64,000 nt of DNA from Methylocystis rosea (GTDB lineage: Bacteria; Pseudomonadota; Alphaproteobacteria; Rhizobiales; Beijerinckiaceae): positions 2,269,501 through 2,333,500 of the forward strand of contig NZ_CP034086.1 of the NCBI RefSeq assembly GCF_003855495.1. Direction: 5' to 3'. The notes beneath the pieces were generated by a model. The model searched no databases and was not told the origin of the DNA. It saw only the letters and a list, made by a program, of their open reading frames with translations. Each line of letters starts with the position of its first letter. The first letter of the stretch is position 1. The position numbers were made by a program, and so were the translations under genes. Positions 1-64,000 of this stretch are shown in pieces.

Positions 1-316
1 ATATATCAATCCGGATGAGCTGCCGGACATTTTGAAGAAATGGGACATTCTCGTCGCGCCGGAGCCGGATCCGATCAACGACCGCATTCTGGCAATCACC
101 TCGATGTGCGGCAAATGGCTCAGCATGAACATTCTGGCGATCGATGAGAAGCGCGTCATCGTCGATCCGCATCACACCAACATGATGCGGCAGATGGAGA
201 AATGGGGCTACGAACCCATCCCCTGCTCTTTCCTGCACTATGCGGCGTTCGGCGGCGCGTTCCACTGCGCCACGCTCGACGTGCGCCGGCGCGGCACGCT
301 CGAAAGCTATTTTTGA
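1..316 (+). CDS. Amidinotransferase (AGAT-like), C-terminal part
   Basis: The reading frame is open from the window edge (first full codon at base 2) to the TGA at 314-316, so only the last ~104 residues are present. The tail has the FHCATLDVRRRGTLESY block, which matches the catalytic-cysteine region of glycine/arginine amidinotransferases; the Cys codon is at 266-268. Upstream DPHHTNM and the NDRILAI segment fit the same fold. The family moves an amidino group from arginine to an amine acceptor. The acceptor cannot be told from the fragment. The neighbour on the other strand is a guanidinium-exporter-type SMR protein, which is suggestive because both deal with guanidino chemistry. Confidence 0.8.
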   Translation, partial: YINPDELPDILKKWDILVAPEPDPINDRILAITSMCGKWLSMNILAIDEKRVIVDPHHTNMMRQMEKWGYEPIPCSFLHYAAFGGAFHCATLDVRRRGTLESYF

Positions 317-367
317 TTCAATCGCGCTCTTCGCCCGACGCTTCTCGCAAGGAGCGCCGGGCGATTT

Positions 368-694
368 CTATTTGAGGTTCACGCCGCCAAGCCGCAGGCC
401 GATGATGCCCAAGAGAATGAGGCCAATCGATCCCAGCCGCAGCACGGTGGTCGGTTCATTGAACAGGAAAACGCCCACCAAGGTCGCCGCGGCGATGCTT
501 GCGCCGGTCCACACCGCATAGGCCGTGCCGGCGGGAATCGTCTTTACCGCAATGCCCAGGCATCCGACGCTCGCCGCCATGAAGAACACCATGATGAGCG
601 AAGGCCAGAGCCGCGTGAATCCTTGTGCATATTTCATCCCGATGAGCCAGCCGACTTCGCAGATGCTGCCGATAAAAAGGATGATCCAGTCCAT
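368..694 (-). CDS. gdx: SMR family exporter, SugE/Gdx type
   Basis: A 108-residue protein with four hydrophobic helices covering almost its whole length, the standard size of small multidrug resistance proteins. The membrane-embedded acidic residue of the family is at Glu13 in the motif GSICEVGW, and the second and third helices carry IPAGTAYAVWTG, which is typical of the SugE/Gdx branch. Gdx proteins work as antiparallel dimers that swap guanidinium for protons; some SugE members export quaternary ammonium compounds instead. It stands alone, converging on the amidinotransferase. No clear guanidine riboswitch was found upstream. The gdx assignment rests on subfamily motifs only. Confidence 0.85.
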   Translation of the reverse strand: MDWIILFIGSICEVGWLIGMKYAQGFTRLWPSLIMVFFMAASVGCLGIAVKTIPAGTAYAVWTGASIAAATLVGVFLFNEPTTVLRLGSIGLILLGIIGLRLGGVNLK

Positions 695-824
695 CTAACC
701 GTCCTTGCCCGCCGGCGTCGTCGCCGCGTCCGGCGACTTGTGGGTTTTGCGGTCCAATCCGTCAAGAACCGCCAATTTGCATTTCGCGGGACGCCGCCCA
801 CATAGGCCGCAAGGAGCCTTCATC

Positions 825-1703
825 ATGAGAAGAATTATCGGCGTTTACCCCGCCCCGGACTCCATGCACTGGGTCGGCGACGGTTTTCCCGTACGCTCGC
901 TGTTTTCGCATCACCAACATGGCGCACAGGTGAGCCCCTTTTTGCTGTTCGACTACGCGGGACCGTTTGACTTTTCACCGACGCCCGAGCGCCGCGGCGT
1001 CGGCGCCCATCCGCATCGCGGCTTCGAAACGGTGACGATCGTCCTGGACGGCGAACTGGCGCATCGCGACTCGACCGGCGCCGGCGGACTGATCGGTCCC
1101 GGCGACGTGCAATGGATGCGCGCCGCTTCCGGCGTCGTTCACGAGGAATATCATTCCGAAAGCTTCGGCAAGTCGGGCGGACGGTTCGAGGTCGTGCAGC
1201 TTTGGGTCAATCTGCCGGCGCGCGAGAAGATGAGCCCGCCGCGCTACCAGACCCTCCTCGACAAGGACATTCCGCGCGTCGATCTGCCCGGCAACGCCGG
1301 GCTTGTTCGCGTCATCGCCGGCGAATTCGAGGGCCATCGCGGACCGGCGCAAACCGCGACGCCGATTGACCTGTGGGACGTGCGGATCGACGCGGGAAAG
1401 AGCGCCCGATTCACGCTGCCGGAAAACCATACAGCGCTTGTCGCCATTCTCGAAGGAACGGCCGAAGTCAATGGCGAGAAGATCGCACGCGCCACGGATG
1501 TTGTCGTATTCGAGGAGGAAGGCGGAGACATCGCCTTTGAAGCCAACAATGACGTGAAGCTGATCGTCATGAGCGGCGAACCGATTGACGAGCCCGTGGC
1601 GCAACAAGGTCCGTTCGTGATGAATACGCGGGACGAGTTGCGGCAGGCCTTCGCCGATTATCAGTCGGGACGGTTCGGCGTCATCGCGCCGCAGGGCGGC
1701 TAA
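825..1703 (+). CDS. Pirin family protein
   Basis: A 292-residue bicupin. The start ATG at 825 is chosen because AAGGAG lies 8 bases upstream (811-816) and the family begins with an Arg-rich stretch leading to the DYAGP region; the frame stays open further upstream but without family similarity. The N-terminal cupin has HPHRGFETVT and the following HRDSTG with HEEYHSE, giving the metal-binding histidines and glutamate of pirins. The C-terminal half carries the second, metal-free cupin. Bacterial pirins include quercetinase-like dioxygenases and regulators of pyruvate dehydrogenase; which applies here is unknown. A long perfect hairpin follows the stop codon. Confidence 0.9.
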   Translation: MRRIIGVYPAPDSMHWVGDGFPVRSLFSHHQHGAQVSPFLLFDYAGPFDFSPTPERRGVGAHPHRGFETVTIVLDGELAHRDSTGAGGLIGPGDVQWMRAASGVVHEEYHSESFGKSGGRFEVVQLWVNLPAREKMSPPRYQTLLDKDIPRVDLPGNAGLVRVIAGEFEGHRGPAQTATPIDLWDVRIDAGKSARFTLPENHTALVAILEGTAEVNGEKIARATDVVVFEEEGGDIAFEANNDVKLIVMSGEPIDEPVAQQGPFVMNTRDELRQAFADYQSGRFGVIAPQGG

Positions 1704-1706
1704 AGC

Positions 1707-1740
1707 GCTATCGATCACATGGACTCATGTGATCGATAGC
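1707..1740. repeat. Perfect 15-bp inverted repeat, possible terminator
   Basis: The arm GCTATCGATCACATG (1707-1721) is exactly complementary to 1726-1740 around a GACT loop. It lies three bases after the pirin stop codon, between convergent genes. There is no T-run behind it, so it may be a repeat element rather than a simple terminator. Confidence 0.75.
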
Positions 1741-1762
1741 AATCGCTCAAAAGCAAATGTCG

Positions 1763-1810
1763 GAGCAGGTTCTCATCGAAAAGGTCTGTGAGCCTTTTGG
1801 GAACCTGCTC
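1763..1810. repeat. Rhizobial-type intergenic palindrome
   Basis: The outer arms GAGCAGGTTC (1763-1772) and GAACCTGCTC (1801-1810) are perfectly complementary, and an inner pair AAAAGG / CCTTTT extends the hairpin. The layout of a GAGCA..TTC arm with an AAAA/TTTT inner stem resembles the dispersed palindromic elements frequent in rhizobial intergenic regions (known from the group; not checked by search). It touches the stop codon of the kinase gene on the minus strand and may end transcription from both sides. Confidence 0.65.
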
Positions 1811-3525
1811 TAAGAGGAAGCGCTGCTGCGACGCGCCGCCAATCTCAGCTCTTCGATCGTCGCCGCCAACGAAGTGAATTCCACCGGCTTGGTGAGAAAA
1901 GCGTCGACTCCGGCGGCGCGGGCGGCGCGCTCGTCTTCTTCGCGCGCGCTGGCCGTAAGCACCAATATGGGCGTGCGCGGCGCGCCTGCCCGCGCCTCGG
2001 CCTCACGAATGCGGAGGCTCGCCTCGCATCCGTCGAAATCTGGCATGAAAAGATCCATGACGATCACGTCATAAGGCTCGCCCACGCCCTCGATCGCCTC
2101 GCGGGCGCGCGCGAGCGCGAGCGCGCCGCTTTCCGCCCGAGTCACTCTCGCGCCAAGCTTGGCGAGGTGACGCATGAGAATAAGCGCGTTGATATCATTG
2201 TCTTCGGCGACAAGGGCGTTCACCCCGGCGAGCGCCTGCGTGGGCGCGCCCTGCTCGGGCGCCGGCGCCTTGGCGCGCTCCTGCGACAACCGAGCGATGA
2301 GCGAGGCGATCCGCACCGGCTTCACCAGCCAGCCATCGAAGTCGCACAAGGCGTCCTCGCCGAAGGCGCGCCGTTCGATGGGCGAAAAAAGGAGAAAAAG
2401 CTTTCGCGCCTGCGCGGCGCGTGCGGTTTTTGCAAGCTGCGACGTCATGTGCGGCCCCAGCGCGCAGTCGACGATGATGGCGTCGAAAGGTTTTTCGCGC
2501 GCGCTATGCAGCGCGCTGGGTGCGTCCTCGGCCGCGACGATCTCCGCTTCAGCCCCGGCGAACCTCAAGCACTGCGCGAGATAGGGCGCTTCAAAGATGC
2601 TTTGCGCCACGATCAGCGCCTTCAGCCCGGAAAGCGGCGCCGGCGCGGGCTCTTCGCTGATGGGCGGCGCCGGCAGCGTGAATGCGAACACGGCCCCCTG
2701 GTCGGATGACTTAACCAGCGCCAGCGCGCCGCCCATCCGGGCGACGAGACGGCGGGAGATGGCGAGGCCGAGGCCTGCGCCCGCCTGAGGGTGGTTGTCG
2801 GAAGGATCGGCCTGTTCGAATTCCTCGAAGATCGCCTCGCGCGCCGCCTCGGGCACGCCCGGCCCAGAGTCACTCACCTCGAAGCGCAGCCGCGCGCCAT
2901 CTCGCGCGACGCGCACGCCCACGCCGCCCCGCTCAGTAAATTTCACCGCGTTGCCGATGAGATTGACGAGCACCTGCCGAAGTCGCGCCGGATCACCCAC
3001 GATTTCGCTCGGCGTATCAGGCGAGATGACGCTGGCAAGCTCCAGCCCTTTCGCCATCGCGCGCGGAGCCAGCAATTCGACCAAGCTTTCGACGAACGGC
3101 GCGAGCGCAAAGGCTTCGTGGCGCAGCTCGAACTTGCCGGCTTCGATCTTGGAGAAATCCAGAATGTCGTCGATCAGTTGCGAGAGCGAACGGCTCGAAT
3201 CGCCGATCGCTTCGACATAGCTCGCCTGTTCGGCGGTGAGCTTGGTCATCGCGAGAAGCTGCGCCAACCCCATGACGCCGTTGAGCGGCGTGCGAAATTC
3301 GTGGCTGACCGCTGCGAGAAAGCGCGACTTGGCGAGACTGGCGGCTTCCGCCCTGTCGCGCGCGGCGGCGGCGGCGCGCAGCTCCCAAATTTCATCGCGC
3401 AGCGATTCGAGCTCGGCCTCGACATTTTCGCGGCCACGCCCGCGCAGAGCAATGTAAATGGACGCCGCCAGCAACAGAATGACGAGCTGCGCCACGACCA
3501 AAATCACAATATGGTTTAAGGACAT
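1810..3525 (-). CDS. Hybrid sensor histidine kinase/response regulator without sensor domain
   Basis: A 571-residue protein. Residues 5-27 form one membrane helix, followed by a short coiled coil (about 33-65) and then HisKA with the phospho-acceptor at His75 ([10 protein letters not shown]). The ATPase domain carries the N box [11 protein letters not shown] and G boxes SGPGVP and GAGLGLAI. A first receiver-like domain (about 300-410) lacks the usual acidic pair (LIVAQS) and is probably non-functional or regulatory. A second receiver (about 435-560) has the acidic pair EDND, phospho-acceptor Asp491 (VMDLFMPD) and a TKP lysine. There is no PAS, GAF or periplasmic sensor region. It starts 9 bases after the ComM-like gene ends on the same strand, so they are probably cotranscribed. 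Confidence 0.88.
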
Positions 3526-3534
3526 GCGCCCATA

Positions 3535-5073
3535 TCAGGCCGCAAGGCGCCCGAACGCAAGTCCCGCGCGATAGGAAAGCGCTTCCGCGAGATGCGGTCG
3601 GCCGACGGATTCAGCGCCGTCGAGATCGGCGATGGTGCGCGCGAGCTTCAAGACCCTGTGAAACCCGCGCGCCGTGAGGCCGAAGCGCTCCGACGCGTCC
3701 CGAATCAGCGCTGTGCCCGCAGCGTCGAGACGCGCCGCGCGCTCGATCACCGCCGCCGGCGCGGCGGCGTTGGCGGCGACCCTTGGCAACGAGAGCGCAT
3801 CGTAGCGGGCGCGCTGAATCTCGCGCGCGCGCGCGACGCGCGCCGCGACCTGGCGCGAACCCTCGCACGGCGGCGGCAACACGAGATCGGCGGCGGTCAC
3901 CGCCGGCACTTCGATCTGCACATCGAAACGGTCGAGCAGCGGTCCCGAAAGCCGCGCCTGATATTGCGCGACGCAGCGTTCATTGGGCTGGCGCTTGCAG
4001 GCGTAGCCCGGATCCATCGCATGACCGCAACGGCAGGGATTCATCGCCGCCACAAGCTGAAAGCGCGCTGGGTAGACGGCGCGATGATTGGCGCGCGACA
4101 CCGCCACCTCGCCGGTCTCGAGCGGCTGACGCAGGCTGTCCAGCACTTGCGGTTGAAACTCGGGCAATTCGTCGAGAAAAAGGACCCCGTTATGCGCAAG
4201 CGAAATCTCGCCAGGCTTTGCATGGGAGCCGCCGCCGACCAGCGCCGGCATCGAGGCGGAATGGTGGGGCGCGCGAAATGGCCGCCGGTCGGTCAGTTCG
4301 CCTCCCGCAATCTGTCCCGCCACCGAATGAACCATCGAGACTTCGAGCAATTCCCGCGGGGTCAACGGCGGCAGGATCGACGGCAGCCGCGCGGCGAGCA
4401 TCGATTTTCCCGCGCCCGGAGGGCCGCTCATCAGAAGGTTGTGGCCGCCGGCGGCGGCGATTTCGAGCGCGCGCTTGGCGGTCTCCTGTCCCTTGATGTC
4501 GGAAAGGTCGGGCTGATCGGCGGCGAGCCTGCGCACCGCCGGCTCAGGCCGGGCTAGAACCTGCGCGCCCTTGATGTGATTGACGAGTTGGATGAGCGAG
4601 CGCGGCGCGATCACCTCCATATCGCTCGACGCCCAGGCCGCTTCCGGCCCGCATTCGCTCGGACAGATCAGTCCCAAGCCCCGGGCGTTGGCGGCCACCG
4701 CCGCCGGCAGGACTCCCGCCGTCGGCGTCAGCGTTCCGTCGAGCGCAAGTTCGCCAAGCACGACGAATCCTTCCAGCGCGTCGGAGGGAATGGCTCCAAT
4801 GGCGGCCATCACGCCAAGCGCGATCGGCACGTCATAGTGGCTTCCCTCTTTGGGCATGTCGGCGGGAGCGAGATTGACGGTGATTCTTTTCGCCGGCAGC
4901 GCCAGACCGGAAGCGATCAGCGCCGCGCGCACTCGCTCGCGCGACTCGGCGACGGCCTTATCGGCGAGGCCGACGACGTTGAAGACGACCGCGCCGCTCG
5001 AAATCTGCACTTGGACGTCGACGGGACGGGCCTCGACGCCTTCGAACGCGACCGTCGCCACCCTCACCGCCAT
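3535..5073 (-). CDS. comM: YifB/ComM family Mg chelatase-like AAA+ ATPase
   Basis: A 512-residue protein. ComM-type helicases help branch migration when single-stranded DNA is integrated during natural transformation; most bacteria keep a YifB homologue whether or not competence is known. The N-terminal ~170 residues form the Lon-protease-like domain, then comes the ATPase with Walker A GPPGAGKS and Walker B VLFLDELPEF, the zinc-like motif CRCGHAMDPGYAC, and the C-terminal Mg-chelatase domain. The frame extends ten codons further up, but the ATG at 5073 is preferred: GGGAG lies about 7 bases upstream and homologues start MAVRVATVAF. The kinase gene follows closely. Confidence 0.92.
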   Translation of the reverse strand: MAVRVATVAFEGVEARPVDVQVQISSGAVVFNVVGLADKAVAESRERVRAALIASGLALPAKRITVNLAPADMPKEGSHYDVPIALGVMAAIGAIPSDALEGFVVLGELALDGTLTPTAGVLPAAVAANARGLGLICPSECGPEAAWASSDMEVIAPRSLIQLVNHIKGAQVLARPEPAVRRLAADQPDLSDIKGQETAKRALEIAAAGGHNLLMSGPPGAGKSMLAARLPSILPPLTPRELLEVSMVHSVAGQIAGGELTDRRPFRAPHHSASMPALVGGGSHAKPGEISLAHNGVLFLDELPEFQPQVLDSLRQPLETGEVAVSRANHRAVYPARFQLVAAMNPCRCGHAMDPGYACKRQPNERCVAQYQARLSGPLLDRFDVQIEVPAVTAADLVLPPPCEGSRQVAARVARAREIQRARYDALSLPRVAANAAAPAAVIERAARLDAAGTALIRDASERFGLTARGFHRVLKLARTIADLDGAESVGRPHLAEALSYRAGLAFGRLAA

Positions 5074-5282
5074 CGCGCGCTCCCGAGAAATTCTTTTGCG
5101 CAAATTATCGTCGACAGCTTAACTGCCGCGCGATTTCAGCGCAAGAACATTATATGAACATAGCCGCGCCAGCACTAACCTAGATCGCAGATTGCAATTG
5201 CCAAGTTTCGGTTCACGCGCTGATATTCTGAGGGCGCGGCGCGCCAGCCGCGCGTTAATCTGGTCTAAGGAGGAGATTGGAG

Positions 5283-5543
5283 ATGAAATTGAGGACGGGT
5301 CTCGCGCTGGTTTTCGCGGCCGCTGTGGCTGCCCCTGCCCAGGCCGCCATGCCGCTCGCGCCAAGTGAGACGGCGAGCGCGCCGATCGTGCAAGTTTATG
5401 GCGGTTGCGGGCCTTACGGCCATCGCGGTCCCTATGGCGGCTGCCGCTGGGGCGGACAGTGGGGCGGATACGGCGTCGGTCGCGCCTGCCCGCCAGGCTT
5501 CCATCTCGGCCCCTACGGCCGCCGCTGCTGGCCAAATTATTAA
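5283..5543 (+). CDS. Small secreted Gly/Cys-rich protein, GCG_CRPN type
   Basis: An 86-residue protein with a clear signal peptide (KLRTGLALVFAAAVAAPAQA, cleavage after about residue 20). The mature part reads GGCGPYGHRGPYGGCR, then a Gly/Trp spacer, then ACPPGFHLGPYGRRCWPN. This fits the GCG...CRPN pattern of small exported proteins common in Hyphomicrobiales, whose function is not known. Four cysteines could form two disulfides. The ATG at 5283 has a perfect AAGGAGG at 5267-5273. A 10-bp perfect hairpin follows the stop. Confidence 0.8.
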   Translation: MKLRTGLALVFAAAVAAPAQAAMPLAPSETASAPIVQVYGGCGPYGHRGPYGGCRWGGQWGGYGVGRACPPGFHLGPYGRRCWPNY

Positions 5544-5555
5544 GTTCAGTGACAA

Positions 5556-5579
5556 GCCGGGACGGCGAACCGTCCCGGC
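5556..5579. terminator. Hairpin between convergent genes
   Basis: GCCGGGACGG (5556-5565) pairs perfectly with CCGTCCCGGC (5570-5579) around a CGAA tetraloop. It sits between the stops of two convergent genes (5543 and 5608). No strong T-run follows on either strand, so the terminator role is inferred from position and stem strength. Confidence 0.55.
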
Positions 5580-5607
5580 GCCTCGGCGAGGCCGCTCCCT
5601 AATGCCC

Positions 5608-6198
5608 TCAGGGCTTTTGCCCGGAGGGGCGAAGTCCTGTCCCGCCTCTTGGCTGTTCCGCGGCGCTCGGGGCTGGCGCGTCGCTCGGCGCCACCGGCGC
5701 TGAAGATCCCAGCGAAACCGAGAGGCCGAACAGCTTCCACTGACCTTGGACCGGCGCATAGAGCAGTTCGAAACGGATCTGCGTCGGCACGGAGGGGAAA
5801 AACCCTGACATGTGCATCATGCCGGTCGACTCGATTTGCGGCAGCATGCTGAGCTGCGGCTCCAAGACGGCGACGCCGGAGAGGTCGAGATTTTGGTTGC
5901 GCTGATAGGCGAAGATTTCCGCGAGCCGGGCGGCCGTGTTCGTCTGGAAGCCGGGGGCTCCGAGGTCGCGCAGCACCGTATAATTGCCGGTTTTGTTGGC
6001 CTGATCGAGCGCGAGCAGAGTCGAGCGGACCAGAATCAGCACCCCGTTCTTGTCGATCTCGGCGGGCCTGGGCGCTTGCGCCGGCCTTGAGGTCCCAGGC
6101 TTAGGCGCCGGCTTAGGCGACTGCGCCGAAGCCATCGTCGGAAAAAAACTCGCGGCCACTAGGGCCGCGAGCAGTATTGTCTTGACCTTCACGATCAT
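5608..6198 (-). CDS. Exported protein of unknown function
   Basis: A 196-residue protein. Residues 1-25 are a signal peptide ending MASAQ. A proline-rich linker (about 26-45) is followed by a folded segment with the pattern LVRSTLLALDQANKTGNYTVLRDLGAPGF and later FELLYAPVQGQWKLFGLSV, which looks like an NTF2/SnoaL-like or DUF4864-like small alpha+beta fold (inference from pattern only). The tail is low-complexity Ala/Pro/Gly. It starts 3 bases after the stop of the large adhesin on the same strand, so it is probably cotranscribed and could be an accessory factor for it. Confidence 0.7.
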   Translation of the reverse strand: MIVKVKTILLAALVAASFFPTMASAQSPKPAPKPGTSRPAQAPRPAEIDKNGVLILVRSTLLALDQANKTGNYTVLRDLGAPGFQTNTAARLAEIFAYQRNQNLDLSGVAVLEPQLSMLPQIESTGMMHMSGFFPSVPTQIRFELLYAPVQGQWKLFGLSVSLGSSAPVAPSDAPAPSAAEQPRGGTGLRPSGQKP

Positions 6199-6201
6199 GG
6201 A

Positions 6202-8961
6202 TCACCAAGCCAGGGTCACGCCCGCACGGCCGGCGACGCCGCCGTATTTGAGGCCCGCGCCGATGCCGGCATTGACCACCGCCCATTCGTTCAAGCGCAA
6301 TTGCGCCTGAGCGGCAAGGCCGTATTGACCACGGAAGGTGCCGAAGTTGCCGGTGACCGAGAAGAACTTGTTGTCCGGCAGGTAGCTGGCGCCGCCGAGC
6401 GCGACGGCGACGGCCGTGCCCTCGTAACCGCGTTGCACCCCTCTGCCGAGGTCATACACGCTCTGCGACAGGCCAAGGACGCCGGCCTGCAGACCTTGGA
6501 TGTCCTGCGGACCGAAGGCCGAAGTCGCGAGATGACCCTGGGCGTCCGTGGTGGTGAACTTGGTCACGCCAACCTGCGAGGCCAGGCTCGCGGCAGAGGT
6601 GATGCCAGGCGCCTGGTAGGTGTTGGCCGCCGTGCCGAGCATGATCTGGCCCGGAGCGTTGGCGACTGCGCCCGCGCCGAGAGCGGTCGAGCCCGCAAAT
6701 GCAGCCGAGGAGCCGGCGCCGACCGCCGTCGAGCCGAAGCCCGAAGCGTTGGAGCCGACGCCCATGGCCGTGGAAGCCACGCCGCTGGCGTTCGAGAACG
6801 CGCCAGTCGCGGTGGAGCCGAACCCACTGGCGTTCGAGCCCGTGCCGGAGGCCGTGGCGGCAACGCCGCTCGCGTTCGAGAACGCGCCGGTCGCCGAGGA
6901 ACCAAAGCCGGTCGACTTAGAGCCGAAGCCATAGGCGTTCGAGAGAGGGCCCGTCGCGGTCGAGAAATCGCCCACGGCCGTGCCGCCGTTCGACGCGGTC
7001 GAGTTCAAACCAATCGCGACCGAGTCAGTGGCTTTCGCGTTCGTGCCGATCGCGATCGCGTTAGCTCCCTTCGCGCCCGCCTGGGCGTTGTTTCCGATGG
7101 CGACGGCGTTCGTGCCGATCGCCTTCGAACCCACGCCGGCGGCAAACGAATTCTTGCCAATCGCGGCGTTATTCGTGCCGACGGCGGTGCCCTTGTCGCC
7201 GATGACAAAGTTGCCAGAGCCGAAGGCCTGGGCGGTGTCGGCAGCCACGAAGTTGGTGTTGCCGACCGCGGTGGACTTATCGCCGATGACGGCGTTGAAC
7301 GTTCCGACCGAGTTGGAGCCGTCGCCGATCACGCCGTTGACGGTGCCGACCGCATTCGAGCCTTTGCCGATGACGCCGTTAATCGTGCCGACCGCATTCG
7401 AGCCGTCGCCGATCACGCCGTTCAGCGTGCCAACCGCGTGCGACCCGTCGCCAATCACGCCGTTGAAGGCGCCGAAGGCCGCGGAGTTGTCGCCCGCCAC
7501 GCCGTTGACCGTGCCGAACGCGCTGGAGTTGTCGCCGATGACCGCGTTGGTGTTGCCGGTGCTGGTGGACTTGTCGCCGATCACGAGGTTCTTGGAGCCG
7601 GTCGCGGTGGAGCCGTCGCCAATGACGCCGTTGATCGTGCCGAAGGCGTTGGAGCCATCGCCGATCACGCCGTTGATCGTGCCGACCGCGTTCGAGCCGT
7701 CGCCGATCACGCCGTTGATGGTGCCGACCGCATTCGAGCCGTCGCCGATCACGCCGTTGACTGTGCCGAAGGCGTTGGAGCCGTCACCGATCACGCCGTT
7801 GATCGTGCCGACCGCGTTCGAGCCGTCGCCGATCACGCCGTTCAGCGTGCCCATCGCGTGCGAACCGTCGCCAATCACGCCGTTAAAGGCGCCGAAGGCC
7901 GCGGAGTTGTCGCCAGCCACGCCGTTGACCGTGCCAACCGCGGTGGAGTTATCGCCCACAACGGCGTTGGTCGTGCCGAGGATGGTGGACTTGTCGCCAA
8001 TCACAAGGTTCGTGGCGCCGACCGAAGTGGAGTTCTTGCCCAAGATGCCGTTGAGGGTGCCGACGGCTGTGGAGTTTTCGCCATCGATCCCGTTGAAGGA
8101 GCCGACCGAAGTCGCCTTGGTCGATGCGGGAGTGATCACATTGACGTTGCCGACGGCGGTGGAGCCGTCCGCATTGGCGAAATTCGCCACGCCTACAGCT
8201 GTGGAGCCCAATCCGGCGGAGGTGTTGCCGATGCCCTGCGCGACGGACCCCGCCCCCGAGGCGGTATTGAGGACGCCTTGCGCGACGGAACCCAATCCCG
8301 ACGATTTGTTGCCGACGCCAATCGCCGCCGAGCCAACTCCATCCGAGACGTTGCCAATGCCGATCGCCGCGGAGCCAGCGCCGTTCGACTTGTTGAGATT
8401 GCCGAGCGCGGTCGAAAGATCTCCCTTCGACGTGTTGCCGACGCCGACCGCCGAGGAGCCGAGCCCATCCGAGGTGTTGCCGACGCCGACCGCCGCAGAG
8501 CCAGCTCCGTTGGACGTGTTGAGGACGCCGAGCGCCGCAGAACCAGCTCCGTTAGACGTGTTGCTGACGCCAACCGCGGCTGAACCCAATCCCTTAGAAG
8601 TATTGAGGACGCCAAACGCCGCAGAGCCAGCTCCGATGGCGTTGTTGGTGTTGCCGAATGCCGCAGCGCCCAACCCAGATGCTGTGTTGAGATTACCGAA
8701 CGCGGCCGAGCCTATTCCAGAGGAAGTATTGCCAATGCCAAAGGCCGAGGACCCGCTTCCCGACGCATTGTCGAGAAATCCGCAAGCAAACGAAGTAATC
8801 GCGGCGGCGGAGCCGACCGAGCCGGTGCAGACCGCGGCGCTCGCCGACGTCGGCGCAAAGGCGGCGCCCATCGCGACGGCGGCCGAGCCGCCCATGAGCA
8901 CGCGACGAAGCGCGATGGCGCCCGTGTTCGACTTGATGAGTTTCTGAGATAGTTTGGTCAC
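6202..8961 (-). CDS. Trimeric autotransporter adhesin (YadA-like)
   Basis: A 919-residue surface adhesin. The GTG start at 8961 is chosen because GGGGGA lies 7 bases upstream and it leads into a long signal peptide (extended N-terminus, hydrophobic core VLMGGSAAVAMGAAFAPTSASA). Residues of about 60-750 are YadA-head-type repeats with a strict 14-residue period: first GVGNTSxGxGSSAV-like units, then GTINGVIGDGSNAV-like units. The last ~85 residues (SVYDLGRGVQRGYEGTA... ending AGVTLAW) match the YadA C-terminal anchor that forms a 12-strand barrel from three chains. There is almost no coiled-coil stalk, so this is a head-dominated, short-stalk form. The downstream exported protein shares the operon. 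Confidence 0.9.
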   Translation of the reverse strand: MTKLSQKLIKSNTGAIALRRVLMGGSAAVAMGAAFAPTSASAAVCTGSVGSAAAITSFACGFLDNASGSGSSAFGIGNTSSGIGSAAFGNLNTASGLGAAAFGNTNNAIGAGSAAFGVLNTSKGLGSAAVGVSNTSNGAGSAALGVLNTSNGAGSAAVGVGNTSDGLGSSAVGVGNTSKGDLSTALGNLNKSNGAGSAAIGIGNVSDGVGSAAIGVGNKSSGLGSVAQGVLNTASGAGSVAQGIGNTSAGLGSTAVGVANFANADGSTAVGNVNVITPASTKATSVGSFNGIDGENSTAVGTLNGILGKNSTSVGATNLVIGDKSTILGTTNAVVGDNSTAVGTVNGVAGDNSAAFGAFNGVIGDGSHAMGTLNGVIGDGSNAVGTINGVIGDGSNAFGTVNGVIGDGSNAVGTINGVIGDGSNAVGTINGVIGDGSNAFGTINGVIGDGSTATGSKNLVIGDKSTSTGNTNAVIGDNSSAFGTVNGVAGDNSAAFGAFNGVIGDGSHAVGTLNGVIGDGSNAVGTINGVIGKGSNAVGTVNGVIGDGSNSVGTFNAVIGDKSTAVGNTNFVAADTAQAFGSGNFVIGDKGTAVGTNNAAIGKNSFAAGVGSKAIGTNAVAIGNNAQAGAKGANAIAIGTNAKATDSVAIGLNSTASNGGTAVGDFSTATGPLSNAYGFGSKSTGFGSSATGAFSNASGVAATASGTGSNASGFGSTATGAFSNASGVASTAMGVGSNASGFGSTAVGAGSSAAFAGSTALGAGAVANAPGQIMLGTAANTYQAPGITSAASLASQVGVTKFTTTDAQGHLATSAFGPQDIQGLQAGVLGLSQSVYDLGRGVQRGYEGTAVAVALGGASYLPDNKFFSVTGNFGTFRGQYGLAAQAQLRLNEWAVVNAGIGAGLKYGGVAGRAGVTLAW
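7290..8080. repeat. 42-bp tandem repeats inside the adhesin gene, with a 420-bp duplication
   Basis: On the plus strand the unit centres on GAGCCGTCGCCGATCACGCC and recurs every 42 bases, each unit coding for one 14-residue head repeat. A block around 7459-7515 recurs nearly identically around 7879-7935, exactly 420 bases (ten units) apart, which points to one larger duplication on top of the small-unit expansion. Confidence 0.85.
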
Positions 8962-9389
8962 GATCAGTTCCCCCAATTCCTTGACTGCGAAGAGCACCAA
9001 GCCGCGAATTTGCCCAAGCCGCGGGAAGCGTTATCGCGATGAATACAATTTAGACGGGCATGCACAGTCAACGACGAACGGCGCCTTCAGCGCGCGCTTT
9101 GGCCACATTTCCGGCAGCTGTGATAAATAGGAAACAGTGCGCAAGTGACTGAAAACAAGCCAAATACTTGAAGTAATTCATCTTTTTGGATTATGACCCT
9201 GCGCGTCTCGAAATGAGCGTTGGCGCGTCTCAAATTGGCGCATCGTCCCACGATGGGAAAAATATCGGCCCACGATGGGAGTGGCCGGTGTGGATTCTCA
9301 TGCGCTCTTGCGGAATTCGCCGCGCGTCATTTGCAAATTCGCCGGCCGGAAGGGAGAATGAATCCGCTTTAGGCTCCGGAACCTTGCTT
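8962..9389. other. Intergenic region with adhesin and methyltransferase promoters
   Basis: 428 bases between two divergent genes, less GC-rich around 9110-9200 than its surroundings. It holds two pairs of 22-bp-phased repeats (listed separately). The frame of the methyltransferase is open from 9186, but the upstream 68 codons have no family similarity and are treated as non-coding. No RNA gene was recognised. Confidence 0.5.
9201..9279. promoter_or_regulatory. Two pairs of 22-bp-phased repeats, candidate operators
   Basis: GCGCGTCTC occurs at 9201-9209 and again at 9223-9231. The palindrome CCCACGATGGG occurs at 9247-9257 and again at 9269-9279. In both pairs the offset is 22 bases, about two helical turns, so each pair would present the same face of DNA. 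They lie upstream of the methyltransferase gene and could serve it or the divergent adhesin. The binding protein is unknown. Confidence 0.4.
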
Positions 9390-10982
9390 ATGACGACTCA
9401 CTTCGGGACGGCCGTGCAGGCGGCGATTGCACGCAACGCCGCTTCCTATGACGATCTTCCTTATGTCTCGCATCCCTTTCCGCAGACACATCCGGCGCGC
9501 CTCGGCGCGGTCGCACGTATCTTCAAGCTCGCGGCGCCGGACCTCTCCCGCGCGCGCGTGCTTGAACTCGGATGCGCGGCTGGGGGCAATCTCATTCCGC
9601 TCGCGGCCCGTCACCCCGATGCTTATTTTCTCGGCGTCGACCTGTCGCAGCGGCAGATTGACGAGGGCCAGCAGCGAGTCGCCGCCCTCGGCCTCTCCAA
9701 TATCAATCTGCGCCGCCAGAGCCTGACCGACCTTCGGTCCAAGGACGGCGGGTTTGACTATATTATATGCCACGGAGTCTACAGCTGGGTGCCCGAGCAG
9801 GTGCGCGACGCCATTCTGCGAATCGCGCGAGAAAATCTCGCGCCAAACGGCGTCGCCTTCATCAGTTACAATGTTCAGCCCGGATGGCGGCTGCGACAGA
9901 CGCTGCGCGATGCGCTGGGGCTGCACGTGGGGCCGCAGGGCTCGCTGCGCGAGCGCGTGGCCCGCGCCCGCGAAATGCTGTCCTTTCTGGAGCAGAACAC
10001 GCCGGCGGAAACCACCTGGGGCAATATTTTCCGCGCCGAAGCCGCCAATTTGCGTATGGCGGACGACTCTTACATCGGCCACGAATTTCTCGAAGACTGC
10101 AACGAGCCGTGCAGTTTCTCAGAGTTCATGGCGAGCGCCGGGGGCCGCGGGCTGGCCTATCTCGGCGAGGCGACCCTTTCGACCATGCTGCCCGAAAATA
10201 TGAATCCCGCCGCGGCGCCCTTGCTGCGCGCGCTTGCGGGCGACAATCAGGTCTCACTCGAGCAGCACATGGATATTTTCACCGGCCGGACTTTCCGCCA
10301 AACCCTGCTCATCCATAAAGAGCGGGAGGGCAAGTGCGTCCGCACAGTGACGCCCGACGCTCTTAAAGGTCTACACTTTCTGGCGCGGCCGGACTTTGGC
10401 CTTTCTCGCGAAGAGGACGGCAAGGCGTTTTTCGCCGACGGCGCGGGGGCGTGGTTTTCCACACAGGACCTTGACGTGCGCAAGGCCATGGAAGCGCTCG
10501 TCGCGCGCCTGCCCGAGTCGAGTTCGGTCGACGAGCTCGTCGCAGCGATGGAGCTGCGCGGCGCCCCGGTCGACGAGGCGATGCGATCCAGAATCGCCGA
10601 CGCGCTAATGCGCATGGCGCTTGTGGGTCTCTTGACCGCCTCAACGGAATGCCTGCGGATCGCCCGCGCGCTGTCGGCGAAGCCAATCGCCTGCCCCATG
10701 CTGCGCGCCGACGCGGCCGCCGGCGTCTTGCACTCGGCCAATCTGCGTCACGAGCCGATTCGGCTCGATATCGTCGCCCAGGTTGTGACGCCGCTGCTCG
10801 ACGGAAGCAACGACCGCGACGGCTTGATCGCCGCGACAATCGACGCGGCGGATGCCGGCCGCGTGACCTTTCAGCGCGCCGGTCAGACAGTGGTCGAGCC
10901 GGCCGATGTCGCCGTCTGCGCCGCCGAGCACGTCGATCGCGTTCTCGGCCACCTTCAGAGCAACGCCTGCCTCGTCGCCTGA
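9390..10982 (+). CDS. Class I SAM methyltransferase with methyltransferase regulatory domain
   Basis: A 530-residue protein. Residues of about 40-170 form a Rossmann methyltransferase domain with motif I VLELGCAAGGN, motif II LGVDLSQRQI and FDYIICHGVYSWVP. Next comes a region resembling the methyltransferase regulatory domain (MethyTransf_Reg) seen in this architecture, about residues 210-300 with FLEDCNEPCSFSEF. A C-terminal winged-helix-like segment completes the usual length. The ATG at 9390 begins MTTHFGTAVQAAIARNAASYD, a typical family start; the upstream Shine-Dalgarno is weak (CCGGAA). The substrate is unknown. It stands alone between the adhesin and a broken permease gene. Confidence 0.82.
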   Translation: MTTHFGTAVQAAIARNAASYDDLPYVSHPFPQTHPARLGAVARIFKLAAPDLSRARVLELGCAAGGNLIPLAARHPDAYFLGVDLSQRQIDEGQQRVAALGLSNINLRRQSLTDLRSKDGGFDYIICHGVYSWVPEQVRDAILRIARENLAPNGVAFISYNVQPGWRLRQTLRDALGLHVGPQGSLRERVARAREMLSFLEQNTPAETTWGNIFRAEAANLRMADDSYIGHEFLEDCNEPCSFSEFMASAGGRGLAYLGEATLSTMLPENMNPAAAPLLRALAGDNQVSLEQHMDIFTGRTFRQTLLIHKEREGKCVRTVTPDALKGLHFLARPDFGLSREEDGKAFFADGAGAWFSTQDLDVRKAMEALVARLPESSSVDELVAAMELRGAPVDEAMRSRIADALMRMALVGLLTASTECLRIARALSAKPIACPMLRADAAAGVLHSANLRHEPIRLDIVAQVVTPLLDGSNDRDGLIAATIDAADAGRVTFQRAGQTVVEPADVAVCAAEHVDRVLGHLQSNACLVA

Positions 10983-11031
10983 GGACCGCGTCCAAGGTCG
11001 AGGGCGGATCAGCCGCGCCTCGACTGGGTCA

Positions 11032-11801
11032 TCACGCGGAGCGGCGAGCGGCCATCTCGGTTTCCTCCGGCGAGGCGGCGCTCTCCGCCTGATCGTCCGA
11101 GAGCAGCGTCGCAATCCAACGGACGCTCGGAAAATGTTGACAGAGGATGATCAGCGCCGATGTCAGCGGAACGGCGATAAAGGCGCCGGCGATTCCCCAG
11201 ATCCAGGTCCAGACCGAAAGCGAAACGAGGACCGCCATCGGCGTCAGCGATAGGCGCTGGCTCTGAAGCATCGTCTTTCACGCCCGCCGAGTTGCTGTCC
11301 GATCTTCTGGCGCAGCAGCGTAACTTCGGGGAGGCCGAAGGCGACAAGCACGCCAATGACGCCGATATAGGCAATGATGTTGTAGACGCTCGTGAGCGCC
11401 TGTTGTGCGAAGTCGATCATCCGGCCGTAGCCGCCCACTCCGCCGATCGAGCCACCCCAGCTCTGCACCCAAGCGGAGACCCTTTCGTAGAGCTGCTGCA
11501 GCTTTTCAGAATTTTCGCCAAAAGCTTGCCCGATCTGAGCGACGGAAAAGGAAATGGCGCCGGCGAAAGCCGCCAGCACGGCGAGCAGCGCCAGAATCGT
11601 GCCGATGTTGCTGAGCGTCTCCGGCACATAGCGCTGCAGCCATGGTTTGACCGGCCAGACAGCGGCGATCACGACAAAGGCCGCCGCGAGCGGCATCGTC
11701 ACGGCGTAGGTTTGTCTCAATGCAAAGCCGACGAGCAAGAAGGAGATGATCGCCAGCAGTCTAGTCTGCGCGACCTGTTGCGTTTGCTGCGAGTGATCCA
11801 T
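11032..11801 (-). pseudogene. AI-2E family transporter, broken by internal deletion and frameshift
   Basis: The first frame (ATG at 11801, GGAG 7 bases upstream) encodes the N-terminal half of an AI-2E-type permease: two N-terminal helices, the soluble helical hairpin region, and a further helix ending LLRQKIGQQLGG. It then runs into a stop near 11246. The C-terminal helix (SLTPMAVLVSLSVWTWIWGIAGAFIAVPLTSAL, positions given by 11032-11270) is in another frame. The intervening part normally containing the NFIP-type helices, about 80-100 residues, is missing. This looks like a deletion that also shifted the frame at about 11250-11285. It lies just downstream of mscS on the same strand. Confidence 0.8.
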
Positions 11802-11851
11802 TCCGCTCTCCACAGGGCTCATGCAAAGCAAAGCGGCAGACAGAGGATCGC

Positions 11852-12817
11852 CTAGCCGCCGTGAAACAATTCGCCGGCTCGAGTCGTCGTCGCCGCCTGA
11901 TCGCGCCTTTGCTTGCGCGGCGGCGCAGTTCCGCTCGGCGGCGGCCAACCTTCGCGCTGACGCCCGCGCTCCCCGTCTGTTTCCTCGGTCTGATCGTGGA
12001 AGAGGATCTGATAGGTCGGGAACGGCATGTCGACGCCGGCCGCCGTCAAAGCCGGCGCAATGGCGCGATAGACCTCGTCGGTCGACTCGACCACCTCGCG
12101 CATGATCGTCGGCTGGATCCAGTAGCGGACCTCCAGATTGACGCCGAAATCGCCAAGGCCTTGGAACAGCACGACAGGTTTCGGCTCGCGCAGCACGCGG
12201 CCCACTTTCGCGATATTGGAAAGGATGACTGCGCCCGCCTTGTCGACCTCGTCGCTCACGCCGATCGTGATCATGAGATGAATGCGGCGCGCCTCATAGG
12301 CGGTATTGACCACGACGCGGTTCGTATAAAGCTCGCTGTTCGGAATCACGACGCGGCGACTGTCATAGGTGCGCAGCAGAGTCGCTCGGATTTGAATGTC
12401 CTCGACGGTTCCCTCATGCGGGCCGCTGACGATCTGATCGCCGATATGGAATGGCCGCGTCACCAGCAAGAGTATGCCGGCGAGCATATTCTGGAATATG
12501 TCCTTCGCCGCGAAGCCGACGGCGACGCTGCCGATTCCAAGCGCGCCGAACACGGAAGCGGCGTCGAGCGAAGGAAGCACGACGGACAGGGCGATGATCG
12601 CGCCGATCAGGTTAACGGCGCCGCGACCCAGCCGGGAGAAAATCTTGACGATGTGTGGAGGCTGTCCCGAACGGGTCGCGACCCTAGCGACGCCGCGCCC
12701 CACGCCCAGGGCGAACAGGTAAACGACGAAATAAACGAAGATTCCGAAGGCGAGGTTCGGCAGAAACGCCACGAACCCCTGCCAAATGTTTTGAAGCCGC
12801 TCCCAGGCTGCGTCCAA
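11852..12817 (-). CDS. MscS family small-conductance mechanosensitive channel
   Basis: A 321-residue inner-membrane channel. It has three membrane helices (about 15-38, 60-80 and 85-110); the third is the pore-lining TM3 with GSVAVGFAAKDIFQNMLAGI. The cytoplasmic MscS beta domain follows (IGDQI, GTVEDI, RVVIPNSELYTNRVV) and then the alpha/beta domain ending FPTYQILF. The tail (about 285-321) is charged and disordered. The start is a TTG at 12817 with GGAG 8 bases upstream; the nearby ATG at 12830 is in another frame. Such channels release solutes under hypo-osmotic shock. Confidence 0.88.
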   Translation of the reverse strand: MDAAWERLQNIWQGFVAFLPNLAFGIFVYFVVYLFALGVGRGVARVATRSGQPPHIVKIFSRLGRGAVNLIGAIIALSVVLPSLDAASVFGALGIGSVAVGFAAKDIFQNMLAGILLLVTRPFHIGDQIVSGPHEGTVEDIQIRATLLRTYDSRRVVIPNSELYTNRVVVNTAYEARRIHLMITIGVSDEVDKAGAVILSNIAKVGRVLREPKPVVLFQGLGDFGVNLEVRYWIQPTIMREVVESTDEVYRAIAPALTAAGVDMPFPTYQILFHDQTEETDGERGRQREGWPPPSGTAPPRKQRRDQAATTTRAGELFHGG

Positions 12818-12961
12818 CTGAAAACTCCATGATCCAGTCCCGTTTCGTCAGGCAATAGAACCCCGTCACGTGGGCGATGTTCCTCAGCGCTGCCGACGCG
12901 CTTCCACAGCGCCATCGCGCCTGCGCTTCTGTGAGCGAATCCGCGACGCAGCTGCCAAATT

Positions 12962-13438
12962 CTATGAGCTCGGATCTTTGTTCACGCGGGGGTCTTTGTT
13001 CGGGCGAGAATCGTCGTCGACCAGCACGTTATTTTCGAGCGGCGTGATCGCCCTGAGCGTCACAAAAGTGAAAATCGCTATCGCAACCGCAACGTCGTAG
13101 CTGCCGAGACCAACCGAGGCGCCTATAGCGCCGGTGGCCCACAGGCTCGCGGCGGTCGCCGTTCCCTTAACCGCCGCGCCTTGCTTGAGAATGGCGCCGC
13201 CGCCGATGAACCCTATTCCAGTGATGATCCCCTGAACAATTCTCGCCATACCGTCAGGCGAGTTGGCCATGTATTGCTCAGCCGCCTGGACAAATCCGCA
13301 GGAGGCAAGAGCGACGAGCGGAAAGGTGCGAAGACCTGCGCTGCGCTCTTCTCGCTCCCGATCCCAGCCGATCGGCAATGCGAGCGCATAGGCGCCCGCC
13401 AGCGCCGCGAGATGGGGAAGTATCTGAAATTTGTCCAC
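12962..13438 (-). CDS. MgtC/SapB family membrane protein
   Basis: About 158 residues from the GTG at 13438; a TTG at 13507 would add 23 residues, and neither has a strong ribosome site, so the start is uncertain. The pattern LPHLAALAGAYALALPIGWDRERE, TFPLVALASCGF, IITGIGFIGGGAILK and AASLWATGAIGASVGLG is diagnostic of the MgtC/SapB membrane domain with four or five helices. The ~230-residue cytoplasmic ACT-like domain of virulence MgtC is absent, as in the short SapB-type members. Proposed roles in the family are magnesium starvation and modulation of ATP synthase; nothing here decides. Confidence 0.85.
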   Translation of the reverse strand: MDKFQILPHLAALAGAYALALPIGWDREREERSAGLRTFPLVALASCGFVQAAEQYMANSPDGMARIVQGIITGIGFIGGGAILKQGAAVKGTATAASLWATGAIGASVGLGSYDVAVAIAIFTFVTLRAITPLENNVLVDDDSRPNKDPRVNKDPSS

Positions 13439-13570
13439 GTCTACGCCGCTTGCCGCCCCAAGTTTAAACAGTAGGCGACGCGGCAGACGTTTCAATAGGC
13501 GCCACAAGCTCTGGATTGGTCCGAGCGCTGGCCAATATGGTCCCTATTCGTAACCCGCACCAACGAATCG

Positions 13571-14278
13571 ATGAGCAGAGCGAAATTGGCGATTGCATCG
13601 ACGGCGAACGGCGCGCCCAGCGTCCAGGCCTTCTCGGATTTCGGAGCGAAAATCGCCGTCGCGATCATCGTCGCTTCCGCGGTCGGGCTTGTCGCTTCCG
13701 CGGGTCCGGGCCTCGGACCTCGCGCGTCTCACATGGCGACGCACATTATATTAATGAGCGCGCTCGCGCCTTTTTTGGCTGTGCTGTGGATGCGTTTCGC
13801 GTCGGCGCCGGTCCTCGCGACCGGTCGCGCCCTGGCGGTTGTCACCGCGGCGCAGCTTGCCCTGCTCTATGCGTGGCATGCGCCGGGGGCTGCCGCTTAC
13901 ACGGAGTCGCATCCGACCGCGCATCTCCTGATGCACGCGTCGCTGCTGGCGGCCGCCCTGCTGTTCTGGCTCGCGATTCTTGGCGATACAGGCGTCGCGC
14001 GCTGGCGCGGCGTCGCCGCTCTGGCGATCACCGGAAAGGTCGCCTGCCTTCTCGGCGTGCTTCTTGTGTTCGCGCCGCGCGTTCTCGACACAAGCGCTGC
14101 AAGTTGGGGAGTGACCACAGAGACAATGTTGGCGGATCAACGCCTTGCCGGTTTGCTGATGCTGGCGGCCTGCCCGGCAAGCTATGTCCTCTCCGGCGTT
14201 TGGATCGCATCCCGATGGCTGCTTGCTTTGGAGGACGATCGCGTGCAGGGGCGTTCCGATCGTCCGGACGGCGCCTAG
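13571..14278 (+). CDS. ctaG: Cytochrome c oxidase assembly protein, caa3-type CtaG family
   Basis: A 235-residue polytopic membrane protein with about six helices. The segments SHMATHIILMSALAPFLAVLW, LYAWHAPGAAAY and PTAHLLMHASLLAAALLFW carry the His and Met residues that mark the caa3_CtaG family, which helps build the CuB site of heme-copper oxidases in the Bacillus sense (unrelated to Cox11). The gene ends 12 bases before the fused oxidase subunit on the same strand, so the two are almost certainly cotranscribed and functionally linked. Confidence 0.85.
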   Translation: MSRAKLAIASTANGAPSVQAFSDFGAKIAVAIIVASAVGLVASAGPGLGPRASHMATHIILMSALAPFLAVLWMRFASAPVLATGRALAVVTAAQLALLYAWHAPGAAAYTESHPTAHLLMHASLLAAALLFWLAILGDTGVARWRGVAALAITGKVACLLGVLLVFAPRVLDTSAASWGVTTETMLADQRLAGLLMLAACPASYVLSGVWIASRWLLALEDDRVQGRSDRPDGA

Positions 14279-14290
14279 GGCGCCGCCTCG

Positions 14291-16843
14291 ATGCCTGAAC
14301 GCCAAAGCGACCCGAAGCGTCTTCCAAACGAAACGCCGCGGCCGCCAGGCGAACTTGAAGAACTTGAGCGCGTCTGGGCCTATCCGCCGGGGTGGCGAAA
14401 AATCAGCGAGATCAACAACAGTCTCGTTGGCGTCATCTATATCGGCGCGGCCTTTCTGTTCTTTCTGCTCGCGGGCGTGCTGGCGCTGATCATGCGCGTC
14501 CAACTTTCGCACGGCGACAATCGTTTCATCGGACAGGATTTCTACAACCAGATCTTTACCGTGCATGGCACGACGATGATGTTCCTTTTCGCCGTGCCTG
14601 TGATGGAGGCGCTGAGCGTCATCCTGCTGCCGCAGATGCTGGCTGCGCGCGACCTGCCCTTTCCAAGGCTGAGCGCCTTCGCCGTCTGGGCCTATGTGAT
14701 CGGCGGCCTCGTGTTCTTCTCGACGATCTTCTATGGACTCGCGCCGAGCGGCGGCTGGTTCATGTATCCGCCGCTGACGCTGACCAAGTTCTCGCCGGGA
14801 GACAACGCCGATTTCTGGCTGCTCGGCATCGGCTTCATCGAGATATCCGCAATCGCTGGCGCCATTGAAATTATCGTCGGTTTGCTGCGCACGCGGCCGC
14901 CGGGGATGACGCTCGACAAGATGCCGATCTTCGGCTGGTCGATGCTGGTCTTTGCGGCGATGATCGTCTTCGCCTTCCCCGCTGTGATCCTTGCGACCAT
15001 GATGCTTGAGATCGAGCGGTCCTTCGGCTGGCCCTTCTTCAATGCGGCCCAAAGCGGCGATCCGCTGCTGTGGCAGCATCTCTTCTGGTTTTTCGGGCAT
15101 CCCGAGGTCTACATCATCTTCCTGCCCGCGGCCGGTCTCGTCTCGATGATCGTGCCTACGATGGCGCAACGGCCCCTGGTTGGCTACCGGCTGATCGTCG
15201 TCGCGTTGATCGCCACGGGCTTCTTCAGCTTCGGCCTGTGGGTGCATCACATGTTCAGCACCGGCATACCGGCCCTAAGCCTCGGTTTCTTTTCGGCCGC
15301 GAGCATGGCGGTCGCCGTGCCTTCCGGCATTCAGGTCTTCTCATGGATCGCGACGATCGCCGCGGCGCGCGATCGATTCAGAATCACCACGCCGTCGCTG
15401 TTCATCCTCGGATTTCTTTTCATCTTCGCGGTCGGCGGTCTGACGGGCGTCATGGTGGCGGTCGTGCCGTTCGATCTTCAGGCGCATGACAGCTATTTCA
15501 TCGTCGCGCATTTCCATTACGTGCTCGTCGGCGGCATGGTGTTTCCGCTGTTTGCGACCTTCTATTACTGGGACCCGATGATCAGCCGGAACCGGCTTTC
15601 GGAGCGCCTGGGGCGCTACGTGTTCTGGCTTATGTTCATCGGCTTCAACGTCGCCTTTTTCCCCATGCACATCTCTGGTCTCCTCGGCATGCCGCGCCGG
15701 GTTTGGACCTATCCAAGCGCCATGGGCTGGGACACGCTCAATATGACGTCCACCATCGGCGCCTTCATTCTCGCGCTCGGCGTGCTGGTGTTCGTCGTCG
15801 ATATTTTCGTGCGCTTCCGGCGCGACTGGGAGACGCAGCGAAGGCAAACCAACCCCTGGAACGCCGGAACGCTGGAGTGGCTGCCGAGCGATCTTTATTC
15901 GATGCGCAGCGTTCCAATCGTCACGAGTCGCTACCCTCTATGGGATCAGCCCAATCTCGCCGAGGACGTCGCCGCGGGGGCCTATTATCTGCCGAACGCC
16001 GCAACCGGACGGCGCGAGACGATCGTCACCTCGCCGATCGACGCCCGACCGGAATATCTGCTGGAAATGCCGGGGCCCGGCTGGGCGCATATGTTCTCCG
16101 CGGTCTTCACGGCCGCTTTCTTTCTGCTGCTGACGGTGAAGGCCGTTGCGATCGCGCTTGTCTGCGGCGCGGTAGCCATCTTCGCCACGCTCGTCTGGTG
16201 CTGGCAGCTCGACCCGCCGCCGCGCGGACGGGTGGAGATCGGCGGCGGGATCAGTCTGCCCACCTATATGTCCGGACCCTCGTCGCACGCCTGGTGGGCG
16301 ATGATCGTGCTGATCCTCGTCGCCGGCTCGCTCTACATCGCCTTCGTCTTCTCCTACCTCTATCTTTGGACCGTCAGCCCGGGGGTTTGGCCCCTCGCGG
16401 GCTCTTCGCCGCTTCCGGACCTGCGCTGGGCGGCGAGCGGCGCGTCGCTGATGCTTCTCAGCATCCTTGCGTACGGGATGGCCGACCGCGCGCTTCCAAA
16501 GCCCGGTTCGATCAGCCTATCGGCGGCGCTTCTGATGATCGCCGGCGCCTTGTGTCTCATCGCCGGCGTCGGGATAGAGGGCTATGCGCAATGGCGATCC
16601 GGCCTGCGGCCGGGGGAAAACTCCTACGGCGCGATGGTGTATTTGGACATTGTCTTGACAGGTCAGCTCGTGGCGACTGTCACGCTGATGACCGGATTCG
16701 CCCTGGCGCGTCTCGTCACGGGGAAACTCGATGCGCAGCGACGCGTATCATTCGAAAGCGCGGCGCTGCTGGCTTACTACACAGCCGCGCAAGGGCTCCT
16801 CGGATTTCTGCTCATTTATGGCTTTCCGCGAATGCTGGGGTAG
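14291..16843 (+). CDS. ctaD: Cytochrome c oxidase subunit I+III fusion
   Basis: An 850-residue heme-copper oxidase catalytic subunit. Residues of about 30-540 are subunit I: heme a ligand His92 (TVHGTT), CuB and tyrosine site His270-Pro-Glu272-Val-Tyr274, CuB His319-His320, and heme ligands His407 and His409 (AHFHYV). The D-channel Asp121 (ARDLPFPR) and Glu272 are present. The position normally occupied by the K-channel lysine (PTGIKVFSW in A1 oxidases) is Gln348 here (PSGIQVFSW). Residues of about 600-850 form a second membrane region resembling subunit III. No subunit II gene is adjacent. CtaG is just upstream and a small membrane protein just downstream. Confidence 0.93.
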   Translation: MPERQSDPKRLPNETPRPPGELEELERVWAYPPGWRKISEINNSLVGVIYIGAAFLFFLLAGVLALIMRVQLSHGDNRFIGQDFYNQIFTVHGTTMMFLFAVPVMEALSVILLPQMLAARDLPFPRLSAFAVWAYVIGGLVFFSTIFYGLAPSGGWFMYPPLTLTKFSPGDNADFWLLGIGFIEISAIAGAIEIIVGLLRTRPPGMTLDKMPIFGWSMLVFAAMIVFAFPAVILATMMLEIERSFGWPFFNAAQSGDPLLWQHLFWFFGHPEVYIIFLPAAGLVSMIVPTMAQRPLVGYRLIVVALIATGFFSFGLWVHHMFSTGIPALSLGFFSAASMAVAVPSGIQVFSWIATIAAARDRFRITTPSLFILGFLFIFAVGGLTGVMVAVVPFDLQAHDSYFIVAHFHYVLVGGMVFPLFATFYYWDPMISRNRLSERLGRYVFWLMFIGFNVAFFPMHISGLLGMPRRVWTYPSAMGWDTLNMTSTIGAFILALGVLVFVVDIFVRFRRDWETQRRQTNPWNAGTLEWLPSDLYSMRSVPIVTSRYPLWDQPNLAEDVAAGAYYLPNAATGRRETIVTSPIDARPEYLLEMPGPGWAHMFSAVFTAAFFLLLTVKAVAIALVCGAVAIFATLVWCWQLDPPPRGRVEIGGGISLPTYMSGPSSHAWWAMIVLILVAGSLYIAFVFSYLYLWTVSPGVWPLAGSSPLPDLRWAASGASLMLLSILAYGMADRALPKPGSISLSAALLMIAGALCLIAGVGIEGYAQWRSGLRPGENSYGAMVYLDIVLTGQLVATVTLMTGFALARLVTGKLDAQRRVSFESAALLAYYTAAQGLLGFLLIYGFPRMLG

Positions 16844-16846
16844 ACG

Positions 16847-17236
16847 ATGTCGCGTGCAGGCAAGGCGGAGCATCCTCGCTGGTCGCTGACGACGATCATC
16901 GCCTCTCTGCTCGCCGGTCCCATCGTCTGGAGCCTGCATTTTCTTTTTGTCTATGGCGGACACACGCTGATGTGCGCGCTCGGATGGTCCAGCGAGCCGC
17001 AAATCATACGGGCGACTGTGATCGTGGCGGGCGGCGCGGCCCTTGCGCTTCTTGTTTTCATCGCGCGCGCGGCGCGCCGCTGGCGTCGCGATGCGGTCGA
17101 GAGCGACGGCGACGCCGCCCTGTCAGCGGAATTTCAGATGCGCGCGACGTTGCTGCTGATCTTGCTGTCGAGCGCCGGCGTGGTGTGGTCGAGCCTTGCG
17201 GCTTTCTTTATCGCGCCCTGCCAGACGCTGCGATGA
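16847..17236 (+). CDS. Small membrane protein of the oxidase operon
   Basis: A 129-residue protein starting 3 bases after the oxidase stop. It has three predicted helices (about 15-37, 55-75 and 100-122) with a charged cytoplasmic loop between the second and third. The segment LAGPIVWSLHFLFVYGGHTLMC and the final IAPCQTLR are distinctive. I do not recognise a named family; small membrane proteins of this shape sit beside I+III fused oxidases, and a structural or assembly role is inferred from position. Confidence 0.7.
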   Translation: MSRAGKAEHPRWSLTTIIASLLAGPIVWSLHFLFVYGGHTLMCALGWSSEPQIIRATVIVAGGAALALLVFIARAARRWRRDAVESDGDAALSAEFQMRATLLLILLSSAGVVWSSLAAFFIAPCQTLR

Positions 17237-17429
17237 AGTCGCCCGAGATAGTAAAAGTGCGGGGGGATGGCGCCGCGGGCGCTGCGCCTGAGCGCGCCGG
17301 GCCGACGCGCTGGCGGTTGCGCCAAAGGCGCGGAGCCTCTCGCGCCGGTTGGCGCGCACACTGGTCAATTCTCAGGCGGGGCGGATCGGCCGACGCCGAT
17401 CACGACCCTCGGGCGCCAAGTTCTGGACT

Positions 17430-17951
17430 CTAGGCCGCAGGCTTGGCTTGTTCGGCGACTTTGACCGGCAGCTGCGTCCGAATCGCATCGACGATCCTTT
17501 GAACGGAGGCGTCGGACTCACTGGCGCGCTTCTCCGCCGCGATGGCCCGCTGCTCCATAGCCGCCAGTTCGGCCTGCCTCGCCGCAAGCTGCGACTGCAC
17601 CCCCTCGAGATCTTTTCGCGTCTGGATGAGGGCCGCGGAGAGTTCGGCGGCTTCCGACTCCGATTTGCGCAGCGCAGCTTCGGCGCGATCGCCTCGGTCT
17701 TCGGCGCGCTCTAGCTTCTCTCTCACCGCATTAGCGGCGCTATGCGCGCGCGCCACCGCTTGAGCGGACTGCTTTTCGAGCTCCTTGATCGCCGCGGCGG
17801 CCTGGGACACGAGGTCCAGCGCCGCCGTAGCGTCGTCAGTGGCGCGCGGCCGCTGACGGACAGGATAGTTCGGCGCCGGCGGCGCCAGCGGCCTGTTGTC
17901 CCCTCTCGGGATGATTTCGTCCATCACCTGATCCAGATCCAGCGAATCCAT
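17430..17951 (-). CDS. Coiled-coil protein of unknown function
   Basis: About 173 residues from the ATG at 17951, which has GGGAGG about 6 bases upstream; the open frame extends 15 codons further without a good ribosome site. Residues 1-45 are polar with prolines (DEIIPRGDNRPLAPPAP), and about 48-150 form one long Ala/Glu/Arg-rich coiled coil (KELEKQSAQAVARAHSAANAV...). There is no membrane helix or signal peptide. Function unknown. Confidence 0.65.
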   Translation of the reverse strand: MDSLDLDQVMDEIIPRGDNRPLAPPAPNYPVRQRPRATDDATAALDLVSQAAAAIKELEKQSAQAVARAHSAANAVREKLERAEDRGDRAEAALRKSESEAAELSAALIQTRKDLEGVQSQLAARQAELAAMEQRAIAAEKRASESDASVQRIVDAIRTQLPVKVAEQAKPAA

Positions 17952-18259
17952 TTGCGCCTCCCGCCATCGCACGAACTGGGTTGGCCAGCCGTCCAATCAG
18001 ATTCCTATTATGGACAAGAATCCGGCCAAATCTCGACCATTAAGTCAAGTTTTAACCATAACCTGCGGGGTAAGCGTTTTCCTAGGACAGATCGGCCTCC
18101 AAGGGCCAATGCTTAAGCTACTAAGCGCGCCGATGCGACTGAAAACGTGCCTTGTTCACACAAATTCTGTGTAGGGCTCAATATCACCGCGCAGCTGTAA
18201 TAATTTTGGCGCAATAGCCCAGGGACCTCACGCACGCACCCTTACCAAAAGAGCTCGTC
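17952..18259. other. Intergenic region upstream of ppsA
   Basis: 308 bases between divergent genes, with a lower-GC stretch around 18000-18065. An inverted repeat ACACA-AATTC-TGTGT at 18158-18172 lies about 90 bases before the ppsA start and could be an operator. No gene or RNA was recognised. Confidence 0.35.
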
Positions 18260-20731
18260 ATGAATAGAATGGCCGACTCCCCCATTTCCAAAGAGTCAAC
18301 GCCGGCGCACTCGGCTTCCGGGCGATTTATTCGTTTTTTCAATGAGGTGAACATCGCCGACGTGCCGCTGGTAGGCGGCAAGAACGCCTCGCTTGGCGAA
18401 ATGTACCGGGAGCTGACGGCCAAGGGCATCCAGGTGCCCAATGGCTTCGCCGTCACCGCCGAAGCCTATCGCTATACGCTCGATGCAGCGGGCGTCTGGA
18501 CCACGCTAAAAGAGGCGCTCGAGGGATTGGACCCGTCTGACGTCGATGATCTCGCCAAGCGCGCCGCGCGCGCCCGCGACATCGTTTATGGCGCGCAGAC
18601 GCCCCCGGTCGTCGAGGCCGAAATCCGCACCGCCCTAGCCCGCCTCACCGACGAATATGGAGCCGATTTGACGGTCGCGGTGCGCTCGTCGGCGACGGCG
18701 GAAGATTTGCCGAGCGCGAGCTTCGCCGGACAACATGACACTTATCTCAATGTGCGCGGCCCCGCCGCCGTTCTCGACGCTATCCGTCATTGCTTTGCGA
18801 GCCTGTTCACCGACCGCGCCATCCGCTATCGCATCGACAACGGATTCGATCACTTCAAAGTGTTCAACTCCGTCGGCGTGATGAAAATGGTGCGCTCGGA
18901 TTTGGCGGCGTCCGGCGTCATCTTCACGATCGACACCGAAAGCGGATTCGAGGACGTTGTCTTCCTCACCGGCGCCTATGGCCTTGGCGAAAACGTCGTG
19001 CAGGGCGCGGTCGACCCCGACGAATTTTACGTCTTCAAGCCCACCTATCGGCAGGGCAAGCGCGCTATTTTGAAGCGCGCGCTGGGCGCAAAAAAAATCA
19101 GGATGGTCTTTTCGGATCGGGGCCGGGCGACGACGCGCAACATCCCCACCGACGCCAAGGAATGCGAGAAATTCTGCATCTCCGACGAAGAGGCGCTGAC
19201 GCTCGCCGGCCAGGCGATCGAGATCGAGGACCATTATAGCGCCAAAGCCGGCGCGCGCCGCCCCATGGACATCGAATGGGCCAAGGATGGTCTCGACGGC
19301 CAGCTCTACATCGTTCAGGCCCGCCCCGAAACCGTCGCGTCGCGCCGCGACCGGAACATCGCTGAAATCTATAAGGTGACGAAGCACGGCGCGGTGAAAG
19401 TTGAAGGGCGCGCCGTCGGCGCAAAGATCGCCAGCGGCAAGGCGCGCGTGATCGAGCACGCCAGCGAGCTTTCAACATTCGTTCCGGGCGAGATCCTCGT
19501 CGCCGATACGACGTCGCCGGACTGGGGCACGGTGATGAAATCGGCCGCCGCCATAGTGACGAACCGCGGCGGCCGCACGTGCCATGCGGCGATCGTCGCG
19601 CGCGAACTTGGCATTCCGGCAATCGTCGGCACGGACGCCGCGACGCGACTCATTCGCACCGGCGACATGATCTCGGTGAGTTGCGCCGAGGGCGACGCCG
19701 GAAAGGTCTACGAAGGGCCCATCGCCTTCGAGGTGGAGCGCGTCGATCTGTCGACTCTGACGAAGCCCGCCACGCATGTGATGATGAACGTCGGCAATCC
19801 CGATATCGCCTTCGGCCTTGCGGCGCTGCCGAACGACGGCGTCGGCCTTGCGCGCATGGAGTTCATTATTGCGGACTCGATCAAGGCGCACCCCATGGCG
19901 CTCGTTCACCCGGAGCGGCTCGGAGAGCGCGAACGCGCCGAAATTGCGAGACTGACCGCAAATTATGCAAGCCCCAGCGAATTTTTCGTGAAGCGCCTGT
20001 CGGAAGGCGTCGGCACGATCGCCGCGGCGTTTTATCCAAAGCCTGTCGTCGTGCGCATGTCCGACTTCAAGAGCAATGAATATGCCTCATTGCTCGGCGG
20101 CGAGGTTTTCGAAATGCAGGAAGCCAATCCGATGATTGGCTTTCGCGGCGCATCGCGCTATGCCCACCCTGCTTACCGGGAAGGTTTCGCGCTCGAATGC
20201 GCCGCAATGACCCGCGTGCGCGACGAGATGGGTCTGACGAACATCACGCTGATGATTCCCTTCTGCCGCCGGATCGAAGAAGCGGAGAAGGTCATCTCGC
20301 TGATGCGCGAACTCGGTCTCGAACGCGGCAAGAACGGGCTCGAGATCTACGTGATGTGCGAAATTCCAAACAACGTCATGCTTATCGATCAATTCTCCAA
20401 AAATTTCGACGGTTTTTCGATCGGCTCGAACGATCTGACGCAACTGACGCTCGGCGTCGATCGCGACTCCGAAATCGTCGCCTTCGACTTCGACGAACGC
20501 GACGAGGGCGTGAAGGAGATCATTCGTTTGGCGGTCGAAGGGGCCAAGCGCAACGGGCGGCACAGCGGCATTTGCGGCCAGGCGCCCTCGGATTACCCAG
20601 AGATCGCCGAGTTTCTCGTGCGCTTGGGAATCGATTCGATCAGCCTCAATCCCGACACGGTTTTGCAGACCACAAGACGCATCGTCGATTTGGAGAAGCG
20701 TCTTGGTCGAGGGCCGAGAAAGACGGATTGA
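18260..20731 (+). CDS. ppsA: Phosphoenolpyruvate synthase
   Basis: An 823-residue enzyme that makes PEP, AMP and phosphate from pyruvate and ATP, giving gluconeogenesis a route from C3 compounds. The N-terminal ATP-grasp domain includes VGGKNASLGEMYREL and RSSATAEDLPSASFAGQHDTYLN. The swivelling phosphohistidine domain has GGRTCHAAIVARE with the carrier at His442. The C-terminal TIM barrel has GSNDLTQLTLGVDRDS and the catalytic Cys772 in HSGICGQAPSD. Length and motif order are those of PEP synthase rather than PPDK. It is a single gene; with PckA at 46.6-48.2 kb it provides two ways to PEP. Confidence 0.95.
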   Translation: MNRMADSPISKESTPAHSASGRFIRFFNEVNIADVPLVGGKNASLGEMYRELTAKGIQVPNGFAVTAEAYRYTLDAAGVWTTLKEALEGLDPSDVDDLAKRAARARDIVYGAQTPPVVEAEIRTALARLTDEYGADLTVAVRSSATAEDLPSASFAGQHDTYLNVRGPAAVLDAIRHCFASLFTDRAIRYRIDNGFDHFKVFNSVGVMKMVRSDLAASGVIFTIDTESGFEDVVFLTGAYGLGENVVQGAVDPDEFYVFKPTYRQGKRAILKRALGAKKIRMVFSDRGRATTRNIPTDAKECEKFCISDEEALTLAGQAIEIEDHYSAKAGARRPMDIEWAKDGLDGQLYIVQARPETVASRRDRNIAEIYKVTKHGAVKVEGRAVGAKIASGKARVIEHASELSTFVPGEILVADTTSPDWGTVMKSAAAIVTNRGGRTCHAAIVARELGIPAIVGTDAATRLIRTGDMISVSCAEGDAGKVYEGPIAFEVERVDLSTLTKPATHVMMNVGNPDIAFGLAALPNDGVGLARMEFIIADSIKAHPMALVHPERLGERERAEIARLTANYASPSEFFVKRLSEGVGTIAAAFYPKPVVVRMSDFKSNEYASLLGGEVFEMQEANPMIGFRGASRYAHPAYREGFALECAAMTRVRDEMGLTNITLMIPFCRRIEEAEKVISLMRELGLERGKNGLEIYVMCEIPNNVMLIDQFSKNFDGFSIGSNDLTQLTLGVDRDSEIVAFDFDERDEGVKEIIRLAVEGAKRNGRHSGICGQAPSDYPEIAEFLVRLGIDSISLNPDTVLQTTRRIVDLEKRLGRGPRKTD

Positions 20732-20835
20732 CCGCTCTGCGCAACTCTTAGATTGATCTGGATCGCCGTTCACGTTTGGCGCCCGCGCCAAGCGTGGACC
20801 GACTGTGGCGCGCGTCGCCAAATAAAGGAAAGCAA

Positions 20836-21906
20836 ATGATCGCAGCCGGCTACGGGAAAGTCCTCGCGACGATGGCGCCAGCAGCCGGACTTGTGGGAGT
20901 CGCCGCAGCGCTGCATTTCACCGAAGCCGGGCCCATCGTCAATTTCATCGCCTCGGCTTTGGCCCTGGCGAGCGTCGCGCATGTGATTGGCGAAGCCACC
21001 GATCAGCTTGGCAATCACCTCTCGCCGGCCGCGACGGGCATTGTTCAGTCGGCGGTCGGCAATCTTCCCGAATTGTTCGTCTGCATCTTCGCGCTCAGGG
21101 CCGGGCTGCTGACCGTCGTGCAGGCGTCGCTGATCGGCTCCATTCTGTCGAACGCGCTTCTCGTCCTGGGCCTCGCTTTTATCGCCGGCGGCTGGAGGCG
21201 CGGCGTTCTTCACTTCGAAAGTCAGACGCCGCGGATGATCGCGACGCTGCTTCTGCTGGCGGTGTCGGCGTTGGTGCTGCCGACGCTCGCGCAGGAGTTG
21301 CACCTGCCGAGCGGCGCCCATGAGCAGGAGCTCGCCGTCGTCTGCGCGATTGTGCTTCTTTTCGTTTTCGTTGTGCTCACCCAGGCGATGCTCAGTCAGG
21401 GGCAGCGTGCGCTGCCGGCTGAAGCGCATGCGCGCCAGCATGCATGGTCGCTCGGCGCCGCGATCGCCGTTCTCGCCGCCTGTGGCGGCGCCGCCGCCTT
21501 CGTCTCGGACTGGTTCGTCGAGGCGCTCGGTCCAGCGATTGAAATCCTGGGCATCAGCGAGGCCTTTTCCGGGCTCGTCATCGTCGCCATCGCCGGCAAC
21601 GCCGTCGAAAATGTCGTGGGCGTTCGGCTCGCGGCTCAGGGCAAGGCCGACCTCGCGGTCAGCGTTATTTTGAACTCGGCGCTTCAGGTCGCCGTGGCGC
21701 TGATTCCGATTCTCGTGCTCGTCAGCTTTGCGATGGGCGGCGCGGCGCCGTTCACGCTCGCCATTCCGCCGATCCTCGCGGCGGCGCTGTTTCTTTCAGT
21801 ATTGGTCGTCACAGTGGTCACCGTCGACGGCCGAGCGGACATGGTCGACGGGGCCGCGCTGGTCGGTCTTTACGTCATCGTCGCGACGATCTTCTGGTGG
21901 GGTTAG
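20836..21906 (+). CDS. Calcium/cation:proton antiporter (CaCA family)
   Basis: A 356-residue membrane protein with 10-11 helices in two homologous halves. The alpha-1 repeat reads VIGEATDQLGNHL followed by GNLPELFVCIFALRAG and GSILSNALLVLG; the alpha-2 repeat reads GLVIVAIAGNAVENVVGVRLA and VSVILNSALQVA. The acidic residues in GNxPE and GNAVEN are the cation-binding pair of Cax-type exchangers. The ATG at 20836 is preferred over an upstream in-frame start because AAAGGAA precedes it by about 6 bases. It may export calcium or another cation using the proton gradient. Confidence 0.88.
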   Translation: MIAAGYGKVLATMAPAAGLVGVAAALHFTEAGPIVNFIASALALASVAHVIGEATDQLGNHLSPAATGIVQSAVGNLPELFVCIFALRAGLLTVVQASLIGSILSNALLVLGLAFIAGGWRRGVLHFESQTPRMIATLLLLAVSALVLPTLAQELHLPSGAHEQELAVVCAIVLLFVFVVLTQAMLSQGQRALPAEAHARQHAWSLGAAIAVLAACGGAAAFVSDWFVEALGPAIEILGISEAFSGLVIVAIAGNAVENVVGVRLAAQGKADLAVSVILNSALQVAVALIPILVLVSFAMGGAAPFTLAIPPILAAALFLSVLVVTVVTVDGRADMVDGAALVGLYVIVATIFWWG

Positions 21907-22070
21907 CCCCTCCCGGCGCCAACGCGACGCCTTTTCGATTCTACGCTTTTTCCGGCCACGAAGGGATGAGCGCAGTCGCTCTCGCCCTATATCTCTCGCC
22001 CTGAAGGCGCTGCGGGCCGACGCGACTTGGAGTCGTGCGGGAAGACAGACCGCGGCGGTGGGAGGGACTT

Positions 22071-22565
22071 ATGAAAACAACAATAGCGATCGTCGTCGCT
22101 GGCGTCCTCGCCTGCGGCGGAGCGGCCCAGGGCGGCGCAGTCGAAGCGCATCGCGTATTTCTTCCGCAGAACATGAAATGGGAGGCGGCGCCGAGTTCGC
22201 TGCCAGGCGGCGCCGAAATGGCGGTGCTGTACGGAGACCCGACCAAAGAAGGCGACTTCGTCGCCAGGATCAGAGCGCCGAAAGGCTACCGGGTGCCGCC
22301 ACACACGCATTCCAAGGCCGAACTCGTCACGATCATCTCCGGCGCATTCAGTTTCGGTCGAGGGCAGGCGGCCGACCGCGCGACGGTCGAAAGACTCCCA
22401 GCGGGAAGCTTCATTTCAATGCCTGCCGGCGTGCTGCATTATGTTTTCGTCGACGAGGACTCAGTGCTCCAGATCAACGCAACCGGTCCTTGGCAGATCG
22501 ACTATTACGATCCGAAAGACGACCCGCGGCTGAATATTGCGCCTGCGGGAACGCCTGTGCGCTAA
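22071..22565 (+). CDS. Periplasmic cupin-domain protein
   Basis: A 164-residue protein with a signal peptide (KTTIAIVVAGVLACGGAAQG) and a single cupin. The metal-site motif begins PPHTHSKAELVTIISG and the second motif is MPAGVLHYVF, so two histidines, a Glu and a later His are present. The ATG at 22071 follows GGGAGG. Substrate unknown; exported single-domain cupins of this size are frequent in alphaproteobacteria. A hairpin follows the stop. Confidence 0.8.
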   Translation: MKTTIAIVVAGVLACGGAAQGGAVEAHRVFLPQNMKWEAAPSSLPGGAEMAVLYGDPTKEGDFVARIRAPKGYRVPPHTHSKAELVTIISGAFSFGRGQAADRATVERLPAGSFISMPAGVLHYVFVDEDSVLQINATGPWQIDYYDPKDDPRLNIAPAGTPVR

Positions 22566-22868
22566 GCGGAAGACGCTTCAAAGAAAACGGCTCGCGCCTT
22601 TACATCCGAGGTCGCGAGCCGTTCCGTGTAGGCTACCGCTGGCAGCGGCCGCCTCTCGGTAAAAACGTAGGCCCAGGGCAATTGAAAGCAAGCAGGGCCG
22701 TGGCGCGCCTCTGATCGCTCCGGCGCGACGCCGCGTCCCGTTCGGCTCGGCTGTGGCAAATATTCTTGCGACGGCTCAAGGGCTTCGCGGCGGGGTTACT
22801 TTTTGTATTTTTCGCCATAAAGTCCCGGCGCGCGGCTAAGTTCCGCACCCATCAATTGGAGTTCAATA
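22566..22868. other. Intergenic region with hairpin
   Basis: 303 bases. AACGGCTCGCG (22586-22596) pairs perfectly with CGCGAGCCGTT (22613-22623) around a 16-base loop, just after the cupin stop, and may end its transcript although no T-run follows. A stretch near 22798-22825 (TTTTTGTATTTTTCGCC) is AT-rich and could hold a promoter for the DUF992 gene. Nothing else was seen. Confidence 0.4.
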
Positions 22869-23411
22869 ATGTCTCATTCCTCGCTCGGCCGCGCGATGTG
22901 CGCGATGTCTTTCATCGCGCTGTCGTCCAGCGCCGCCATGGCCCAGTCGGTGCAGGTCGGCACCCTTCTCTGCCATGTCTCCGGCGGCGTCGGCATGATT
23001 ATCATGGAGAATCAGGCGCTCGACTGCGTCTACACGGACGCCAAAGGCAGCCCGCCCCAGCATTACATCGGCAGACTGACCAACGTCGGCGCCAATATCG
23101 GCATCAGCGGTCCGGGTCAGATGATTTGGACGGTTCTCGCGGCCACCAACAGCGTGGCGCCTGGCGCGCTGGCCGGAGACTATGTCGGCGCGGAAGGGTC
23201 GGTCGCAGTCGGCGCCGGCGCCGGCGGCGCGGTCCTTGTGGGCGGCTCGAACAAGACCATCTCCCTGCAGCCCGTGTCCGTTTCCCTTGGCACCGGCCTC
23301 AATGTTTCCGCCGGCATCGGCAATGTCAGCCTGCAATATATGCCGGTGACCCCGCCGCCGCCGCCGCCCGCGCCGGCCGCCAAGCCGAAGAAAACTCGCG
23401 CGCACCGGTAA
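22869..23411 (+). CDS. DUF992 domain exported protein
   Basis: A 180-residue protein with a signal peptide ending SSAAMAQS (cleavage about residue 26). The mature part begins VQVGTLLCHVSGGVGMII and has two cysteines (LLC and LDC), matching DUF992, a family of unknown function widespread in Hyphomicrobiales. The domain continues to about residue 160 (SLQYMP). The last ~20 residues are a proline run followed by basic residues (KPKKTRAHR). A strong bidirectional terminator follows. Confidence 0.85.
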   Translation: MSHSSLGRAMCAMSFIALSSSAAMAQSVQVGTLLCHVSGGVGMIIMENQALDCVYTDAKGSPPQHYIGRLTNVGANIGISGPGQMIWTVLAATNSVAPGALAGDYVGAEGSVAVGAGAGGAVLVGGSNKTISLQPVSVSLGTGLNVSAGIGNVSLQYMPVTPPPPPPAPAAKPKKTRAHR

Positions 23412-23438
23412 TCTTTGACGACGCAACGGACGAAAACG

Positions 23439-23465
23439 GGCGCGCCGCCGGCGCGCCCTTTTTTG
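23439..23465. terminator. Bidirectional rho-independent terminator
   Basis: GGGCGCGCC (23439-23447) pairs with GGCGCGCCC (23451-23459) around a GCC loop and is followed by six T. On the minus strand the stem is followed by GTTTTCG. It lies between the convergent DUF992 and DUF4331 genes. Confidence 0.85.
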
Positions 23466-23475
23466 CGCCTGCGAT

Positions 23476-24483
23476 TTACTTTGCGTGCGGCGTTCCGAGA
23501 TAGGGGAACTCTTTCAAAGTGTCGGTATGCGGCTCCAGCCCATCCGGCGGGATGTCGCCCTTCGAGAGAAAGGACAACCGGAAATTGATGACATCGTCGG
23601 CGAAGGTGCGGCCATTGGGATAGCCCGCGGGCTTGGTGGGATCGAAGCTCAGCATGTCGGGCAGAATGCCGTGCTCGTCGATCGCCGTAATCGCGTCGTC
23701 CCTCGTGTAGTCGCCGGTATGGCCCATCAGATGAATGAACAGCTCGAGCCAGCGCGCGCGGTCGTTGACGGGTTCGCTGGCGTTATATTCTTCCTTTGTT
23801 TCGTCGGTATTGAAGAAGCTGCTGACCGACGGATGGCCGGCGCGATCGGCATGAATAAGCTTGCCGTCCTCGCGCACGCTGCACCGTCCCCAGATTCTGA
23901 CCGCCGGATTGCCGCCAAGAGCGCTTGTCGGCATTTCAACGACCGTCGAAAGCACATTGGCTTCGGTGTTTGAATCCTTTCCCGTCCAGGGAGACTTGCC
24001 GCCCAGATGCGGCGCAGTGAAATTTCTGCCGCCGGACGTGTCGTACAAGGCCAGAATGCCGTCGTAATCGAAAAAGAACGCGTCACTGCGAACGCCTGTG
24101 AAGAAGGTGAAATCGCCTGCTCGCACGATGTTCGGCTTGGGTCCGAAGGAGACTTCCGCGCCGGAGACGATCTTCTCGCCCACGGGTTCGGGAGAATGCG
24201 ACTCTGCGCCCCGCGCCAGATAAACGTCGTAGGTCTGTCTGCCGTTTTGCTTGGGCGAGAACACATAGCTGATCGCAATATCCGTCAGGCAATCTCCGTC
24301 ATTATCGATGTTGAGCCGGTAGATGGCGTCGGGATGAAATTCATCGCAAGCGGGATTGGCGTTGAGGATGATCGCCGACCGAGTCGGATCGCTTGGAGAC
24401 TGGAAGGCGTAGAGATCGCAGAGATCCAACCTTTGATCGCCAAGCGGCGGACCGAGACTGAGGCCGGTAAAATGATTCGACAC
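23476..24483 (-). CDS. DUF4331 family protein
   Basis: A 335-residue protein. The GTG start at 24483 has GGAGG 6 bases upstream and gives MSNHFTGLSLGPPLGDQRLDLCDLYAF-type similarity to DUF4331 proteins; an open frame of 31 further codons upstream is ignored. The Asp-rich DLCDLYAF and YRLNIDNDGDCLTDIA segments are typical of the family, possibly binding cations. There is no signal peptide from the chosen start. Members are sometimes found near halogenated-compound or stress genes, but no function is established. Confidence 0.82.
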   Translation of the reverse strand: MSNHFTGLSLGPPLGDQRLDLCDLYAFQSPSDPTRSAIILNANPACDEFHPDAIYRLNIDNDGDCLTDIAISYVFSPKQNGRQTYDVYLARGAESHSPEPVGEKIVSGAEVSFGPKPNIVRAGDFTFFTGVRSDAFFFDYDGILALYDTSGGRNFTAPHLGGKSPWTGKDSNTEANVLSTVVEMPTSALGGNPAVRIWGRCSVREDGKLIHADRAGHPSVSSFFNTDETKEEYNASEPVNDRARWLELFIHLMGHTGDYTRDDAITAIDEHGILPDMLSFDPTKPAGYPNGRTFADDVINFRLSFLSKGDIPPDGLEPHTDTLKEFPYLGTPHAK

Positions 24484-24593
24484 GTGTCGCCTCCTATAAA
24501 GACGTGGAGAGAATGTGCGGCTGATCGTTGCAAGCGCCTGCCGCCGCACGCTATGTCGTGTTTGTATCAACATCAAGATTGTTCGAAATCGCC

Positions 24594-25469
24594 TTATTCG
24601 CCGCGAATGAGTCTGATGATGCTCGAAAAATCGGCGCCGCCCTGGCCAGCAGACTGATGCAGCGCATAGAGCTGCGTCGCGGCGGCCCCGACCGGCGAGG
24701 CCGCGCCAACCTGCGCGGCGGCTTCTTGCGCGAGTCGCAAATCTTTCAGCATCAGGGCGGTCATGAAGCCGGGTTTGTAGTCATTGTTCGCCGGCGACGC
24801 GGGCGTCATCTCCGGCACGGGACAATAGGTGGTGAGCGACCACGATTGGCCCGAGGAGATCGACGCAGCGTCGAATAGCGCCCGATGCGAGAGGCCGAGT
24901 CTTTCCGCAAGCACGAAAGCCTCGGCCGTCGCGATCATCGTGACGCCGAGCATGAGATTGTTGCAGATTTTCGCCGCCTGCCCCATGCCGGCGCCGCCGC
25001 AATGAAGCACATGCGCGCCCATATGTTCGAGGATCGGCTTCGCCGCCGCGAACGCCTCCTGCTCGCCGCCGCACATGAAGGTCAGACTCGCCGCTTTCGC
25101 GCCGGCGACGCCGCCCGACACCGGCGCGTCGACCGAGCGCGCGCCGGCCTCCTGCGCGAGCCGATGCGCGGCGCGCGCGCTTTCGACGTCAATCGTGGAG
25201 CAGTCGATGAGAAGCTTGCCGCGCGCGTGCGGCGCGACTTCGCGCCAGACGGCAAGCATCTGAGCGCCGCTTTGCAGCATGGTGATCGCAACGTCAGCGC
25301 CCTCGATCGCCTCGCGCAGGGAATTCGTCGCGACGACCCCCTCCCGAGCGGCGGCTTCGACGAGCGATGCGTTGAGATCGAAGCCTCGCGCCTCAACCCC
25401 GGCGCGCGCCAGCGCCGCCGCCATCGGACGGCCCATATTGCCCAGACCGATGAAAGCCGCGCGCATCAT
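24594..25469 (-). CDS. mmsB: 3-hydroxyisobutyrate dehydrogenase
   Basis: A 291-residue enzyme oxidising 3-hydroxyisobutyrate to methylmalonate semialdehyde in valine breakdown. The N-terminal Rossmann motif is AFIGLGNMGRPMA. The substrate motif DAPVSGGVAGA and the lysine-bearing GGAGMGQAAKICNN are the family signatures. The ATG at 25469 starts 2 bases after the mmsA stop, so the longer open frame (to 25613) overlapping mmsA is rejected. Gene order mmsA-mmsB matches the step order of the pathway. Confidence 0.93.
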   Translation of the reverse strand: MMRAAFIGLGNMGRPMAAALARAGVEARGFDLNASLVEAAAREGVVATNSLREAIEGADVAITMLQSGAQMLAVWREVAPHARGKLLIDCSTIDVESARAAHRLAQEAGARSVDAPVSGGVAGAKAASLTFMCGGEQEAFAAAKPILEHMGAHVLHCGGAGMGQAAKICNNLMLGVTMIATAEAFVLAERLGLSHRALFDAASISSGQSWSLTTYCPVPEMTPASPANNDYKPGFMTALMLKDLRLAQEAAAQVGAASPVGAAATQLYALHQSAGQGGADFSSIIRLIRGE

Positions 25470-25471
25470 GG

Positions 25472-26968
25472 CTATGACAAGGTCGGCATGACGAAACTCG
25501 CGCCGGTCCTGACGCCGCCCGGCCAGCGGGATGCGACCGTCTTCGTCTTTGTATAGAAGCGGATGGCGTCCGGCCCGTGCTGATTGAGATCGCCGAACAT
25601 CGAGCGCTTCCAACCGCCGAAGGTGTAATAGGCGAGCGGCGTCGGGATCGGCACATTGACGCCGACCATGCCGACTTCGACGCGGGAGGCGAATTCACGC
25701 GCGGCGTCGCCGTCGCGTGTATAGATCGCGACGCCATTGCCATATTCGTGATCATTGGCCAGCGACAGCGCCTCATCGAAGCTGCGCGCGCGCACCACGC
25801 AGAGCACCGGGCCGAAGATTTCCTCCTTGTAGATCCGCATCTCCGGGCGCACCTCGTCGAACAGACATCCGCCCATGTAGAAGCCGTTCTCATAGCCTTG
25901 CATTTTGAAGCCGCGTCCGTCGACGCGTAATCTCGCGCCCTCTTGGACGCCGAGCGCGACGTAATCCTTGACCCGCTCCAGATGCGCGCGCGTGACCAGC
26001 GGGCCGAAATCCGCTGAAGGATCGGTCGAGGGCCCGACGCGCAGATTTTCGACCCGAGGTTCGAGCCGGGCGACCAGCGCGTTGGCGGTTTCTTCCCCGA
26101 CCGGCACGGCGACAGAAATCGCCATGCACCGCTCGCCGCCGGATCCATAGGCGGCGCCGATCAAGGCGTCGACGGCCTGATCCATGTCGGCGTCGGGCAT
26201 GATCACCATGTGGTTTTTCGCGCCGCCGAAACACTGCATGCGTTTTCCGTGGGCGGCGCCCTGCGCATAGACATATTCGGCGACCGGCGTCGAACCGACG
26301 AAGCCGATGGCCTTGACGTCAGGGTCTTCAAGGAGCGCGTCGACCGCTTCCTTGTCGCCGTTGACGACATTGAGCACGCCCGGCGGCAGACCGGCTTCGA
26401 GCATCAGTTCCGCCAGAAACAAGGGCGCGCCAGGATCGCGTTCGGAGGGCTTCAGAATGAAGGCATTGCCGCAGGCGATCGCCGGGGCGAATTTCCACAT
26501 CGGAATCATCAGCGGGAAATTGAAAGGCGTAATGCCGGCGACGACGCCGAGCGGCTGGCGCATCGAATAGACGTCGAGGCCGGCCGCCGCGGAATCGGTA
26601 AATTCGCCCTTCATCAGATGCGGAACGCCGATGCAAAATTCGGCGACCTCGACGCCGCGCTGGATCTCGCCCTGCGCATCGGCGAGCGTCTTGCCGTGCT
26701 CGCGCGCGAGAATCGCCGCAAGCCTCTCCTTCTCGCGTCCGACGAGATCGACGAATTTCATCAGCACGCGGGCTCTGCGCTGCGGATTGACCGCCGCCCA
26801 TTCTCGCTGCGCCGCGGCTGAGTTGGCGATCGCCTCACGCACCTCGTCGCGGCTGGCGAGCGGCACACGCGAGATCGCCGCGCCCGTCATCGGCTCATAG
26901 GCCTCACTGAAACGGCCGGACTTTCCCTTAACCCGGCGTCCGCCGATAAAATGCGAAAGTTCTTCCAT
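25472..26968 (-). CDS. mmsA: Methylmalonate-semialdehyde dehydrogenase (acylating)
   Basis: A 498-residue CoA-acylating aldehyde dehydrogenase converting methylmalonate semialdehyde to propionyl-CoA (and malonate semialdehyde to acetyl-CoA). Motifs: TPFNFPLMIPMWKF, the cofactor loop GFVGSTPVAEYVY, and the catalytic Cys281 in GSGGERCMAISV. The FPLMIPMW segment and the absence of the usual general-base Glu pattern fit the MmsA subgroup. First gene of the mmsAB pair; its start faces phhA across a 90-base divergent promoter region. Confidence 0.95.
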   Translation of the reverse strand: MEELSHFIGGRRVKGKSGRFSEAYEPMTGAAISRVPLASRDEVREAIANSAAAQREWAAVNPQRRARVLMKFVDLVGREKERLAAILAREHGKTLADAQGEIQRGVEVAEFCIGVPHLMKGEFTDSAAAGLDVYSMRQPLGVVAGITPFNFPLMIPMWKFAPAIACGNAFILKPSERDPGAPLFLAELMLEAGLPPGVLNVVNGDKEAVDALLEDPDVKAIGFVGSTPVAEYVYAQGAAHGKRMQCFGGAKNHMVIMPDADMDQAVDALIGAAYGSGGERCMAISVAVPVGEETANALVARLEPRVENLRVGPSTDPSADFGPLVTRAHLERVKDYVALGVQEGARLRVDGRGFKMQGYENGFYMGGCLFDEVRPEMRIYKEEIFGPVLCVVRARSFDEALSLANDHEYGNGVAIYTRDGDAAREFASRVEVGMVGVNVPIPTPLAYYTFGGWKRSMFGDLNQHGPDAIRFYTKTKTVASRWPGGVRTGASFVMPTLS

Positions 26969-27058
26969 GTTCGCTCATCTAAGGCGCGTCCGGCCGATGT
27001 CATCTCGCAAGACGGGATCGCGCGCCTATATGTTGGAGAGAGACAACGGACACCCGCG

Positions 27059-27937
27059 ATGGGACTGCAACTCGCCAGCGAAAGCAAGAATCGATACGCG
27101 CAGGCGCCGCGACAGGCGGACTGGACGATAGATCAAAATTGGGCCTCGTACAGCGACGAGGAGCACGATCGCTGGAACAGGCTGTTCGCCCGCCAGGCGA
27201 AGCTCTTGCCCGGACGGGCCTGCGACGAATTCTTGGAGGCGAAGCAAAAGCTCGAACTGTCGCGCTCCGGCATTCCGGAGTTCGCGGATCTGACCCGCCG
27301 ACTGGGGGCGATGACCGGCTGGAGCGTCGTCCCGGTGGCCGGGCTGATTCCTGACGACGCCTTCTTCGATCATCTCGCCAATCGGCGTTTTCCCGCCGGG
27401 GCATTCATTCGCCCGGAGTCGGAGCTCGAATATCTGCAGGAGCCCGACGTCTTCCATGACGTCTTCGGGCATGTGCCGCTCCTTGCCAATCCGACGTATG
27501 CGCGCTTTCTCGAAGCCTATGGCAAGGGCGGCCGACGGGCGCTCGCGCGCGGGCAGCTCCACAATCTCGCGCGACTCTACTGGTACACGATCGAGTTCGG
27601 CCTTATCGAGACGCCGAAAGGACTGCGCATTTTCGGGGCCGGAATCATGTCCTCGCCTTCCGAGACGATCTTTTCGCTCGAAGACTCGTCGCCAAACCGC
27701 GTCGCCTTCAACCTCGAACGCGTCATGCGAACGAATTACATCATCAGCGATTTCCAGCAGACATATTTTGTCATCGAAAGCTTCGAGAAGCTTCTCGCCG
27801 ACGGTTATCAGGATTTTGATCCGATCTATGATCGCCTGCGCGACGCTTCTGACTTTGCGGCGCATGAGCTCGCGCCAGCAGACCGCATCATTTCGCGCGG
27901 CGATTTCCATTACTTCCGCGCCAAGCGCAGCGCTTAG
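27059..27937 (+). CDS. phhA: Phenylalanine 4-monooxygenase
   Basis: A 292-residue pterin-dependent hydroxylase making tyrosine from phenylalanine. The non-heme iron triad is His133 and His138 (FHDVFGHVP) with Glu179 (YTIEFGL). The RPESELEYLQEPDVFHD block is conserved. It lacks the N-terminal ACT domain of animal enzymes, as expected for bacteria. The start at 27059 (MGLQLASES) is chosen over an open frame running back to 26951 that overlaps the mmsA promoter. It converges with, and overlaps by 4 bases, the fumarylacetoacetase gene. No pterin carbinolamine dehydratase (PhhB) gene is nearby. Confidence 0.93.
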   Translation: MGLQLASESKNRYAQAPRQADWTIDQNWASYSDEEHDRWNRLFARQAKLLPGRACDEFLEAKQKLELSRSGIPEFADLTRRLGAMTGWSVVPVAGLIPDDAFFDHLANRRFPAGAFIRPESELEYLQEPDVFHDVFGHVPLLANPTYARFLEAYGKGGRRALARGQLHNLARLYWYTIEFGLIETPKGLRIFGAGIMSSPSETIFSLEDSSPNRVAFNLERVMRTNYIISDFQQTYFVIESFEKLLADGYQDFDPIYDRLRDASDFAAHELAPADRIISRGDFHYFRAKRSA

Positions 27938-28953
27938 GGCTGCGGCCCTGAGTTGGCCACCTGTTGCTCGATGGCGCCGAAGATCGAGCGCCCATCGGCG
28001 GCGCGCATCTCAATGCGCACCACATCTCCATCCTTCAGGAACGGCGTGCGCGGCGCGCCTTCGATAAGCTTCTCCACCACGCGCTGCTCGGCGATGCAGG
28101 AGTAGCCGTCTCCGCCCTGCGCAATCGGTCTGCCTGGCCCGCCATCGGCGTCCCGGTTGGAAACGGTGCCGGAGCCGATGATCGTTCCGGCGCTAAGCGC
28201 GCGCGTGCGCGCGGCATGCGCGATGAGACGCGGAAAGTCGAAGGTCATATCCTTTCCGGCGTCCGGCCGGCCGAGCGGCGCGCCATTGACGAAGGACAGC
28301 AGCGGCAGCGACAGCCGCTCGCCGTCCCAAGCGTCGCCAAGTTCGTCAGGCGTCACGGCGACCGGAGAAAAGGCGGACGCCGGCTTTGACTGAAAAAAAC
28401 CAAAGCCTTTCGAAAGCTCCGGAGGGACCAGCCCGCGCAAGGTCACGTCATTGACCAGCATGACGAGCCTGATGTGATCGCGCGCCTCCTCCGGCGTCAC
28501 GCCCATCGGCACATCGTCGGTGACGACCGCAACTTCGGCTTCCAAATCGAGATCGTGCTTTTCGTCGAGCAGGGGAATATCGTCACGCGGGCCAAGGAAG
28601 ACGTCGGAGCCTCCCTGATACATCAGCGGATCGCTCCAAAAACTCTCCGGCATCTCGGCGCCGCGCGACTTGCGAACGAGCGCGACATGATTGACATATG
28701 CCGAGCCGTCCGCCCACTGATAGGCGCGCGGCAGCGGCGACGCGCAATCCTGCTCGCGAAAGGGAAAGCTCTCTCGAAGTCCGCATTCGAGCCGCGCCGC
28801 CAGCGCCCGCAGCTCCGGCGCCACGGCGTCCCAATCTTCGATCGCCGATTGCAGAGTGGGCGCGACGAAGCCCGCCGCAACAGCCCGCGTGAGATCCCGC
28901 GAAACGAGGATGAGAGCGCCGTCCCGTCGGCTCTTCAGGGATGCGAGCTTCAC
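27934..28953 (-). CDS. fahA: Fumarylacetoacetate hydrolase (fumarylacetoacetase)
   Basis: A 339-residue FAH-family enzyme, the last step of homogentisate breakdown, giving fumarate and acetoacetate. Metal ligands lie in [11 protein letters not shown] and [10 protein letters not shown], and [17 protein letters not shown] and [13 protein letters not shown] follow in order. The GTG start at 28953 shares GTGA with the hmgA stop, an overlap that signals translational coupling; homologues also begin VKLASLK. The order hpd-hmgA-fahA on one strand matches the pathway. Confidence 0.9.
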
Positions 28954-30251
28954 GGTCCATTGCCGGTGAAGTTGCGGCGCAAATCCGACCAGCACTCCGC
29001 ATAGTCTTGATGAAGGGTTTCAAGCGACATGGCGAAAGAGGTCGGATAGAGCGGCAGTCGAGACTCGAACATAAAGGCGAGAGCGTCGTCGATCTTCACT
29101 GGGCCAAGATCGGCCTCAGAGGCCTGCTCGAAAGCTTCGGCGTCCGGGCCGTGCGGCAGCATCGCATTGTGCAGCGACATGCCGCCGGGCTCGAAGCCGG
29201 ACGGCTTCGCGTCGTAGCGTCCGTAAATCAGACCCATGAACTCGCTCATAATGTTCAAGTGATACCAGGGAGGCCGGAACGTATGTTCCGCGACTTGCCA
29301 ACGGGGCGGGAAAATCGCGAAATCGACGTTGCCCACGCCGCTTTCGTCTGAAGGAGAGGTCAGCACCGTAAATATTGATGGATCGGGATGATCGAACAGC
29401 ACGGCGCCGACCGGACAGAATTTTCGCAGATCATATTTATAGGGCGCGTAATTCCCATGCCAGGCAACGACGTCAAGCGGCGAATGATCGAGGTCACAGC
29501 GATAGAAGCGGCCGCCCCATTTGACGCGGAGACGGCACGGCGTTTCCTTGTCTTCGAACGCGGCGGTCGGCGAAAAGAAGTCGCGCGGATTGGCGAGTCC
29601 ATTCGCGCCGATCACGCCGCGATAGGGCAATGTAAACGGCGCGCCGTAGTTTTCACAGACATAGCCGCGAGACGGGCCGGCCGACAGCTCAACCCGAAAT
29701 TTCACGCCGCGCGGAATGACGCATATCTCGCCGGGAGCGCATTCGATGAAGCCGAACTCGGTGAAGATGCGCAGCTCGCCGAACTGCGGGACGATCAGCA
29801 ACTCGCCGTCGGCGTCGTAGAAATAGTCGTCGTGCATCGACCGCCCGGCGAGATAGAGATGCGCCGCCATGCCGACTCTCAGGCTGCAATCGCCCGCCGT
29901 CACGATGGTGCGCATTCCTTCGATGAAGGAGCCTGCGTCTTCTGGGACGTCACTCGCCCCCCAGCGCAGCTGCCCGAGCGGCGCGTCAACATCGCGGCAG
30001 GGCGCGGTTTTCCAGTGGCTCTGCTCGATGTCCTTGGGGTTGCGGAGGTGAAGGACGGAGGGTCGTATCCTGTAGAGCCAGGAGCGTTTGTTGAGATGGC
30101 TCGGCGCGGTGAATGCGGAGCCAGACAATTGTTCGGCGTAAAGCCCGTAAGGGCACCGCTGCGGCGAGTTCTGCCCCATCGGCAACGCGCCGGGCAGAGC
30201 TTCGCTCTCGAACTCATTGCCGAAGCCATGCAAATAGCGCGTGGAGGACAT
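28950..30251 (-). CDS. hmgA: Homogentisate 1,2-dioxygenase
   Basis: A 433-residue enzyme that opens the ring of homogentisate to 4-maleylacetoacetate. It begins [24 protein letters not shown] and shows [37 protein letters not shown] and the iron-binding region [18 protein letters not shown] with [19 protein letters not shown] and the [10 protein letters not shown] segment. Length is normal. Two bases separate it from hpd upstream, and it overlaps fahA downstream by 4 bases. Confidence 0.96.
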
Positions 30252-30253
30252 GC

Positions 30254-31351
30254 CTAACCTGCCGCCCGGTTCAAAACGCCGCGGCGGATCTGATCCTCTT
30301 CGATCGATTCAAATAGCGCCCGGAAATTTCCCTCGCCAAAACCTTCATCGCCCTTGCGCTGAATGAATTCGAAGAAGATGGGTCCAATAACCGTCTTCGA
30401 GAAAATCTGCAGCAACAGACGTCGGGCGCCCGTCGTGAGGCCGTCGACCAGAATGCCGAGCTCCTTAAGACGCTGGGTCGGCTCCCCGTGCCCCGGCAGC
30501 CTATGCTCAAGGGCTTCGTAATAGGCGTCCGGCGGCGCCGGCATGAAATCGAGCCCGTTGTTGCGCATCGCGACGACGGTCTCGTAAATATCGTGGCACG
30601 CGCAGGCGATGTGCTGAATCCCTTCACCCCTGTATGCGTCTAAGAATTCCTCGATCTGGCTTTTCTCGTCGGCGCTTTCATTGATCGGGATGCGAATCTT
30701 GCCGCAGGGGCTCGTCATGGCGCGAGAGCGCAGGCCCGTCATCTTGCCCTCGATGTCGAAGTAGCGAATCTCACGAAAATTGAAGATGCGCTCATACCAT
30801 GCCGCGAGCGCGTCCATGCGGCCGCGCCGAACATTGTGAGTAAGATGGTCGATATTGGTCAGCCCCACGCCAGGGGGATTAGGATCGCGCTCTCCGATCC
30901 ATCGAAAGTCGATGTCCCAGATCGAACCCTGATCGCCATAACGGTCGACGAGATAGATGAGCGAACCTCCAACGCCTTCGATAGCGGGAATGTTCAGCTC
31001 CATCGGGCCGACGCCGAAGGCGACAGGCTTTGCGCCCAACGAAACCGCGCGGCGCATCGCTTTTGCGGCGTCGACGACGCGGAAGCCGATGCAGCACACC
31101 GAAGGGCCGTGCGCTTTCTGGAATTCGGCGGCGAAGCTGTGAGGCTCCGCGTTCAGCACATAATTCACTTCCCCCTGCCGATAGAGCGTCACGTCCTTGG
31201 AGCGGTGACGCGCGACGGCGACGAAGCCCATCTTCTCGAACAGCGAGGCGAGTTGCGCGGGATCGGGGTGAGCGAATTCGACAAATTCGAATCCGTCTGT
31301 TCCCATCGGGTTTTCGGCGGGCGTTGCCGCGCCGCCAAGCGTCGAGTTCAT
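30254..31351 (-). CDS. hpd: 4-hydroxyphenylpyruvate dioxygenase
   Basis: A 365-residue Fe(II) dioxygenase turning 4-hydroxyphenylpyruvate into homogentisate. Two glyoxalase-fold halves are present. Iron ligands sit in [20 protein letters not shown] and the C-terminal [18 protein letters not shown]. First gene of hpd-hmgA-fahA. The tyrosine aminotransferase that would supply its substrate is not in the window. The 70-base gap to divergent maiA must contain promoters for both. Confidence 0.95.
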
Positions 31352-31421
31352 GAGCGGGCCTATATACAGCTTTGGCTGACCTGATATTTAGATATTGCGT
31401 TCCCGATCCGGTTAAAGGCCC
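31352..31421. promoter_or_regulatory. Divergent promoter region hpd / maiA
   Basis: Seventy bases separate the starts of hpd and maiA, so both transcripts must be initiated here. It is AT-richer than the genes and contains GATATTTAGATATTG (31382-31396), an ATAT-N4-ATAT dyad that could be an operator. No regulator gene is nearby and no consensus was matched. Confidence 0.35.
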
Positions 31422-32051
31422 ATGATCCTTTACGACTATTATCGCTCGTCGGCCGCCTATCGCGTGCGGATCGCCATTGCGCTCAAAAATCTGTTTGTCG
31501 AACGGCGGCCCGTACATCTCCTGCGCGGGGAACAGCGTGATCCCGGCTATCGCGCCAAAAGCCCGCTGGGCATCGTGCCGACCCTTCAACTTGATGATGG
31601 TCGACTCATTACCCAATCGCTGGCGATCATCGACTATCTCGACGCGCTGAAGCCTGAGCCGCCGCTCTTGCCGAGAGACCCCGTCCTGGCGGCGCAGGCG
31701 CGGGCTGCGGCGTTGACGATCGCCTGCGAGATTCATCCGCTCGCCAATCTGCGGGTGATAGAGGCGCTGCAAGGGGAATTCGGCGCAAGGGACGATCAGA
31801 TTGCCGCTTGGCGCAGGCGATGGATCGCAGAGGGTTTGACAGCGGTCGAGGCGCTCATCGCGCCTGGCCCCTTCGCCTTTGGCGCCGAGCCGTCGCTTGC
31901 CGACATATGTCTCATTCCGCAGGTCTATAACGCGCGACGCTTCGACGTTTCACTCGAGGCCTGCCCGCGCATCCTTGCCGTAGAGGCGGCTTGCGCTGCG
32001 CACCCCGCCTTTATCGAAGCGCGTCCAGAGGCGCAGCCGGACGCGGAATAG
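31422..32051 (+). CDS. maiA: Maleylacetoacetate isomerase
   Basis: A 209-residue glutathione S-transferase-type enzyme (zeta class) converting maleylacetoacetate to fumarylacetoacetate. The zeta signature appears as YRSSAAYRVRIAIALK with the active-site serines, followed by SPLGIVPTLQLDDGRLITQSLAIIDYLD for glutathione binding. It completes the homogentisate pathway with the divergent hpd-hmgA-fahA genes. Its stop lies 2 bases from the stop of the convergent E2 gene. Confidence 0.93.
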   Translation: MILYDYYRSSAAYRVRIAIALKNLFVERRPVHLLRGEQRDPGYRAKSPLGIVPTLQLDDGRLITQSLAIIDYLDALKPEPPLLPRDPVLAAQARAAALTIACEIHPLANLRVIEALQGEFGARDDQIAAWRRRWIAEGLTAVEALIAPGPFAFGAEPSLADICLIPQVYNARRFDVSLEACPRILAVEAACAAHPAFIEARPEAQPDAE

Positions 32052-32053
32052 AT

Positions 32054-33154
32054 TTAGGCCGCGAGCGTCAAATCGGCGATCACGGCGCCCAGGAAGCGGC
32101 CTGCTTCGCCGCCGGTGACGACGCGGTGATCGAAAGTCAGGCTCAGAGGCAAAATCCGATGCACCGCTGGCGCGCCATCGACAGCGACAACCTCGTCTCT
32201 GATCCGGCCGGCGCCGAGGATCGCGACCGTGGGCGGCAGCACGATCGGCGCGGCGTAGCGCCCGGCGATCATGCCAAAGTTTGAAAGCGTGATGGTCGCG
32301 CCGCGCAGCTCCTCGGGCGGGATTCGCCGCGCCGCCGCGTCCTGCCGCAGGCGGTCGAGGCCCTTGCGTAAATCCTGAGCGTCGCGATTGCCGACATCCC
32401 GCAGAACAGGCACGAACAGGCCCTCTTCCGACAGATCCACCGCGACGCCAAGATCGATCTTCTTCATCACCCGACGCGCGAAGGCGTGAGGCTCGAACCA
32501 GGCGTTGAGCGCAGGCTCCGCCTTGCAGGCCTGGGCAAGAGCGCGGATCAGGCGGATGGTCGTGTCGGTTCCTGACGCCCACGCGTGAATATCGGCGTCG
32601 TCGACGATCGTGGCCGCCGCCACCTCCGCCTGCGCCTGCGCCATATTATGGGCCATGGCGCGGCGCACCCCCCGCAGCGGCTCGGCGGCTTCCGTCTCGC
32701 TCAGAATGCGCGCGACGCGTTCGATATCCTGCGTGGTAATCAATCCGTCCGCGCCGGAGGGCGTCACCATGGCGAGATCGACGTTCAGCTTGCGCGCCAG
32801 CGCTCTTACGGCAGGCGTCGCCCGCACCGCGCCGCCGACATGGCCGACTGAGATCGGCTGGTCGCGGACGACCCCGGACCCCTGCTGAACGGCGCCGACC
32901 ACTGACCCTGTGTCTTCTCCCGCGCCCTCGAAACCCACCAGCGGCGCGCCGATGCGGATCACGTCTCCGGCGGAGGCGAACAGCCGCTCGATGCGGCCTC
33001 CCTGCGGCGATGGGATTTCGACGACGGCCTTGGCGGTTTCAACCGCCACGAGCGGCTGATCGACTTTAACGTCCTCGCCGGCGGCGACGCGCCATTCGAC
33101 GAGTTCGGCCTCCTGCAACCCCTCTCCGAGATCGGGAAGACGAAAGATGTTCAT
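32054..33154 (-). CDS. bkdB: Branched-chain 2-oxoacid dehydrogenase E2 (dihydrolipoyl acyltransferase)
   Basis: A 366-residue E2. It has one N-terminal lipoyl domain with the lipoylated lysine in the VETAKAVVEIPSP motif, a flexible linker (about 80-110), a peripheral-subunit-binding domain (TPAVRALARKLNVDLAMV), and the acyltransferase domain ending with the active-site HRVVTGGEAGRF. It is shorter than most E2 proteins. Its ATG overlaps the E1 beta stop as ATGA (33151-33154), so E1a-E1b-E2 form one operon. No E3 gene follows; the complex presumably borrows E3 from another locus. Confidence 0.9.
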   Translation of the reverse strand: MNIFRLPDLGEGLQEAELVEWRVAAGEDVKVDQPLVAVETAKAVVEIPSPQGGRIERLFASAGDVIRIGAPLVGFEGAGEDTGSVVGAVQQGSGVVRDQPISVGHVGGAVRATPAVRALARKLNVDLAMVTPSGADGLITTQDIERVARILSETEAAEPLRGVRRAMAHNMAQAQAEVAAATIVDDADIHAWASGTDTTIRLIRALAQACKAEPALNAWFEPHAFARRVMKKIDLGVAVDLSEEGLFVPVLRDVGNRDAQDLRKGLDRLRQDAAARRIPPEELRGATITLSNFGMIAGRYAAPIVLPPTVAILGAGRIRDEVVAVDGAPAVHRILPLSLTFDHRVVTGGEAGRFLGAVIADLTLAA

Positions 33155-34131
33155 GACGCCTCCATCACTTGCCGAACGCCGTCGACGATGCGATCCACGC
33201 TTGGAATATATTGCTTCTCCAGCTTCGCGAGCGGCACGACCACGTCATAGCCGGTGACCCGCTTGATCGGGGCGAGCAGATAGTAAAGCGCACGCTCAGC
33301 GATTTCCGCGGCGACCTCGGCGCCGAAGCCCGCCGTGCGCGGCGCCTCGTGAACAATGACGCAGCGTCCGGTCTTTTCAACGGAACGCAGAATCGTTTCC
33401 ACATCGAGAGGCTTCAGAGTGGCGACGTCGATCACTTCGATCATCACGCCCTCTTCTTCGAGATTTTCGGCGGCGGCGAGCGTTTCGGGCACCATCGCGC
33501 CCCAGGTGACGACCGTCGCGTCGGCGCCTTCGCGCAGGATGAAGCAGGCGTCGAGCGGCAACTCCACGCCGTCGTCTTCGACCTCTTGGCGGAAGAGACG
33601 ATAGAGGCGCGTGGGCTCGAGGAAGATCACCGGATCGGGATCGCGCACAGACGCCAGAAGCAGCCCGTAGGCTCGGGCGGGGGATGAGGGCGCGACGACG
33701 CGAAGGCCCGGCATGTGCGCGAACATCGCCTCCGGACTTTCGGAATGATGCTCGGGCGCATGAATGCCGGCGCCGCAAGGCGAGCGCAGCACCATTGGAC
33801 AGGTCAGCCGCCCGCGCGTGCGATTGCGCATGCGAGACGCGTGATTGATGATCTGGTCGATGGCCGGATAGATGAAACCGGAAAACTGGATTTCGGCGAC
33901 CGGCTTCAGCCCCATCGCCGCCATGCCGACCGCAACGCCGGCGATGCCGCCTTCCGCCAAGGGCGTGTCGATGACGCGCTCGCGCCCGAAGCGCGCCTGC
34001 AGGCCGTTCGTGGCGCGAAATACGCCGCCATTGACGCCGATGTCCTCGCCAAGCAGGAGGACGTCCTTGTCTTCGCCCATTGCGCGCGCGAGCGCGAGAT
34101 TGACCGCTTCGACAAGAGTGATTTCAGACAT
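33151..34131 (-). CDS. bkdA2: Branched-chain 2-oxoacid dehydrogenase E1 beta
   Basis: A 326-residue transketolase-like beta subunit. Motifs: LLLGEDIGVNGGVFRATNGL, DTPLAEGGIAGVAVGMAAMGLKPVAEIQF, and SPCGAGIHAPEHHSESPEA. The histidines there are typical of branched-chain type E1 beta. The ATG at 34131 is preferred because GGAAAC precedes it and it overlaps the last codons of E1 alpha by 8 bases; twelve further codons are open upstream inside E1 alpha. Confidence 0.92.
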   Translation of the reverse strand: MSEITLVEAVNLALARAMGEDKDVLLLGEDIGVNGGVFRATNGLQARFGRERVIDTPLAEGGIAGVAVGMAAMGLKPVAEIQFSGFIYPAIDQIINHASRMRNRTRGRLTCPMVLRSPCGAGIHAPEHHSESPEAMFAHMPGLRVVAPSSPARAYGLLLASVRDPDPVIFLEPTRLYRLFRQEVEDDGVELPLDACFILREGADATVVTWGAMVPETLAAAENLEEEGVMIEVIDVATLKPLDVETILRSVEKTGRCVIVHEAPRTAGFGAEVAAEIAERALYYLLAPIKRVTGYDVVVPLAKLEKQYIPSVDRIVDGVRQVMEAS

Positions 34132-35233
34132 GACCGTTTCCGTCGCCATTTGCGCTGCGCTGGGCAAATCGTCGCGCTTCCTCGCGCTGCCACTGCAGGG
34201 TATCCGGGAGCTTTGCGTAGAGATGTTCGAACATGGCGTCGGAGTTCAGCGGCGAGGCGTGCAAATAGGCTGCAACCTCGCGATCGACCTCTTCCGCACA
34301 CGCCTTGTGCAGCTCCGCCTCTTGCTCTTTCGACCAGGCGCCTTCGCTCACAAGGTAAGCGCGCAGCCGAGCGATCGGTTCGCGCGTCCACTGCGCGCGC
34401 ACGATTTCGGGATCGCGATAGCGCGATGCGTCGTCGGCGGTGGTGTGATCGCCGAGCCGATAGGTGAGCGCTTCGATCAGCGTCGGTCCGCCGCCCGATC
34501 GCGCCTTGTCGATCGCCCGACGCACCACTTCATGGACCGCAATGACGTCATTGCCGTCGACCTGGCGCCCCTCCATGCCGGCGGCGACGGCCTTTTGCGC
34601 GAGAGTTTCCGCGGCGCTCTCAAGTTCGCGCGGCGTCGATATCGCCCAGCCGTTATTGCAGATGATAAAAACAACAGGCGTCTTCCAGACTCCCGCCATG
34701 TTTAACGCTTCGTAAAAAGCGCCATTGGAGGTGCCGCCGTCGCCGATGAACGTGACGACGACGCGATCCTCCGTCCGTGCCATCAACGCGTATGCCGCGC
34801 CGACCGCCTGCGGGGCCTGCGTGGCGACGGGGACGCAGTTTGGAAAGTCGCCGCGCGCATTTTTGAAGTCGCTGCCGCGCTCGTCGCCGCCCCAATAGAG
34901 CAGACATTCGGACATCGCCATGCCGCGATAGAATTGCGCGGCGTGATCTCGATACGACGGCACGAGCACGTCGCGTTCGTCCATCGCCGCGGCCGCCCCG
35001 ACGCCGATCGCTTCCTGGCCGAGCGCCGACGCGAACGTGCCCAACTGACCGGTGCGTTGAAGACTGATCGCCTTGTTGTCGAAGATTCTGGTTCGCGTCA
35101 TCGCGCGATAGAATCGGAGCAGTCGTTCGATGTCCTTCGCCGACTTGCTCGCCGCCTTGCTGATCTCGCCGCCGGGCGACAACAGCTGAACAAGATCCAT
35201 GTGGAGATCGAAGCCCATCTCAATGTTTCCCAT
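34124..35233 (-). CDS. bkdA1: Branched-chain 2-oxoacid dehydrogenase E1 alpha
   Basis: A 369-residue thiamine-diphosphate subunit. The ThDP motif runs from FIGDGGTSNGAFYEALNMAG to FIICNNGWAIS, and the phosphorylation-loop region is YRLGDHTTADDASRYRD. Together with E1 beta and E2 it oxidises the 2-oxoacids of Leu, Ile and Val to acyl-CoAs. The ATG at 35233 has GGAG 7 bases upstream; the open frame reaches back to 35293. First gene of the operon, divergent from the leucine-type dehydrogenase that would supply its substrates. Confidence 0.92.
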   Translation of the reverse strand: MGNIEMGFDLHMDLVQLLSPGGEISKAASKSAKDIERLLRFYRAMTRTRIFDNKAISLQRTGQLGTFASALGQEAIGVGAAAAMDERDVLVPSYRDHAAQFYRGMAMSECLLYWGGDERGSDFKNARGDFPNCVPVATQAPQAVGAAYALMARTEDRVVVTFIGDGGTSNGAFYEALNMAGVWKTPVVFIICNNGWAISTPRELESAAETLAQKAVAAGMEGRQVDGNDVIAVHEVVRRAIDKARSGGGPTLIEALTYRLGDHTTADDASRYRDPEIVRAQWTREPIARLRAYLVSEGAWSKEQEAELHKACAEEVDREVAAYLHASPLNSDAMFEHLYAKLPDTLQWQREEARRFAQRSANGDGNGHV

Positions 35234-35348
35234 CGCCCCGCTCCTGATGAGCGAATTAGCGCGGCGATACGCGAGGTCACGGCTCTGCGACATTTTTTTT
35301 GGCGATTTCCCGGCGCCGCAGCGCAGGAAAATGGGCCCAGCTACGGGC

Positions 35349-35376
35349 TTGACTGTATAGCCGGCTGTCCAATTTA
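35349..35376 (+). promoter_or_regulatory. Possible promoter for the leucine-type dehydrogenase
   Basis: TTGACT (35349-35354) and AATTTA (35371-35376) are 16 bases apart. The ATG at 35383 starts 6 bases after the putative -10 box, so a transcript from here would be leaderless or nearly so. Only sequence resemblance supports this. Confidence 0.25.
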
Positions 35377-35382
35377 CCGATC

Positions 35383-36504
35383 ATGCCCGCCAAATCGGAA
35401 ATCGATCCCTTCTCCTTTCGAGACGAATTTGGCCCCGCGAAGATCGTCCATATCTGGTCGCCCTCGGTCAAACTACGCGCCGTCGTCGTCATCGACAATG
35501 TCGCCGCAGGTCCCGCCATCGGCGGCACCCGTATGGCGCCGGACGTCAGCGTCACGGAGTGCTTCCGACTCGCCCGGGCGATGACTTTGAAGAACGCGGC
35601 CTGCGGATTGCCGCACGGCGGCGCAAAATCCGTGATTTTCGGCGATCCCGATATGGCGCAGGCCGACAAAGAACGGCTCATTCGCGTGTTCGCCAAATCC
35701 ATTGAGCAGCTCGTCGACTATATTCCCGGACCCGACATGGGCACGGACGAGACGGCGATGGCCTGGGTGCATGACGAAATCGGCCGCTCGGTCGGTCTCC
35801 CGGCTGAGATTGGCGGCATTCCTCTCGATGAAATCGGAGCCACGGGTTTTGGCGTCATGATCGCCGCGTGCGCAGCCGCGCCCTTCGCCGATGTTTCGCT
35901 ACGCGGCGCGCGCATCGTCGTGCAGGGGTTTGGCGCCGTGGGCATACACGCTGCGCGGTTTCTGGCCAGCAAAGGCGCGCGAATGGTCGGCGTGTCCGAC
36001 AGCCGCGGCGCGGTGGCTGACGAGGATGGGCTCGATATCGAGGCGCTCACCGCGCTGAAGCGCCAGGGCAAGAGCGTTGGCGACCTGGAGCGCGCGCGCG
36101 CCGTCGACCCTGAGTCGCTCATCGCCTTGCCTTGCGAGATCTTCATTCCGGCCGCACGCCCGGACGTGCTGCGCGCGGACAATGTCGACATGCTCGACTG
36201 TAAATTGGTGGTGCAGGGCGCGAACATTCCCGCCACCGCCGAGGCGGAACGCATGATGTTCGCGCGAGGAATCGTCAGCGTGCCGGATTTCATCGCCAAC
36301 GCCGGCGGCGTGATCTGCGCGAGCATTGAATACAGCGGCGGCGGCGAAGCGGCGGCCTTCGCGGCGATAGAGGAGAAAATCGGCCGGAACACGCGGCTCA
36401 CGCTGGAGCGGTCGCGCGCCGAGAGCGCTTCTCCTATCGACGCCGCGATGGAACTTTCGACCGACCGGCTGCGCAAGATCATGCAGCTGAGGCGCTGGGG
36501 CTAG
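35383..36504 (+). CDS. ldh: Leu/Val/Phe-type amino acid dehydrogenase
   Basis: A 373-residue member of the Glu/Leu/Phe/Val dehydrogenase family, in the short class typical of leucine and valine dehydrogenases. Catalytic lysines are Lys70 (AMTLKNAACG) and Lys82 (GGAKSVIF), with GPAIGGTRM for substrate binding and the NAD motif VVQGFGAVGIHAA. PDFIANAGGVICASIEY is conserved. It oxidatively deaminates branched-chain amino acids to 2-oxoacids, which feed the divergent BCKDH operon. Substrate preference cannot be fixed from sequence; the neighbours make branched-chain substrates likely. Overlaps the convergent thiolase by 4 bases. Confidence 0.87.
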   Translation: MPAKSEIDPFSFRDEFGPAKIVHIWSPSVKLRAVVVIDNVAAGPAIGGTRMAPDVSVTECFRLARAMTLKNAACGLPHGGAKSVIFGDPDMAQADKERLIRVFAKSIEQLVDYIPGPDMGTDETAMAWVHDEIGRSVGLPAEIGGIPLDEIGATGFGVMIAACAAAPFADVSLRGARIVVQGFGAVGIHAARFLASKGARMVGVSDSRGAVADEDGLDIEALTALKRQGKSVGDLERARAVDPESLIALPCEIFIPAARPDVLRADNVDMLDCKLVVQGANIPATAEAERMMFARGIVSVPDFIANAGGVICASIEYSGGGEAAAFAAIEEKIGRNTRLTLERSRAESASPIDAAMELSTDRLRKIMQLRRWG

Positions 36505-37691
36505 CCCAACCGTTCGATCGCCATCGCGGTAGCTTCTCCGCCGCCGATGCAGAGCGCCGCCACGCCCCTTTTTAGGCCTTTAGCCTCCAGAGCGGCGAGA
36601 AGCGTGACGATGATCCGTGCGCCCGACGCGCCGATCGGATGGCCAAGGGCGCAGGCGCCGCCATGGACATTCACCTTCTCATGCGGCAAGTCGAGTTCGC
36701 GCATCGCCGCCATGGCGACGACGGCGAACGCCTCATTGATCTCAAAGAGGTCGACGTCGCGCGCCGCCCAGCCCACCCGGTCCAGGAGTTTACGGATCGC
36801 TTCGATCGGCATGACGGAAAAGCGGCTCGGCGCGCCCGCGACGGTGACGTAATCGCGAATGATGGCGAGCGGCGTCGCGCCGGCGCGCTCGGCCTCGTCG
36901 ACGCGCATCAGGGCGAGCGCCGCCGCGCCGTCCGATATCGCGCTGGCGTTGGCGGCGGTGATCGTGCCGTCCTCCCTGAAGGCGGGTTTCAGGCGGGCGA
37001 TATCCTGCGCCTTGGCGTTGCCGGGCAGCTCGTCGCTGGCGATGGCGCGCGCGTTGGCGCCTTTTCCCAGCGTTATGGGCGCGATCTCCTGCGCAAAAGA
37101 GTCGTCGCTCGTCGCGCGTTGGGCGCGCGCTAGCGACGTCGACGCATATTGGTCCTGCATCTCGCGGGTAAATTGATACTCCGTCGCGCAATCCTCCGCG
37201 AAGGAGCCCATCAGCCGACCCTTTTCGTAGGCGTCCTCCAGCCCATCCAGAAACATGTGATCGAGGACCTTGCGGTGTCCCATTCGATAACCGGTGCGCG
37301 CGCGATCGAGCAGATAAGGCGCGTTGCTCATGCTCTCCATGCCGCCGGCGACCGCGATCCGCGCGCCTCCAACAGCGAGCTGGTCGCTCGCGAGCATCAC
37401 CGCCTTCATTCCAGAGCCGCACATTTTGTTGATGGTGACGGCGCCCGTCGTCTCCGGCAACCCGGCGCCGAGCGCCGCCTGCCGCGCCGGGGCCTGGCCA
37501 ATGCCTGCCGAAAGCACGCAGCCCATGACGACTTCATCGATGTCGTTCGGCGCCAGGCCGGCGCGGGTCACGGCCGCCTCGATGGCGTACGCGCCGAGCT
37601 GCGGCGCGGAGACGTCCTTCAATTCTCCCAGAAACGCGCCGATCGGGGTGCGCGCGGCGCCTACGATGGCGACCGGTGCGGCAGCGCTCAT
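36501..37691 (-). CDS. Acetyl-CoA acetyltransferase (thiolase)
   Basis: A 396-residue thiolase with the acyl-carrying Cys91 (NKMCGSGMKAV), the histidine motif GGACALGHPIGASGARI and the second cysteine in ALCIGGGEA. In this block it can split acetoacetyl-CoA from leucine breakdown or 2-methylacetoacetyl-CoA from isoleucine. It could equally be a general biosynthetic thiolase (PhaA/AtoB type). It leads towards no other gene, as it converges on ldh; the hydrolase gene lies 25 bases upstream on the same strand. Confidence 0.93.
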   Translation of the reverse strand: MSAAAPVAIVGAARTPIGAFLGELKDVSAPQLGAYAIEAAVTRAGLAPNDIDEVVMGCVLSAGIGQAPARQAALGAGLPETTGAVTINKMCGSGMKAVMLASDQLAVGGARIAVAGGMESMSNAPYLLDRARTGYRMGHRKVLDHMFLDGLEDAYEKGRLMGSFAEDCATEYQFTREMQDQYASTSLARAQRATSDDSFAQEIAPITLGKGANARAIASDELPGNAKAQDIARLKPAFREDGTITAANASAISDGAAALALMRVDEAERAGATPLAIIRDYVTVAGAPSRFSVMPIEAIRKLLDRVGWAARDVDLFEINEAFAVVAMAAMRELDLPHEKVNVHGGACALGHPIGASGARIIVTLLAALEAKGLKRGVAALCIGGGEATAMAIERLG

Positions 37692-37716
37692 GACAATCTC
37701 CTCATCGGCTGGCGAG

Positions 37717-38790
37717 CTAACCCCTCCAAGCGGAATATGGGGTTGAATCCCAACTTTTGAACGCCGGCAGCGGCGTGTCGTCCCCGGCGAGAATGTCTTC
37801 GACGGTTTCGTCGCTCACCGCGTCGAGCCGGTCCGGGGACCATTTCGGGCGCCGGTCCTTGTCGATGATCGCGGCGCGGATGCCTTCATAAAGATCGTGG
37901 GTCGCCAGCATGCGGCACGCCGCCTCGAATTCATTCGTCAGACACGTCTCGACGTCAGGCGCTCCCGCGGCGCGCAGCAGCAATGCGCGCGTCACTTTCA
38001 ACGCCGTCGGCGACTTCGCGCTGATGTCCTCCGCCGCGCGCAAAGAGAATTCAGACCCTTCGCGCTCGAAGGCGGCGATAATGTCGTCCACTTGATCATG
38101 CGCCGTCGCTGCAGCGAGCAACGGCCTGTGCAGCGAGAGCCGGCCGTTCCCTGGGTGGCGGGCGAGGCGCCGCAACGCAACATCGACGTCTTCGGCGGCT
38201 CCTATCGTCGCCAGCGCGTCGATCAGCGGCGAAATGTCCTCTGCATGAATTAGAACATCCGCAAGACCGGCCTCGATCGCGTCCGCCGCCGCCACCGACG
38301 TCGCCGAAAGCGCCAGATAGGCGCCGATTTCGCGCGCTCTCGAAAGAAGCCAGGTCGCGCCCACATCAGGAAAGAATCCGATGCCAACCTCCGGCATCGC
38401 GACGCGGCTTCGCTCCGTGACCACTCGCCGGTTGCCATGCGCAGATATGCCCACGCCGCCGCCCATCACGACGCCATCCATGATCACGACATAGGGCTTG
38501 GGAAAGGAGGCGATGCGGGCGTTCAGCTCATATTCCTCGCGCCAAAAATCGGCGAACAGCCGCTTTTGTGCGGGCTCCAGCTCGTAGAGAATCCTCACGT
38601 CGCCGCCGGCGCACAGACCGCGATCGCCGGCGCCCGTGACGAGCACGGCGCAAATGCTCGCGTCGCCCCCGAAGTCGTCAAGCGCGCGCCGGAACTCTCG
38701 CACCATCGGCAGCGTCAGCGTGTTGAGCGCCTGTGGCCTGTTGAGGAGGATGCGTCCGAGACGGCCCTCTCGCGAAGCGATGAGATCCAT
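37717..38790 (-). CDS. 3-hydroxyisobutyryl-CoA hydrolase
   Basis: A 357-residue crotonase-fold enzyme, longer than true enoyl-CoA hydratases, as expected for HIBCH-type hydrolases. Oxyanion-hole motifs are GGDVRILYE and MGGGVGISAHGNRRV; MPEVGIGFFPDVGATWLLSR is characteristic of the hydrolase branch, as is the C-terminal RAAIIDKDRRPKWSP. It releases free 3-hydroxyisobutyrate, the substrate of MmsB, from its CoA ester in valine degradation. It is 4 bases downstream of the acyl-CoA dehydrogenase stop. Confidence 0.9.
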   Translation of the reverse strand: MDLIASREGRLGRILLNRPQALNTLTLPMVREFRRALDDFGGDASICAVLVTGAGDRGLCAGGDVRILYELEPAQKRLFADFWREEYELNARIASFPKPYVVIMDGVVMGGGVGISAHGNRRVVTERSRVAMPEVGIGFFPDVGATWLLSRAREIGAYLALSATSVAAADAIEAGLADVLIHAEDISPLIDALATIGAAEDVDVALRRLARHPGNGRLSLHRPLLAAATAHDQVDDIIAAFEREGSEFSLRAAEDISAKSPTALKVTRALLLRAAGAPDVETCLTNEFEAACRMLATHDLYEGIRAAIIDKDRRPKWSPDRLDAVSDETVEDILAGDDTPLPAFKSWDSTPYSAWRG

Positions 38791-38794
38791 ATGC

Positions 38795-39946
38795 TTACTT
38801 CAGTAGCGAGCGTGCGATGATGACGCGCATGATTTCATTCGTTCCCTCCAGAATCTGATGGACGCGAAGGTCGCGAACAATCTTCTCGACGCCATATTCG
38901 CTAAGATATCCGTAGCCGCCATGCAATTGCAGCGCCTCATTGGCGACTGTGAAGCCGGCGTCGGTCACGACGCGCTTGGCCATGGCGCATAGCGTCGTGG
39001 CGTCTGGCGCCTTGACGTCAAGCGCCGCCGCCGCGCGCCAAAGGAATGTGCGCGAGACTTCAAGCTGCGTCGCCATATCCGCGAGCCGGAACTGCAGCGC
39101 CTGAAATTCGTCGAGGGCGCGCCCGAACGCCTTGCGGCTCGCCATGTAGCGCAGACTATGGTCGAAGGCCGATTGGGCGCCGCCAAGCGAACAGGCGGCG
39201 ATGTTGAGCCGCCCGCCGTCGAGCGCGGCCATGGCGATCTTGAATCCGTCGCCCTCGCGTCCGATGAGATTATCGGCCGGCACGCGGCAGTCGTCGAAGA
39301 TGACGGCCCGCGTCGGCTGGGCGTTCCATCCCATTTTTCGCTCGAGCGCGCCGAAACTTAGGCCTGGCGCGCCGCCCTCGACGACGAAGGCCGAAATGCC
39401 TTGCGGCCCCGACTCGCCGGTACGCGCCATGACCACATAGAGATGGTCGGCGCCGCCCGCGCCGGCGCCCGAGATAAACTGTTTCGCGCCATTCAAGACG
39501 TAGTGATCGCCGCTGCGCCGCGCCTGCGTGCGTAGCGCCGCAGCATCCGAACCGCTGCCCGATTCCGTCAGGCAGTAGCTCGAGAGAACCTCCATCGTCG
39601 CGAGCCCTGGCAGCCATGCGTTGATCTGGCGTTCGGTTCCGAAAGCGTCGATCAGGGCCGCGCACATATTGTGAATCGAGAGATAGGCGGCGATCGTGGG
39701 GCAACCCATTGCGAGCGCCTCGAAGATCAGCACGCCGTCAAAGCGCGTCAGCCCGGCGCCGCCGGACGCCTCTCGCACAAAGATCGCCGCCATGCCGAGC
39801 GCCGCGGCCTCACGCAGCGTGTCTGTCGGAAAGACATGCTCGCGGTCCCAATCGAGAGCAAAGGGCGCAAGGCGATCGCGTCCGAAGTCCCGCGCCAATT
39901 CACGAATGGCTTGCTGCTCGGCGCTCAATTCGAAATAGGACGACAT
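38795..39946 (-). CDS. Acyl-CoA dehydrogenase, isobutyryl-CoA type
   Basis: A 383-residue flavoenzyme of the acyl-CoA dehydrogenase family. Motifs: YCLTESGSGSDAAAL, the FAD region KQFISGAGAGG, and the C-terminal QLHGGYGYLSEYGVEKIVRDLRVHQILEGTNEIMR. Context between HIBCH hydrolase and the leucine genes points to isobutyryl-CoA dehydrogenase, the valine-pathway enzyme; 2-methylbutyryl-CoA is also possible. The ATG at 39946 is taken; a GTG at 39958 would add four residues. Confidence 0.88.
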   Translation of the reverse strand: MSSYFELSAEQQAIRELARDFGRDRLAPFALDWDREHVFPTDTLREAAALGMAAIFVREASGGAGLTRFDGVLIFEALAMGCPTIAAYLSIHNMCAALIDAFGTERQINAWLPGLATMEVLSSYCLTESGSGSDAAALRTQARRSGDHYVLNGAKQFISGAGAGGADHLYVVMARTGESGPQGISAFVVEGGAPGLSFGALERKMGWNAQPTRAVIFDDCRVPADNLIGREGDGFKIAMAALDGGRLNIAACSLGGAQSAFDHSLRYMASRKAFGRALDEFQALQFRLADMATQLEVSRTFLWRAAAALDVKAPDATTLCAMAKRVVTDAGFTVANEALQLHGGYGYLSEYGVEKIVRDLRVHQILEGTNEIMRVIIARSLLK

Positions 39947-39972
39947 TCGGCCATTCACCGCAATTGTTGACG

Positions 39973-40932
39973 TTAATCTGTCGCGTCGAAGCTTTTTGGC
40001 AAGTCAGCGTCGCAAGGGGCTTCGGTCGGATCGCCGCATCTGGCGGCATAGGCTTGCGCCACGCGACTCGCCGGCGCGCGCTTCAACTCGCGGCAGGCGA
40101 AAGCTCCGGCCTCCAAGAGTCGATCGAGCGACACGCCGGTTTCGACGTCCATTCGCTCAAGCATATAGACGACGTCCTCGGTCGCGACATTTCCGGCGGC
40201 GCCGGGCGCGAAAGGACACCCGCCAAGGCCGGCCAGCGAACTGTCGACAACGCTGACGCCGACTTCGAGGCACGCGAAAATATTGGCGAGCGCCTGTCCG
40301 TAGGTGTCGTGAAAATGCACCGCGATTTTGTCGAGCGGCGCGACGCGCGCCACTCTTTCGACCATTCGGCGGGCGGGCAGCGGCGCGCCGACGCCGATCG
40401 TATCGCCGAGCGAGACCTCGAAGCAGCCCATGTCGAGGAGCGCGCCGGCTACCGACGCAACTCGGCCGCTATCGACATCTCCTTCGTAAGGACAGCCTAA
40501 GACGCAGGAAATATAGCCGCGGGCCATGACGCCGTATCGCCGGGCTTCCGCGACGACTTTGGCGTATCGCGTGAGACTTTCCTCGATCGAGCAATTGATA
40601 TTGCGCTTTGAAAACGTCTCCGACGCCGCAGCGAACACGGCGATCTCGTCCGCCCCGGCGGAAAGCGCCGCCGCGAGTCCGCGCAGGTTTGGAACCAGCA
40701 CGCTCAGCCGCACATTTTGCCTTGGCGCAAGCGCAAGAGTTTCATCCGTATGCGCCATCTGCGGCACGGCCGTAGGGGAGACGAAACTTCCGGCTTCGAT
40801 GCGCGAAAGCCCCGCGGCCGCAAGACGGCGGATGAGTTCGGCCCGGATCTGCGGCGACAGCATCACCTTCTCATTCTGCAGGCCGTCGCGTGGGCCGACC
40901 TCCACGATGTTGACATGTGCCGGAACGCTCAC
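39973..40932 (-). CDS. mvaB: Hydroxymethylglutaryl-CoA lyase
   Basis: A 319-residue TIM-barrel lyase that cuts HMG-CoA into acetoacetate and acetyl-CoA, the last leucine-specific step. It starts VNIVEVGPRDGLQNEK, with metal ligands in VHFHDTYGQALAN, and has the catalytic-cysteine signature GLGGCPFAPGAAGNVATED. The GTG at 40932 overlaps the carboxylase alpha stop as GTGA, so translation is probably coupled; longer starts lie inside that gene and are rejected. Confidence 0.94.
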   Translation of the reverse strand: MSVPAHVNIVEVGPRDGLQNEKVMLSPQIRAELIRRLAAAGLSRIEAGSFVSPTAVPQMAHTDETLALAPRQNVRLSVLVPNLRGLAAALSAGADEIAVFAAASETFSKRNINCSIEESLTRYAKVVAEARRYGVMARGYISCVLGCPYEGDVDSGRVASVAGALLDMGCFEVSLGDTIGVGAPLPARRMVERVARVAPLDKIAVHFHDTYGQALANIFACLEVGVSVVDSSLAGLGGCPFAPGAAGNVATEDVVYMLERMDVETGVSLDRLLEAGAFACRELKRAPASRVAQAYAARCGDPTEAPCDADLPKSFDATD

Positions 40933-42935
40933 TCCTCGTCCTTTCGCAGGATCGTGACGAGTTCGGCGCCTTCGATCGCCATGTCGCCCGCTTCGCACGC
41001 CACGCTTTTGACGACGCCATCGTGCGGCGCGGCCATCGCGATCTCCATTTTCATCGCCTCCAGAACGACGAGAGTCTCGCCTTTGCTGACGGCGTCGCCC
41101 GATTTCACCGCAACTCGCGTGACGGTCGCCGGCATCGGGGCCAGCACGCGTTCGTCAGATGGTCCTTCGCTTTGCGAGGAGGTTGCCGCTTTCGCCCAGT
41201 GGATCACATAGTTCTTCCCGCGCAGAATGACGACAAGGCCATTATCCAACGCGACTGTTGAGACTTCGTGCTTCACTCCATCCACAAGCAACGAGAGGCG
41301 ACCTGCGACAGTTTGAACGCCAACTTCCGTGACCGCGTCGCCAAAGTTCAGCAGGAAGCCGCCGTCCTGCGGACGCATGATTTGTGCAACAAGCGTCCGG
41401 CCCGCCTGCGTCACCCTGAGCTCATGATCGGCGCACTCATAGAGCCGCCACGCGTCCGTTCCGGCCCAGGGCGACCAATCGTCGCCCAGCGATCTACTCG
41501 CTTCAAGCGCGGAGCGCCGAGAGTCGGCCAGCAAAACCGCTGCCGCCGCCGCAAGAAGGACGCGGTCCGAATCCGTGCTCGGAGCCGCGGCGCACGTCAG
41601 CATAGCGATATTGCTCCCGACATATTCCGTGTCGTAATCGCCGGCCGCCATCCCGTCGCTCTTCGAGATCGCCCGCAGCAGATCGAGATTTGTGGCGACG
41701 CCAACGATTTCGACCTCTTCTAGCCCCGCCTGCAGGCGACGCAACGCCTGCTCGCGATTTTCGCCGAAGACGATGAGTTTCGCCAACAGCGAATCATAAT
41801 AGGGCGTGACGCGATCCCCGGCGCGCACGCCTGAGTCGATGCGCAAGAAAGGCGCTTGCCGCGGCGCGCGGAAGTGGGCGATTTCCCCAACCGAAGGCAT
41901 GAACCCGCGCGCGGGATCTTCCGCGCAGATCCGCGCTTCAATTGCGCAGCCGCTCATCCTCAGCTCGCTCTGCGTCAAGGGAAGCGGCGCGCCACAGGCG
42001 ACGCGCAACTGCCATTCGACGAGATCCTGCTTCGAGACCATCTCGGTGACAGGATGTTCGACCTGAAGCCGCGTGTTCATCTCGAGAAAATAGAAGTGGT
42101 CTTCTCCGACGAGAAATTCGACCGTGCCTGCGCCGGTGTAGCCAGCGGCTCGGGAGGCGCGGATCGCCGCGTCGCTCATCTGCGCGCGTAACGAGGGCGT
42201 CAGACCGGGCGCGGGCGTCTCTTCAATAATTTTTTGATGGCGGCGCTGCATCGAACAGTCGCGCTCAAGGAAAGAAACGACGTTGCCGTGAGAGTCCGCG
42301 AAAATCTGGATTTCGACGTGCTTATAGCCGGAGAAATATTTCTCGATGAACAGCGTGTCATCCCCGAAGGCGGCGCCCGCTTCGCGCCGCGCGCTTTCGA
42401 TCGCGGCGGACAACTCCTCAGGCGCGCGCACGATGCGCATGCCCCTTCCGCCGCCGCCGGCGGACGCCTTCACGAGCAATGGAAGACCGATGGCGCGCGC
42501 CGCTTCGAACAATTCAGCGTCGTCGCCGCCTGATGCCCCCGGCGCCACAGGCACCCCTGCACGCATCATCGCAGCCTTGGCCTCGCTCTTGGAGCCAAGT
42601 AGCCGCATGGCGTGGGGCGGAGGCCCGACGAAGATCAGACCGTTCGCCGAACAGGCTTCGGCGAAGTCCGCATTCTCGGCCAGGAATCCGTAGCCCGGAT
42701 GTATGGCGTCCGCCCCGCTACGTCGGGCGACCTCGATGATCTTCCCGATCGACAGATAGCTGTCGCGCGCCGGCGCGGGTCCGAGAAGATAGGCTTCATC
42801 GGCAAGTTCGACATGCAGCGCATGCGCATCAGCTTCGGAGTAGACGGCGACCGATGTGACGCCCAATCTTTTCGCCGTGCGCATTATTCGGCAAGCGATC
42901 TCGCCGCGGTTCGCGATGAGGAGCTTGCGCATCAT
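40929..42935 (-). CDS. mccA: 3-methylcrotonyl-CoA carboxylase, biotin-carrying alpha subunit
   Basis: A 668-residue subunit. It starts MMRKLLIANRGEIACRI and holds the biotin carboxylase domain (GYGFLAENADFAEA, ATP loop KASAGGGGRGMR, EMNTRLQVEHPVTE), the linking BT domain, and a C-terminal biotin carrier domain with the biotinyl lysine in LEAMKMEIAM. Size and context with MccB, the hydratase and HMG-CoA lyase identify the leucine enzyme rather than propionyl-CoA carboxylase. The start at 42935 (or 42932) is immediately after the hydratase stop; upstream open codons lie inside that gene. Confidence 0.93.
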   Translation of the reverse strand: MMRKLLIANRGEIACRIMRTAKRLGVTSVAVYSEADAHALHVELADEAYLLGPAPARDSYLSIGKIIEVARRSGADAIHPGYGFLAENADFAEACSANGLIFVGPPPHAMRLLGSKSEAKAAMMRAGVPVAPGASGGDDAELFEAARAIGLPLLVKASAGGGGRGMRIVRAPEELSAAIESARREAGAAFGDDTLFIEKYFSGYKHVEIQIFADSHGNVVSFLERDCSMQRRHQKIIEETPAPGLTPSLRAQMSDAAIRASRAAGYTGAGTVEFLVGEDHFYFLEMNTRLQVEHPVTEMVSKQDLVEWQLRVACGAPLPLTQSELRMSGCAIEARICAEDPARGFMPSVGEIAHFRAPRQAPFLRIDSGVRAGDRVTPYYDSLLAKLIVFGENREQALRRLQAGLEEVEIVGVATNLDLLRAISKSDGMAAGDYDTEYVGSNIAMLTCAAAPSTDSDRVLLAAAAAVLLADSRRSALEASRSLGDDWSPWAGTDAWRLYECADHELRVTQAGRTLVAQIMRPQDGGFLLNFGDAVTEVGVQTVAGRLSLLVDGVKHEVSTVALDNGLVVILRGKNYVIHWAKAATSSQSEGPSDERVLAPMPATVTRVAVKSGDAVSKGETLVVLEAMKMEIAMAAPHDGVVKSVACEAGDMAIEGAELVTILRKDEE

Positions 42936-42936
42936 C

Positions 42937-43725
42937 TCAATCGGCCGCGATCCAGTGTGGCGCTCGTTTTTCAAGAAAGGCGGAGAGACCTTCCTGCGCC
43001 TCCGCGCTGGATCTTCTTGCGGCGAGACGATGCGCAGCTTCGCGCAAGAGTTCCGCATCGACGCCGTGGCCGTCGCATTCCGCGAAGAAGGTCTTTACGT
43101 CCGCCTGCGCGCCAGGCGCGCCGCGCAGCAAGTCCGCAACGATGGCCGCATGCGCCAAATTAACCTCCAACCTTGGCGCCACACGATGGACAAGACCCAA
43201 CATCTGCGCCTCGGCGGCGGAAAAGCGCTCCGCCGTCAAAGCATATCTGCGCAGCTGCCGCAGGCCTATGGCCCGGATGAGAAAGGGCGCGACTATGGCC
43301 GGGAGCAATCCCAGCCGCACCTCATTGAGCGAGAATGACGCGTCGGCGGCGGCCACAACGATGTCGCAACACGCGAGCAGACCGACGCCTCCGCCAACAA
43401 CGACGCCCTTGGCCAAGGCGATCGTCGGCTTTGACACCGTGTCCAGAGCGCGCAGCATTCGGGCGAGCGCCAAAGCGTCCTGTTCATTGGCGGTCGATGA
43501 ACGCTGCGTGACGCGAATCATCGAGCCGATGTCGCCGCCGGCGCAAAAATAGTCTCCCGCGCCCTCAAGCGTAATGATGCGGACGTCGGCGCGCGCATCC
43601 AATTCTTCGAGCGCATCCTTTAGAAGGCCAATAAGCTCATAGTCGAGCGCATTGCGCTTGTCTGGACGGTTCAGCGTCAAAGTCGCGACGCCGTTCGCGT
43701 CAATCGATTGCAGCAAAGTCGTCAT
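42937..43725 (-). CDS. Methylglutaconyl-CoA hydratase (enoyl-CoA hydratase family)
   Basis: A 262-residue crotonase-fold enzyme with oxyanion-hole motifs CAGGDIGSMIR and VVVGGGVGLLACCDIV and SFSLNEVRLGLLPAIVAPF. Its place between the two carboxylase subunits makes hydration of 3-methylglutaconyl-CoA to HMG-CoA the likely reaction; the family is broad, so this rests on context. The ATG at 43725 (MTTLLQSID) is chosen; ten codons upstream overlap the MccB stop. Confidence 0.88.
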   Translation of the reverse strand: MTTLLQSIDANGVATLTLNRPDKRNALDYELIGLLKDALEELDARADVRIITLEGAGDYFCAGGDIGSMIRVTQRSSTANEQDALALARMLRALDTVSKPTIALAKGVVVGGGVGLLACCDIVVAAADASFSLNEVRLGLLPAIVAPFLIRAIGLRQLRRYALTAERFSAAEAQMLGLVHRVAPRLEVNLAHAAIVADLLRGAPGAQADVKTFFAECDGHGVDAELLREAAHRLAARRSSAEAQEGLSAFLEKRAPHWIAAD

Positions 43726-43735
43726 AGAACGTGAC

Positions 43736-45343
43736 TCACATGCGAAATAAGCCAAAGCGCGTTTCTTCGACCGGCGCCCTTAGCGCGAAGGATAGCGCCA
43801 AAGCGACAATCCGTCTCGTATCGAGCGGGTCGATGACGCCGTCGTCCCAGAGCCGGGCGCTGGAATAGAGCGGCAGGCTTTGGCGCTCATATTGCTGACG
43901 AATCGGGCGCGCGAAGTCCTCTTCCTCTTCTTCCGAGAAAGCCTTCTGCCGTTTCTCCATGGCCTCGCGCTTGACGCGCGTCAGCACGCTCGCGGCCTGT
44001 TCCCCGCCCATGACGCCGATGCGCGCGCCCGGCCACATCCATAAAAATCGCGGCGAGTAGGCGCGCCCGCACATGGCGTAATTGCCGGCGCCAAAACTGC
44101 CGCCGACGATAATCGAGAGTTTCGGCACCGCGGCCGTCGCCACCGCCGTCACCATCTTCGCCCCTTCCTTGGCGACGCCGGCGCTTTCATACTTCGCCCC
44201 GACCATGAAGCCGGTCGTATTGTGCAAAAACAGCAGCGGTATTTTTCGTCGCGCGCAAAGCTCGATGAAATGCGCGCCCTTTTGCGCGCTCTCGGGAAAC
44301 AAGACGCCGTTATTGGCCACGATCCCGACGGGATAGCCATGGATGTGCGCGAAACCTGTCACCAGCGTGGGGCCATACAGCTTACGGAACTCCTCGAATT
44401 CGCTCGCGTCGACAAGGCGCGCGATCACCTCGCGTATGTCGAACTGCTTTCGCGGGTCCTGCGGCAACAGACCGTAAATCTCGGCGGGATCGTAGCAGGG
44501 CTCCGCAGGCTTTCTCACCGGAACGGTGATGGCGCCGGAAGGCCCGAGATTGCCGACGATCTGACGCGCGATCTGCAGGGCATGGGCGTCATTCTCGGCG
44601 CAATGATCGGCAACGCCAGAACGGCGGCAGTGAACGTCGGCGCCGCCAAGCTCCTCGGCTGTTACGACTTCGCCCGTCGCCGCTTTGACGAGCGGCGGAC
44701 CCGCAAGAAATATCGCGCCTTCGTTGCGCACGATAATCGTTTCATCGCTCATCGCCGGAACATAAGCGCCTCCGGCGGTGCACGAACCCATGACGACGGC
44801 GATCTGCGCAATGCCGTGCGACGACATCGTGGCCTGATTATAAAAAATTCGGCCGAAATGATCGCGGTCGGGAAAAACATCCTCCTGGCTCGTCAGATTG
44901 GCGCCGCCTGAGTCGACGAGATAGAGACAGGGCAGATTGTTCTGCGCGGCGATCTCTTGCGCGCGAAGATGCTTCTTTACAGTTAAGGGGAAGTAGACCC
45001 CGCCTTTAACCGTCGCGTCATTGGCCACGATCATGCATTCGCGGCCGCGCACCCGCCCGACGCCAGCGACGACTCCCGCCGCGGCGACACGCCCGTCATA
45101 CATGCCGTGGGCCGCAAATGGCGCAATTTCGAGAAAGGGCGAAAAGGGATCGATAAGCGCGTCAATGCGCTGACGCGCGAGCATTTTGCCGCGGGCGAGA
45201 TGCCGCTTACACGCCTGCTCGCCGCCACCCGCTCGAATATCCGCCGCAATCCGCCTCAACTCGGCGACGCGATCGGTCATCCCTTGATGATTGTTGGCGA
45301 AATCGGCGTCTTTCGGATGAACAAGGCTATCGAGGCGTGGCAT
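43736..45343 (-). CDS. mccB: 3-methylcrotonyl-CoA carboxylase, carboxyltransferase beta subunit
   Basis: A 535-residue carboxyltransferase with the paired crotonase-like domains. Motifs: [49 protein letters not shown], and [33 protein letters not shown]. The QDVFPD-type and PRFLWMWP segments are those of methylcrotonyl-CoA carboxylase. It moves carboxyl from biotin on MccA to 3-methylcrotonyl-CoA. It lies 15 bases downstream of the isovaleryl-CoA dehydrogenase that makes its substrate. Confidence 0.95.
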
Positions 45344-45358
45344 ATCCTAAATCCAAAA

Positions 45359-46528
45359 TCAGGCTGTCTCCTGAAAGAGTTCGCGCCCGATCAGCATGCG
45401 GCGAATTTCGCTTGTTCCCGCGCCGATCTCGTAAAGCTTGGCGTCGCGCAACAATCTGCCAGTCGGATATTCGTTCATATAACCGTTGCCGCCGAGGCAC
45501 TGAATGGATTCAAGCGCCATCCATGTCGCGCGTTCAGCGGCGAAAAGTATCGCGCTCGCCGCATCCTTTCTCGTCACGCGGCCGCGATCGCTCGCCTTCG
45601 CGACCGCATAGACATAGGCGCGCGTCGCCATGACAGCCGTGTACATATCTGCGAGCTTGCCCTGCATGAGTTCGAACTCGCCGATCGGCTGCCCAAATTG
45701 CTTGCGCTCATGCACATAGGGAAGCACGACATCCATGCAGGCCTGCATGATTCCAAGCGGACCGCCGGCGAGCACAGCGCGCTCGTAATCCAGGCCGCTC
45801 ATCAGCACATTGACTCCGCGCTCGGGGAGGCCGAGCACGTTTTCTTCGGGAACCTCGCAGTCTTCGAATACGAGTTCGCATGTATTGGAGCCGCGCATGC
45901 CGAGCTTGTCGAGCTTCGCGCTTGATGAAAATCCGCGAAAGACGCGCTCGACAATGAAGGCCGTTATGCCATGCGAACCGGCGCCCGGATCGGTTTTGGC
46001 GTAGACGATCACGACATCGGCGTCGGGACCGTTCGTCACCCACATCTTGCTTCCGTTCAGGACATAACGATCGCCGCGCTTCACCGCGCTAAGCTTCATG
46101 TCCGTGACGTCTGATCCGGCGCCAGGCTCCGACATCGCGAGCGCCCCGACGTGTTGTCCCGAGACGAGGTTCGGCAGGTATCGCCGCTTCTGTTCGTCCG
46201 AGCCGTTACGATGGATCTGGTTGACGCAGAGATTGGAGTGCGCGCCATAGGACAGTCCGACAGACGCCGAGGCGCGGCTGATTTCCTCCATCGCCAGCAC
46301 ATGTTCCAGATAGCCCATGCCGGCCCCGCCATATTGCTCATGCACGGTCAGGCCGAGCGCGCCGAGCGCGCCGAGCTTGGGCCAAAGATCCGGCGGAAAA
46401 GCGTTTTGCGCATCGATCTGCTGCGCCCGCGGGGCGATTTCCGCCGTCGCGAAGGCCTCGGTTGCGCTGCGCACGCGGTCGGCCACGTCGCCGAGATCGA
46501 AGTCGAAAGTAGGCGTCCAATGGCGCAT
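45359..46528 (-). CDS. ivd: Isovaleryl-CoA dehydrogenase
   Basis: A 389-residue acyl-CoA dehydrogenase. Motifs: [33 protein letters not shown] and the C-terminal [34 protein letters not shown]. The catalytic Glu position of isovaleryl enzymes lies in [16 protein letters not shown]. The ATG at 46528 has GGAGG 6 bases upstream. First gene of the run ivd-mccB-hydratase-mccA-mvaB, which is the leucine pathway in order. Confidence 0.94.
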
Positions 46529-46630
46529 GCGCATCCTCCGACGGCGCACCAAGATAGAGCCTATATTTCTCGAATCAGCGAAGTTTCAAGTTGGCGCGCG
46601 CTTGCGCGGCCCTGTTTGGCGCTGCGCTGC

Positions 46631-48232
46631 CTACCGGACGACGCCCGGCTGGGCGTCGAGCACCTGCTGGTCGACGACCGGGGCGAACCGGCTAAAATTC
46701 GCCTCGAACATTCCGATCAGCCTTTTCGCCATTTGGTCAAAATCTTCGCGCGACGACCACGTCTGGACCGGATCTAGCATCTTGGAGTCGACGCCGAGCG
46801 CAGACGTCGGCACGGATAGTCCAAAGGAGGGATCCGTCCGGAAGTCGGCTTGCGCGAGGGACCCGTCGAGAGCGCCCTGAAGCAAAGCGCGCGTCGCCGC
46901 GATCGGCATTCGACGTCCGATCCCATAGGGGCCGCCCGACCAACCGGTGTTCACCAGCCAGCAGTTCGCTTCGCTGGAACAGATGAACTCGCGCAGCAAA
47001 TCGGCGTATTCCGTCGGCCGGCGCGGCATGAAGGGCGCGCCAAAGCAGGCGGAGAACGTCGCCTGGGGCTCTTTGACGCCGCGCTCGGTCCCTGCGACCT
47101 TTGCGGTGTAGCCGGACAGAAAATGATACATCGCCTGCGCGGGCGTAAGACGGGCGATCGGCGGCAGCACGCCAAAGGCGTCACACGTCAGCATCACGAC
47201 GTTCCTGGGATGACTCGCCCGACGCGTCGTCGAAGCATTGGAGATGAAGTCGAGCGGATAGGCGATCCGCGTGTTTTCGGTTTTCGAATCGTCGTCGAAG
47301 TCGAACCGCCCCGCGCGGGGATCGTACGACACATTCTCAAGGATTGCGCCCCGACGGTGAGACGCGGCGTAGATGTCCGGCTCCGAGTGCTGCGCAAGCC
47401 GGATCGCCTTAGCGTAGCAGCCGCCTTCAAAGTTGAAGAGACCGCTCTCGTCCCACCCATGCTCGTCGTCGCCAATCAGGCTGCGCGCCGGATCGGCGGA
47501 AAGCGTCGTCTTACCTGTCCCAGAAAGTCCGAAGAACACCGCCGATCCACCCTCGCCGTCATTGACGGCGCAATGCATCGGCAACACGCCTTTCGCGGGC
47601 AGAATAAAGTTGAGATAGGTGAAGATCGATTTCTTGATTTCTCCCGCATATTGTGTGCCGCCGATCAGCACGACGCCTCTCGAGAAATCGATGGCGATCA
47701 CTGTGGTGGAGCGACACCCGTGCCGCAATGGGTCGGCCCGGAAGGAGGGCAGATCCAGAACTGTCAACTGCGGCTCGAAACCACTCGTGCTCTCAACCGG
47801 AGTGAAAAGATGCCGCGCAAAGAGCGAATGCCAAGCATATTCGGTCAAAACACGAATATTTAGCTGGTGCGCTGGCGCGGCGCAGGCATGGAGATCCTGA
47901 GCGAAGAGCCTCATACGACGCGCGTGCGTCAGCATGTCTTGATGCAGTCGGCCAAATTGCTCTGGCGTCATCGAAAGATTGTTGTCCCACCAGATCGTCG
48001 GTTCGGTCAGCGCGTTGCAGACGATGAATTTGTCGTTCGGCGATCGCCCCGTGTGGGCGCCGGTTTCCACGACGAGGCCGCCTGTCGCGGATGCGATTCC
48101 CTCCCCGCGTCGGATCGCTTCGGCGTAGAGTTCGCTCGTCTTGCAATTCCGACGCGCCTTTGTGAAGAGGTCTGTGTCGTCAACCGCCCACCCCCCGACG
48201 TCATCCGCTCGCCACATCGCCGTGTTCGTCAT
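46631..48232 (-). CDS. pckA: Phosphoenolpyruvate carboxykinase (ATP)
   Basis: A 533-residue ATP-type enzyme making PEP from oxaloacetate. Motifs: [14 protein letters not shown], the Mn/His region [29 protein letters not shown] (P-loop GLSGTGKTT), [23 protein letters not shown] and ENTRIAYPL, then the [18 protein letters not shown] segment. Length is standard. It stands 100 bases upstream of ivd and probably has its own promoter. In this setting it lets fumarate and propionyl-CoA carbon enter gluconeogenesis. Confidence 0.96.
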
Positions 48233-48519
48233 CCCGAGATCTTCCTCACCAACTCGCTAACATACGGCGCGAACTGCGTTTGACGCGCCAGCTAAGCGCA
48301 AGCACTTTCAGGAAATAAAGCATAGATCATTCAAATCAAGCCGCCGTCGACGTTCCGCTGAACGGCGCTCGATCAGCGACGGCCAAGGCCCGACTACGAG
48401 GCCTGCCGAACACGTGGGCTCCACAGGAGCTGCGATGTCCTGGCCTTTCCCCGATTGGAACAACGACGATGTCAGCGGGTTAAGGCGAGGCTCGAACTAT
48501 TTCGAGGATGGAGGCAAGA

Positions 48520-48849
48520 ATGGCGACGCCAGAACTGGAGCGCATCCGACAATCGGATCGCCCGATCAGCGAGACTGCTGCGATCATGGGCGACAAAGCA
48601 ATGGCGGCGGCCGACAGAGTCGGGCAACGCATCAATCAGACAATGGAGCAAGCCGGATCGGCGATGTCCACGGTGCAGGAGAAGGGCAGCGAAGCCGCCG
48701 GACGCGCCGGCGATGTGATCGGCAACTTCCGGCAGGCCATCGAGAAGTCGGCGCGCAGTCAGCCAACGACGACTGTGCTCATGGCGGTGGCAGCGGGATT
48801 TATGCTGGGCGCGATGTGGAATTCGGGCAGCAGCAATCCGCGCGACTAA
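48520..48849 (+). CDS. Small tail-anchored protein, YqjD/ElaB-like
   Basis: A 109-residue protein. The ATG at 48520 follows GGAGG by 5 bases. Residues of about 10-80 are an amphipathic helical region rich in Ala, Met, Gln and Gly (MGDKAMAAADRVGQRINQTMEQAG), and residues of about 85-103 form a single membrane helix (TTTVLMAVAAGFMLGAMW). The shape is that of YqjD/ElaB/DUF883 proteins, some of which tether ribosomes to the membrane. Similarity is by architecture, so function is open. Confidence 0.65.
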   Translation: MATPELERIRQSDRPISETAAIMGDKAMAAADRVGQRINQTMEQAGSAMSTVQEKGSEAAGRAGDVIGNFRQAIEKSARSQPTTTVLMAVAAGFMLGAMWNSGSSNPRD

Positions 48850-48893
48850 CCTTGGCGGATGAATGATGGCCGGCGCATGAGCGTCGGCCATAT

Positions 48894-49511
48894 TCAGTTT
48901 CGGTCCAGCGCGCTCGGGTCTCGCGCGCGCTCAGAGGGTAAGGCGCTGGGCCAGTCGTCGGCTTGAAGCGCCGGAAGCGCGTCGAGTTCCTTCCTAGATA
49001 TTTTACTGTGCGCAAAATCGGCTGTGAACTCTATGTTCGCCGGATCGACGGCGCGGAGCGTCTCGCCAACGCCGCCCATTCCATATTGCGCGACGACCAC
49101 ATAGGCGAGGCCGCGCTGATCGCGTCTCAGCATCAAATCAACGATGACGCCGAGCCTCTCGCCGCTCGCGTCGATGACATTAGCGCCAACGGCCGCCGAC
49201 GCAGAAAAGAGCGTCGGCACGGCGTCCGCGTGGCTGCTCTTGCGCACGGCCTTGATGCTTCCGTCCTCATGCCTTGCCTGCCTGCCCAACCACCGCCATA
49301 CCCCAATCAAGTTGACCACCGTAAGAACAAGATTGGTGAGCAACAGATTGCGCTGATGGGAGTACGTCGCGGTCAAGCTCCAGGCGACGGAGCCGATTGC
49401 AAACACGACGAAACCCCACCCCGTGACGCGCGCGCCCGCGTTGGCGGCGGTCATCATCGCGGCGATCATTGTTGCGGCTGGTGCGATCCAGCCTAACGCC
49501 CATTCCCACAT
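48894..49511 (-). CDS. Membrane protein with C-terminal PRC-barrel-like domain
   Basis: A 205-residue protein. Residues 1-75 form three membrane helices (AAMMTAANAGARVTGWGFVVFAIGSVAW, then LLLTNLVLTVVNLIGVWRWLG), like YgjV/PnuC-type small bundles. Residues of about 105-175 (FSASAAVGANVIDASGERLGVIVDLMLRRDQRGLAYVVV) have the two-strand pattern of a PRC-barrel. The combination suggests an envelope sensor or RNA/protein docking unit; no function is known. It converges on the YqjD-like gene. Confidence 0.65.
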   Translation of the reverse strand: MWEWALGWIAPAATMIAAMMTAANAGARVTGWGFVVFAIGSVAWSLTATYSHQRNLLLTNLVLTVVNLIGVWRWLGRQARHEDGSIKAVRKSSHADAVPTLFSASAAVGANVIDASGERLGVIVDLMLRRDQRGLAYVVVAQYGMGGVGETLRAVDPANIEFTADFAHSKISRKELDALPALQADDWPSALPSERARDPSALDRN

Positions 49512-49734
49512 AAGTGACCGCCATTAGGCCCACGCCCGCGCCGTTTACCTGAAACGCGCCGTTAAAGACGCTGTTCCGACACATCAGTGGCCACGCCGGA
49601 GATAGGCCGGCGCGGGAGCGATCGCCGCCGCGGAAACCTGTCCAACTGTTCATAATGCCGGAACAAAGTTGCTGAACCCGAGTTTGTTCAGGGAGATCGA
49701 AAAGCAAAGAAAACGGCAAGGCTTGAGGTGGAGC

Positions 49735-50874
49735 ATGATGTCAGTTCCAAGTCATCTTTTTTGTTTCTCCCATCTTCGTTGGAACTTCGTTTATCAGCGA
49801 CCCCAGCATCTTTTGAGTCGAGCAGCTAGAAATCTCAGCGTCTTCTACGTTGAAGAGCCCATCTTTTCTCAAGATGACGTAGGCGTAAAAATCCAGAGGG
49901 ACGAAGCCTGCGGCGTCGTTGTCGTGACGCCTGTTCTTCCAGAAGGCCTCTCACCAGACGAAATCACAAACGCGCAACATCGAGTCGTAAACGAATTGCT
50001 CGCTGATGTGCGGCCTTCGCGATGGGTTAGCTGGTACTATACGCCCATGGCGCTTCAGTTTACGCGCCATCTGACTCCCAACCTGCGCGTCTATGACAAT
50101 ATGGATGAGCTTTCCGCGTTTGCTGGAGCGCCGCAAGGCATTCTCGACCTCGAACGAGAGTTGATGGCCAAGAGCGAACTCATGTTCGTCGGCGGACAGA
50201 GCCTGTACGAATCCAAACGTAAGCGACACGACAACATTCACGTTTTTCCGAGCAGCGTCGACACCGCCCACTTCAAAAGCGCGCGAGAGCGCAGTGTTGA
50301 CCCTCTTGATCAAAGGGAGATTCCGCATCCCCGCATCGGGTTCTTTGGCGTGATCGATGAACGCATGAATATGGATATCGTCGCCGGCATCTCGGCGCTG
50401 CGGCCGCAATGGCAATTGGTGATGATCGGCCCTACCGCGAAGATCAGCCCCGAATCTCTGCCGCGCGCCGAAAATATTCATTGGCTGGGCTGCAAGCAGT
50501 ACCAGGAGCTTCCGAACTACCTATCCGGATGGGACGTCGGAATCATGCCATTCGCGTTGAATGAAGCGACGCGTTTTATCAGCCCGACGAAGACCCCGGA
50601 GTTTCTCGCTGCAGGCGTGCCAGTGGTTTCAACGGCCATCGCCGATGTCGTTAACCCCTACGGCGCGGCCGGGCACGTGGAAATCGCGTCGAGCGCGGAA
50701 GAGTTCGTCGCCAAGATTGATCTGTTGCTGGCGCGGCCGAAGGCGCACTGGCTCAGCGCAGTCGATGCGCATCTGGCGGAAATGTCGTGGGACAAGACCT
50801 GGGCGAGGATGATGCTGCACATCGCGAGCGTCGGCGCCGAGACCAAATCAGCGCGGGAGGGGCAACTTGTTTGA
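49735..50874 (+). CDS. Glycosyltransferase, GT4-like fold
   Basis: A 379-residue GT-B glycosyltransferase. The N-terminal half starts LFCFSHLRWNFVYQRPQHLLSRAA, a start typical of the RQRPQ-type GT family; the C-terminal half has PSSVDTAHFK, RIGFFGVIDERMN, the donor-site region WLGCKQYQELPNYLSGWDVGIMPF and TKTPEFLAAGVPVV. It has no signal peptide. The stop overlaps the UDP-galactopyranose mutase gene by 8 bases, so the two are coupled, and UDP-galactofuranose is a plausible donor. The ATG at 49735 is preceded by GAGGTGGAG. Confidence 0.88.
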   Translation: MMSVPSHLFCFSHLRWNFVYQRPQHLLSRAARNLSVFYVEEPIFSQDDVGVKIQRDEACGVVVVTPVLPEGLSPDEITNAQHRVVNELLADVRPSRWVSWYYTPMALQFTRHLTPNLRVYDNMDELSAFAGAPQGILDLERELMAKSELMFVGGQSLYESKRKRHDNIHVFPSSVDTAHFKSARERSVDPLDQREIPHPRIGFFGVIDERMNMDIVAGISALRPQWQLVMIGPTAKISPESLPRAENIHWLGCKQYQELPNYLSGWDVGIMPFALNEATRFISPTKTPEFLAAGVPVVSTAIADVVNPYGAAGHVEIASSAEEFVAKIDLLLARPKAHWLSAVDAHLAEMSWDKTWARMMLHIASVGAETKSAREGQLV

Positions 50875-52009
50875 CTGGCTTATCGTCGGGGCAGGCTTCG
50901 CGGGAAGCGTGCTGGCCGAGCGGCTTGCGTCGCAGCGTGACGAGCGCGTCCTTCTTATCGATCGTCGACCGCACATTGGCGGCAACGCCTATGATCGCTA
51001 CGACGAGGCCGGCGTGCTCATGCATCAGTACGGCCCGCATATCTTTCACACGAACTCCGAAGCCGTCTTCGAGCATCTTTCGCAGTTCACGCGTTGGCGT
51101 CCGTACGAGCACCGCGTGCTCGCGAATGTGGACGGCATGCTCGTGCCTATTCCGATCAACTTGGACACGGTGAATCGCCTCTACGGCCTCTCCCTAGATT
51201 CCGAGCAACTTGCGCAGTGGTTCGCAAGCCGCGCCGAACATTGTGAAGAGATCAAAACGTCTGAGGACGTCGTCGTCAGCACCGTGGGGCGAGAACTCTA
51301 CGAGAAATTCTTTCGCGGCTACACCAAAAAGCAGTGGGGCGTAGAGCCGTCGCAGCTGGACAAGTCCGTAACGGCGCGGGTGCCTACGCGCCTCAATCGC
51401 GACGACCGCTATTTTGGCGATGAATACCAATTCATGCCGCTTCACGGCTACACGCGCATGTTCGAACGGATGGTGGACCACCCCAACATCAACGTCATGC
51501 TGCAGACCGACTTTGAGGAAGTGCGCAACGAAGTCTTCTATAAACGGCTGATCTTCACCGGGCCAATCGACGAATATTTCAATTTCCGCTTCGGCAAGCT
51601 GCCCTATCGATCCCTGCGCTTCGAACATGTCACGCTCGACAAGCAGCAGCATCAGCCTGTGGCGGTCGTCAATTATCCACAAACTGAAGCCTATACGCGG
51701 GTGACCGAATATAAGCATCTCACGGGTCAGGAACATCCCAAAACAAGCCTGACCTATGAATTCCCGAGCGATGAAGGCGATCCCTATTATCCCGTGCCGC
51801 GCCCGGAAAATGCGGAAGTCTACAAGCGCTATGAGAAGCTTGCGATCGCGCAGCAAAATGTTTGGTTTGTCGGGCGGTTAGCAACCTATCGCTACTACAA
51901 TATGGATCAGGTGGTCGGCCAGGCGCTCGCGACGTTCCGACGGATCAACAAGGAGATCCCAGCGCGCAACAGCGCGGCCTTCGCGACGGCCTCAGTCGCC
52001 GCTGAATAG
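50867..52009 (+). CDS. glf: UDP-galactopyranose mutase
   Basis: A 380-residue flavoenzyme that converts UDP-galactopyranose to UDP-galactofuranose. The FAD motif is WLIVGAGFAGSVLAERLA, followed by HIGGNAYDRYDEAG, the substrate segment YGPHIFHTN, YTKKQWGVEPSQL, and a conserved C-terminal VWFVGRLATYRYYNMDQVVGQAL. The start is a TTG at 50867 with GGGAGGGG 4 bases upstream; no ATG is available near the N-terminus of the fold. It is expected to be cytoplasmic and to feed the glycosyltransferase whose gene it overlaps. Confidence 0.96.
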   Translation: MFDWLIVGAGFAGSVLAERLASQRDERVLLIDRRPHIGGNAYDRYDEAGVLMHQYGPHIFHTNSEAVFEHLSQFTRWRPYEHRVLANVDGMLVPIPINLDTVNRLYGLSLDSEQLAQWFASRAEHCEEIKTSEDVVVSTVGRELYEKFFRGYTKKQWGVEPSQLDKSVTARVPTRLNRDDRYFGDEYQFMPLHGYTRMFERMVDHPNINVMLQTDFEEVRNEVFYKRLIFTGPIDEYFNFRFGKLPYRSLRFEHVTLDKQQHQPVAVVNYPQTEAYTRVTEYKHLTGQEHPKTSLTYEFPSDEGDPYYPVPRPENAEVYKRYEKLAIAQQNVWFVGRLATYRYYNMDQVVGQALATFRRINKEIPARNSAAFATASVAAE

Positions 52010-52192
52010 TCGAGTCGCGATCGCGATGAGGAAACTCTGTTGCGCTGCGCGATCCGGCTAAGCTTGAGTCGCAAATAAAAATACTGGCGTTTTGACGGTC
52101 GCTATGTAGAAAATCGACTGTGGATCGCTCATTGTTATACCGACCAACGCGTCGATGCTCGGCGCCGGCGCTTTTGGTCGAGGTGAGGTTAG

Positions 52193-54931
52193 GTGAGCGC
52201 AGCGCGCATATCCCTAGACGGGTCGTGGGACTTCAAATATCTCGGCTATGGCGCCAAGCCGGCCGAGAGCAGGACGATTCTTGTCCCAAGCCCTTGGCAA
52301 GCCCAATTCGCCGATCTGCGCATGCGCGGCGGCGTCGCGGTCTATCGCCGAGAGGTGGAGATACCTGAAGAATGGCTGGAGGAGCGGGTGTTCCTGCACT
52401 TCGGCGCCGTTTTTCACGTTACCCATGTGTTTGTGAACGGCGCATTCGTGGGCAGCCATGTGGGCGGCTTCCTGCCGTTTCATTTCGACATCACAGACCG
52501 GATCGTCAACGGAAAAGCCGAGATTAAGGTGAAGGTGGAAAGCCCCACCGACGACCCGTTCGAATTCCCCACGACGCCTTTCGCCGAAATGCCCTTCGGC
52601 AAGCAGAGCTGGTACGGCCCCCTCTCTGGAATATGGCAGTCCGTGTATCTCGAAAAGCGGATCGCGGACCACGTAACCACGGTGCGCGTGCGTTCATCGC
52701 AGGCGAGCGGAGAGATTTCGGCGCAAGTGCGCTTCGAGAGCCCGCTCACGGACGCCGCCGACGTGACGATTACGGTCGTCGACGCAGAGGAAAACGCCGT
52801 CGCGCAGTCATGCGCCAAACTGGCGGCCGGCGTTGAAAACGCCCTGCTGTATTCCTTTGTGCCTGCGCCTCGCTGCTGGTCGCCTGACACCCCCTATCTC
52901 TATCGTCTGCAAGTCTCGATGAGGCGCAAAGACGTCGTCGTCGACCAAATCGAAACGACATTCGGCTTTCGCAGCGTCGAAACCCGAGACGGGAAATTGT
53001 ATCTCAACGGCAAGCCGTTCTATCTGCGCGCCGCTCTCGACCAGGACTATTATCCCGACACGATCTGCACTCTGCCCTCAGTCGAATTTCTCGAGGATAG
53101 ATTTAACAAGGCGAAGCAACTCGGGCTGAACGCGCTGCGCTGTCACATTAAGGTGCCGGATCCGCGTTACTATGAGGTTGCCGATCGCCTTGGCCTGCTG
53201 ATTTGGGCGGAATTGCCGAACGCCGGGGATTCGACCGAACTCTCGCGAGAGCGCAAGGAGCTCACGCTGAAGGGCCTGATCGATCGCGACGGCAACCATC
53301 CTTCGATCTTTTGCTGGACGCTGATCAACGAGAACTGGGGCGTCGACCTTGTCCATGACCCCTATCACCGCGCATGGCTGAAGAAGCTGTACCTGTGGCT
53401 CAAGTCCTACGATCCGTCGCGGCTTGTCGTCGACAATTCGCCCTTGGCGCCAAGCTTTCACGTGCAGACCGATCTCGCGGATTTCCATTTCTATGCCGCC
53501 ATTCCCGATAGTCGGGAGGACTGGGATCAGTTTGTCGAGGAACTCGCGGGAAGGGCCGAATGGCTCTTCAGCCCCGAGGGCGACGCGGTCATCACGGGAC
53601 AGGAGCCGCTGCTATGCTCGGAATTTGGCAATTGGGGGCTGCCTGACCCTGAGAAGTTGAGAGACGCGGCCGGCGCCGAAGCCTGGTGGTTCGAGACCGG
53701 CCACGACTGGAGCGAAGGCGTCATGTATGCGCATGGCGTTCGCAACCGATTTCAAGACTGGAGTCTCGATCGCGTATTCGGGACGTTCGAAAGCTTCGTC
53801 GAAGCGACCCAGTGGCAACAGTTTCGGGCGCTGAAATACCAGATCGAAGCCATGCGCCGGAGGCCGCAGATCGCGGGCTACGTCATCACCGAGCTGACCG
53901 ATTGTCACTGGGAGGCGAACGGCCTTCTGGACATGCGTTCGAATCCGCGCGTTTTTCACAATCTGTTTCACTCGATCAATGCCGATACGGTTATTCTGCC
54001 CACACTCGATCGTCCCGCCTATTGGTCGGGCGACGCCGTTCGCCTCTCGCTCTGCGTGGCGCATGGCGGGCCAAATCCGCTGGAGCCGTCGGCTCTCGAC
54101 ATATCGCTCGCCGAGCCGATGACGTTGGAAATCCCCTCCATCGAGCCCGGCGCTGTGGTCGATCTCGGCGTGATTTCGGTGACCCTTCCGGTGGTGGAGC
54201 ACTCCTGCCTGCGCCGTCTCACCCTGCGCTTGCGTTCTCTCGACGGACGACTTCTCGCGAGCAATGAAATCGACGTTGCCGTGCATGCAAGGCCGCGACC
54301 GCCGGAGCTTTCGCTATGGTCGTCGCACGGCGACATTCGGGACCGGTTGCAGGCGCTTGGCTATAGGTTGGCCGAAGGGGCCGAGACGGCGGACGTCGTC
54401 GTCGAGACGCAAGCTTCCGCGGCGCTGGCGGCCTATGTGCGCGCCGGCGGGCGAGCCGTTCTCTTGACCGAAACGCCAGGCTCGCTCACGCCATTCTTTC
54501 CGCATTGGCAGAACGTCAAGGTGGTGGCGCGCGACGGCACGCTCTGGCGAGGCGACTGGGCGTCCTCCTTCGCCTGGCTTCGACGGCAGGGTCCGTTCGC
54601 CGCGATTCCCGGCGGGCCTCTGCTCGACCAGGCGTTTGATCGTGTGATCCCGACGCATATCATCTCCGGCTGTAATCTCCTTGATTTTCAGGCGCGGGTT
54701 CACGCCGCACTGGTTGTCGGGTGGATCCATCGTCCGGCTGCGATTGCGGTCGGACGCAACTACGGCACAGGCCGCATCGTGATCGCGACGTTCAAACTGT
54801 TCCGTGATCCTCCGGGAGAAGATCCAACCGCCGCGGCTTTGCTTGGCGGCCTGATCGAGGCGGCGGCGCGAAGCGCCGGTCCGGCGCCTGCGATCTCCAA
54901 GCTCGAACCCGTGGGCTGGGAAGACCTTTAG
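52193..54931 (+). CDS. Glycoside hydrolase family 2 protein with extra C-terminal domain
   Basis: A 912-residue protein. The N-terminal ~170 residues are the GH2 sugar-binding jelly roll (ISLDGSWDFKYLG, WYGPLSGIWQSVYLE). Next come an Ig-like domain (about 175-265) and the TIM barrel, with the acid/base Glu380 (WTLINENWG) and nucleophile Glu477 (CSEFGNWG). Residues of about 690-905 form a further domain (GYRLAEGAETADVVVET, GGRAVLLTETPGSL, YGTGRIVIATFKL) resembling the flavodoxin/glutaminase-like module of large beta-galactosidases. There is no signal peptide, so it is probably cytoplasmic. The GTG start follows GAGGTTAG. Substrate is unknown: beta-galactoside, beta-glucuronide or mannoside are all possible. 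Confidence 0.88.
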   Translation: MSAARISLDGSWDFKYLGYGAKPAESRTILVPSPWQAQFADLRMRGGVAVYRREVEIPEEWLEERVFLHFGAVFHVTHVFVNGAFVGSHVGGFLPFHFDITDRIVNGKAEIKVKVESPTDDPFEFPTTPFAEMPFGKQSWYGPLSGIWQSVYLEKRIADHVTTVRVRSSQASGEISAQVRFESPLTDAADVTITVVDAEENAVAQSCAKLAAGVENALLYSFVPAPRCWSPDTPYLYRLQVSMRRKDVVVDQIETTFGFRSVETRDGKLYLNGKPFYLRAALDQDYYPDTICTLPSVEFLEDRFNKAKQLGLNALRCHIKVPDPRYYEVADRLGLLIWAELPNAGDSTELSRERKELTLKGLIDRDGNHPSIFCWTLINENWGVDLVHDPYHRAWLKKLYLWLKSYDPSRLVVDNSPLAPSFHVQTDLADFHFYAAIPDSREDWDQFVEELAGRAEWLFSPEGDAVITGQEPLLCSEFGNWGLPDPEKLRDAAGAEAWWFETGHDWSEGVMYAHGVRNRFQDWSLDRVFGTFESFVEATQWQQFRALKYQIEAMRRRPQIAGYVITELTDCHWEANGLLDMRSNPRVFHNLFHSINADTVILPTLDRPAYWSGDAVRLSLCVAHGGPNPLEPSALDISLAEPMTLEIPSIEPGAVVDLGVISVTLPVVEHSCLRRLTLRLRSLDGRLLASNEIDVAVHARPRPPELSLWSSHGDIRDRLQALGYRLAEGAETADVVVETQASAALAAYVRAGGRAVLLTETPGSLTPFFPHWQNVKVVARDGTLWRGDWASSFAWLRRQGPFAAIPGGPLLDQAFDRVIPTHIISGCNLLDFQARVHAALVVGWIHRPAAIAVGRNYGTGRIVIATFKLFRDPPGEDPTAAALLGGLIEAAARSAGPAPAISKLEPVGWEDL

Positions 54932-54954
54932 GCGAGCTGGCGCGTTATAGCGCC

Positions 54955-56778
54955 ATGCATTCTGCGCAAGACATGACAGACGTCGCGGTTTATCGCCGGG
55001 CGCTGACATACTTCCTACAAGACCGGGTGAGGATCGCCGCGCTTGTCGCGATGATAGCGGTCTCCGTCAGCGTGGGCCTCCTGGAGGCTTGGCCGCTGGC
55101 GGTGCTTGTCGACTCCGTGCTTTCCAGCGAGCCGAAAGGCAACTGGATACACAGCTACTTCCTTGCCGTATTGCCGAAGGACAAGCCGGGGCAGATTGCG
55201 GGTCTGGTCGCGATCGGACTTGGACTGCAACTCGTCGGATATGCGGCCTGGATGGGCCGCATGATGATCAACTATTACCTCAATTATCGCGGCACGACGC
55301 GGGTGCGGTTTGATCTCTTCACCAAGCTTCAAAATCTTGGCCTCACGTATCACCGCAGCCGACCGCAGGGCGACTCGATCTATCGTCTGACGACAGACGC
55401 CTTCGGCCCGTGGGGCATCGTCGACGTCGTGATTGGAACTTCGGTTGCGGCCGTAACGCTCACCGTGATGACCATTATTCTTTTCTCTCGAAACGTCAGT
55501 TTAACGCTGGCGGCATTTACCGTCGCCCCCTTGATGATATGGAGCAACTGGCGATTTGGCGTCAGAATCCACAAACGCGCGCTTGATTCCAAGCAGATCG
55601 ACGCCGATCTGACCGCGCATATTCAGCAGGCGATGGCGCGTATACCTTTGGCGCAGGCGTTCCGTCGCGAGGCTTTCGAATTCAGACGCTTCTCCGGCGC
55701 GGTCGGCAGAAGCGTCGAGGCGCTGCTGAGTTTAAATTGGCAGGAACAGCTCTATCCTCTCGCGCGCGACGGCATCCTGTCCGTGGGCGGAGCGATCATC
55801 CTCGGCTATGGAGGCTGGCTCGTTTACCGAGACCAGTTTCTCGTGCCCGTCGCCGACGGAATGACCGTCGGAACGCTGCTGATTTTCATCGACTACTTGC
55901 GCAAGCTTTGGGACCCGCTGAAATGGCTCAGCGAGTTCTTCGCCAAAGTGCGCATCTTCGAGGCCGCTTCGCGACGGGTTTTTCATGTGCTCGACGAACC
56001 GGAAGCCGTTGTCGATACGCCGGCGGCGCGTTGGATATCCAGTAAGCCGCGAACTCTGACGCTCGAGCGCGTAAGTTTTGACTACGGGAGCGGCAAGCAA
56101 ATTCTCACCGACGTATCGGCGACGATACGGCCGCGCGAGATGGTGGCCTTCGTCGGAGCGAGCGGCGCCGGCAAGAGCACGCTCTTGAGTCTCATGCTTC
56201 GGTTCTACGATCCGACGAGCGGGGCGCTACGCTTGGACGGCGTCGACTTCAGGAACCTACGGCTCGAGGCGCTAAGAGCGCATTTCGCGCTCGTCGCACA
56301 AGACAGCCTCGTGCTGCCGGCGACCATCGCAGAAAATCTCGCCTATGGCCGGCAGAACGCAACGCGAGCGGACATCGAACGAGCCGCAGAAGACGCGGGC
56401 GCCGCAGAATTCATTCACCCTCTGCCTGATGGCTATGAAACCGTGCTCGCCGAGGGCGGCGCCAATCTCTCCGGCGGTCAGCGTCAGCGAATCGCCATCG
56501 CGCGCGCGCTGCTATCCGACGCGCCGTTCCTCATCCTCGACGAACCAACGAGCGCGCTCGATCCCGAGCAGGAGCGTCGGCTGATAGAAACGCTGCACCG
56601 ACTGAAAGGATCACGCACGATTATTCTCGTGACCCACCGTCTGGAGTCGGTCGTCGATTGTGATTGCATCTTCGTCATGAGCAAAGGACAAATCGTCGAA
56701 CGCGGCGCGCACGACGCGCTCATCTCTTCAGGCGGCGCTTTTTCAAAAGCGCGGAGACGTGCTGAAGCGGCGGAGTGA
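54955..56778 (+). CDS. ABC exporter, fused permease and ATPase (MsbA/ABCB type)
   Basis: A 607-residue half-transporter. The membrane domain holds six helices within residues 25-330, with long cytoplasmic extensions. The ATPase domain follows: Walker A GASGAGKST at about 401-409, Q-loop LVAQDSLVLP, signature LSGGQ at 505-509, Walker B FLILDEP with Glu530, and H-loop VTHRLES. Homodimers of this type flip lipids or lipid-linked glycans. It begins 23 bases after the GH2 stop and is the last gene of the plus-strand unit, so it probably exports the glycan or glycolipid made by the cluster. A second start at 54973 is possible. Confidence 0.92.
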   Translation: MHSAQDMTDVAVYRRALTYFLQDRVRIAALVAMIAVSVSVGLLEAWPLAVLVDSVLSSEPKGNWIHSYFLAVLPKDKPGQIAGLVAIGLGLQLVGYAAWMGRMMINYYLNYRGTTRVRFDLFTKLQNLGLTYHRSRPQGDSIYRLTTDAFGPWGIVDVVIGTSVAAVTLTVMTIILFSRNVSLTLAAFTVAPLMIWSNWRFGVRIHKRALDSKQIDADLTAHIQQAMARIPLAQAFRREAFEFRRFSGAVGRSVEALLSLNWQEQLYPLARDGILSVGGAIILGYGGWLVYRDQFLVPVADGMTVGTLLIFIDYLRKLWDPLKWLSEFFAKVRIFEAASRRVFHVLDEPEAVVDTPAARWISSKPRTLTLERVSFDYGSGKQILTDVSATIRPREMVAFVGASGAGKSTLLSLMLRFYDPTSGALRLDGVDFRNLRLEALRAHFALVAQDSLVLPATIAENLAYGRQNATRADIERAAEDAGAAEFIHPLPDGYETVLAEGGANLSGGQRQRIAIARALLSDAPFLILDEPTSALDPEQERRLIETLHRLKGSRTIILVTHRLESVVDCDCIFVMSKGQIVERGAHDALISSGGAFSKARRRAEAAE

Positions 56779-56802
56779 CGATTTGCGGGGATTAGGATCT
56801 CG

Positions 56803-58017
56803 TCAACGCGCCGCGTAGCGCTTGCGCCTCGCAAGATTGAACTGCGAGGCGCGGCGGGATTCAGCCTCCTGCTGCGCCTGATGAAGCGCTTCGAGCGGCG
56901 CTGCGCCTTGAAGCGCCTCCGCCATCGGTTCGCACAGAAGCCGGCCTGCGCCGGGGTCGCGGTGACAGAGCGGATCCCACAAACCCATGGGCGTCCAAAG
57001 ATCGCGATCATGCCACTCGGGCATTCCCAGAATCGGATATAGGCACGCCCCGCGCAAGGGCACGTTCTGAAGCAAGAGCGCGTGGCAGGCGCTGACAACT
57101 TCGCACAGCCACGGTCCACGATTGTCCCCGACGTGACTGGTCTCCGTGATCATGACCTCGCGGCCGTAACGCTGCCAGACAGAGAGAACGAGATCCGATA
57201 GCGGCGCTCGGCGCGGATCATCGTCGTGAAGCGGCGGCACGTTTCCGTCAGCGTTCGGCGTGTCGTTCAACTCCCACTGATTGGTCCAGTAATAATTGAT
57301 TCCCACCACGTCCAAATGTTCAGGACTGCCGCCGAGTTCGGGCAGAAGCCTGCCGCACAACATGTCCCAGCTTTGAAACACGAGCCTGTTATTGAAATCA
57401 TGCGCCTGAGGAGCAAGATCCGGCCTGTCCTCGGGACAGACGACTCGGCACAAGGGATCGACACTGACGAAGCGCGCATCGGGACAGGCGGCGCGTATCG
57501 CATTGATTCCAGCGATTGCGCCACGCGCGAGAACGACCTTCAACTCCCAGCCTCGTCCCGACCCGTACGGCGCGAACAGCGCCTTCTCGCCGCCGGCATA
57601 GGCCATGAAGGAAGGCTCATTGATCGGCGTGAAGACGCAGGGACCATCCATGCGCGCGGCCACGAAGCGCGCCACCGCATAGCAGTAGTCTGCGAAACGC
57701 CGGGGGAACGCCTCGGACCAAAGGTCGACGTCCTGAGGGAAACCATAGTGAAAGAGATCCCATATCACCCCTACGCCGTGGCGGTTTGCGGCCTCGATGA
57801 AGGGTTCGAGCGAGGAGAAATCGTATCGACCGCGACAATCGACGAGCGGCCAACGAACGGTCTCACGCGCGGCATGCAAGCCCAGTCGCGCGATGTCGGC
57901 ATAGTCCGCGTCGACATTGGCGTCGTGACCTGTCGCGACGACCTGATCGAACCACTCGCCGTGCCGGTTGAAGCCTGTCGACCCCTCGAAACCCGCAAGA
58001 AAGAAACTCTGAAACAT
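56803..58017 (-). CDS. Clan-A glycoside hydrolase, GH1-like, first of two
   Basis: A 404-residue TIM-barrel glycosidase. The acid/base is Glu134 (FTPINEPS) and the nucleophile Glu292 (VMITETSHVG). The barrel strands GLHAARETVRWPLVD, GVGVIWDLFHYGFP and LDVVGINYYW are in place. It is shorter than classical GH1 enzymes (about 450-480) and starts MFQSFFLAGFEGSTG, with no signal peptide. GGGAG is 7 bases from the ATG. It is 33 bases downstream of the second hydrolase gene and converges with the ABC exporter gene, 24 bases apart. Substrate unknown. Confidence 0.85.
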   Translation of the reverse strand: MFQSFFLAGFEGSTGFNRHGEWFDQVVATGHDANVDADYADIARLGLHAARETVRWPLVDCRGRYDFSSLEPFIEAANRHGVGVIWDLFHYGFPQDVDLWSEAFPRRFADYCYAVARFVAARMDGPCVFTPINEPSFMAYAGGEKALFAPYGSGRGWELKVVLARGAIAGINAIRAACPDARFVSVDPLCRVVCPEDRPDLAPQAHDFNNRLVFQSWDMLCGRLLPELGGSPEHLDVVGINYYWTNQWELNDTPNADGNVPPLHDDDPRRAPLSDLVLSVWQRYGREVMITETSHVGDNRGPWLCEVVSACHALLLQNVPLRGACLYPILGMPEWHDRDLWTPMGLWDPLCHRDPGAGRLLCEPMAEALQGAAPLEALHQAQQEAESRRASQFNLARRKRYAAR

Positions 58018-58050
58018 GCCTTTACTCCCGGTTCGCTCGTGGAGGCTGCG

Positions 58051-59343
58051 CTACGGCAGCCGAGGCGCTGGCGCGAGCGGACCCACCGCAGCCGCGCCGC
58101 CGGACGTCAGTCGACGATAGGCGTCGACAAGGGGCGTCTCGATACGTTCCAGCCGCCCCGATGGATCAGGATTGAGATCCCAAAGCCCCATTTGCAAAAG
58201 ATGATCGTGGAGCGGTCGCAGCCCCTGTCGATAGGCCCATGTCACGAGCGCGAACATCGGCCACCACGTATAGCCCACAATCGGTACGCCGTTCGCGCGC
58301 AGCGTCTTCATCGCCTCGACGGAGTCAGTGAGCCAGGCCTGTCGCTGTCTCACCGAACCCTTGGTCGCGGTTTCCGAGATCATGATCGGCGCGCCGTAAC
58401 GTTCGAAATACATCTCGCCGATCTTCATCACGAGCGCGCCCGACGCGTAGGGCATTCGAACGCGCAGTCGCCCGAAACGGTCCCGCGACATCCGCTTGAG
58501 CGTGAACATCGGGTAAAGATTCACCCCAATGACGGAGAGCTCAAGCGGGCGTTCACGAAAGGCGTTCAGCGCCGGTTCCGCCGCCCCCTGGGTCAGAAGC
58601 CAGGTCCACAGCGGATGGCGCGGATCGACGCGCCCGCTGATGAGATCGAGCGCAAGAAACACGATCCTTTGACGCCGCTCTGCCTCCTCAGCCAAGGCGG
58701 GGTCGCTCGACTCGAAAACATCGGTGGCGTCGACGTGAAACGCGACGATTTCGGGGTCGACGTCCTGTAGCGCACGGGTCGTTTCGACGATTCCGCGACA
58801 GATGGACAGCATCACCGCAACGAAACTCGACCAGCTGCGCCCGTACGGCGGCCACCAGCCCAAACGTCCGCAATACCACGCGGTGATCCGAGGCTCGTTC
58901 AGCGGCGTGTACCACCTGATCCTTCCACGGAAGCGTTCAGCAAGGCGGGCGGCGTATTCCGCCACGCGCCTTGGATAATCCGCGTTGAGGAAGGCGCGCT
59001 CCATCCAATGCGGCAAACCGTAATGCACGAGGTCAACGATAGGATCGATGTTAAGTTCGAGCATGCGCTCCAGCGCGGCGTCGACGAAGCTGAAATCCCA
59101 GGTCCCCGGCGCCGGTTGCACCCGATGCCAGGGCACGCCATAGCGCGCGCAGGGAACCCCCAATTGCGCCATCAGCGCGATATCCTCTTTCCACCGCCGG
59201 TAATGGTCTGTCAGCTCATATTCGTCGAGCATGCGTCCGGTTCTTGGATGCGGATCGGTGATGAACGTGTCTTCAACGCCGGTGGCCCATAGAAAGGCGC
59301 CAGGCGCAGTGAGCCGATCGAGTTCCGTCGCGCTCGGAAGCAT
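58051..59343 (-). CDS. Clan-A glycoside hydrolase, GH1-like, second of two
   Basis: A 430-residue TIM-barrel glycosidase related to, but clearly distinct from, its neighbour. The acid/base is Glu150 (YTPLNEPR) and the nucleophile Glu324 (IMISETATKG). GAFLWATGVEDTFI at the N-terminus matches GH1-like proteins from polysaccharide loci; there is no signal peptide. A strong ribosome site is not visible before the ATG at 59343. It is first of a two-gene minus-strand unit. Being paired with GH2, Glf and an exporter suggests trimming or transglycosylation during glycan assembly rather than nutrition. Confidence 0.85.
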   Translation of the reverse strand: MLPSATELDRLTAPGAFLWATGVEDTFITDPHPRTGRMLDEYELTDHYRRWKEDIALMAQLGVPCARYGVPWHRVQPAPGTWDFSFVDAALERMLELNIDPIVDLVHYGLPHWMERAFLNADYPRRVAEYAARLAERFRGRIRWYTPLNEPRITAWYCGRLGWWPPYGRSWSSFVAVMLSICRGIVETTRALQDVDPEIVAFHVDATDVFESSDPALAEEAERRQRIVFLALDLISGRVDPRHPLWTWLLTQGAAEPALNAFRERPLELSVIGVNLYPMFTLKRMSRDRFGRLRVRMPYASGALVMKIGEMYFERYGAPIMISETATKGSVRQRQAWLTDSVEAMKTLRANGVPIVGYTWWPMFALVTWAYRQGLRPLHDHLLQMGLWDLNPDPSGRLERIETPLVDAYRRLTSGGAAAVGPLAPAPRLP

Positions 59344-59726
59344 CAGGCGCGATTCACAAGAACGCGGCGCGCCGTAGCGGGAAATGGTCTGGCAGCCCGA
59401 GAGTCGCCGCGGTGGACCACAGACAGCGTAGGCGCTGGATCGGATGGCGTAGGAGCGTCGTTCATCGAAGGCGTCCTCCGTCTCTTCGCCGCGTGTCGCG
59501 CGTGAACCATCGCGAATGCACGCTCAAGCTCGAGACAGCAGCGGCGTGCAGGCCCCTACCTTAACCCTAGAGATCGGCGTCGGTTCCGGCGCGCCGGCGC
59601 ATCACGTTCCCGCAGCTGAGAAAGTCGGACGACGGCAGACTGCCGCGTTGGAGCTGTAAATAATGAAATTCAAAAAGAAATTGGCAAAGCGCACGGCCGA
59701 CTCCCTGGCCGTGCGCTTCATTCGGG
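59344..59726. other. Intergenic region between GH1-like and HdeA/B-like genes
   Basis: 383 bases with no supportable gene; short open frames here have no start signal or family similarity. The right end contains the terminator hairpin listed separately. The promoter of the hydrolase pair should lie in the left part. Confidence 0.4.
59689..59716 (-). terminator. Terminator hairpin after the HdeA/B-like operon
   Basis: GCGCACGGCC (59689-59698) pairs perfectly with GGCCGTGCGC (59707-59716) with an 8-base loop. On the minus strand it is followed by TTTGCC and then a CTTTTTG stretch, as expected for termination of the minus-strand genes that stop at 59727. Confidence 0.65.
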
Positions 59727-60020
59727 TCAGCGGGCGTTCTTCTGGATCGCATCCATGAGCGAAGAATTCGGCTTCTTCTTGCAATAACGCGTGATCTTAT
59801 CCGTATTGCGTTTCACGTAGCGCGATTCGATTACGGTGATGTTGTTCTTGGAGCTGAAATAGCCCCTCATCCAGTTGGCGACGAAGTCCTGAGTGTCTGC
59901 GTCGTACCCGGCAAACTGCTTGCAGGTGATTTCCGACATTTCGATCGTGACCTGCGCGTTGGCCGGAACGGCGAAGGCGGCCGCGGCGAGAGCGCCGGCG
60001 AAAATAAGTTTGCGATTCAT
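59727..60020 (-). CDS. HdeA/HdeB-like periplasmic protein, copy 1
   Basis: A 97-residue protein with a signal peptide (NRKLIFAGALAAAAFAVPANAQ). The mature part has ITCKQFAGYDADTQDFVANWMRGYF and a later TRYCKKKPN, the two-cysteine pattern of the HdeA/HdeB family, acid-activated periplasmic chaperones in enteric bacteria. In alphaproteobacteria the role of these members is less clear. GGGGA precedes the ATG. It follows copy 2 by 17 bases, so they form one operon. Confidence 0.82.
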   Translation of the reverse strand: MNRKLIFAGALAAAAFAVPANAQVTIEMSEITCKQFAGYDADTQDFVANWMRGYFSSKNNITVIESRYVKRNTDKITRYCKKKPNSSLMDAIQKNAR

Positions 60021-60037
60021 GTGGTTCCCCGTTCCTT

Positions 60038-60334
60038 TTACTTCTGCTCGAAAGCGCGCTGCAGACCCGCCATGACCGACTCATTCGGATTGGAAGCGCA
60101 CCAGCTCTTGACGCTGGCGGAATTTTTCCGGAATAAGTTCACGTCGATGAAGGTTCGGCCGCTTTTCTGCGCGAACCACCCACCCATAAACGCCCCGAAG
60201 TCTGCTTGATCGTCGGCCGGCATCGCCAACAATTCACCGCAGGTGATGCGGGTCATGTCGATCTTGACCTGCGCGTTGGACAGCGAAGGCGCGAGCGCTC
60301 CCGCCGCGGCAAGCGCAATTATCAGCTTCCTCAT
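60038..60334 (-). CDS. HdeA/HdeB-like periplasmic protein, copy 2
   Basis: A 98-residue paralogue of the next gene. Signal peptide RKLIIALAAAGALAPSLSNAQ, then ITCGELLAMPADDQADFGAFMGGWF and KSWCASNPNESVM, keeping both cysteines and the spacing. Sequence identity to copy 1 is modest, so the duplication is not recent. GGAGG lies 7 bases before the ATG. Confidence 0.82.
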   Translation of the reverse strand: MRKLIIALAAAGALAPSLSNAQVKIDMTRITCGELLAMPADDQADFGAFMGGWFAQKSGRTFIDVNLFRKNSASVKSWCASNPNESVMAGLQRAFEQK

Positions 60335-60728
60335 AAGATTTCCTCCAATAAAACCAGATTTCCGAAGAGCCGCCTCACCCTGCGGCTTTCGCCGGGAAAG
60401 GGCTCGCCAACGCCGGCGGTCCGCTGGACTTGCCTATCGCTCCGCCTAACGCCCCAGCCCGGCGCTTGAACTAAACATTAAAGAAATGAAAGTCCATCGG
60501 CGTGAATTGACTCTCGGCGGTCGCTCCCGAGTCTTTAAATTTTTGCAGTGCGCGCCAAACAAGCTTTTCCAAGCCGCATGAGCCAGTTCGCCCTGGAGGG
60601 CGGTTCGCTTTTAAAAACAGCGTTCAAGGGACGAAAGCCCGGCATATGACTACGCCGCAGCATCTTTAGGAGCGAATGAATGAGCCGCGTCGCCGGCCGC
60701 ACGGAAGATCGCGCTCCGCCGATAATTC
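60335..60728. other. Intergenic region upstream of the HdeA/B-like operon
   Basis: 394 bases between the start of the HdeA/B-like operon and the stop of the HupE-like gene. It includes AT-rich stretches at about 60470-60490 and 60535-60545 that could hold promoters. A very short open frame after AGGAG near 60670 overlaps the HupE gene and is not supported. No RNA gene recognised. Confidence 0.4.
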
Positions 60729-61871
60729 CTAGCCCAGCTCGGCAATACGCACAAAGAACCAATAAGCGCCAAAACAGGCGATGATCGCTGAGCAGACCTG
60801 AACGAGGAACGGGCTGCGCTGACCGTGAGTGAAGTTCTTATCGATCAGGAGGAGTAAAGGGAGAACGACGAGCACGACGCCGATCTGCCCGACTTCGACG
60901 CCGATATTAAAGCTCGCCAACGCCGGCACAATGGCCCGCTGAGGAACGCCGAGTTCGATCAGGCCGCTCGCGAAACCAAAGCCATGGATGAAGCCGAACG
61001 CGAAGGTGTCGCGCCAGCGCCCGTCGACCCTGCGCGTAAAGAAATTCTCGACCGCCACATAGATGATCGAGAGCGCGATGGCGATCTCGACCCAACTGCT
61101 CGGCAAATTGACGAGTTCAAGCGCCGCAAGCGACAGGGTGATCGAATGTGAGATGGTGAAAGCCGTTACGATCTTGACGACAGGCCAGATGCGCGTCGCC
61201 CATAGCATCACGGCGATCAGGAAGCACAGATGATCATAGCCCGTCACGATGTGCTCGACGCCGGCCGACAAGAATTTCGGCGCAAGCTCCCAAGGCGTCA
61301 GCAACGGCTTGGAGAGATCAACCATCGCATCGCCGGGATAGATCATCACCTGCCCGGGCGCCGGCTCGCGGCCCATGCGCTGCGCCTCGGTCAGACTGGA
61401 TTCATCGCTTTTTTTTTCCCCGATGCTGACGAGATGTTTCGCACGCGGCCCCTGCGCATCAAGAAGTCTGAACGGATTGTATAAAACCTGCCCTTGAACC
61501 GCGCTGCAGTCCATCCGCAGCACGACTTTTGAGTCATTAGGATTGGTCGGATCATCGCCGACAGAAACGACCGTGCTCGCGCAGGTCTGACCTTCCGCAT
61601 TCTGCAGATCGACGCGCTGCCGAATGAACTTGCCGATCATGCCCTCGATCACGCCCGGCTCGGTGAGATCGACCTCGTCGCTCTTCGGTTTGTTTTCGGC
61701 GAACATGCGCTCGATGTCAGTTCCCAGAAAGCCGACCTCGACGCGATAAAGACCGTGCCCTTCCGGCACGATACGGCTGCTGGAAATATTCGCCGTATGG
61801 GCGTGCGCCGCCGGCGCACTCGCGAAAAACGCCACAGCGACAACGACCGCGCCGTTCAGCAACCACATCAT
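60729..61871 (-). CDS. HupE/UreJ family protein with N-terminal periplasmic domain
   Basis: A 380-residue protein. Residues 1-25 are a signal peptide. Residues of about 26-195 are a beta-rich periplasmic domain (SSRIVPEGHGLYRVEVGFLGTD, QTCASTVVSVGDD, two cysteines). Residues of about 200-378 hold six or seven helices with the HupE core VEHIVTGYDHLCFLIAVML and FGFIHGFGFASGLIELGVP, whose His, Asp and Gly residues match nickel/cobalt permease-like HupE. Such two-part proteins are widespread and their metal is not established. No hydrogenase or urease genes are near. GGGAG lies 8 bases from the ATG. Confidence 0.85.
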   Translation of the reverse strand: MMWLLNGAVVVAVAFFASAPAAHAHTANISSSRIVPEGHGLYRVEVGFLGTDIERMFAENKPKSDEVDLTEPGVIEGMIGKFIRQRVDLQNAEGQTCASTVVSVGDDPTNPNDSKVVLRMDCSAVQGQVLYNPFRLLDAQGPRAKHLVSIGEKKSDESSLTEAQRMGREPAPGQVMIYPGDAMVDLSKPLLTPWELAPKFLSAGVEHIVTGYDHLCFLIAVMLWATRIWPVVKIVTAFTISHSITLSLAALELVNLPSSWVEIAIALSIIYVAVENFFTRRVDGRWRDTFAFGFIHGFGFASGLIELGVPQRAIVPALASFNIGVEVGQIGVVLVVLPLLLLIDKNFTHGQRSPFLVQVCSAIIACFGAYWFFVRIAELG

Positions 61872-62142
61872 CGGGCGGACTCCCTTGACGCGCCGCGCGC
61901 CGGCGGCGTATGCACTTTTCTAAAAAGATGCATATCGAGGGAGAAGGGCAAGCTCAAGTCGGACGGCGTTCTTAGGAGGAAAACGCGTTCTCGCGCTGTG
62001 ATGCGATACGATTTTTTGGCGCCGCGGCGGAATGGCGTCGCCGCTCAAGTCTGTGACAAGATGAGCAATCGGCGTCTCGTGGCCCGACGCAGTCTTTGTG
62101 CGCGAGCGGGCTAGAAATGATGATTAAATCGGACTTCGCCCC

Positions 62143-62694
62143 ATGACGAAGAGCGGACAGGCAAGATTCTCCCGTCGAAAAGGCGATTTCTGGACGACGC
62201 TCAACCGGCATGTGCGCCTGCTGTCGCTTGCTGGGGCGATCCTGTCAGTCGGCGCGACGCCTCAACCCGCCGCAGCGTACCGAACTGTCTTTAACTCCCC
62301 AGGTCCCAATCAACAACTGAGCGCTGCTCCGGCGATGGTGCTCACCGGCCCGTCGCGCCCGCCGCCAGAGCCGCAGCGCCCGCCGATCATTCTGGCGCAT
62401 GCGATCGTTGTCCGCACCTCCCCCGCGCAAGGCGGCGTCGGCGCTGAAGACATCGGAAAAGTGGAAGTGTGGTACGACGCCGGCATTCGCGACGCCTTCG
62501 CCGCATTGGCGGTTGTGAGCGCATCGGGCGAAAGGGTCGACAAGCGCGACGCGGCGATTGATAGCGCCGATCCGAGCCATGTGTCGGTGAGCGTGAATCG
62601 GTTGAATCCCGGCAAATACACTGTGCGCTACCGGGCGCTTTCGGCTGACGGCCATCTCGTCAGCGGCGCTTGGGAGTTCGAGGTGCGTCCGTAG
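62143..62694 (+). CDS. CopC-domain periplasmic protein
   Basis: A 183-residue protein with an N-terminal signal or anchor (about 20-47) and a Pro-rich linker. Residues of about 85-183 form a CopC-type immunoglobulin-like domain beginning AHAIVVRTSPAQGG and ending LSADGHLVSGAWEFEV. Copper resistance and uptake CopC domains share the first His and the DGH motif. No CopD-like helices are fused. It starts a plus-strand pair with the unknown protein 3 bases downstream. The ribosome site is weak and the exact start uncertain. Confidence 0.8.
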   Translation: MTKSGQARFSRRKGDFWTTLNRHVRLLSLAGAILSVGATPQPAAAYRTVFNSPGPNQQLSAAPAMVLTGPSRPPPEPQRPPIILAHAIVVRTSPAQGGVGAEDIGKVEVWYDAGIRDAFAALAVVSASGERVDKRDAAIDSADPSHVSVSVNRLNPGKYTVRYRALSADGHLVSGAWEFEVRP

Positions 62695-62697
62695 AGG

Positions 62698-63303
62698 ATG
62701 TCGCAACGCGCAAAGGACAAGGAACAACAAACGATGCGTCCGACTGTTCGCCTGAACTTGTTGCTATTCGCGGGCATCGTTCTGATCGCCGGCGTCAATA
62801 TCGCGATGTTTTCCTACTCATTCTGGGGTCCGGCTTTCAACCAGCGTTTGAATGATTTCTGGAAGGCGCGTGTCCTTCAGCCTGCCGTGAAGGCGGGCGA
62901 TCGCACCATATCGGAATGTCTAGGGGTGAGCGACTTCTACTCCGTGCATCTCACGACCTACTTCCTGCCGGATTCCGAAGAGAGCGCCGGAGGGCCTACC
63001 AACGATTTGAGCAAGTATTACGAGTTCTGCGATCGCGTGCCCGGAACGGGCAAGGTCATTTTTTCCGTCACGCTCATGGAAAAGGAAGCGAGAAACGAAT
63101 CCGTCGCGCTTTCCTTCTATCAATATGATGCTGAAGGGGGCCTTAAACAGATCAACGCATTGCCATCTCATACGCATTCAAGCGGCTTTGTAACTTTGGA
63201 CGCAACGGTCGCTCACAAGGGAAAATATCTCCTCAAGCTTGCGTTCGGCGAGGCGAAGAACGCAGAGGACACGATCGAAATGCCTATCTTCGTGGGGCGA
63301 TGA
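62698..63303 (+). CDS. Membrane-anchored protein of unknown function
   Basis: 201 residues from the ATG at 62698, which follows AGAGG; an alternative ATG at 62734 has AAGGA about 10 bases upstream and would give a 189-residue protein. One N-terminal helix (LNLLLFAGIVLIAGVNIAMF) anchors a periplasmic domain of about 150 residues with two cysteines (SECLGVSD and YEFCDRV) and a C-terminal beta-sandwich-like part (GKYLLKLAFGEAKNAEDTIEMPIF). No family recognised. It is coupled to the CopC-like gene, so a metal-related or envelope function is inferred only from position. Confidence 0.65.
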   Translation: MSQRAKDKEQQTMRPTVRLNLLLFAGIVLIAGVNIAMFSYSFWGPAFNQRLNDFWKARVLQPAVKAGDRTISECLGVSDFYSVHLTTYFLPDSEESAGGPTNDLSKYYEFCDRVPGTGKVIFSVTLMEKEARNESVALSFYQYDAEGGLKQINALPSHTHSSGFVTLDATVAHKGKYLLKLAFGEAKNAEDTIEMPIFVGR

Positions 63304-63335
63304 CCCGCAAATTCGGAACGAACAGAACGGATTTG

Positions 63336-64000
63336 TCAGCCTGTCGCGCGCCTTCGCGCACGGCGCTTTTGTCGCCATCGCAAAAAGCCCGTGACGTAAA
63401 GGACAAAGGGCGTCAGCCCGACCACCAGAACGATCGATCGGCCGATCGCGCCGAAAGCCTCGCCGGTATGCAGCGGGAAGAGCCATTCGAGGAGCCTCTC
63501 CCCTGCGGTGAACGCATTGCGATCTTGCACATACAGAACTTGTCCGCTGTACTGATCGACGCCGACATTCCGAAACGTTGTGGTTCTGTTGGGCTCGTCT
63601 CTCGACTGCTTGCCGACGACATAGACGCCGCTTGGCGTGCTCGGCAGGAGAATCCAGTGAAGTCTTCCATCGGAGAAGATTTTATCGGCGATTGCAACGG
63701 CTTCGTCGACGCCGATCGGCGGCCGGCCTGGAATTGGCGTCGATTTTCCATAATCCGGATCTGCGCGCACCTGTGAAAAAAGCCCAGCCACGGAACGCGT
63801 CGCCGGTTTGAAAATCATGGCGACTCCGGTGAACAGCGTAACCAACAAGAAAACGCTGACGTAAGCGCCGACGCTTCTATGCGCGTCGTAAACGACTCTC
63901 TCTGGGCTTGCTCCCCATTTGATTTTAAGACCCCGCCGCCAATCGCCATTGCGCGGCCACCACAGATAAAGACCGACAAGGATAGAGATAAGAATAAGTA
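63336..64000 (-). CDS. PepSY-associated membrane protein, C-terminal part
   Basis: The frame is open from the stop at 63336 to the right edge, so the N-terminus lies outside; about 221 residues are visible. They show a helix ILVGLYLWWPR, then the HRSVGAYVSVFLLVTLFTGVAM helix, a PepSY domain (PIGVDEAVAIADKIFSDGRLHW...YVVGKQ) and a final helix (SIVLVVGLTPFVLYVTGFLRW) with a basic tail. This is the layout of PepSY_TM proteins found with iron-siderophore uptake and other metal loci. Start and full domain count cannot be seen. Confidence 0.8.
   Translation of the reverse strand, partial: LILISILVGLYLWWPRNGDWRRGLKIKWGASPERVVYDAHRSVGAYVSVFLLVTLFTGVAMIFKPATRSVAGLFSQVRADPDYGKSTPIPGRPPIGVDEAVAIADKIFSDGRLHWILLPSTPSGVYVVGKQSRDEPNRTTTFRNVGVDQYSGQVLYVQDRNAFTAGERLLEWLFPLHTGEAFGAIGRSIVLVVGLTPFVLYVTGFLRWRQKRRARRRATG

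Follow-up and report, generated by a model that had tools for sequence, protein, structure and literature searches.

A candidate stress-linked gene cluster for a galactofuranosyl product in Methylocystis rosea and other bacteria

A six-gene cluster in the Methylocystis rosea genome probably represents a system that is conserved and horizontally mobile, synthesises a galactofuranosyl product and remodels it with glycosidases in the cytosol; in Alphaproteobacteria this system would be controlled by sigma-EcfG. This reading is built on sequence comparisons that start from a window of 64,000 nucleotides, which is the whole stretch of DNA that was analysed. A first-pass annotation of the window had described six genes as one assembly line for a galactofuranose (Galf)-containing glycan or glycolipid, and all six open reading frames (ORFs) are indeed found at that place and are intact. 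The features discussed below are as follows.

48894-49511, minus strand: PRC-barrel gene (PF05239), a stress-linked neighbour that is associated with the cluster and for which no pathway role is claimed
49553-49577, minus strand: the divergent PRC-barrel gene's own sigma-EcfG-type motif, in the intergenic region shared with the GT motif
49660-49684, plus strand: sigma-EcfG-type GGAAC-N17-GTT motif, with its end 50 bases ahead of the GT start
49735-50874, plus strand: GT, a glycosyltransferase with a GT4-type C-terminal half (PF13692), putatively a galactofuranosyltransferase
50867-52009, plus strand: Glf, UDP-galactopyranose mutase (TIGR00031), with a TTG start
52193-54931, plus strand: GH2, a group III retaining glycosidase and predicted beta-D-galactofuranosidase, with a GTG start
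54955-56778, plus strand: ABC, an MsbA-like exporter half-transporter with ABC_membrane and ABC_tran domains
56803-58017, minus strand: GHa, a GH1-like glycosidase with no Pfam family
58051-59343, minus strand: GHb, a GH1 glycosidase (PF00232) that leads the GHb-GHa operon
59563-59587, minus strand: sigma-EcfG-type GGAAC-N17-GTT motif, located 219 bases upstream of GHb

The 8-base overlap of GT and Glf and the 23 bases that precede ABC were given exactly by the first-pass annotation. Its picture of tightly packed plus-strand genes suits GT with Glf and GH2 with ABC, but not Glf and GH2, which are separated by 183 bases. ABC and the convergent GHa lie 24 bases apart, and GHa and GHb 33. The ATG at 49735 was chosen as the GT start; the mechanical ORF begins at a TTG at 49669. 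Rfam searches returned nothing above gathering scores in the window, scans for sigma-70 promoters and terminators gave results at chance level, and a phage collection yielded a single unannotated record at 23% identity. The sigma-EcfG-type motifs, the stress-gene neighbours, the lack of signal peptides and the glycosidase fusions to biosynthetic enzymes in relatives had no place in the earlier description.

Glf scores 404.4 bits against TIGR00031 (curated cut-off 303.75), and this family membership bears out the earlier statement that it makes UDP-galactofuranose. The enzyme itself is not unusual, its nearest solved counterpart being 3hdq (592 bits). What distinguishes it from known UDP-galactopyranose mutases is its partner: a GT orthologue is present in 22 of the 249 genomes of the order Rhizobiales, and in all 21 other than the present one Glf lies beside or is fused to GT. 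The GT protein exceeds the PF13692 cut-off (39.8 bits against 27), and from its adjacency to and fusion with Glf we infer that it transfers Galf.

Glycosidases accompany this pair. At 18 of the 21 GT-Glf loci, a GH1-like gene resides in the same examined stretch, the exceptions being L133, L134 and L137. GHa (E<1e-60), the most conserved glycosidase partner of GT-Glf, is found in 19 of 249 order genomes, 18 of which also hold a GT orthologue, 17 of them at one locus (hypergeometric 1e-22, a value uncorrected for relatedness of the genomes). When 33 genomes were selected for carrying GHb-GHa, 30 proved to have a Glf with at least 64% identity, against a baseline of 24 of 249 order genomes at 58% or more. 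Glf lies away from the GHb-GHa locus in 18 of these 30, and at the 12 separate Glf loci that were examined it is adjoined by a GT of this family (34-65%) in every case and by a long GH2 (57-62%) in six. The first-pass annotation had proposed such a check of neighbourhood and co-occurrence, and the outcome (Glf at GT in 21 of 21, GT in 18 of 19 GHa genomes) is not the scatter of homologues without shared neighbourhoods that it had named as fatal to its reading.

Proteins in relatives join the same functions physically, as GT-Glf, GT4-GHa, GHa-GT and GHb-like-RmlD fusions. GT, Glf and GHa are also combined in plasmid cassettes of three to four genes, ordered GT-Glf-GHa-ABC in Skermanella and [GT-Glf]-GHa-ABC in Azospirillum, and related cassettes occur in Bacteroidota, Verrucomicrobia, Betaproteobacteria and Gammaproteobacteria. 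GHb and GHa also occur as a pair in a genome (G210) with neither GT nor Glf, and on two Deinococcus plasmids that carry relatives of GHa, no Glf is annotated nearby. In G238, a genome from the same genus as the window, GT, GHa and GH2 all went without a match, and the system is therefore accessory. Thus, the idea of a single six-gene assembly line survives as a conserved unit around UDP-galactofuranose, in which the exporter is not conserved and GH2 is loosely linked. No earlier description of this gene set was found in the open-licence literature.

Other genes recur in these neighbourhoods. A GH43/GH32-like protein appears near GT or GHa at L034, L133 and L194, in each case below the Pfam cut-off, mechanosensitive-channel genes lie near GH2 or GHb at L024, L039 and L147, and GH1-RmlD fusion proteins, possible substitutes for GHb, are encoded at L130, L136, L148 and L152.

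The two minus-strand genes had both been called GH1-like glycosidases. This holds for GHb, which scores 76.2 bits against PF00232 (cut-off 22.6), and in part for GHa, which carries the catalytic glutamate pair but has no Pfam match at E 1e-3 and, in NCBIfam, only a weak GH1 match (TIGR03356, 23 bits). Residues N133-E134 and E292 of GHa are invariant in 23 aligned rows, as are N149-E150 and E324 of GHb in 20, and the acid/base and nucleophile glutamates of both proteins align with those of GH1 structures. GHa and GHb have the family profile and both catalytic glutamates in common with GH1 beta-glucosidases and 6-phospho-beta-galactosidases, from which GHa differs in matching no Pfam family. In GH1 enzymes, the glutamate of the C-terminal F-E-W motif has a role in sugar binding; in the profile alignment the motif of GHb reads V-T-W, with this glutamate replaced. 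At least 2313 relatives of GHa were scored, and the names among the matches listed are glycoside hydrolase, hypothetical protein, beta-glucosidase and beta-galactosidase. No signal peptide is seen by hydropathy in GHa, GHb or GH2.

The sugar-binding, middle and TIM-barrel domains of GH2 all score above cut-off. Its best PDB profile matches are 7xyr (426 bits), 9j6n (366 bits), 9j6m (364 bits) and 7sf2 (361 bits; counted in group III by likeness only), followed by a fifth at 200 bits, which places it nearer to group III (subfamilies 18/19) than to other GH2 structures. Group III is reported as the sole GH2 group with furanosidases, a beta-D-galactofuranosidase among them, and has the Trp of the -1 subsite replaced by Thr (PMC12243196). 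Residues N379-E380, E477 and T566 of GH2 are invariant in 18 aligned rows, and T566 aligns with the Thr of 7xyr, 9j6m/n and 7sf2. It falls in a T-[EQ]-L-[TH]-D-x3-E-x-N-G motif whose Thr is common to GH2 and the group III proteins considered here, namely the beta-D-galactofuranosidase of Streptomyces sp. JHA19 (PDB 9J6M) and 7XYR. GH2 is thus predicted to be a beta-D-galactofuranosidase. At 912 residues, compared with roughly 610 in these two proteins, it must have a C-terminal extension of around 300 residues, and, unlike them, it is encoded beside Glf with no signal peptide seen.

Within the order, GH2 is loosely linked to the cluster. Orthologues also reside in import operons of genomes that lack a GT of this family or Glf, and relatives at 43-46% identity (L140, L141, L143 and L145) adjoin a 360-394-residue ABC ATPase and importer-size genes; at L143, Pfam confirms an importer ATPase, a permease and two LacI regulators. 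These importer-type settings would fit a catabolic role, wherein the three glycosidases digest imported oligosaccharides that contain Galf or arabinofuranose. We consider this very improbable for the present cluster, which is linked to Glf, GT and an exporter, whose GHa is fused to glycosyltransferases in relatives, and whose host is a methanotroph, not known to use sugars for growth. The L143 permease also finds no match in the genome, in a search run without a positive control. A search of the same genome with SBP_bac_1 gave eight weak matches, and none of the ten proteins in the scan of the locus, which covered the six genes plus four neighbours, is an importer component. A sugar-utilisation locus was rejected or left weak on the grounds of the Glf, GT and exporter linkage and the GHa-glycosyltransferase fusions.

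Glf usually belongs to surface polysaccharide pathways, and GT could accordingly decorate a lipopolysaccharide (LPS) core or an exopolysaccharide (EPS) repeat made elsewhere, with the glycosidases acting as quality control. A weak likeness of GT to TuaH (teichuronic acid synthesis) in the profile search points the same way, as do the Rhizobium and Sinorhizobium versions, which have additional glycosyltransferase genes, and in Sinorhizobium also oxidoreductase domains. However, the ten scanned proteins include no polymerase, flippase or ligase, and the three- and four-gene plasmid cassettes of Azospirillum, Chryseobacterium and Skermanella have no further annotated glycosyltransferase in the examined stretch, for which the gene tables are incomplete. 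Such decoration is, in our judgement, quite unlikely. The first-pass remark that Wzx/Wzy are missing is correct for the cluster, as neither is among the ten proteins; with flippase and polymerase absent from this set, a standard EPS or O-antigen locus was rejected or left weak.

The exporter had been counted as a member of the cluster, and this part of the earlier description is not supported in that form. ABC scores 332.7 bits against the MsbA lipid A exporter model TIGR02203, below the cut-off of 602. In a tree, ten exporters from other cassettes group in a single clade (support 100/100). The ABC of the window lies outside this clade, on a long branch and with at best 30% identity, and its exact placement is unsure. 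One locus (L019) holds the other five genes and lacks ABC. With no orthology to the ten cassette exporters, ABC as a conserved core member was rejected or left weak, and the gene is apparently a Methylocystis recruit. Directly beside GHa, MsbA-like exporters of a lineage other than that of the window occur at 9 of the 21 order loci, as well as in Azospirillum and Skermanella. Export by an MsbA-like transporter, differing in descent from lineage to lineage, is the weakest step that we infer.

The published sigma-EcfG motif is GGAAC-N17-20-GTT (PMC6599016). The window contains 7 motifs where 4.95 are expected by chance, which is unremarkable, and the case therefore rests on position and conservation. 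In counts that come from related rather than independent genomes, this motif lies upstream of GT at 44 of the 50 loci from Alphaproteobacteria and at 0 of the 9 from other groups, and among the remaining ORFs at these loci 77 of 1345 have it; it remains in 35 of 41 alphaproteobacterial GT upstream regions when the near Methylocystis loci are excluded. The published range, which was not fitted to the window, also gives 44 of 50. Counted by lineage, GT has the motif in 17 of 21, and shuffled sequences averaged 0.7 of 50 with a near-identical spacing range. A stricter form ending in CGTT is found in 18 of 59 GT regions versus 22 of 1345 other ORFs. At all nine near Methylocystis loci that carry GT, the motif is 49-52 bases from the gene, and the PRC-barrel gene has its own motif at 8 of the 8 loci where it is present. 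Upstream of the other genes, the frequencies are 15 of 34 alphaproteobacterial loci for GHb, 6 of 54 for GHa, 2 of 26 for GH2 and 0 of 14 for ABC. Twelve genomes have the two operons apart: four carry the motif at both, five (Microvirga) at GT only and two (Verrucomicrobia) at neither, and one was unreadable.

The cluster shares this motif with the EcfG/PhyR/NepR regulon of the general stress response in Alphaproteobacteria, along with PRC-barrel and HdeA neighbours and NepR in the genome, where seven NepR-like proteins are encoded. A Mn-catalase gene is a stress-type neighbour at L156. In Sphingomonas melonis, the top EcfG-regulated genes include one for a PRC-barrel protein (PMC6599016). This pattern suggests that the general stress response activates the GT-Glf and GHb-GHa operons. 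No Galf system within the EcfG/PhyR/NepR regulon was found in the open-licence literature, to the extent of the text it provides. A pair comparable to GT-Glf by description is Salmonella STM14_0838 and STM14_0839, a putative Glf numbered beside a glycosyltransferase, which came out of a desiccation-survival screen and have a role in surviving stress; the portion consulted names no glycosidase partners for it (PMC5596212).

A stress motif would also be expected if the product were a small cytosolic Galf glycoside or oligosaccharide that acts as a protectant, degraded after stress by the glycosidases as trehalose is by trehalase, with the exporter incidental. Bradyrhizobium has a trehalose operon that depends on sigma-EcfG (PMC8092242). 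The missing signal peptides are consistent with such a solute, as are the absence of a lipid-carrier enzyme among the genes scanned, the absence of ABC from L019 and the poor conservation of this exporter. Against it, exporters of the other lineage adjoin GHa repeatedly, and the GT-GHa fusion fits synthesis more easily than turnover. We regard a soluble protectant as unlikely, though less so than surface decoration.

Under the preferred model of a made and remodelled Galf product, Glf would convert UDP-galactopyranose to UDP-galactofuranose, as its family membership indicates, and GT, physically coupled to Glf, would transfer Galf to an acceptor. GHa, GHb and the group III GH2 would act on this product in the cytosol: GH2, as a beta-galactofuranosidase, may trim it or turn it over, and GHa, the regular partner of GT, may process or re-transfer the glycan. 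These roles are proposed on the grounds of family assignment, preserved catalytic residues, the absence of visible signal peptides, co-occurrence, and the fusions with GT. A Galf glycolipid or oligosaccharide is the most likely end product and would cross the inner membrane through the MsbA-like exporter. Its purpose, judged from the promoter motif, may be protection of the envelope, or protection as a solute, under stress.

With slightly less than even confidence, we extend this to a previously undescribed branch of the general stress response of Alphaproteobacteria, in which sigma-EcfG drives a mobile Galf glycolipid or solute cassette, cytosolic GH1- and GH2-family glycosidases partner GT by trimming or transglycosylating, and GHa founds a new product-specific glycosidase family or subfamily; cassettes outside Alphaproteobacteria would need other controls. 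Galf is best known from pathogen envelopes. If the extended reading is correct, many soil, plant-associated and methanotrophic Alphaproteobacteria would produce a Galf product within their general stress response, and a poorly understood regulon would gain a defined chemistry. It would also account for cytosolic glycosidases being kept in a biosynthetic cluster, and would make Galf a concrete candidate substrate for the glycosidase family of GHa.

Six genes at positions 49735–59343 of the window had been proposed by the first-pass annotation to constitute a single assembly line for a glycan or glycolipid containing galactofuranose (Galf). Re-reading the sequence confirms their order, their strands and both spacings quoted for them: genes for a glycosyltransferase (GT), UDP-galactopyranose mutase (Glf), a 912-residue GH2 glycosidase and an MsbA-like ABC exporter lie on the plus strand and converge on a minus-strand operon of two GH1-like glycosidases, GHb and GHa. 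The identity assigned to Glf holds, as the protein passes the NCBI curated cut-off. The sole domain of GT above the Pfam cut-off is a C-terminal GT4-type domain, and a single-sequence search against solved structures found no relative of this protein. GHb is a GH1 enzyme by Pfam; no Pfam family was found for GHa, a diverged relative whose 23-row profile still aligns with GH1 structures. The two catalytic glutamates are kept in every aligned row of GHa (23 rows) and GHb (20 rows), with loci L044 and L135 left out of the former alignment and L050 out of the latter; stop codons fall within the ranges of L044 and L050, and the L135 match (genome G209) contains one stop.

The neighbourhood recurs in close and distant relatives of the 4.2 Mb host genome. 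A GHb scan of named genomes yielded 76 loci, and all six genes are present in seven near Methylocystis loci (L013, L014, L015, L017, L018, L020 and L038), where the exporter match of L014 is in two pieces. The nearest named relative at the locus, Methylocystis rosea SV97 (L038), has 97–100% protein identity across the six genes. L019 carries five genes, without the exporter, its GHa and GH2 matches being 83 bases apart, and the short contig L016 yields only GHb. Three more distant Methylocystis-like loci (L021, L022 and L037) have the GHb-GHa pair alone. Five Microvirga loci (L039, L040, L041, L054 and L056) repeat the order GT-Glf-GHb-GHa, facing the long GH2, and Pseudaminobacter (L034) and Verrucomicrobia/Opitutus (L044 and L047) combine GT, Glf and the pair with a more distant GH2.

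Several further genes were observed around these loci:
48508–48849 (+): 113-amino-acid open reading frame (ORF), 91–97% conserved among near Methylocystis loci, no family match above cut-off, own EcfG-type motif at 48457–48481
59727–60020 and 60038–60334 (−): a tandem pair of genes of the HdeA/HdeB family, next to GHb on its upstream side; in nine near Methylocystis loci, this position is occupied by small ORFs assigned to the same cluster
Behind the GHb-GHa pair of L021, L022 and L037: 950-amino-acid protein, with AMP-binding, carrier and acyltransferase domains at L037:13416–16295, a sequence that hints at acylation or a lipid

The genome search for conserved neighbourhoods extended to 249 genomes drawn evenly from the order, 22 of which have a GT orthologue (at least 47% identity). 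In all 21 other GT loci, each of which was fetched, Glf adjoins GT or shares one ORF with it; a GHa- or GHb-like gene lies within the fetched stretch of 18, being absent from that of L133, L134 and L137, and an ABC exporter adjoins GHa in 9. Nineteen genomes of the draw contain GHa (E<1e-60), 18 of them with a GT orthologue, which is at the same locus in 17 (hypergeometric p = 1.2e-22, ignoring kinship). The exceptions are G210, without GT, and G135, with a GHb-GHa pair on a different contig.

Both GHb and GHa are held by 38 named loci. Glf (at least 64% identity) occurs in 30 of the 33 whole genomes searched from such loci, compared with 24 of the 249 genomes of the order draw (at least 58%); whole-genome search found no such Glf in the metagenome-assembled genomes (MAGs) behind L045, L048 and L049. 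Glf is at the locus of the pair in 12 of the 30 and elsewhere in 18. In every one of the 12 separate loci that were fetched, Glf has a GT of this family next to it, and six of them also have the long GH2. Thus, the genes are kept together within a genome despite their split into two loci.

GT and Glf form a single ORF in L091, L138, L139, Azospirillum (L185) and Sinorhizobium (L190), and a GT4 domain is joined to GHa in L091, L138 and L190. In Comamonas, a single ORF covers both GHa and GT, with glf adjoining. A 1236-residue ORF of Pantoea X85 (L188:7992–11702) unites GHa, GT and an FAD amine-oxidase-like oxidoreductase domain, the last of which gave no match when compared with Glf. An RmlD-type domain is fused to a GHb-like domain in L130, L136, L148 and L152. 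GHa relatives also occur in 123 of 72,556 plasmid records, with 112 covering at least 80% of GHa.

Plasmid cassettes, by genus:
Skermanella: GT-Glf-GHa-ABC
Azospirillum: GT-Glf (one ORF), then GHa-ABC
Chryseobacterium: GT-Glf-GHa, conjugation genes adjoining
Mesorhizobium: GHa facing Glf-GT

The fetched stretches of the first three have no additional annotated glycosyltransferase in their gene tables, which are incomplete. The association has its limits in Deinococcus, where no annotated Glf lies near the GHa relative of D. ficus or D. radiodurans; in the latter, a GHa-like domain is fused to an acyl-CoA dehydrogenase domain (L187:8932–11271).

The top PDB matches of GH2 in a single-sequence search are 7sf2, 7xyr and two entries named 'beta-D-galactofuranosidase 2'. 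An 18-row GH2 profile scores these four structures at 361–426 bits, versus at most 200 bits for the rest, and a motif threonine, invariant across the 18 rows, aligns with that of the four structures. Three GH2 types recur at the loci, of 912 residues, of 620–650 residues beside GHb-GHa and of 940–980 residues in Verrucomicrobia, which suggests that these loci require a predicted furanosidase function rather than one given gene. A tight link is made less likely by long-GH2 relatives in G202, G222, G151, G005 and G154 (170 kb from GT in the last), and the four that were fetched (L140, L141, L143 and L145) adjoin importer-type genes, with Pfam confirmation for L143 only. GH43/GH32-like proteins, under the Pfam cut-off, recur beside GT or GHa (L034:12655–13797, L133:8219–9139 and L194:11712–12752) and are possibly another furanosidase type.

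In a simple Kyte-Doolittle hydropathy scan, GT, Glf, GH2, GHa and GHb have no signal-peptide-like start or clear membrane segment, one 19-residue window at residue 650 of GH2 peaking at 1.64; the exporter alone among the six exhibits such hydrophobic features.

The cluster is also accompanied by genes that we take to belong to the general stress response: the HdeA pair ahead of GHb, a Mn-catalase gene that follows Glf in L156, and ferritin-like, DUF892 and Mn-catalase genes near the cluster in further records. A PRC-barrel gene is another such neighbour, and PMC6599016 lists PRC-barrel among targets of EcfG, the general stress response sigma factor. A strict motif (GGAAC-N15–18-CGTT), tried first, matches 18 of 59 GT upstream regions versus 22 of 1345 other ORFs, and a relaxed motif (GGAAC-N16–19-GTT), picked after the window sequence was inspected, matches 44 of 59. 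The Sphingomonas melonis motif GGAAC-N17–20-GTT, published in PMC6599016, was applied afterwards and again matches 44 GT regions, all of them among the 50 alphaproteobacterial loci (35 of 41 once the near Methylocystis loci are set aside); it matches none of 9 other GT loci and 77 of 1345 other ORFs. The nine comprise eight named outside Alphaproteobacteria plus L049, a MAG named Proteobacteria only; L161, lacking upstream sequence, was excluded. EcfG is described as confined to Alphaproteobacteria in PMC3892343.

As controls, the relaxed motif matches 416 of 20,000 random windows and, in dinucleotide shuffles of the 50 alphaproteobacterial regions, a mean of 0.68 (maximum 3). It is positive in 17 of 21 lineages, among which unnamed genera may overlap named ones. 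Upstream of the other genes, its frequency is 15 of 34 loci for GHb (the Methylocystis-like ones, L023 and L146, with none in Microvirga), 6 of 54 for GHa, 2 of 26 for GH2, 0 of 14 for ABC and 8 of 8 for the PRC-barrel gene. Among 12 genomes with separate operons in which both were inspected or an attempt was made, the motif is on both in 4, on GT only in 5 and on neither in 2, with GT unreadable in 1. Seven matches occur across the window versus 4.95 expected, and the argument therefore rests on motif position and conservation. The window genome encodes seven NepR-like proteins above the Pfam cut-off and thus possesses a general stress response.

Only part of the proposed six-gene unit stands as a core: GT-Glf and a GH1-like partner are conserved, and the exporter and GH2, a predicted furanosidase, are frequent additions. 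On the basis of the families, the fusions and the location, UDP-Galf would be made and transferred to an acceptor, and the product would be trimmed or re-transferred in the cytosol and then exported; we infer the acceptor, the product and the enzyme activities. Export is the weakest step of this order. The exporters of the window and of other cassettes belong to different branches of one superfamily, which may mean that exporters were recruited several times to the same task, or may be chance.

The protein families are already known, except for GHa, which lacks a Pfam family; no description of the gene combination, its mobility or its stress control was found in the portion of the open-licence literature searched. 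Judged from sequence, the cluster would represent a pathway for Galf glycans that is unusual in its predicted cytosolic glycosidases and in its predicted regulation.
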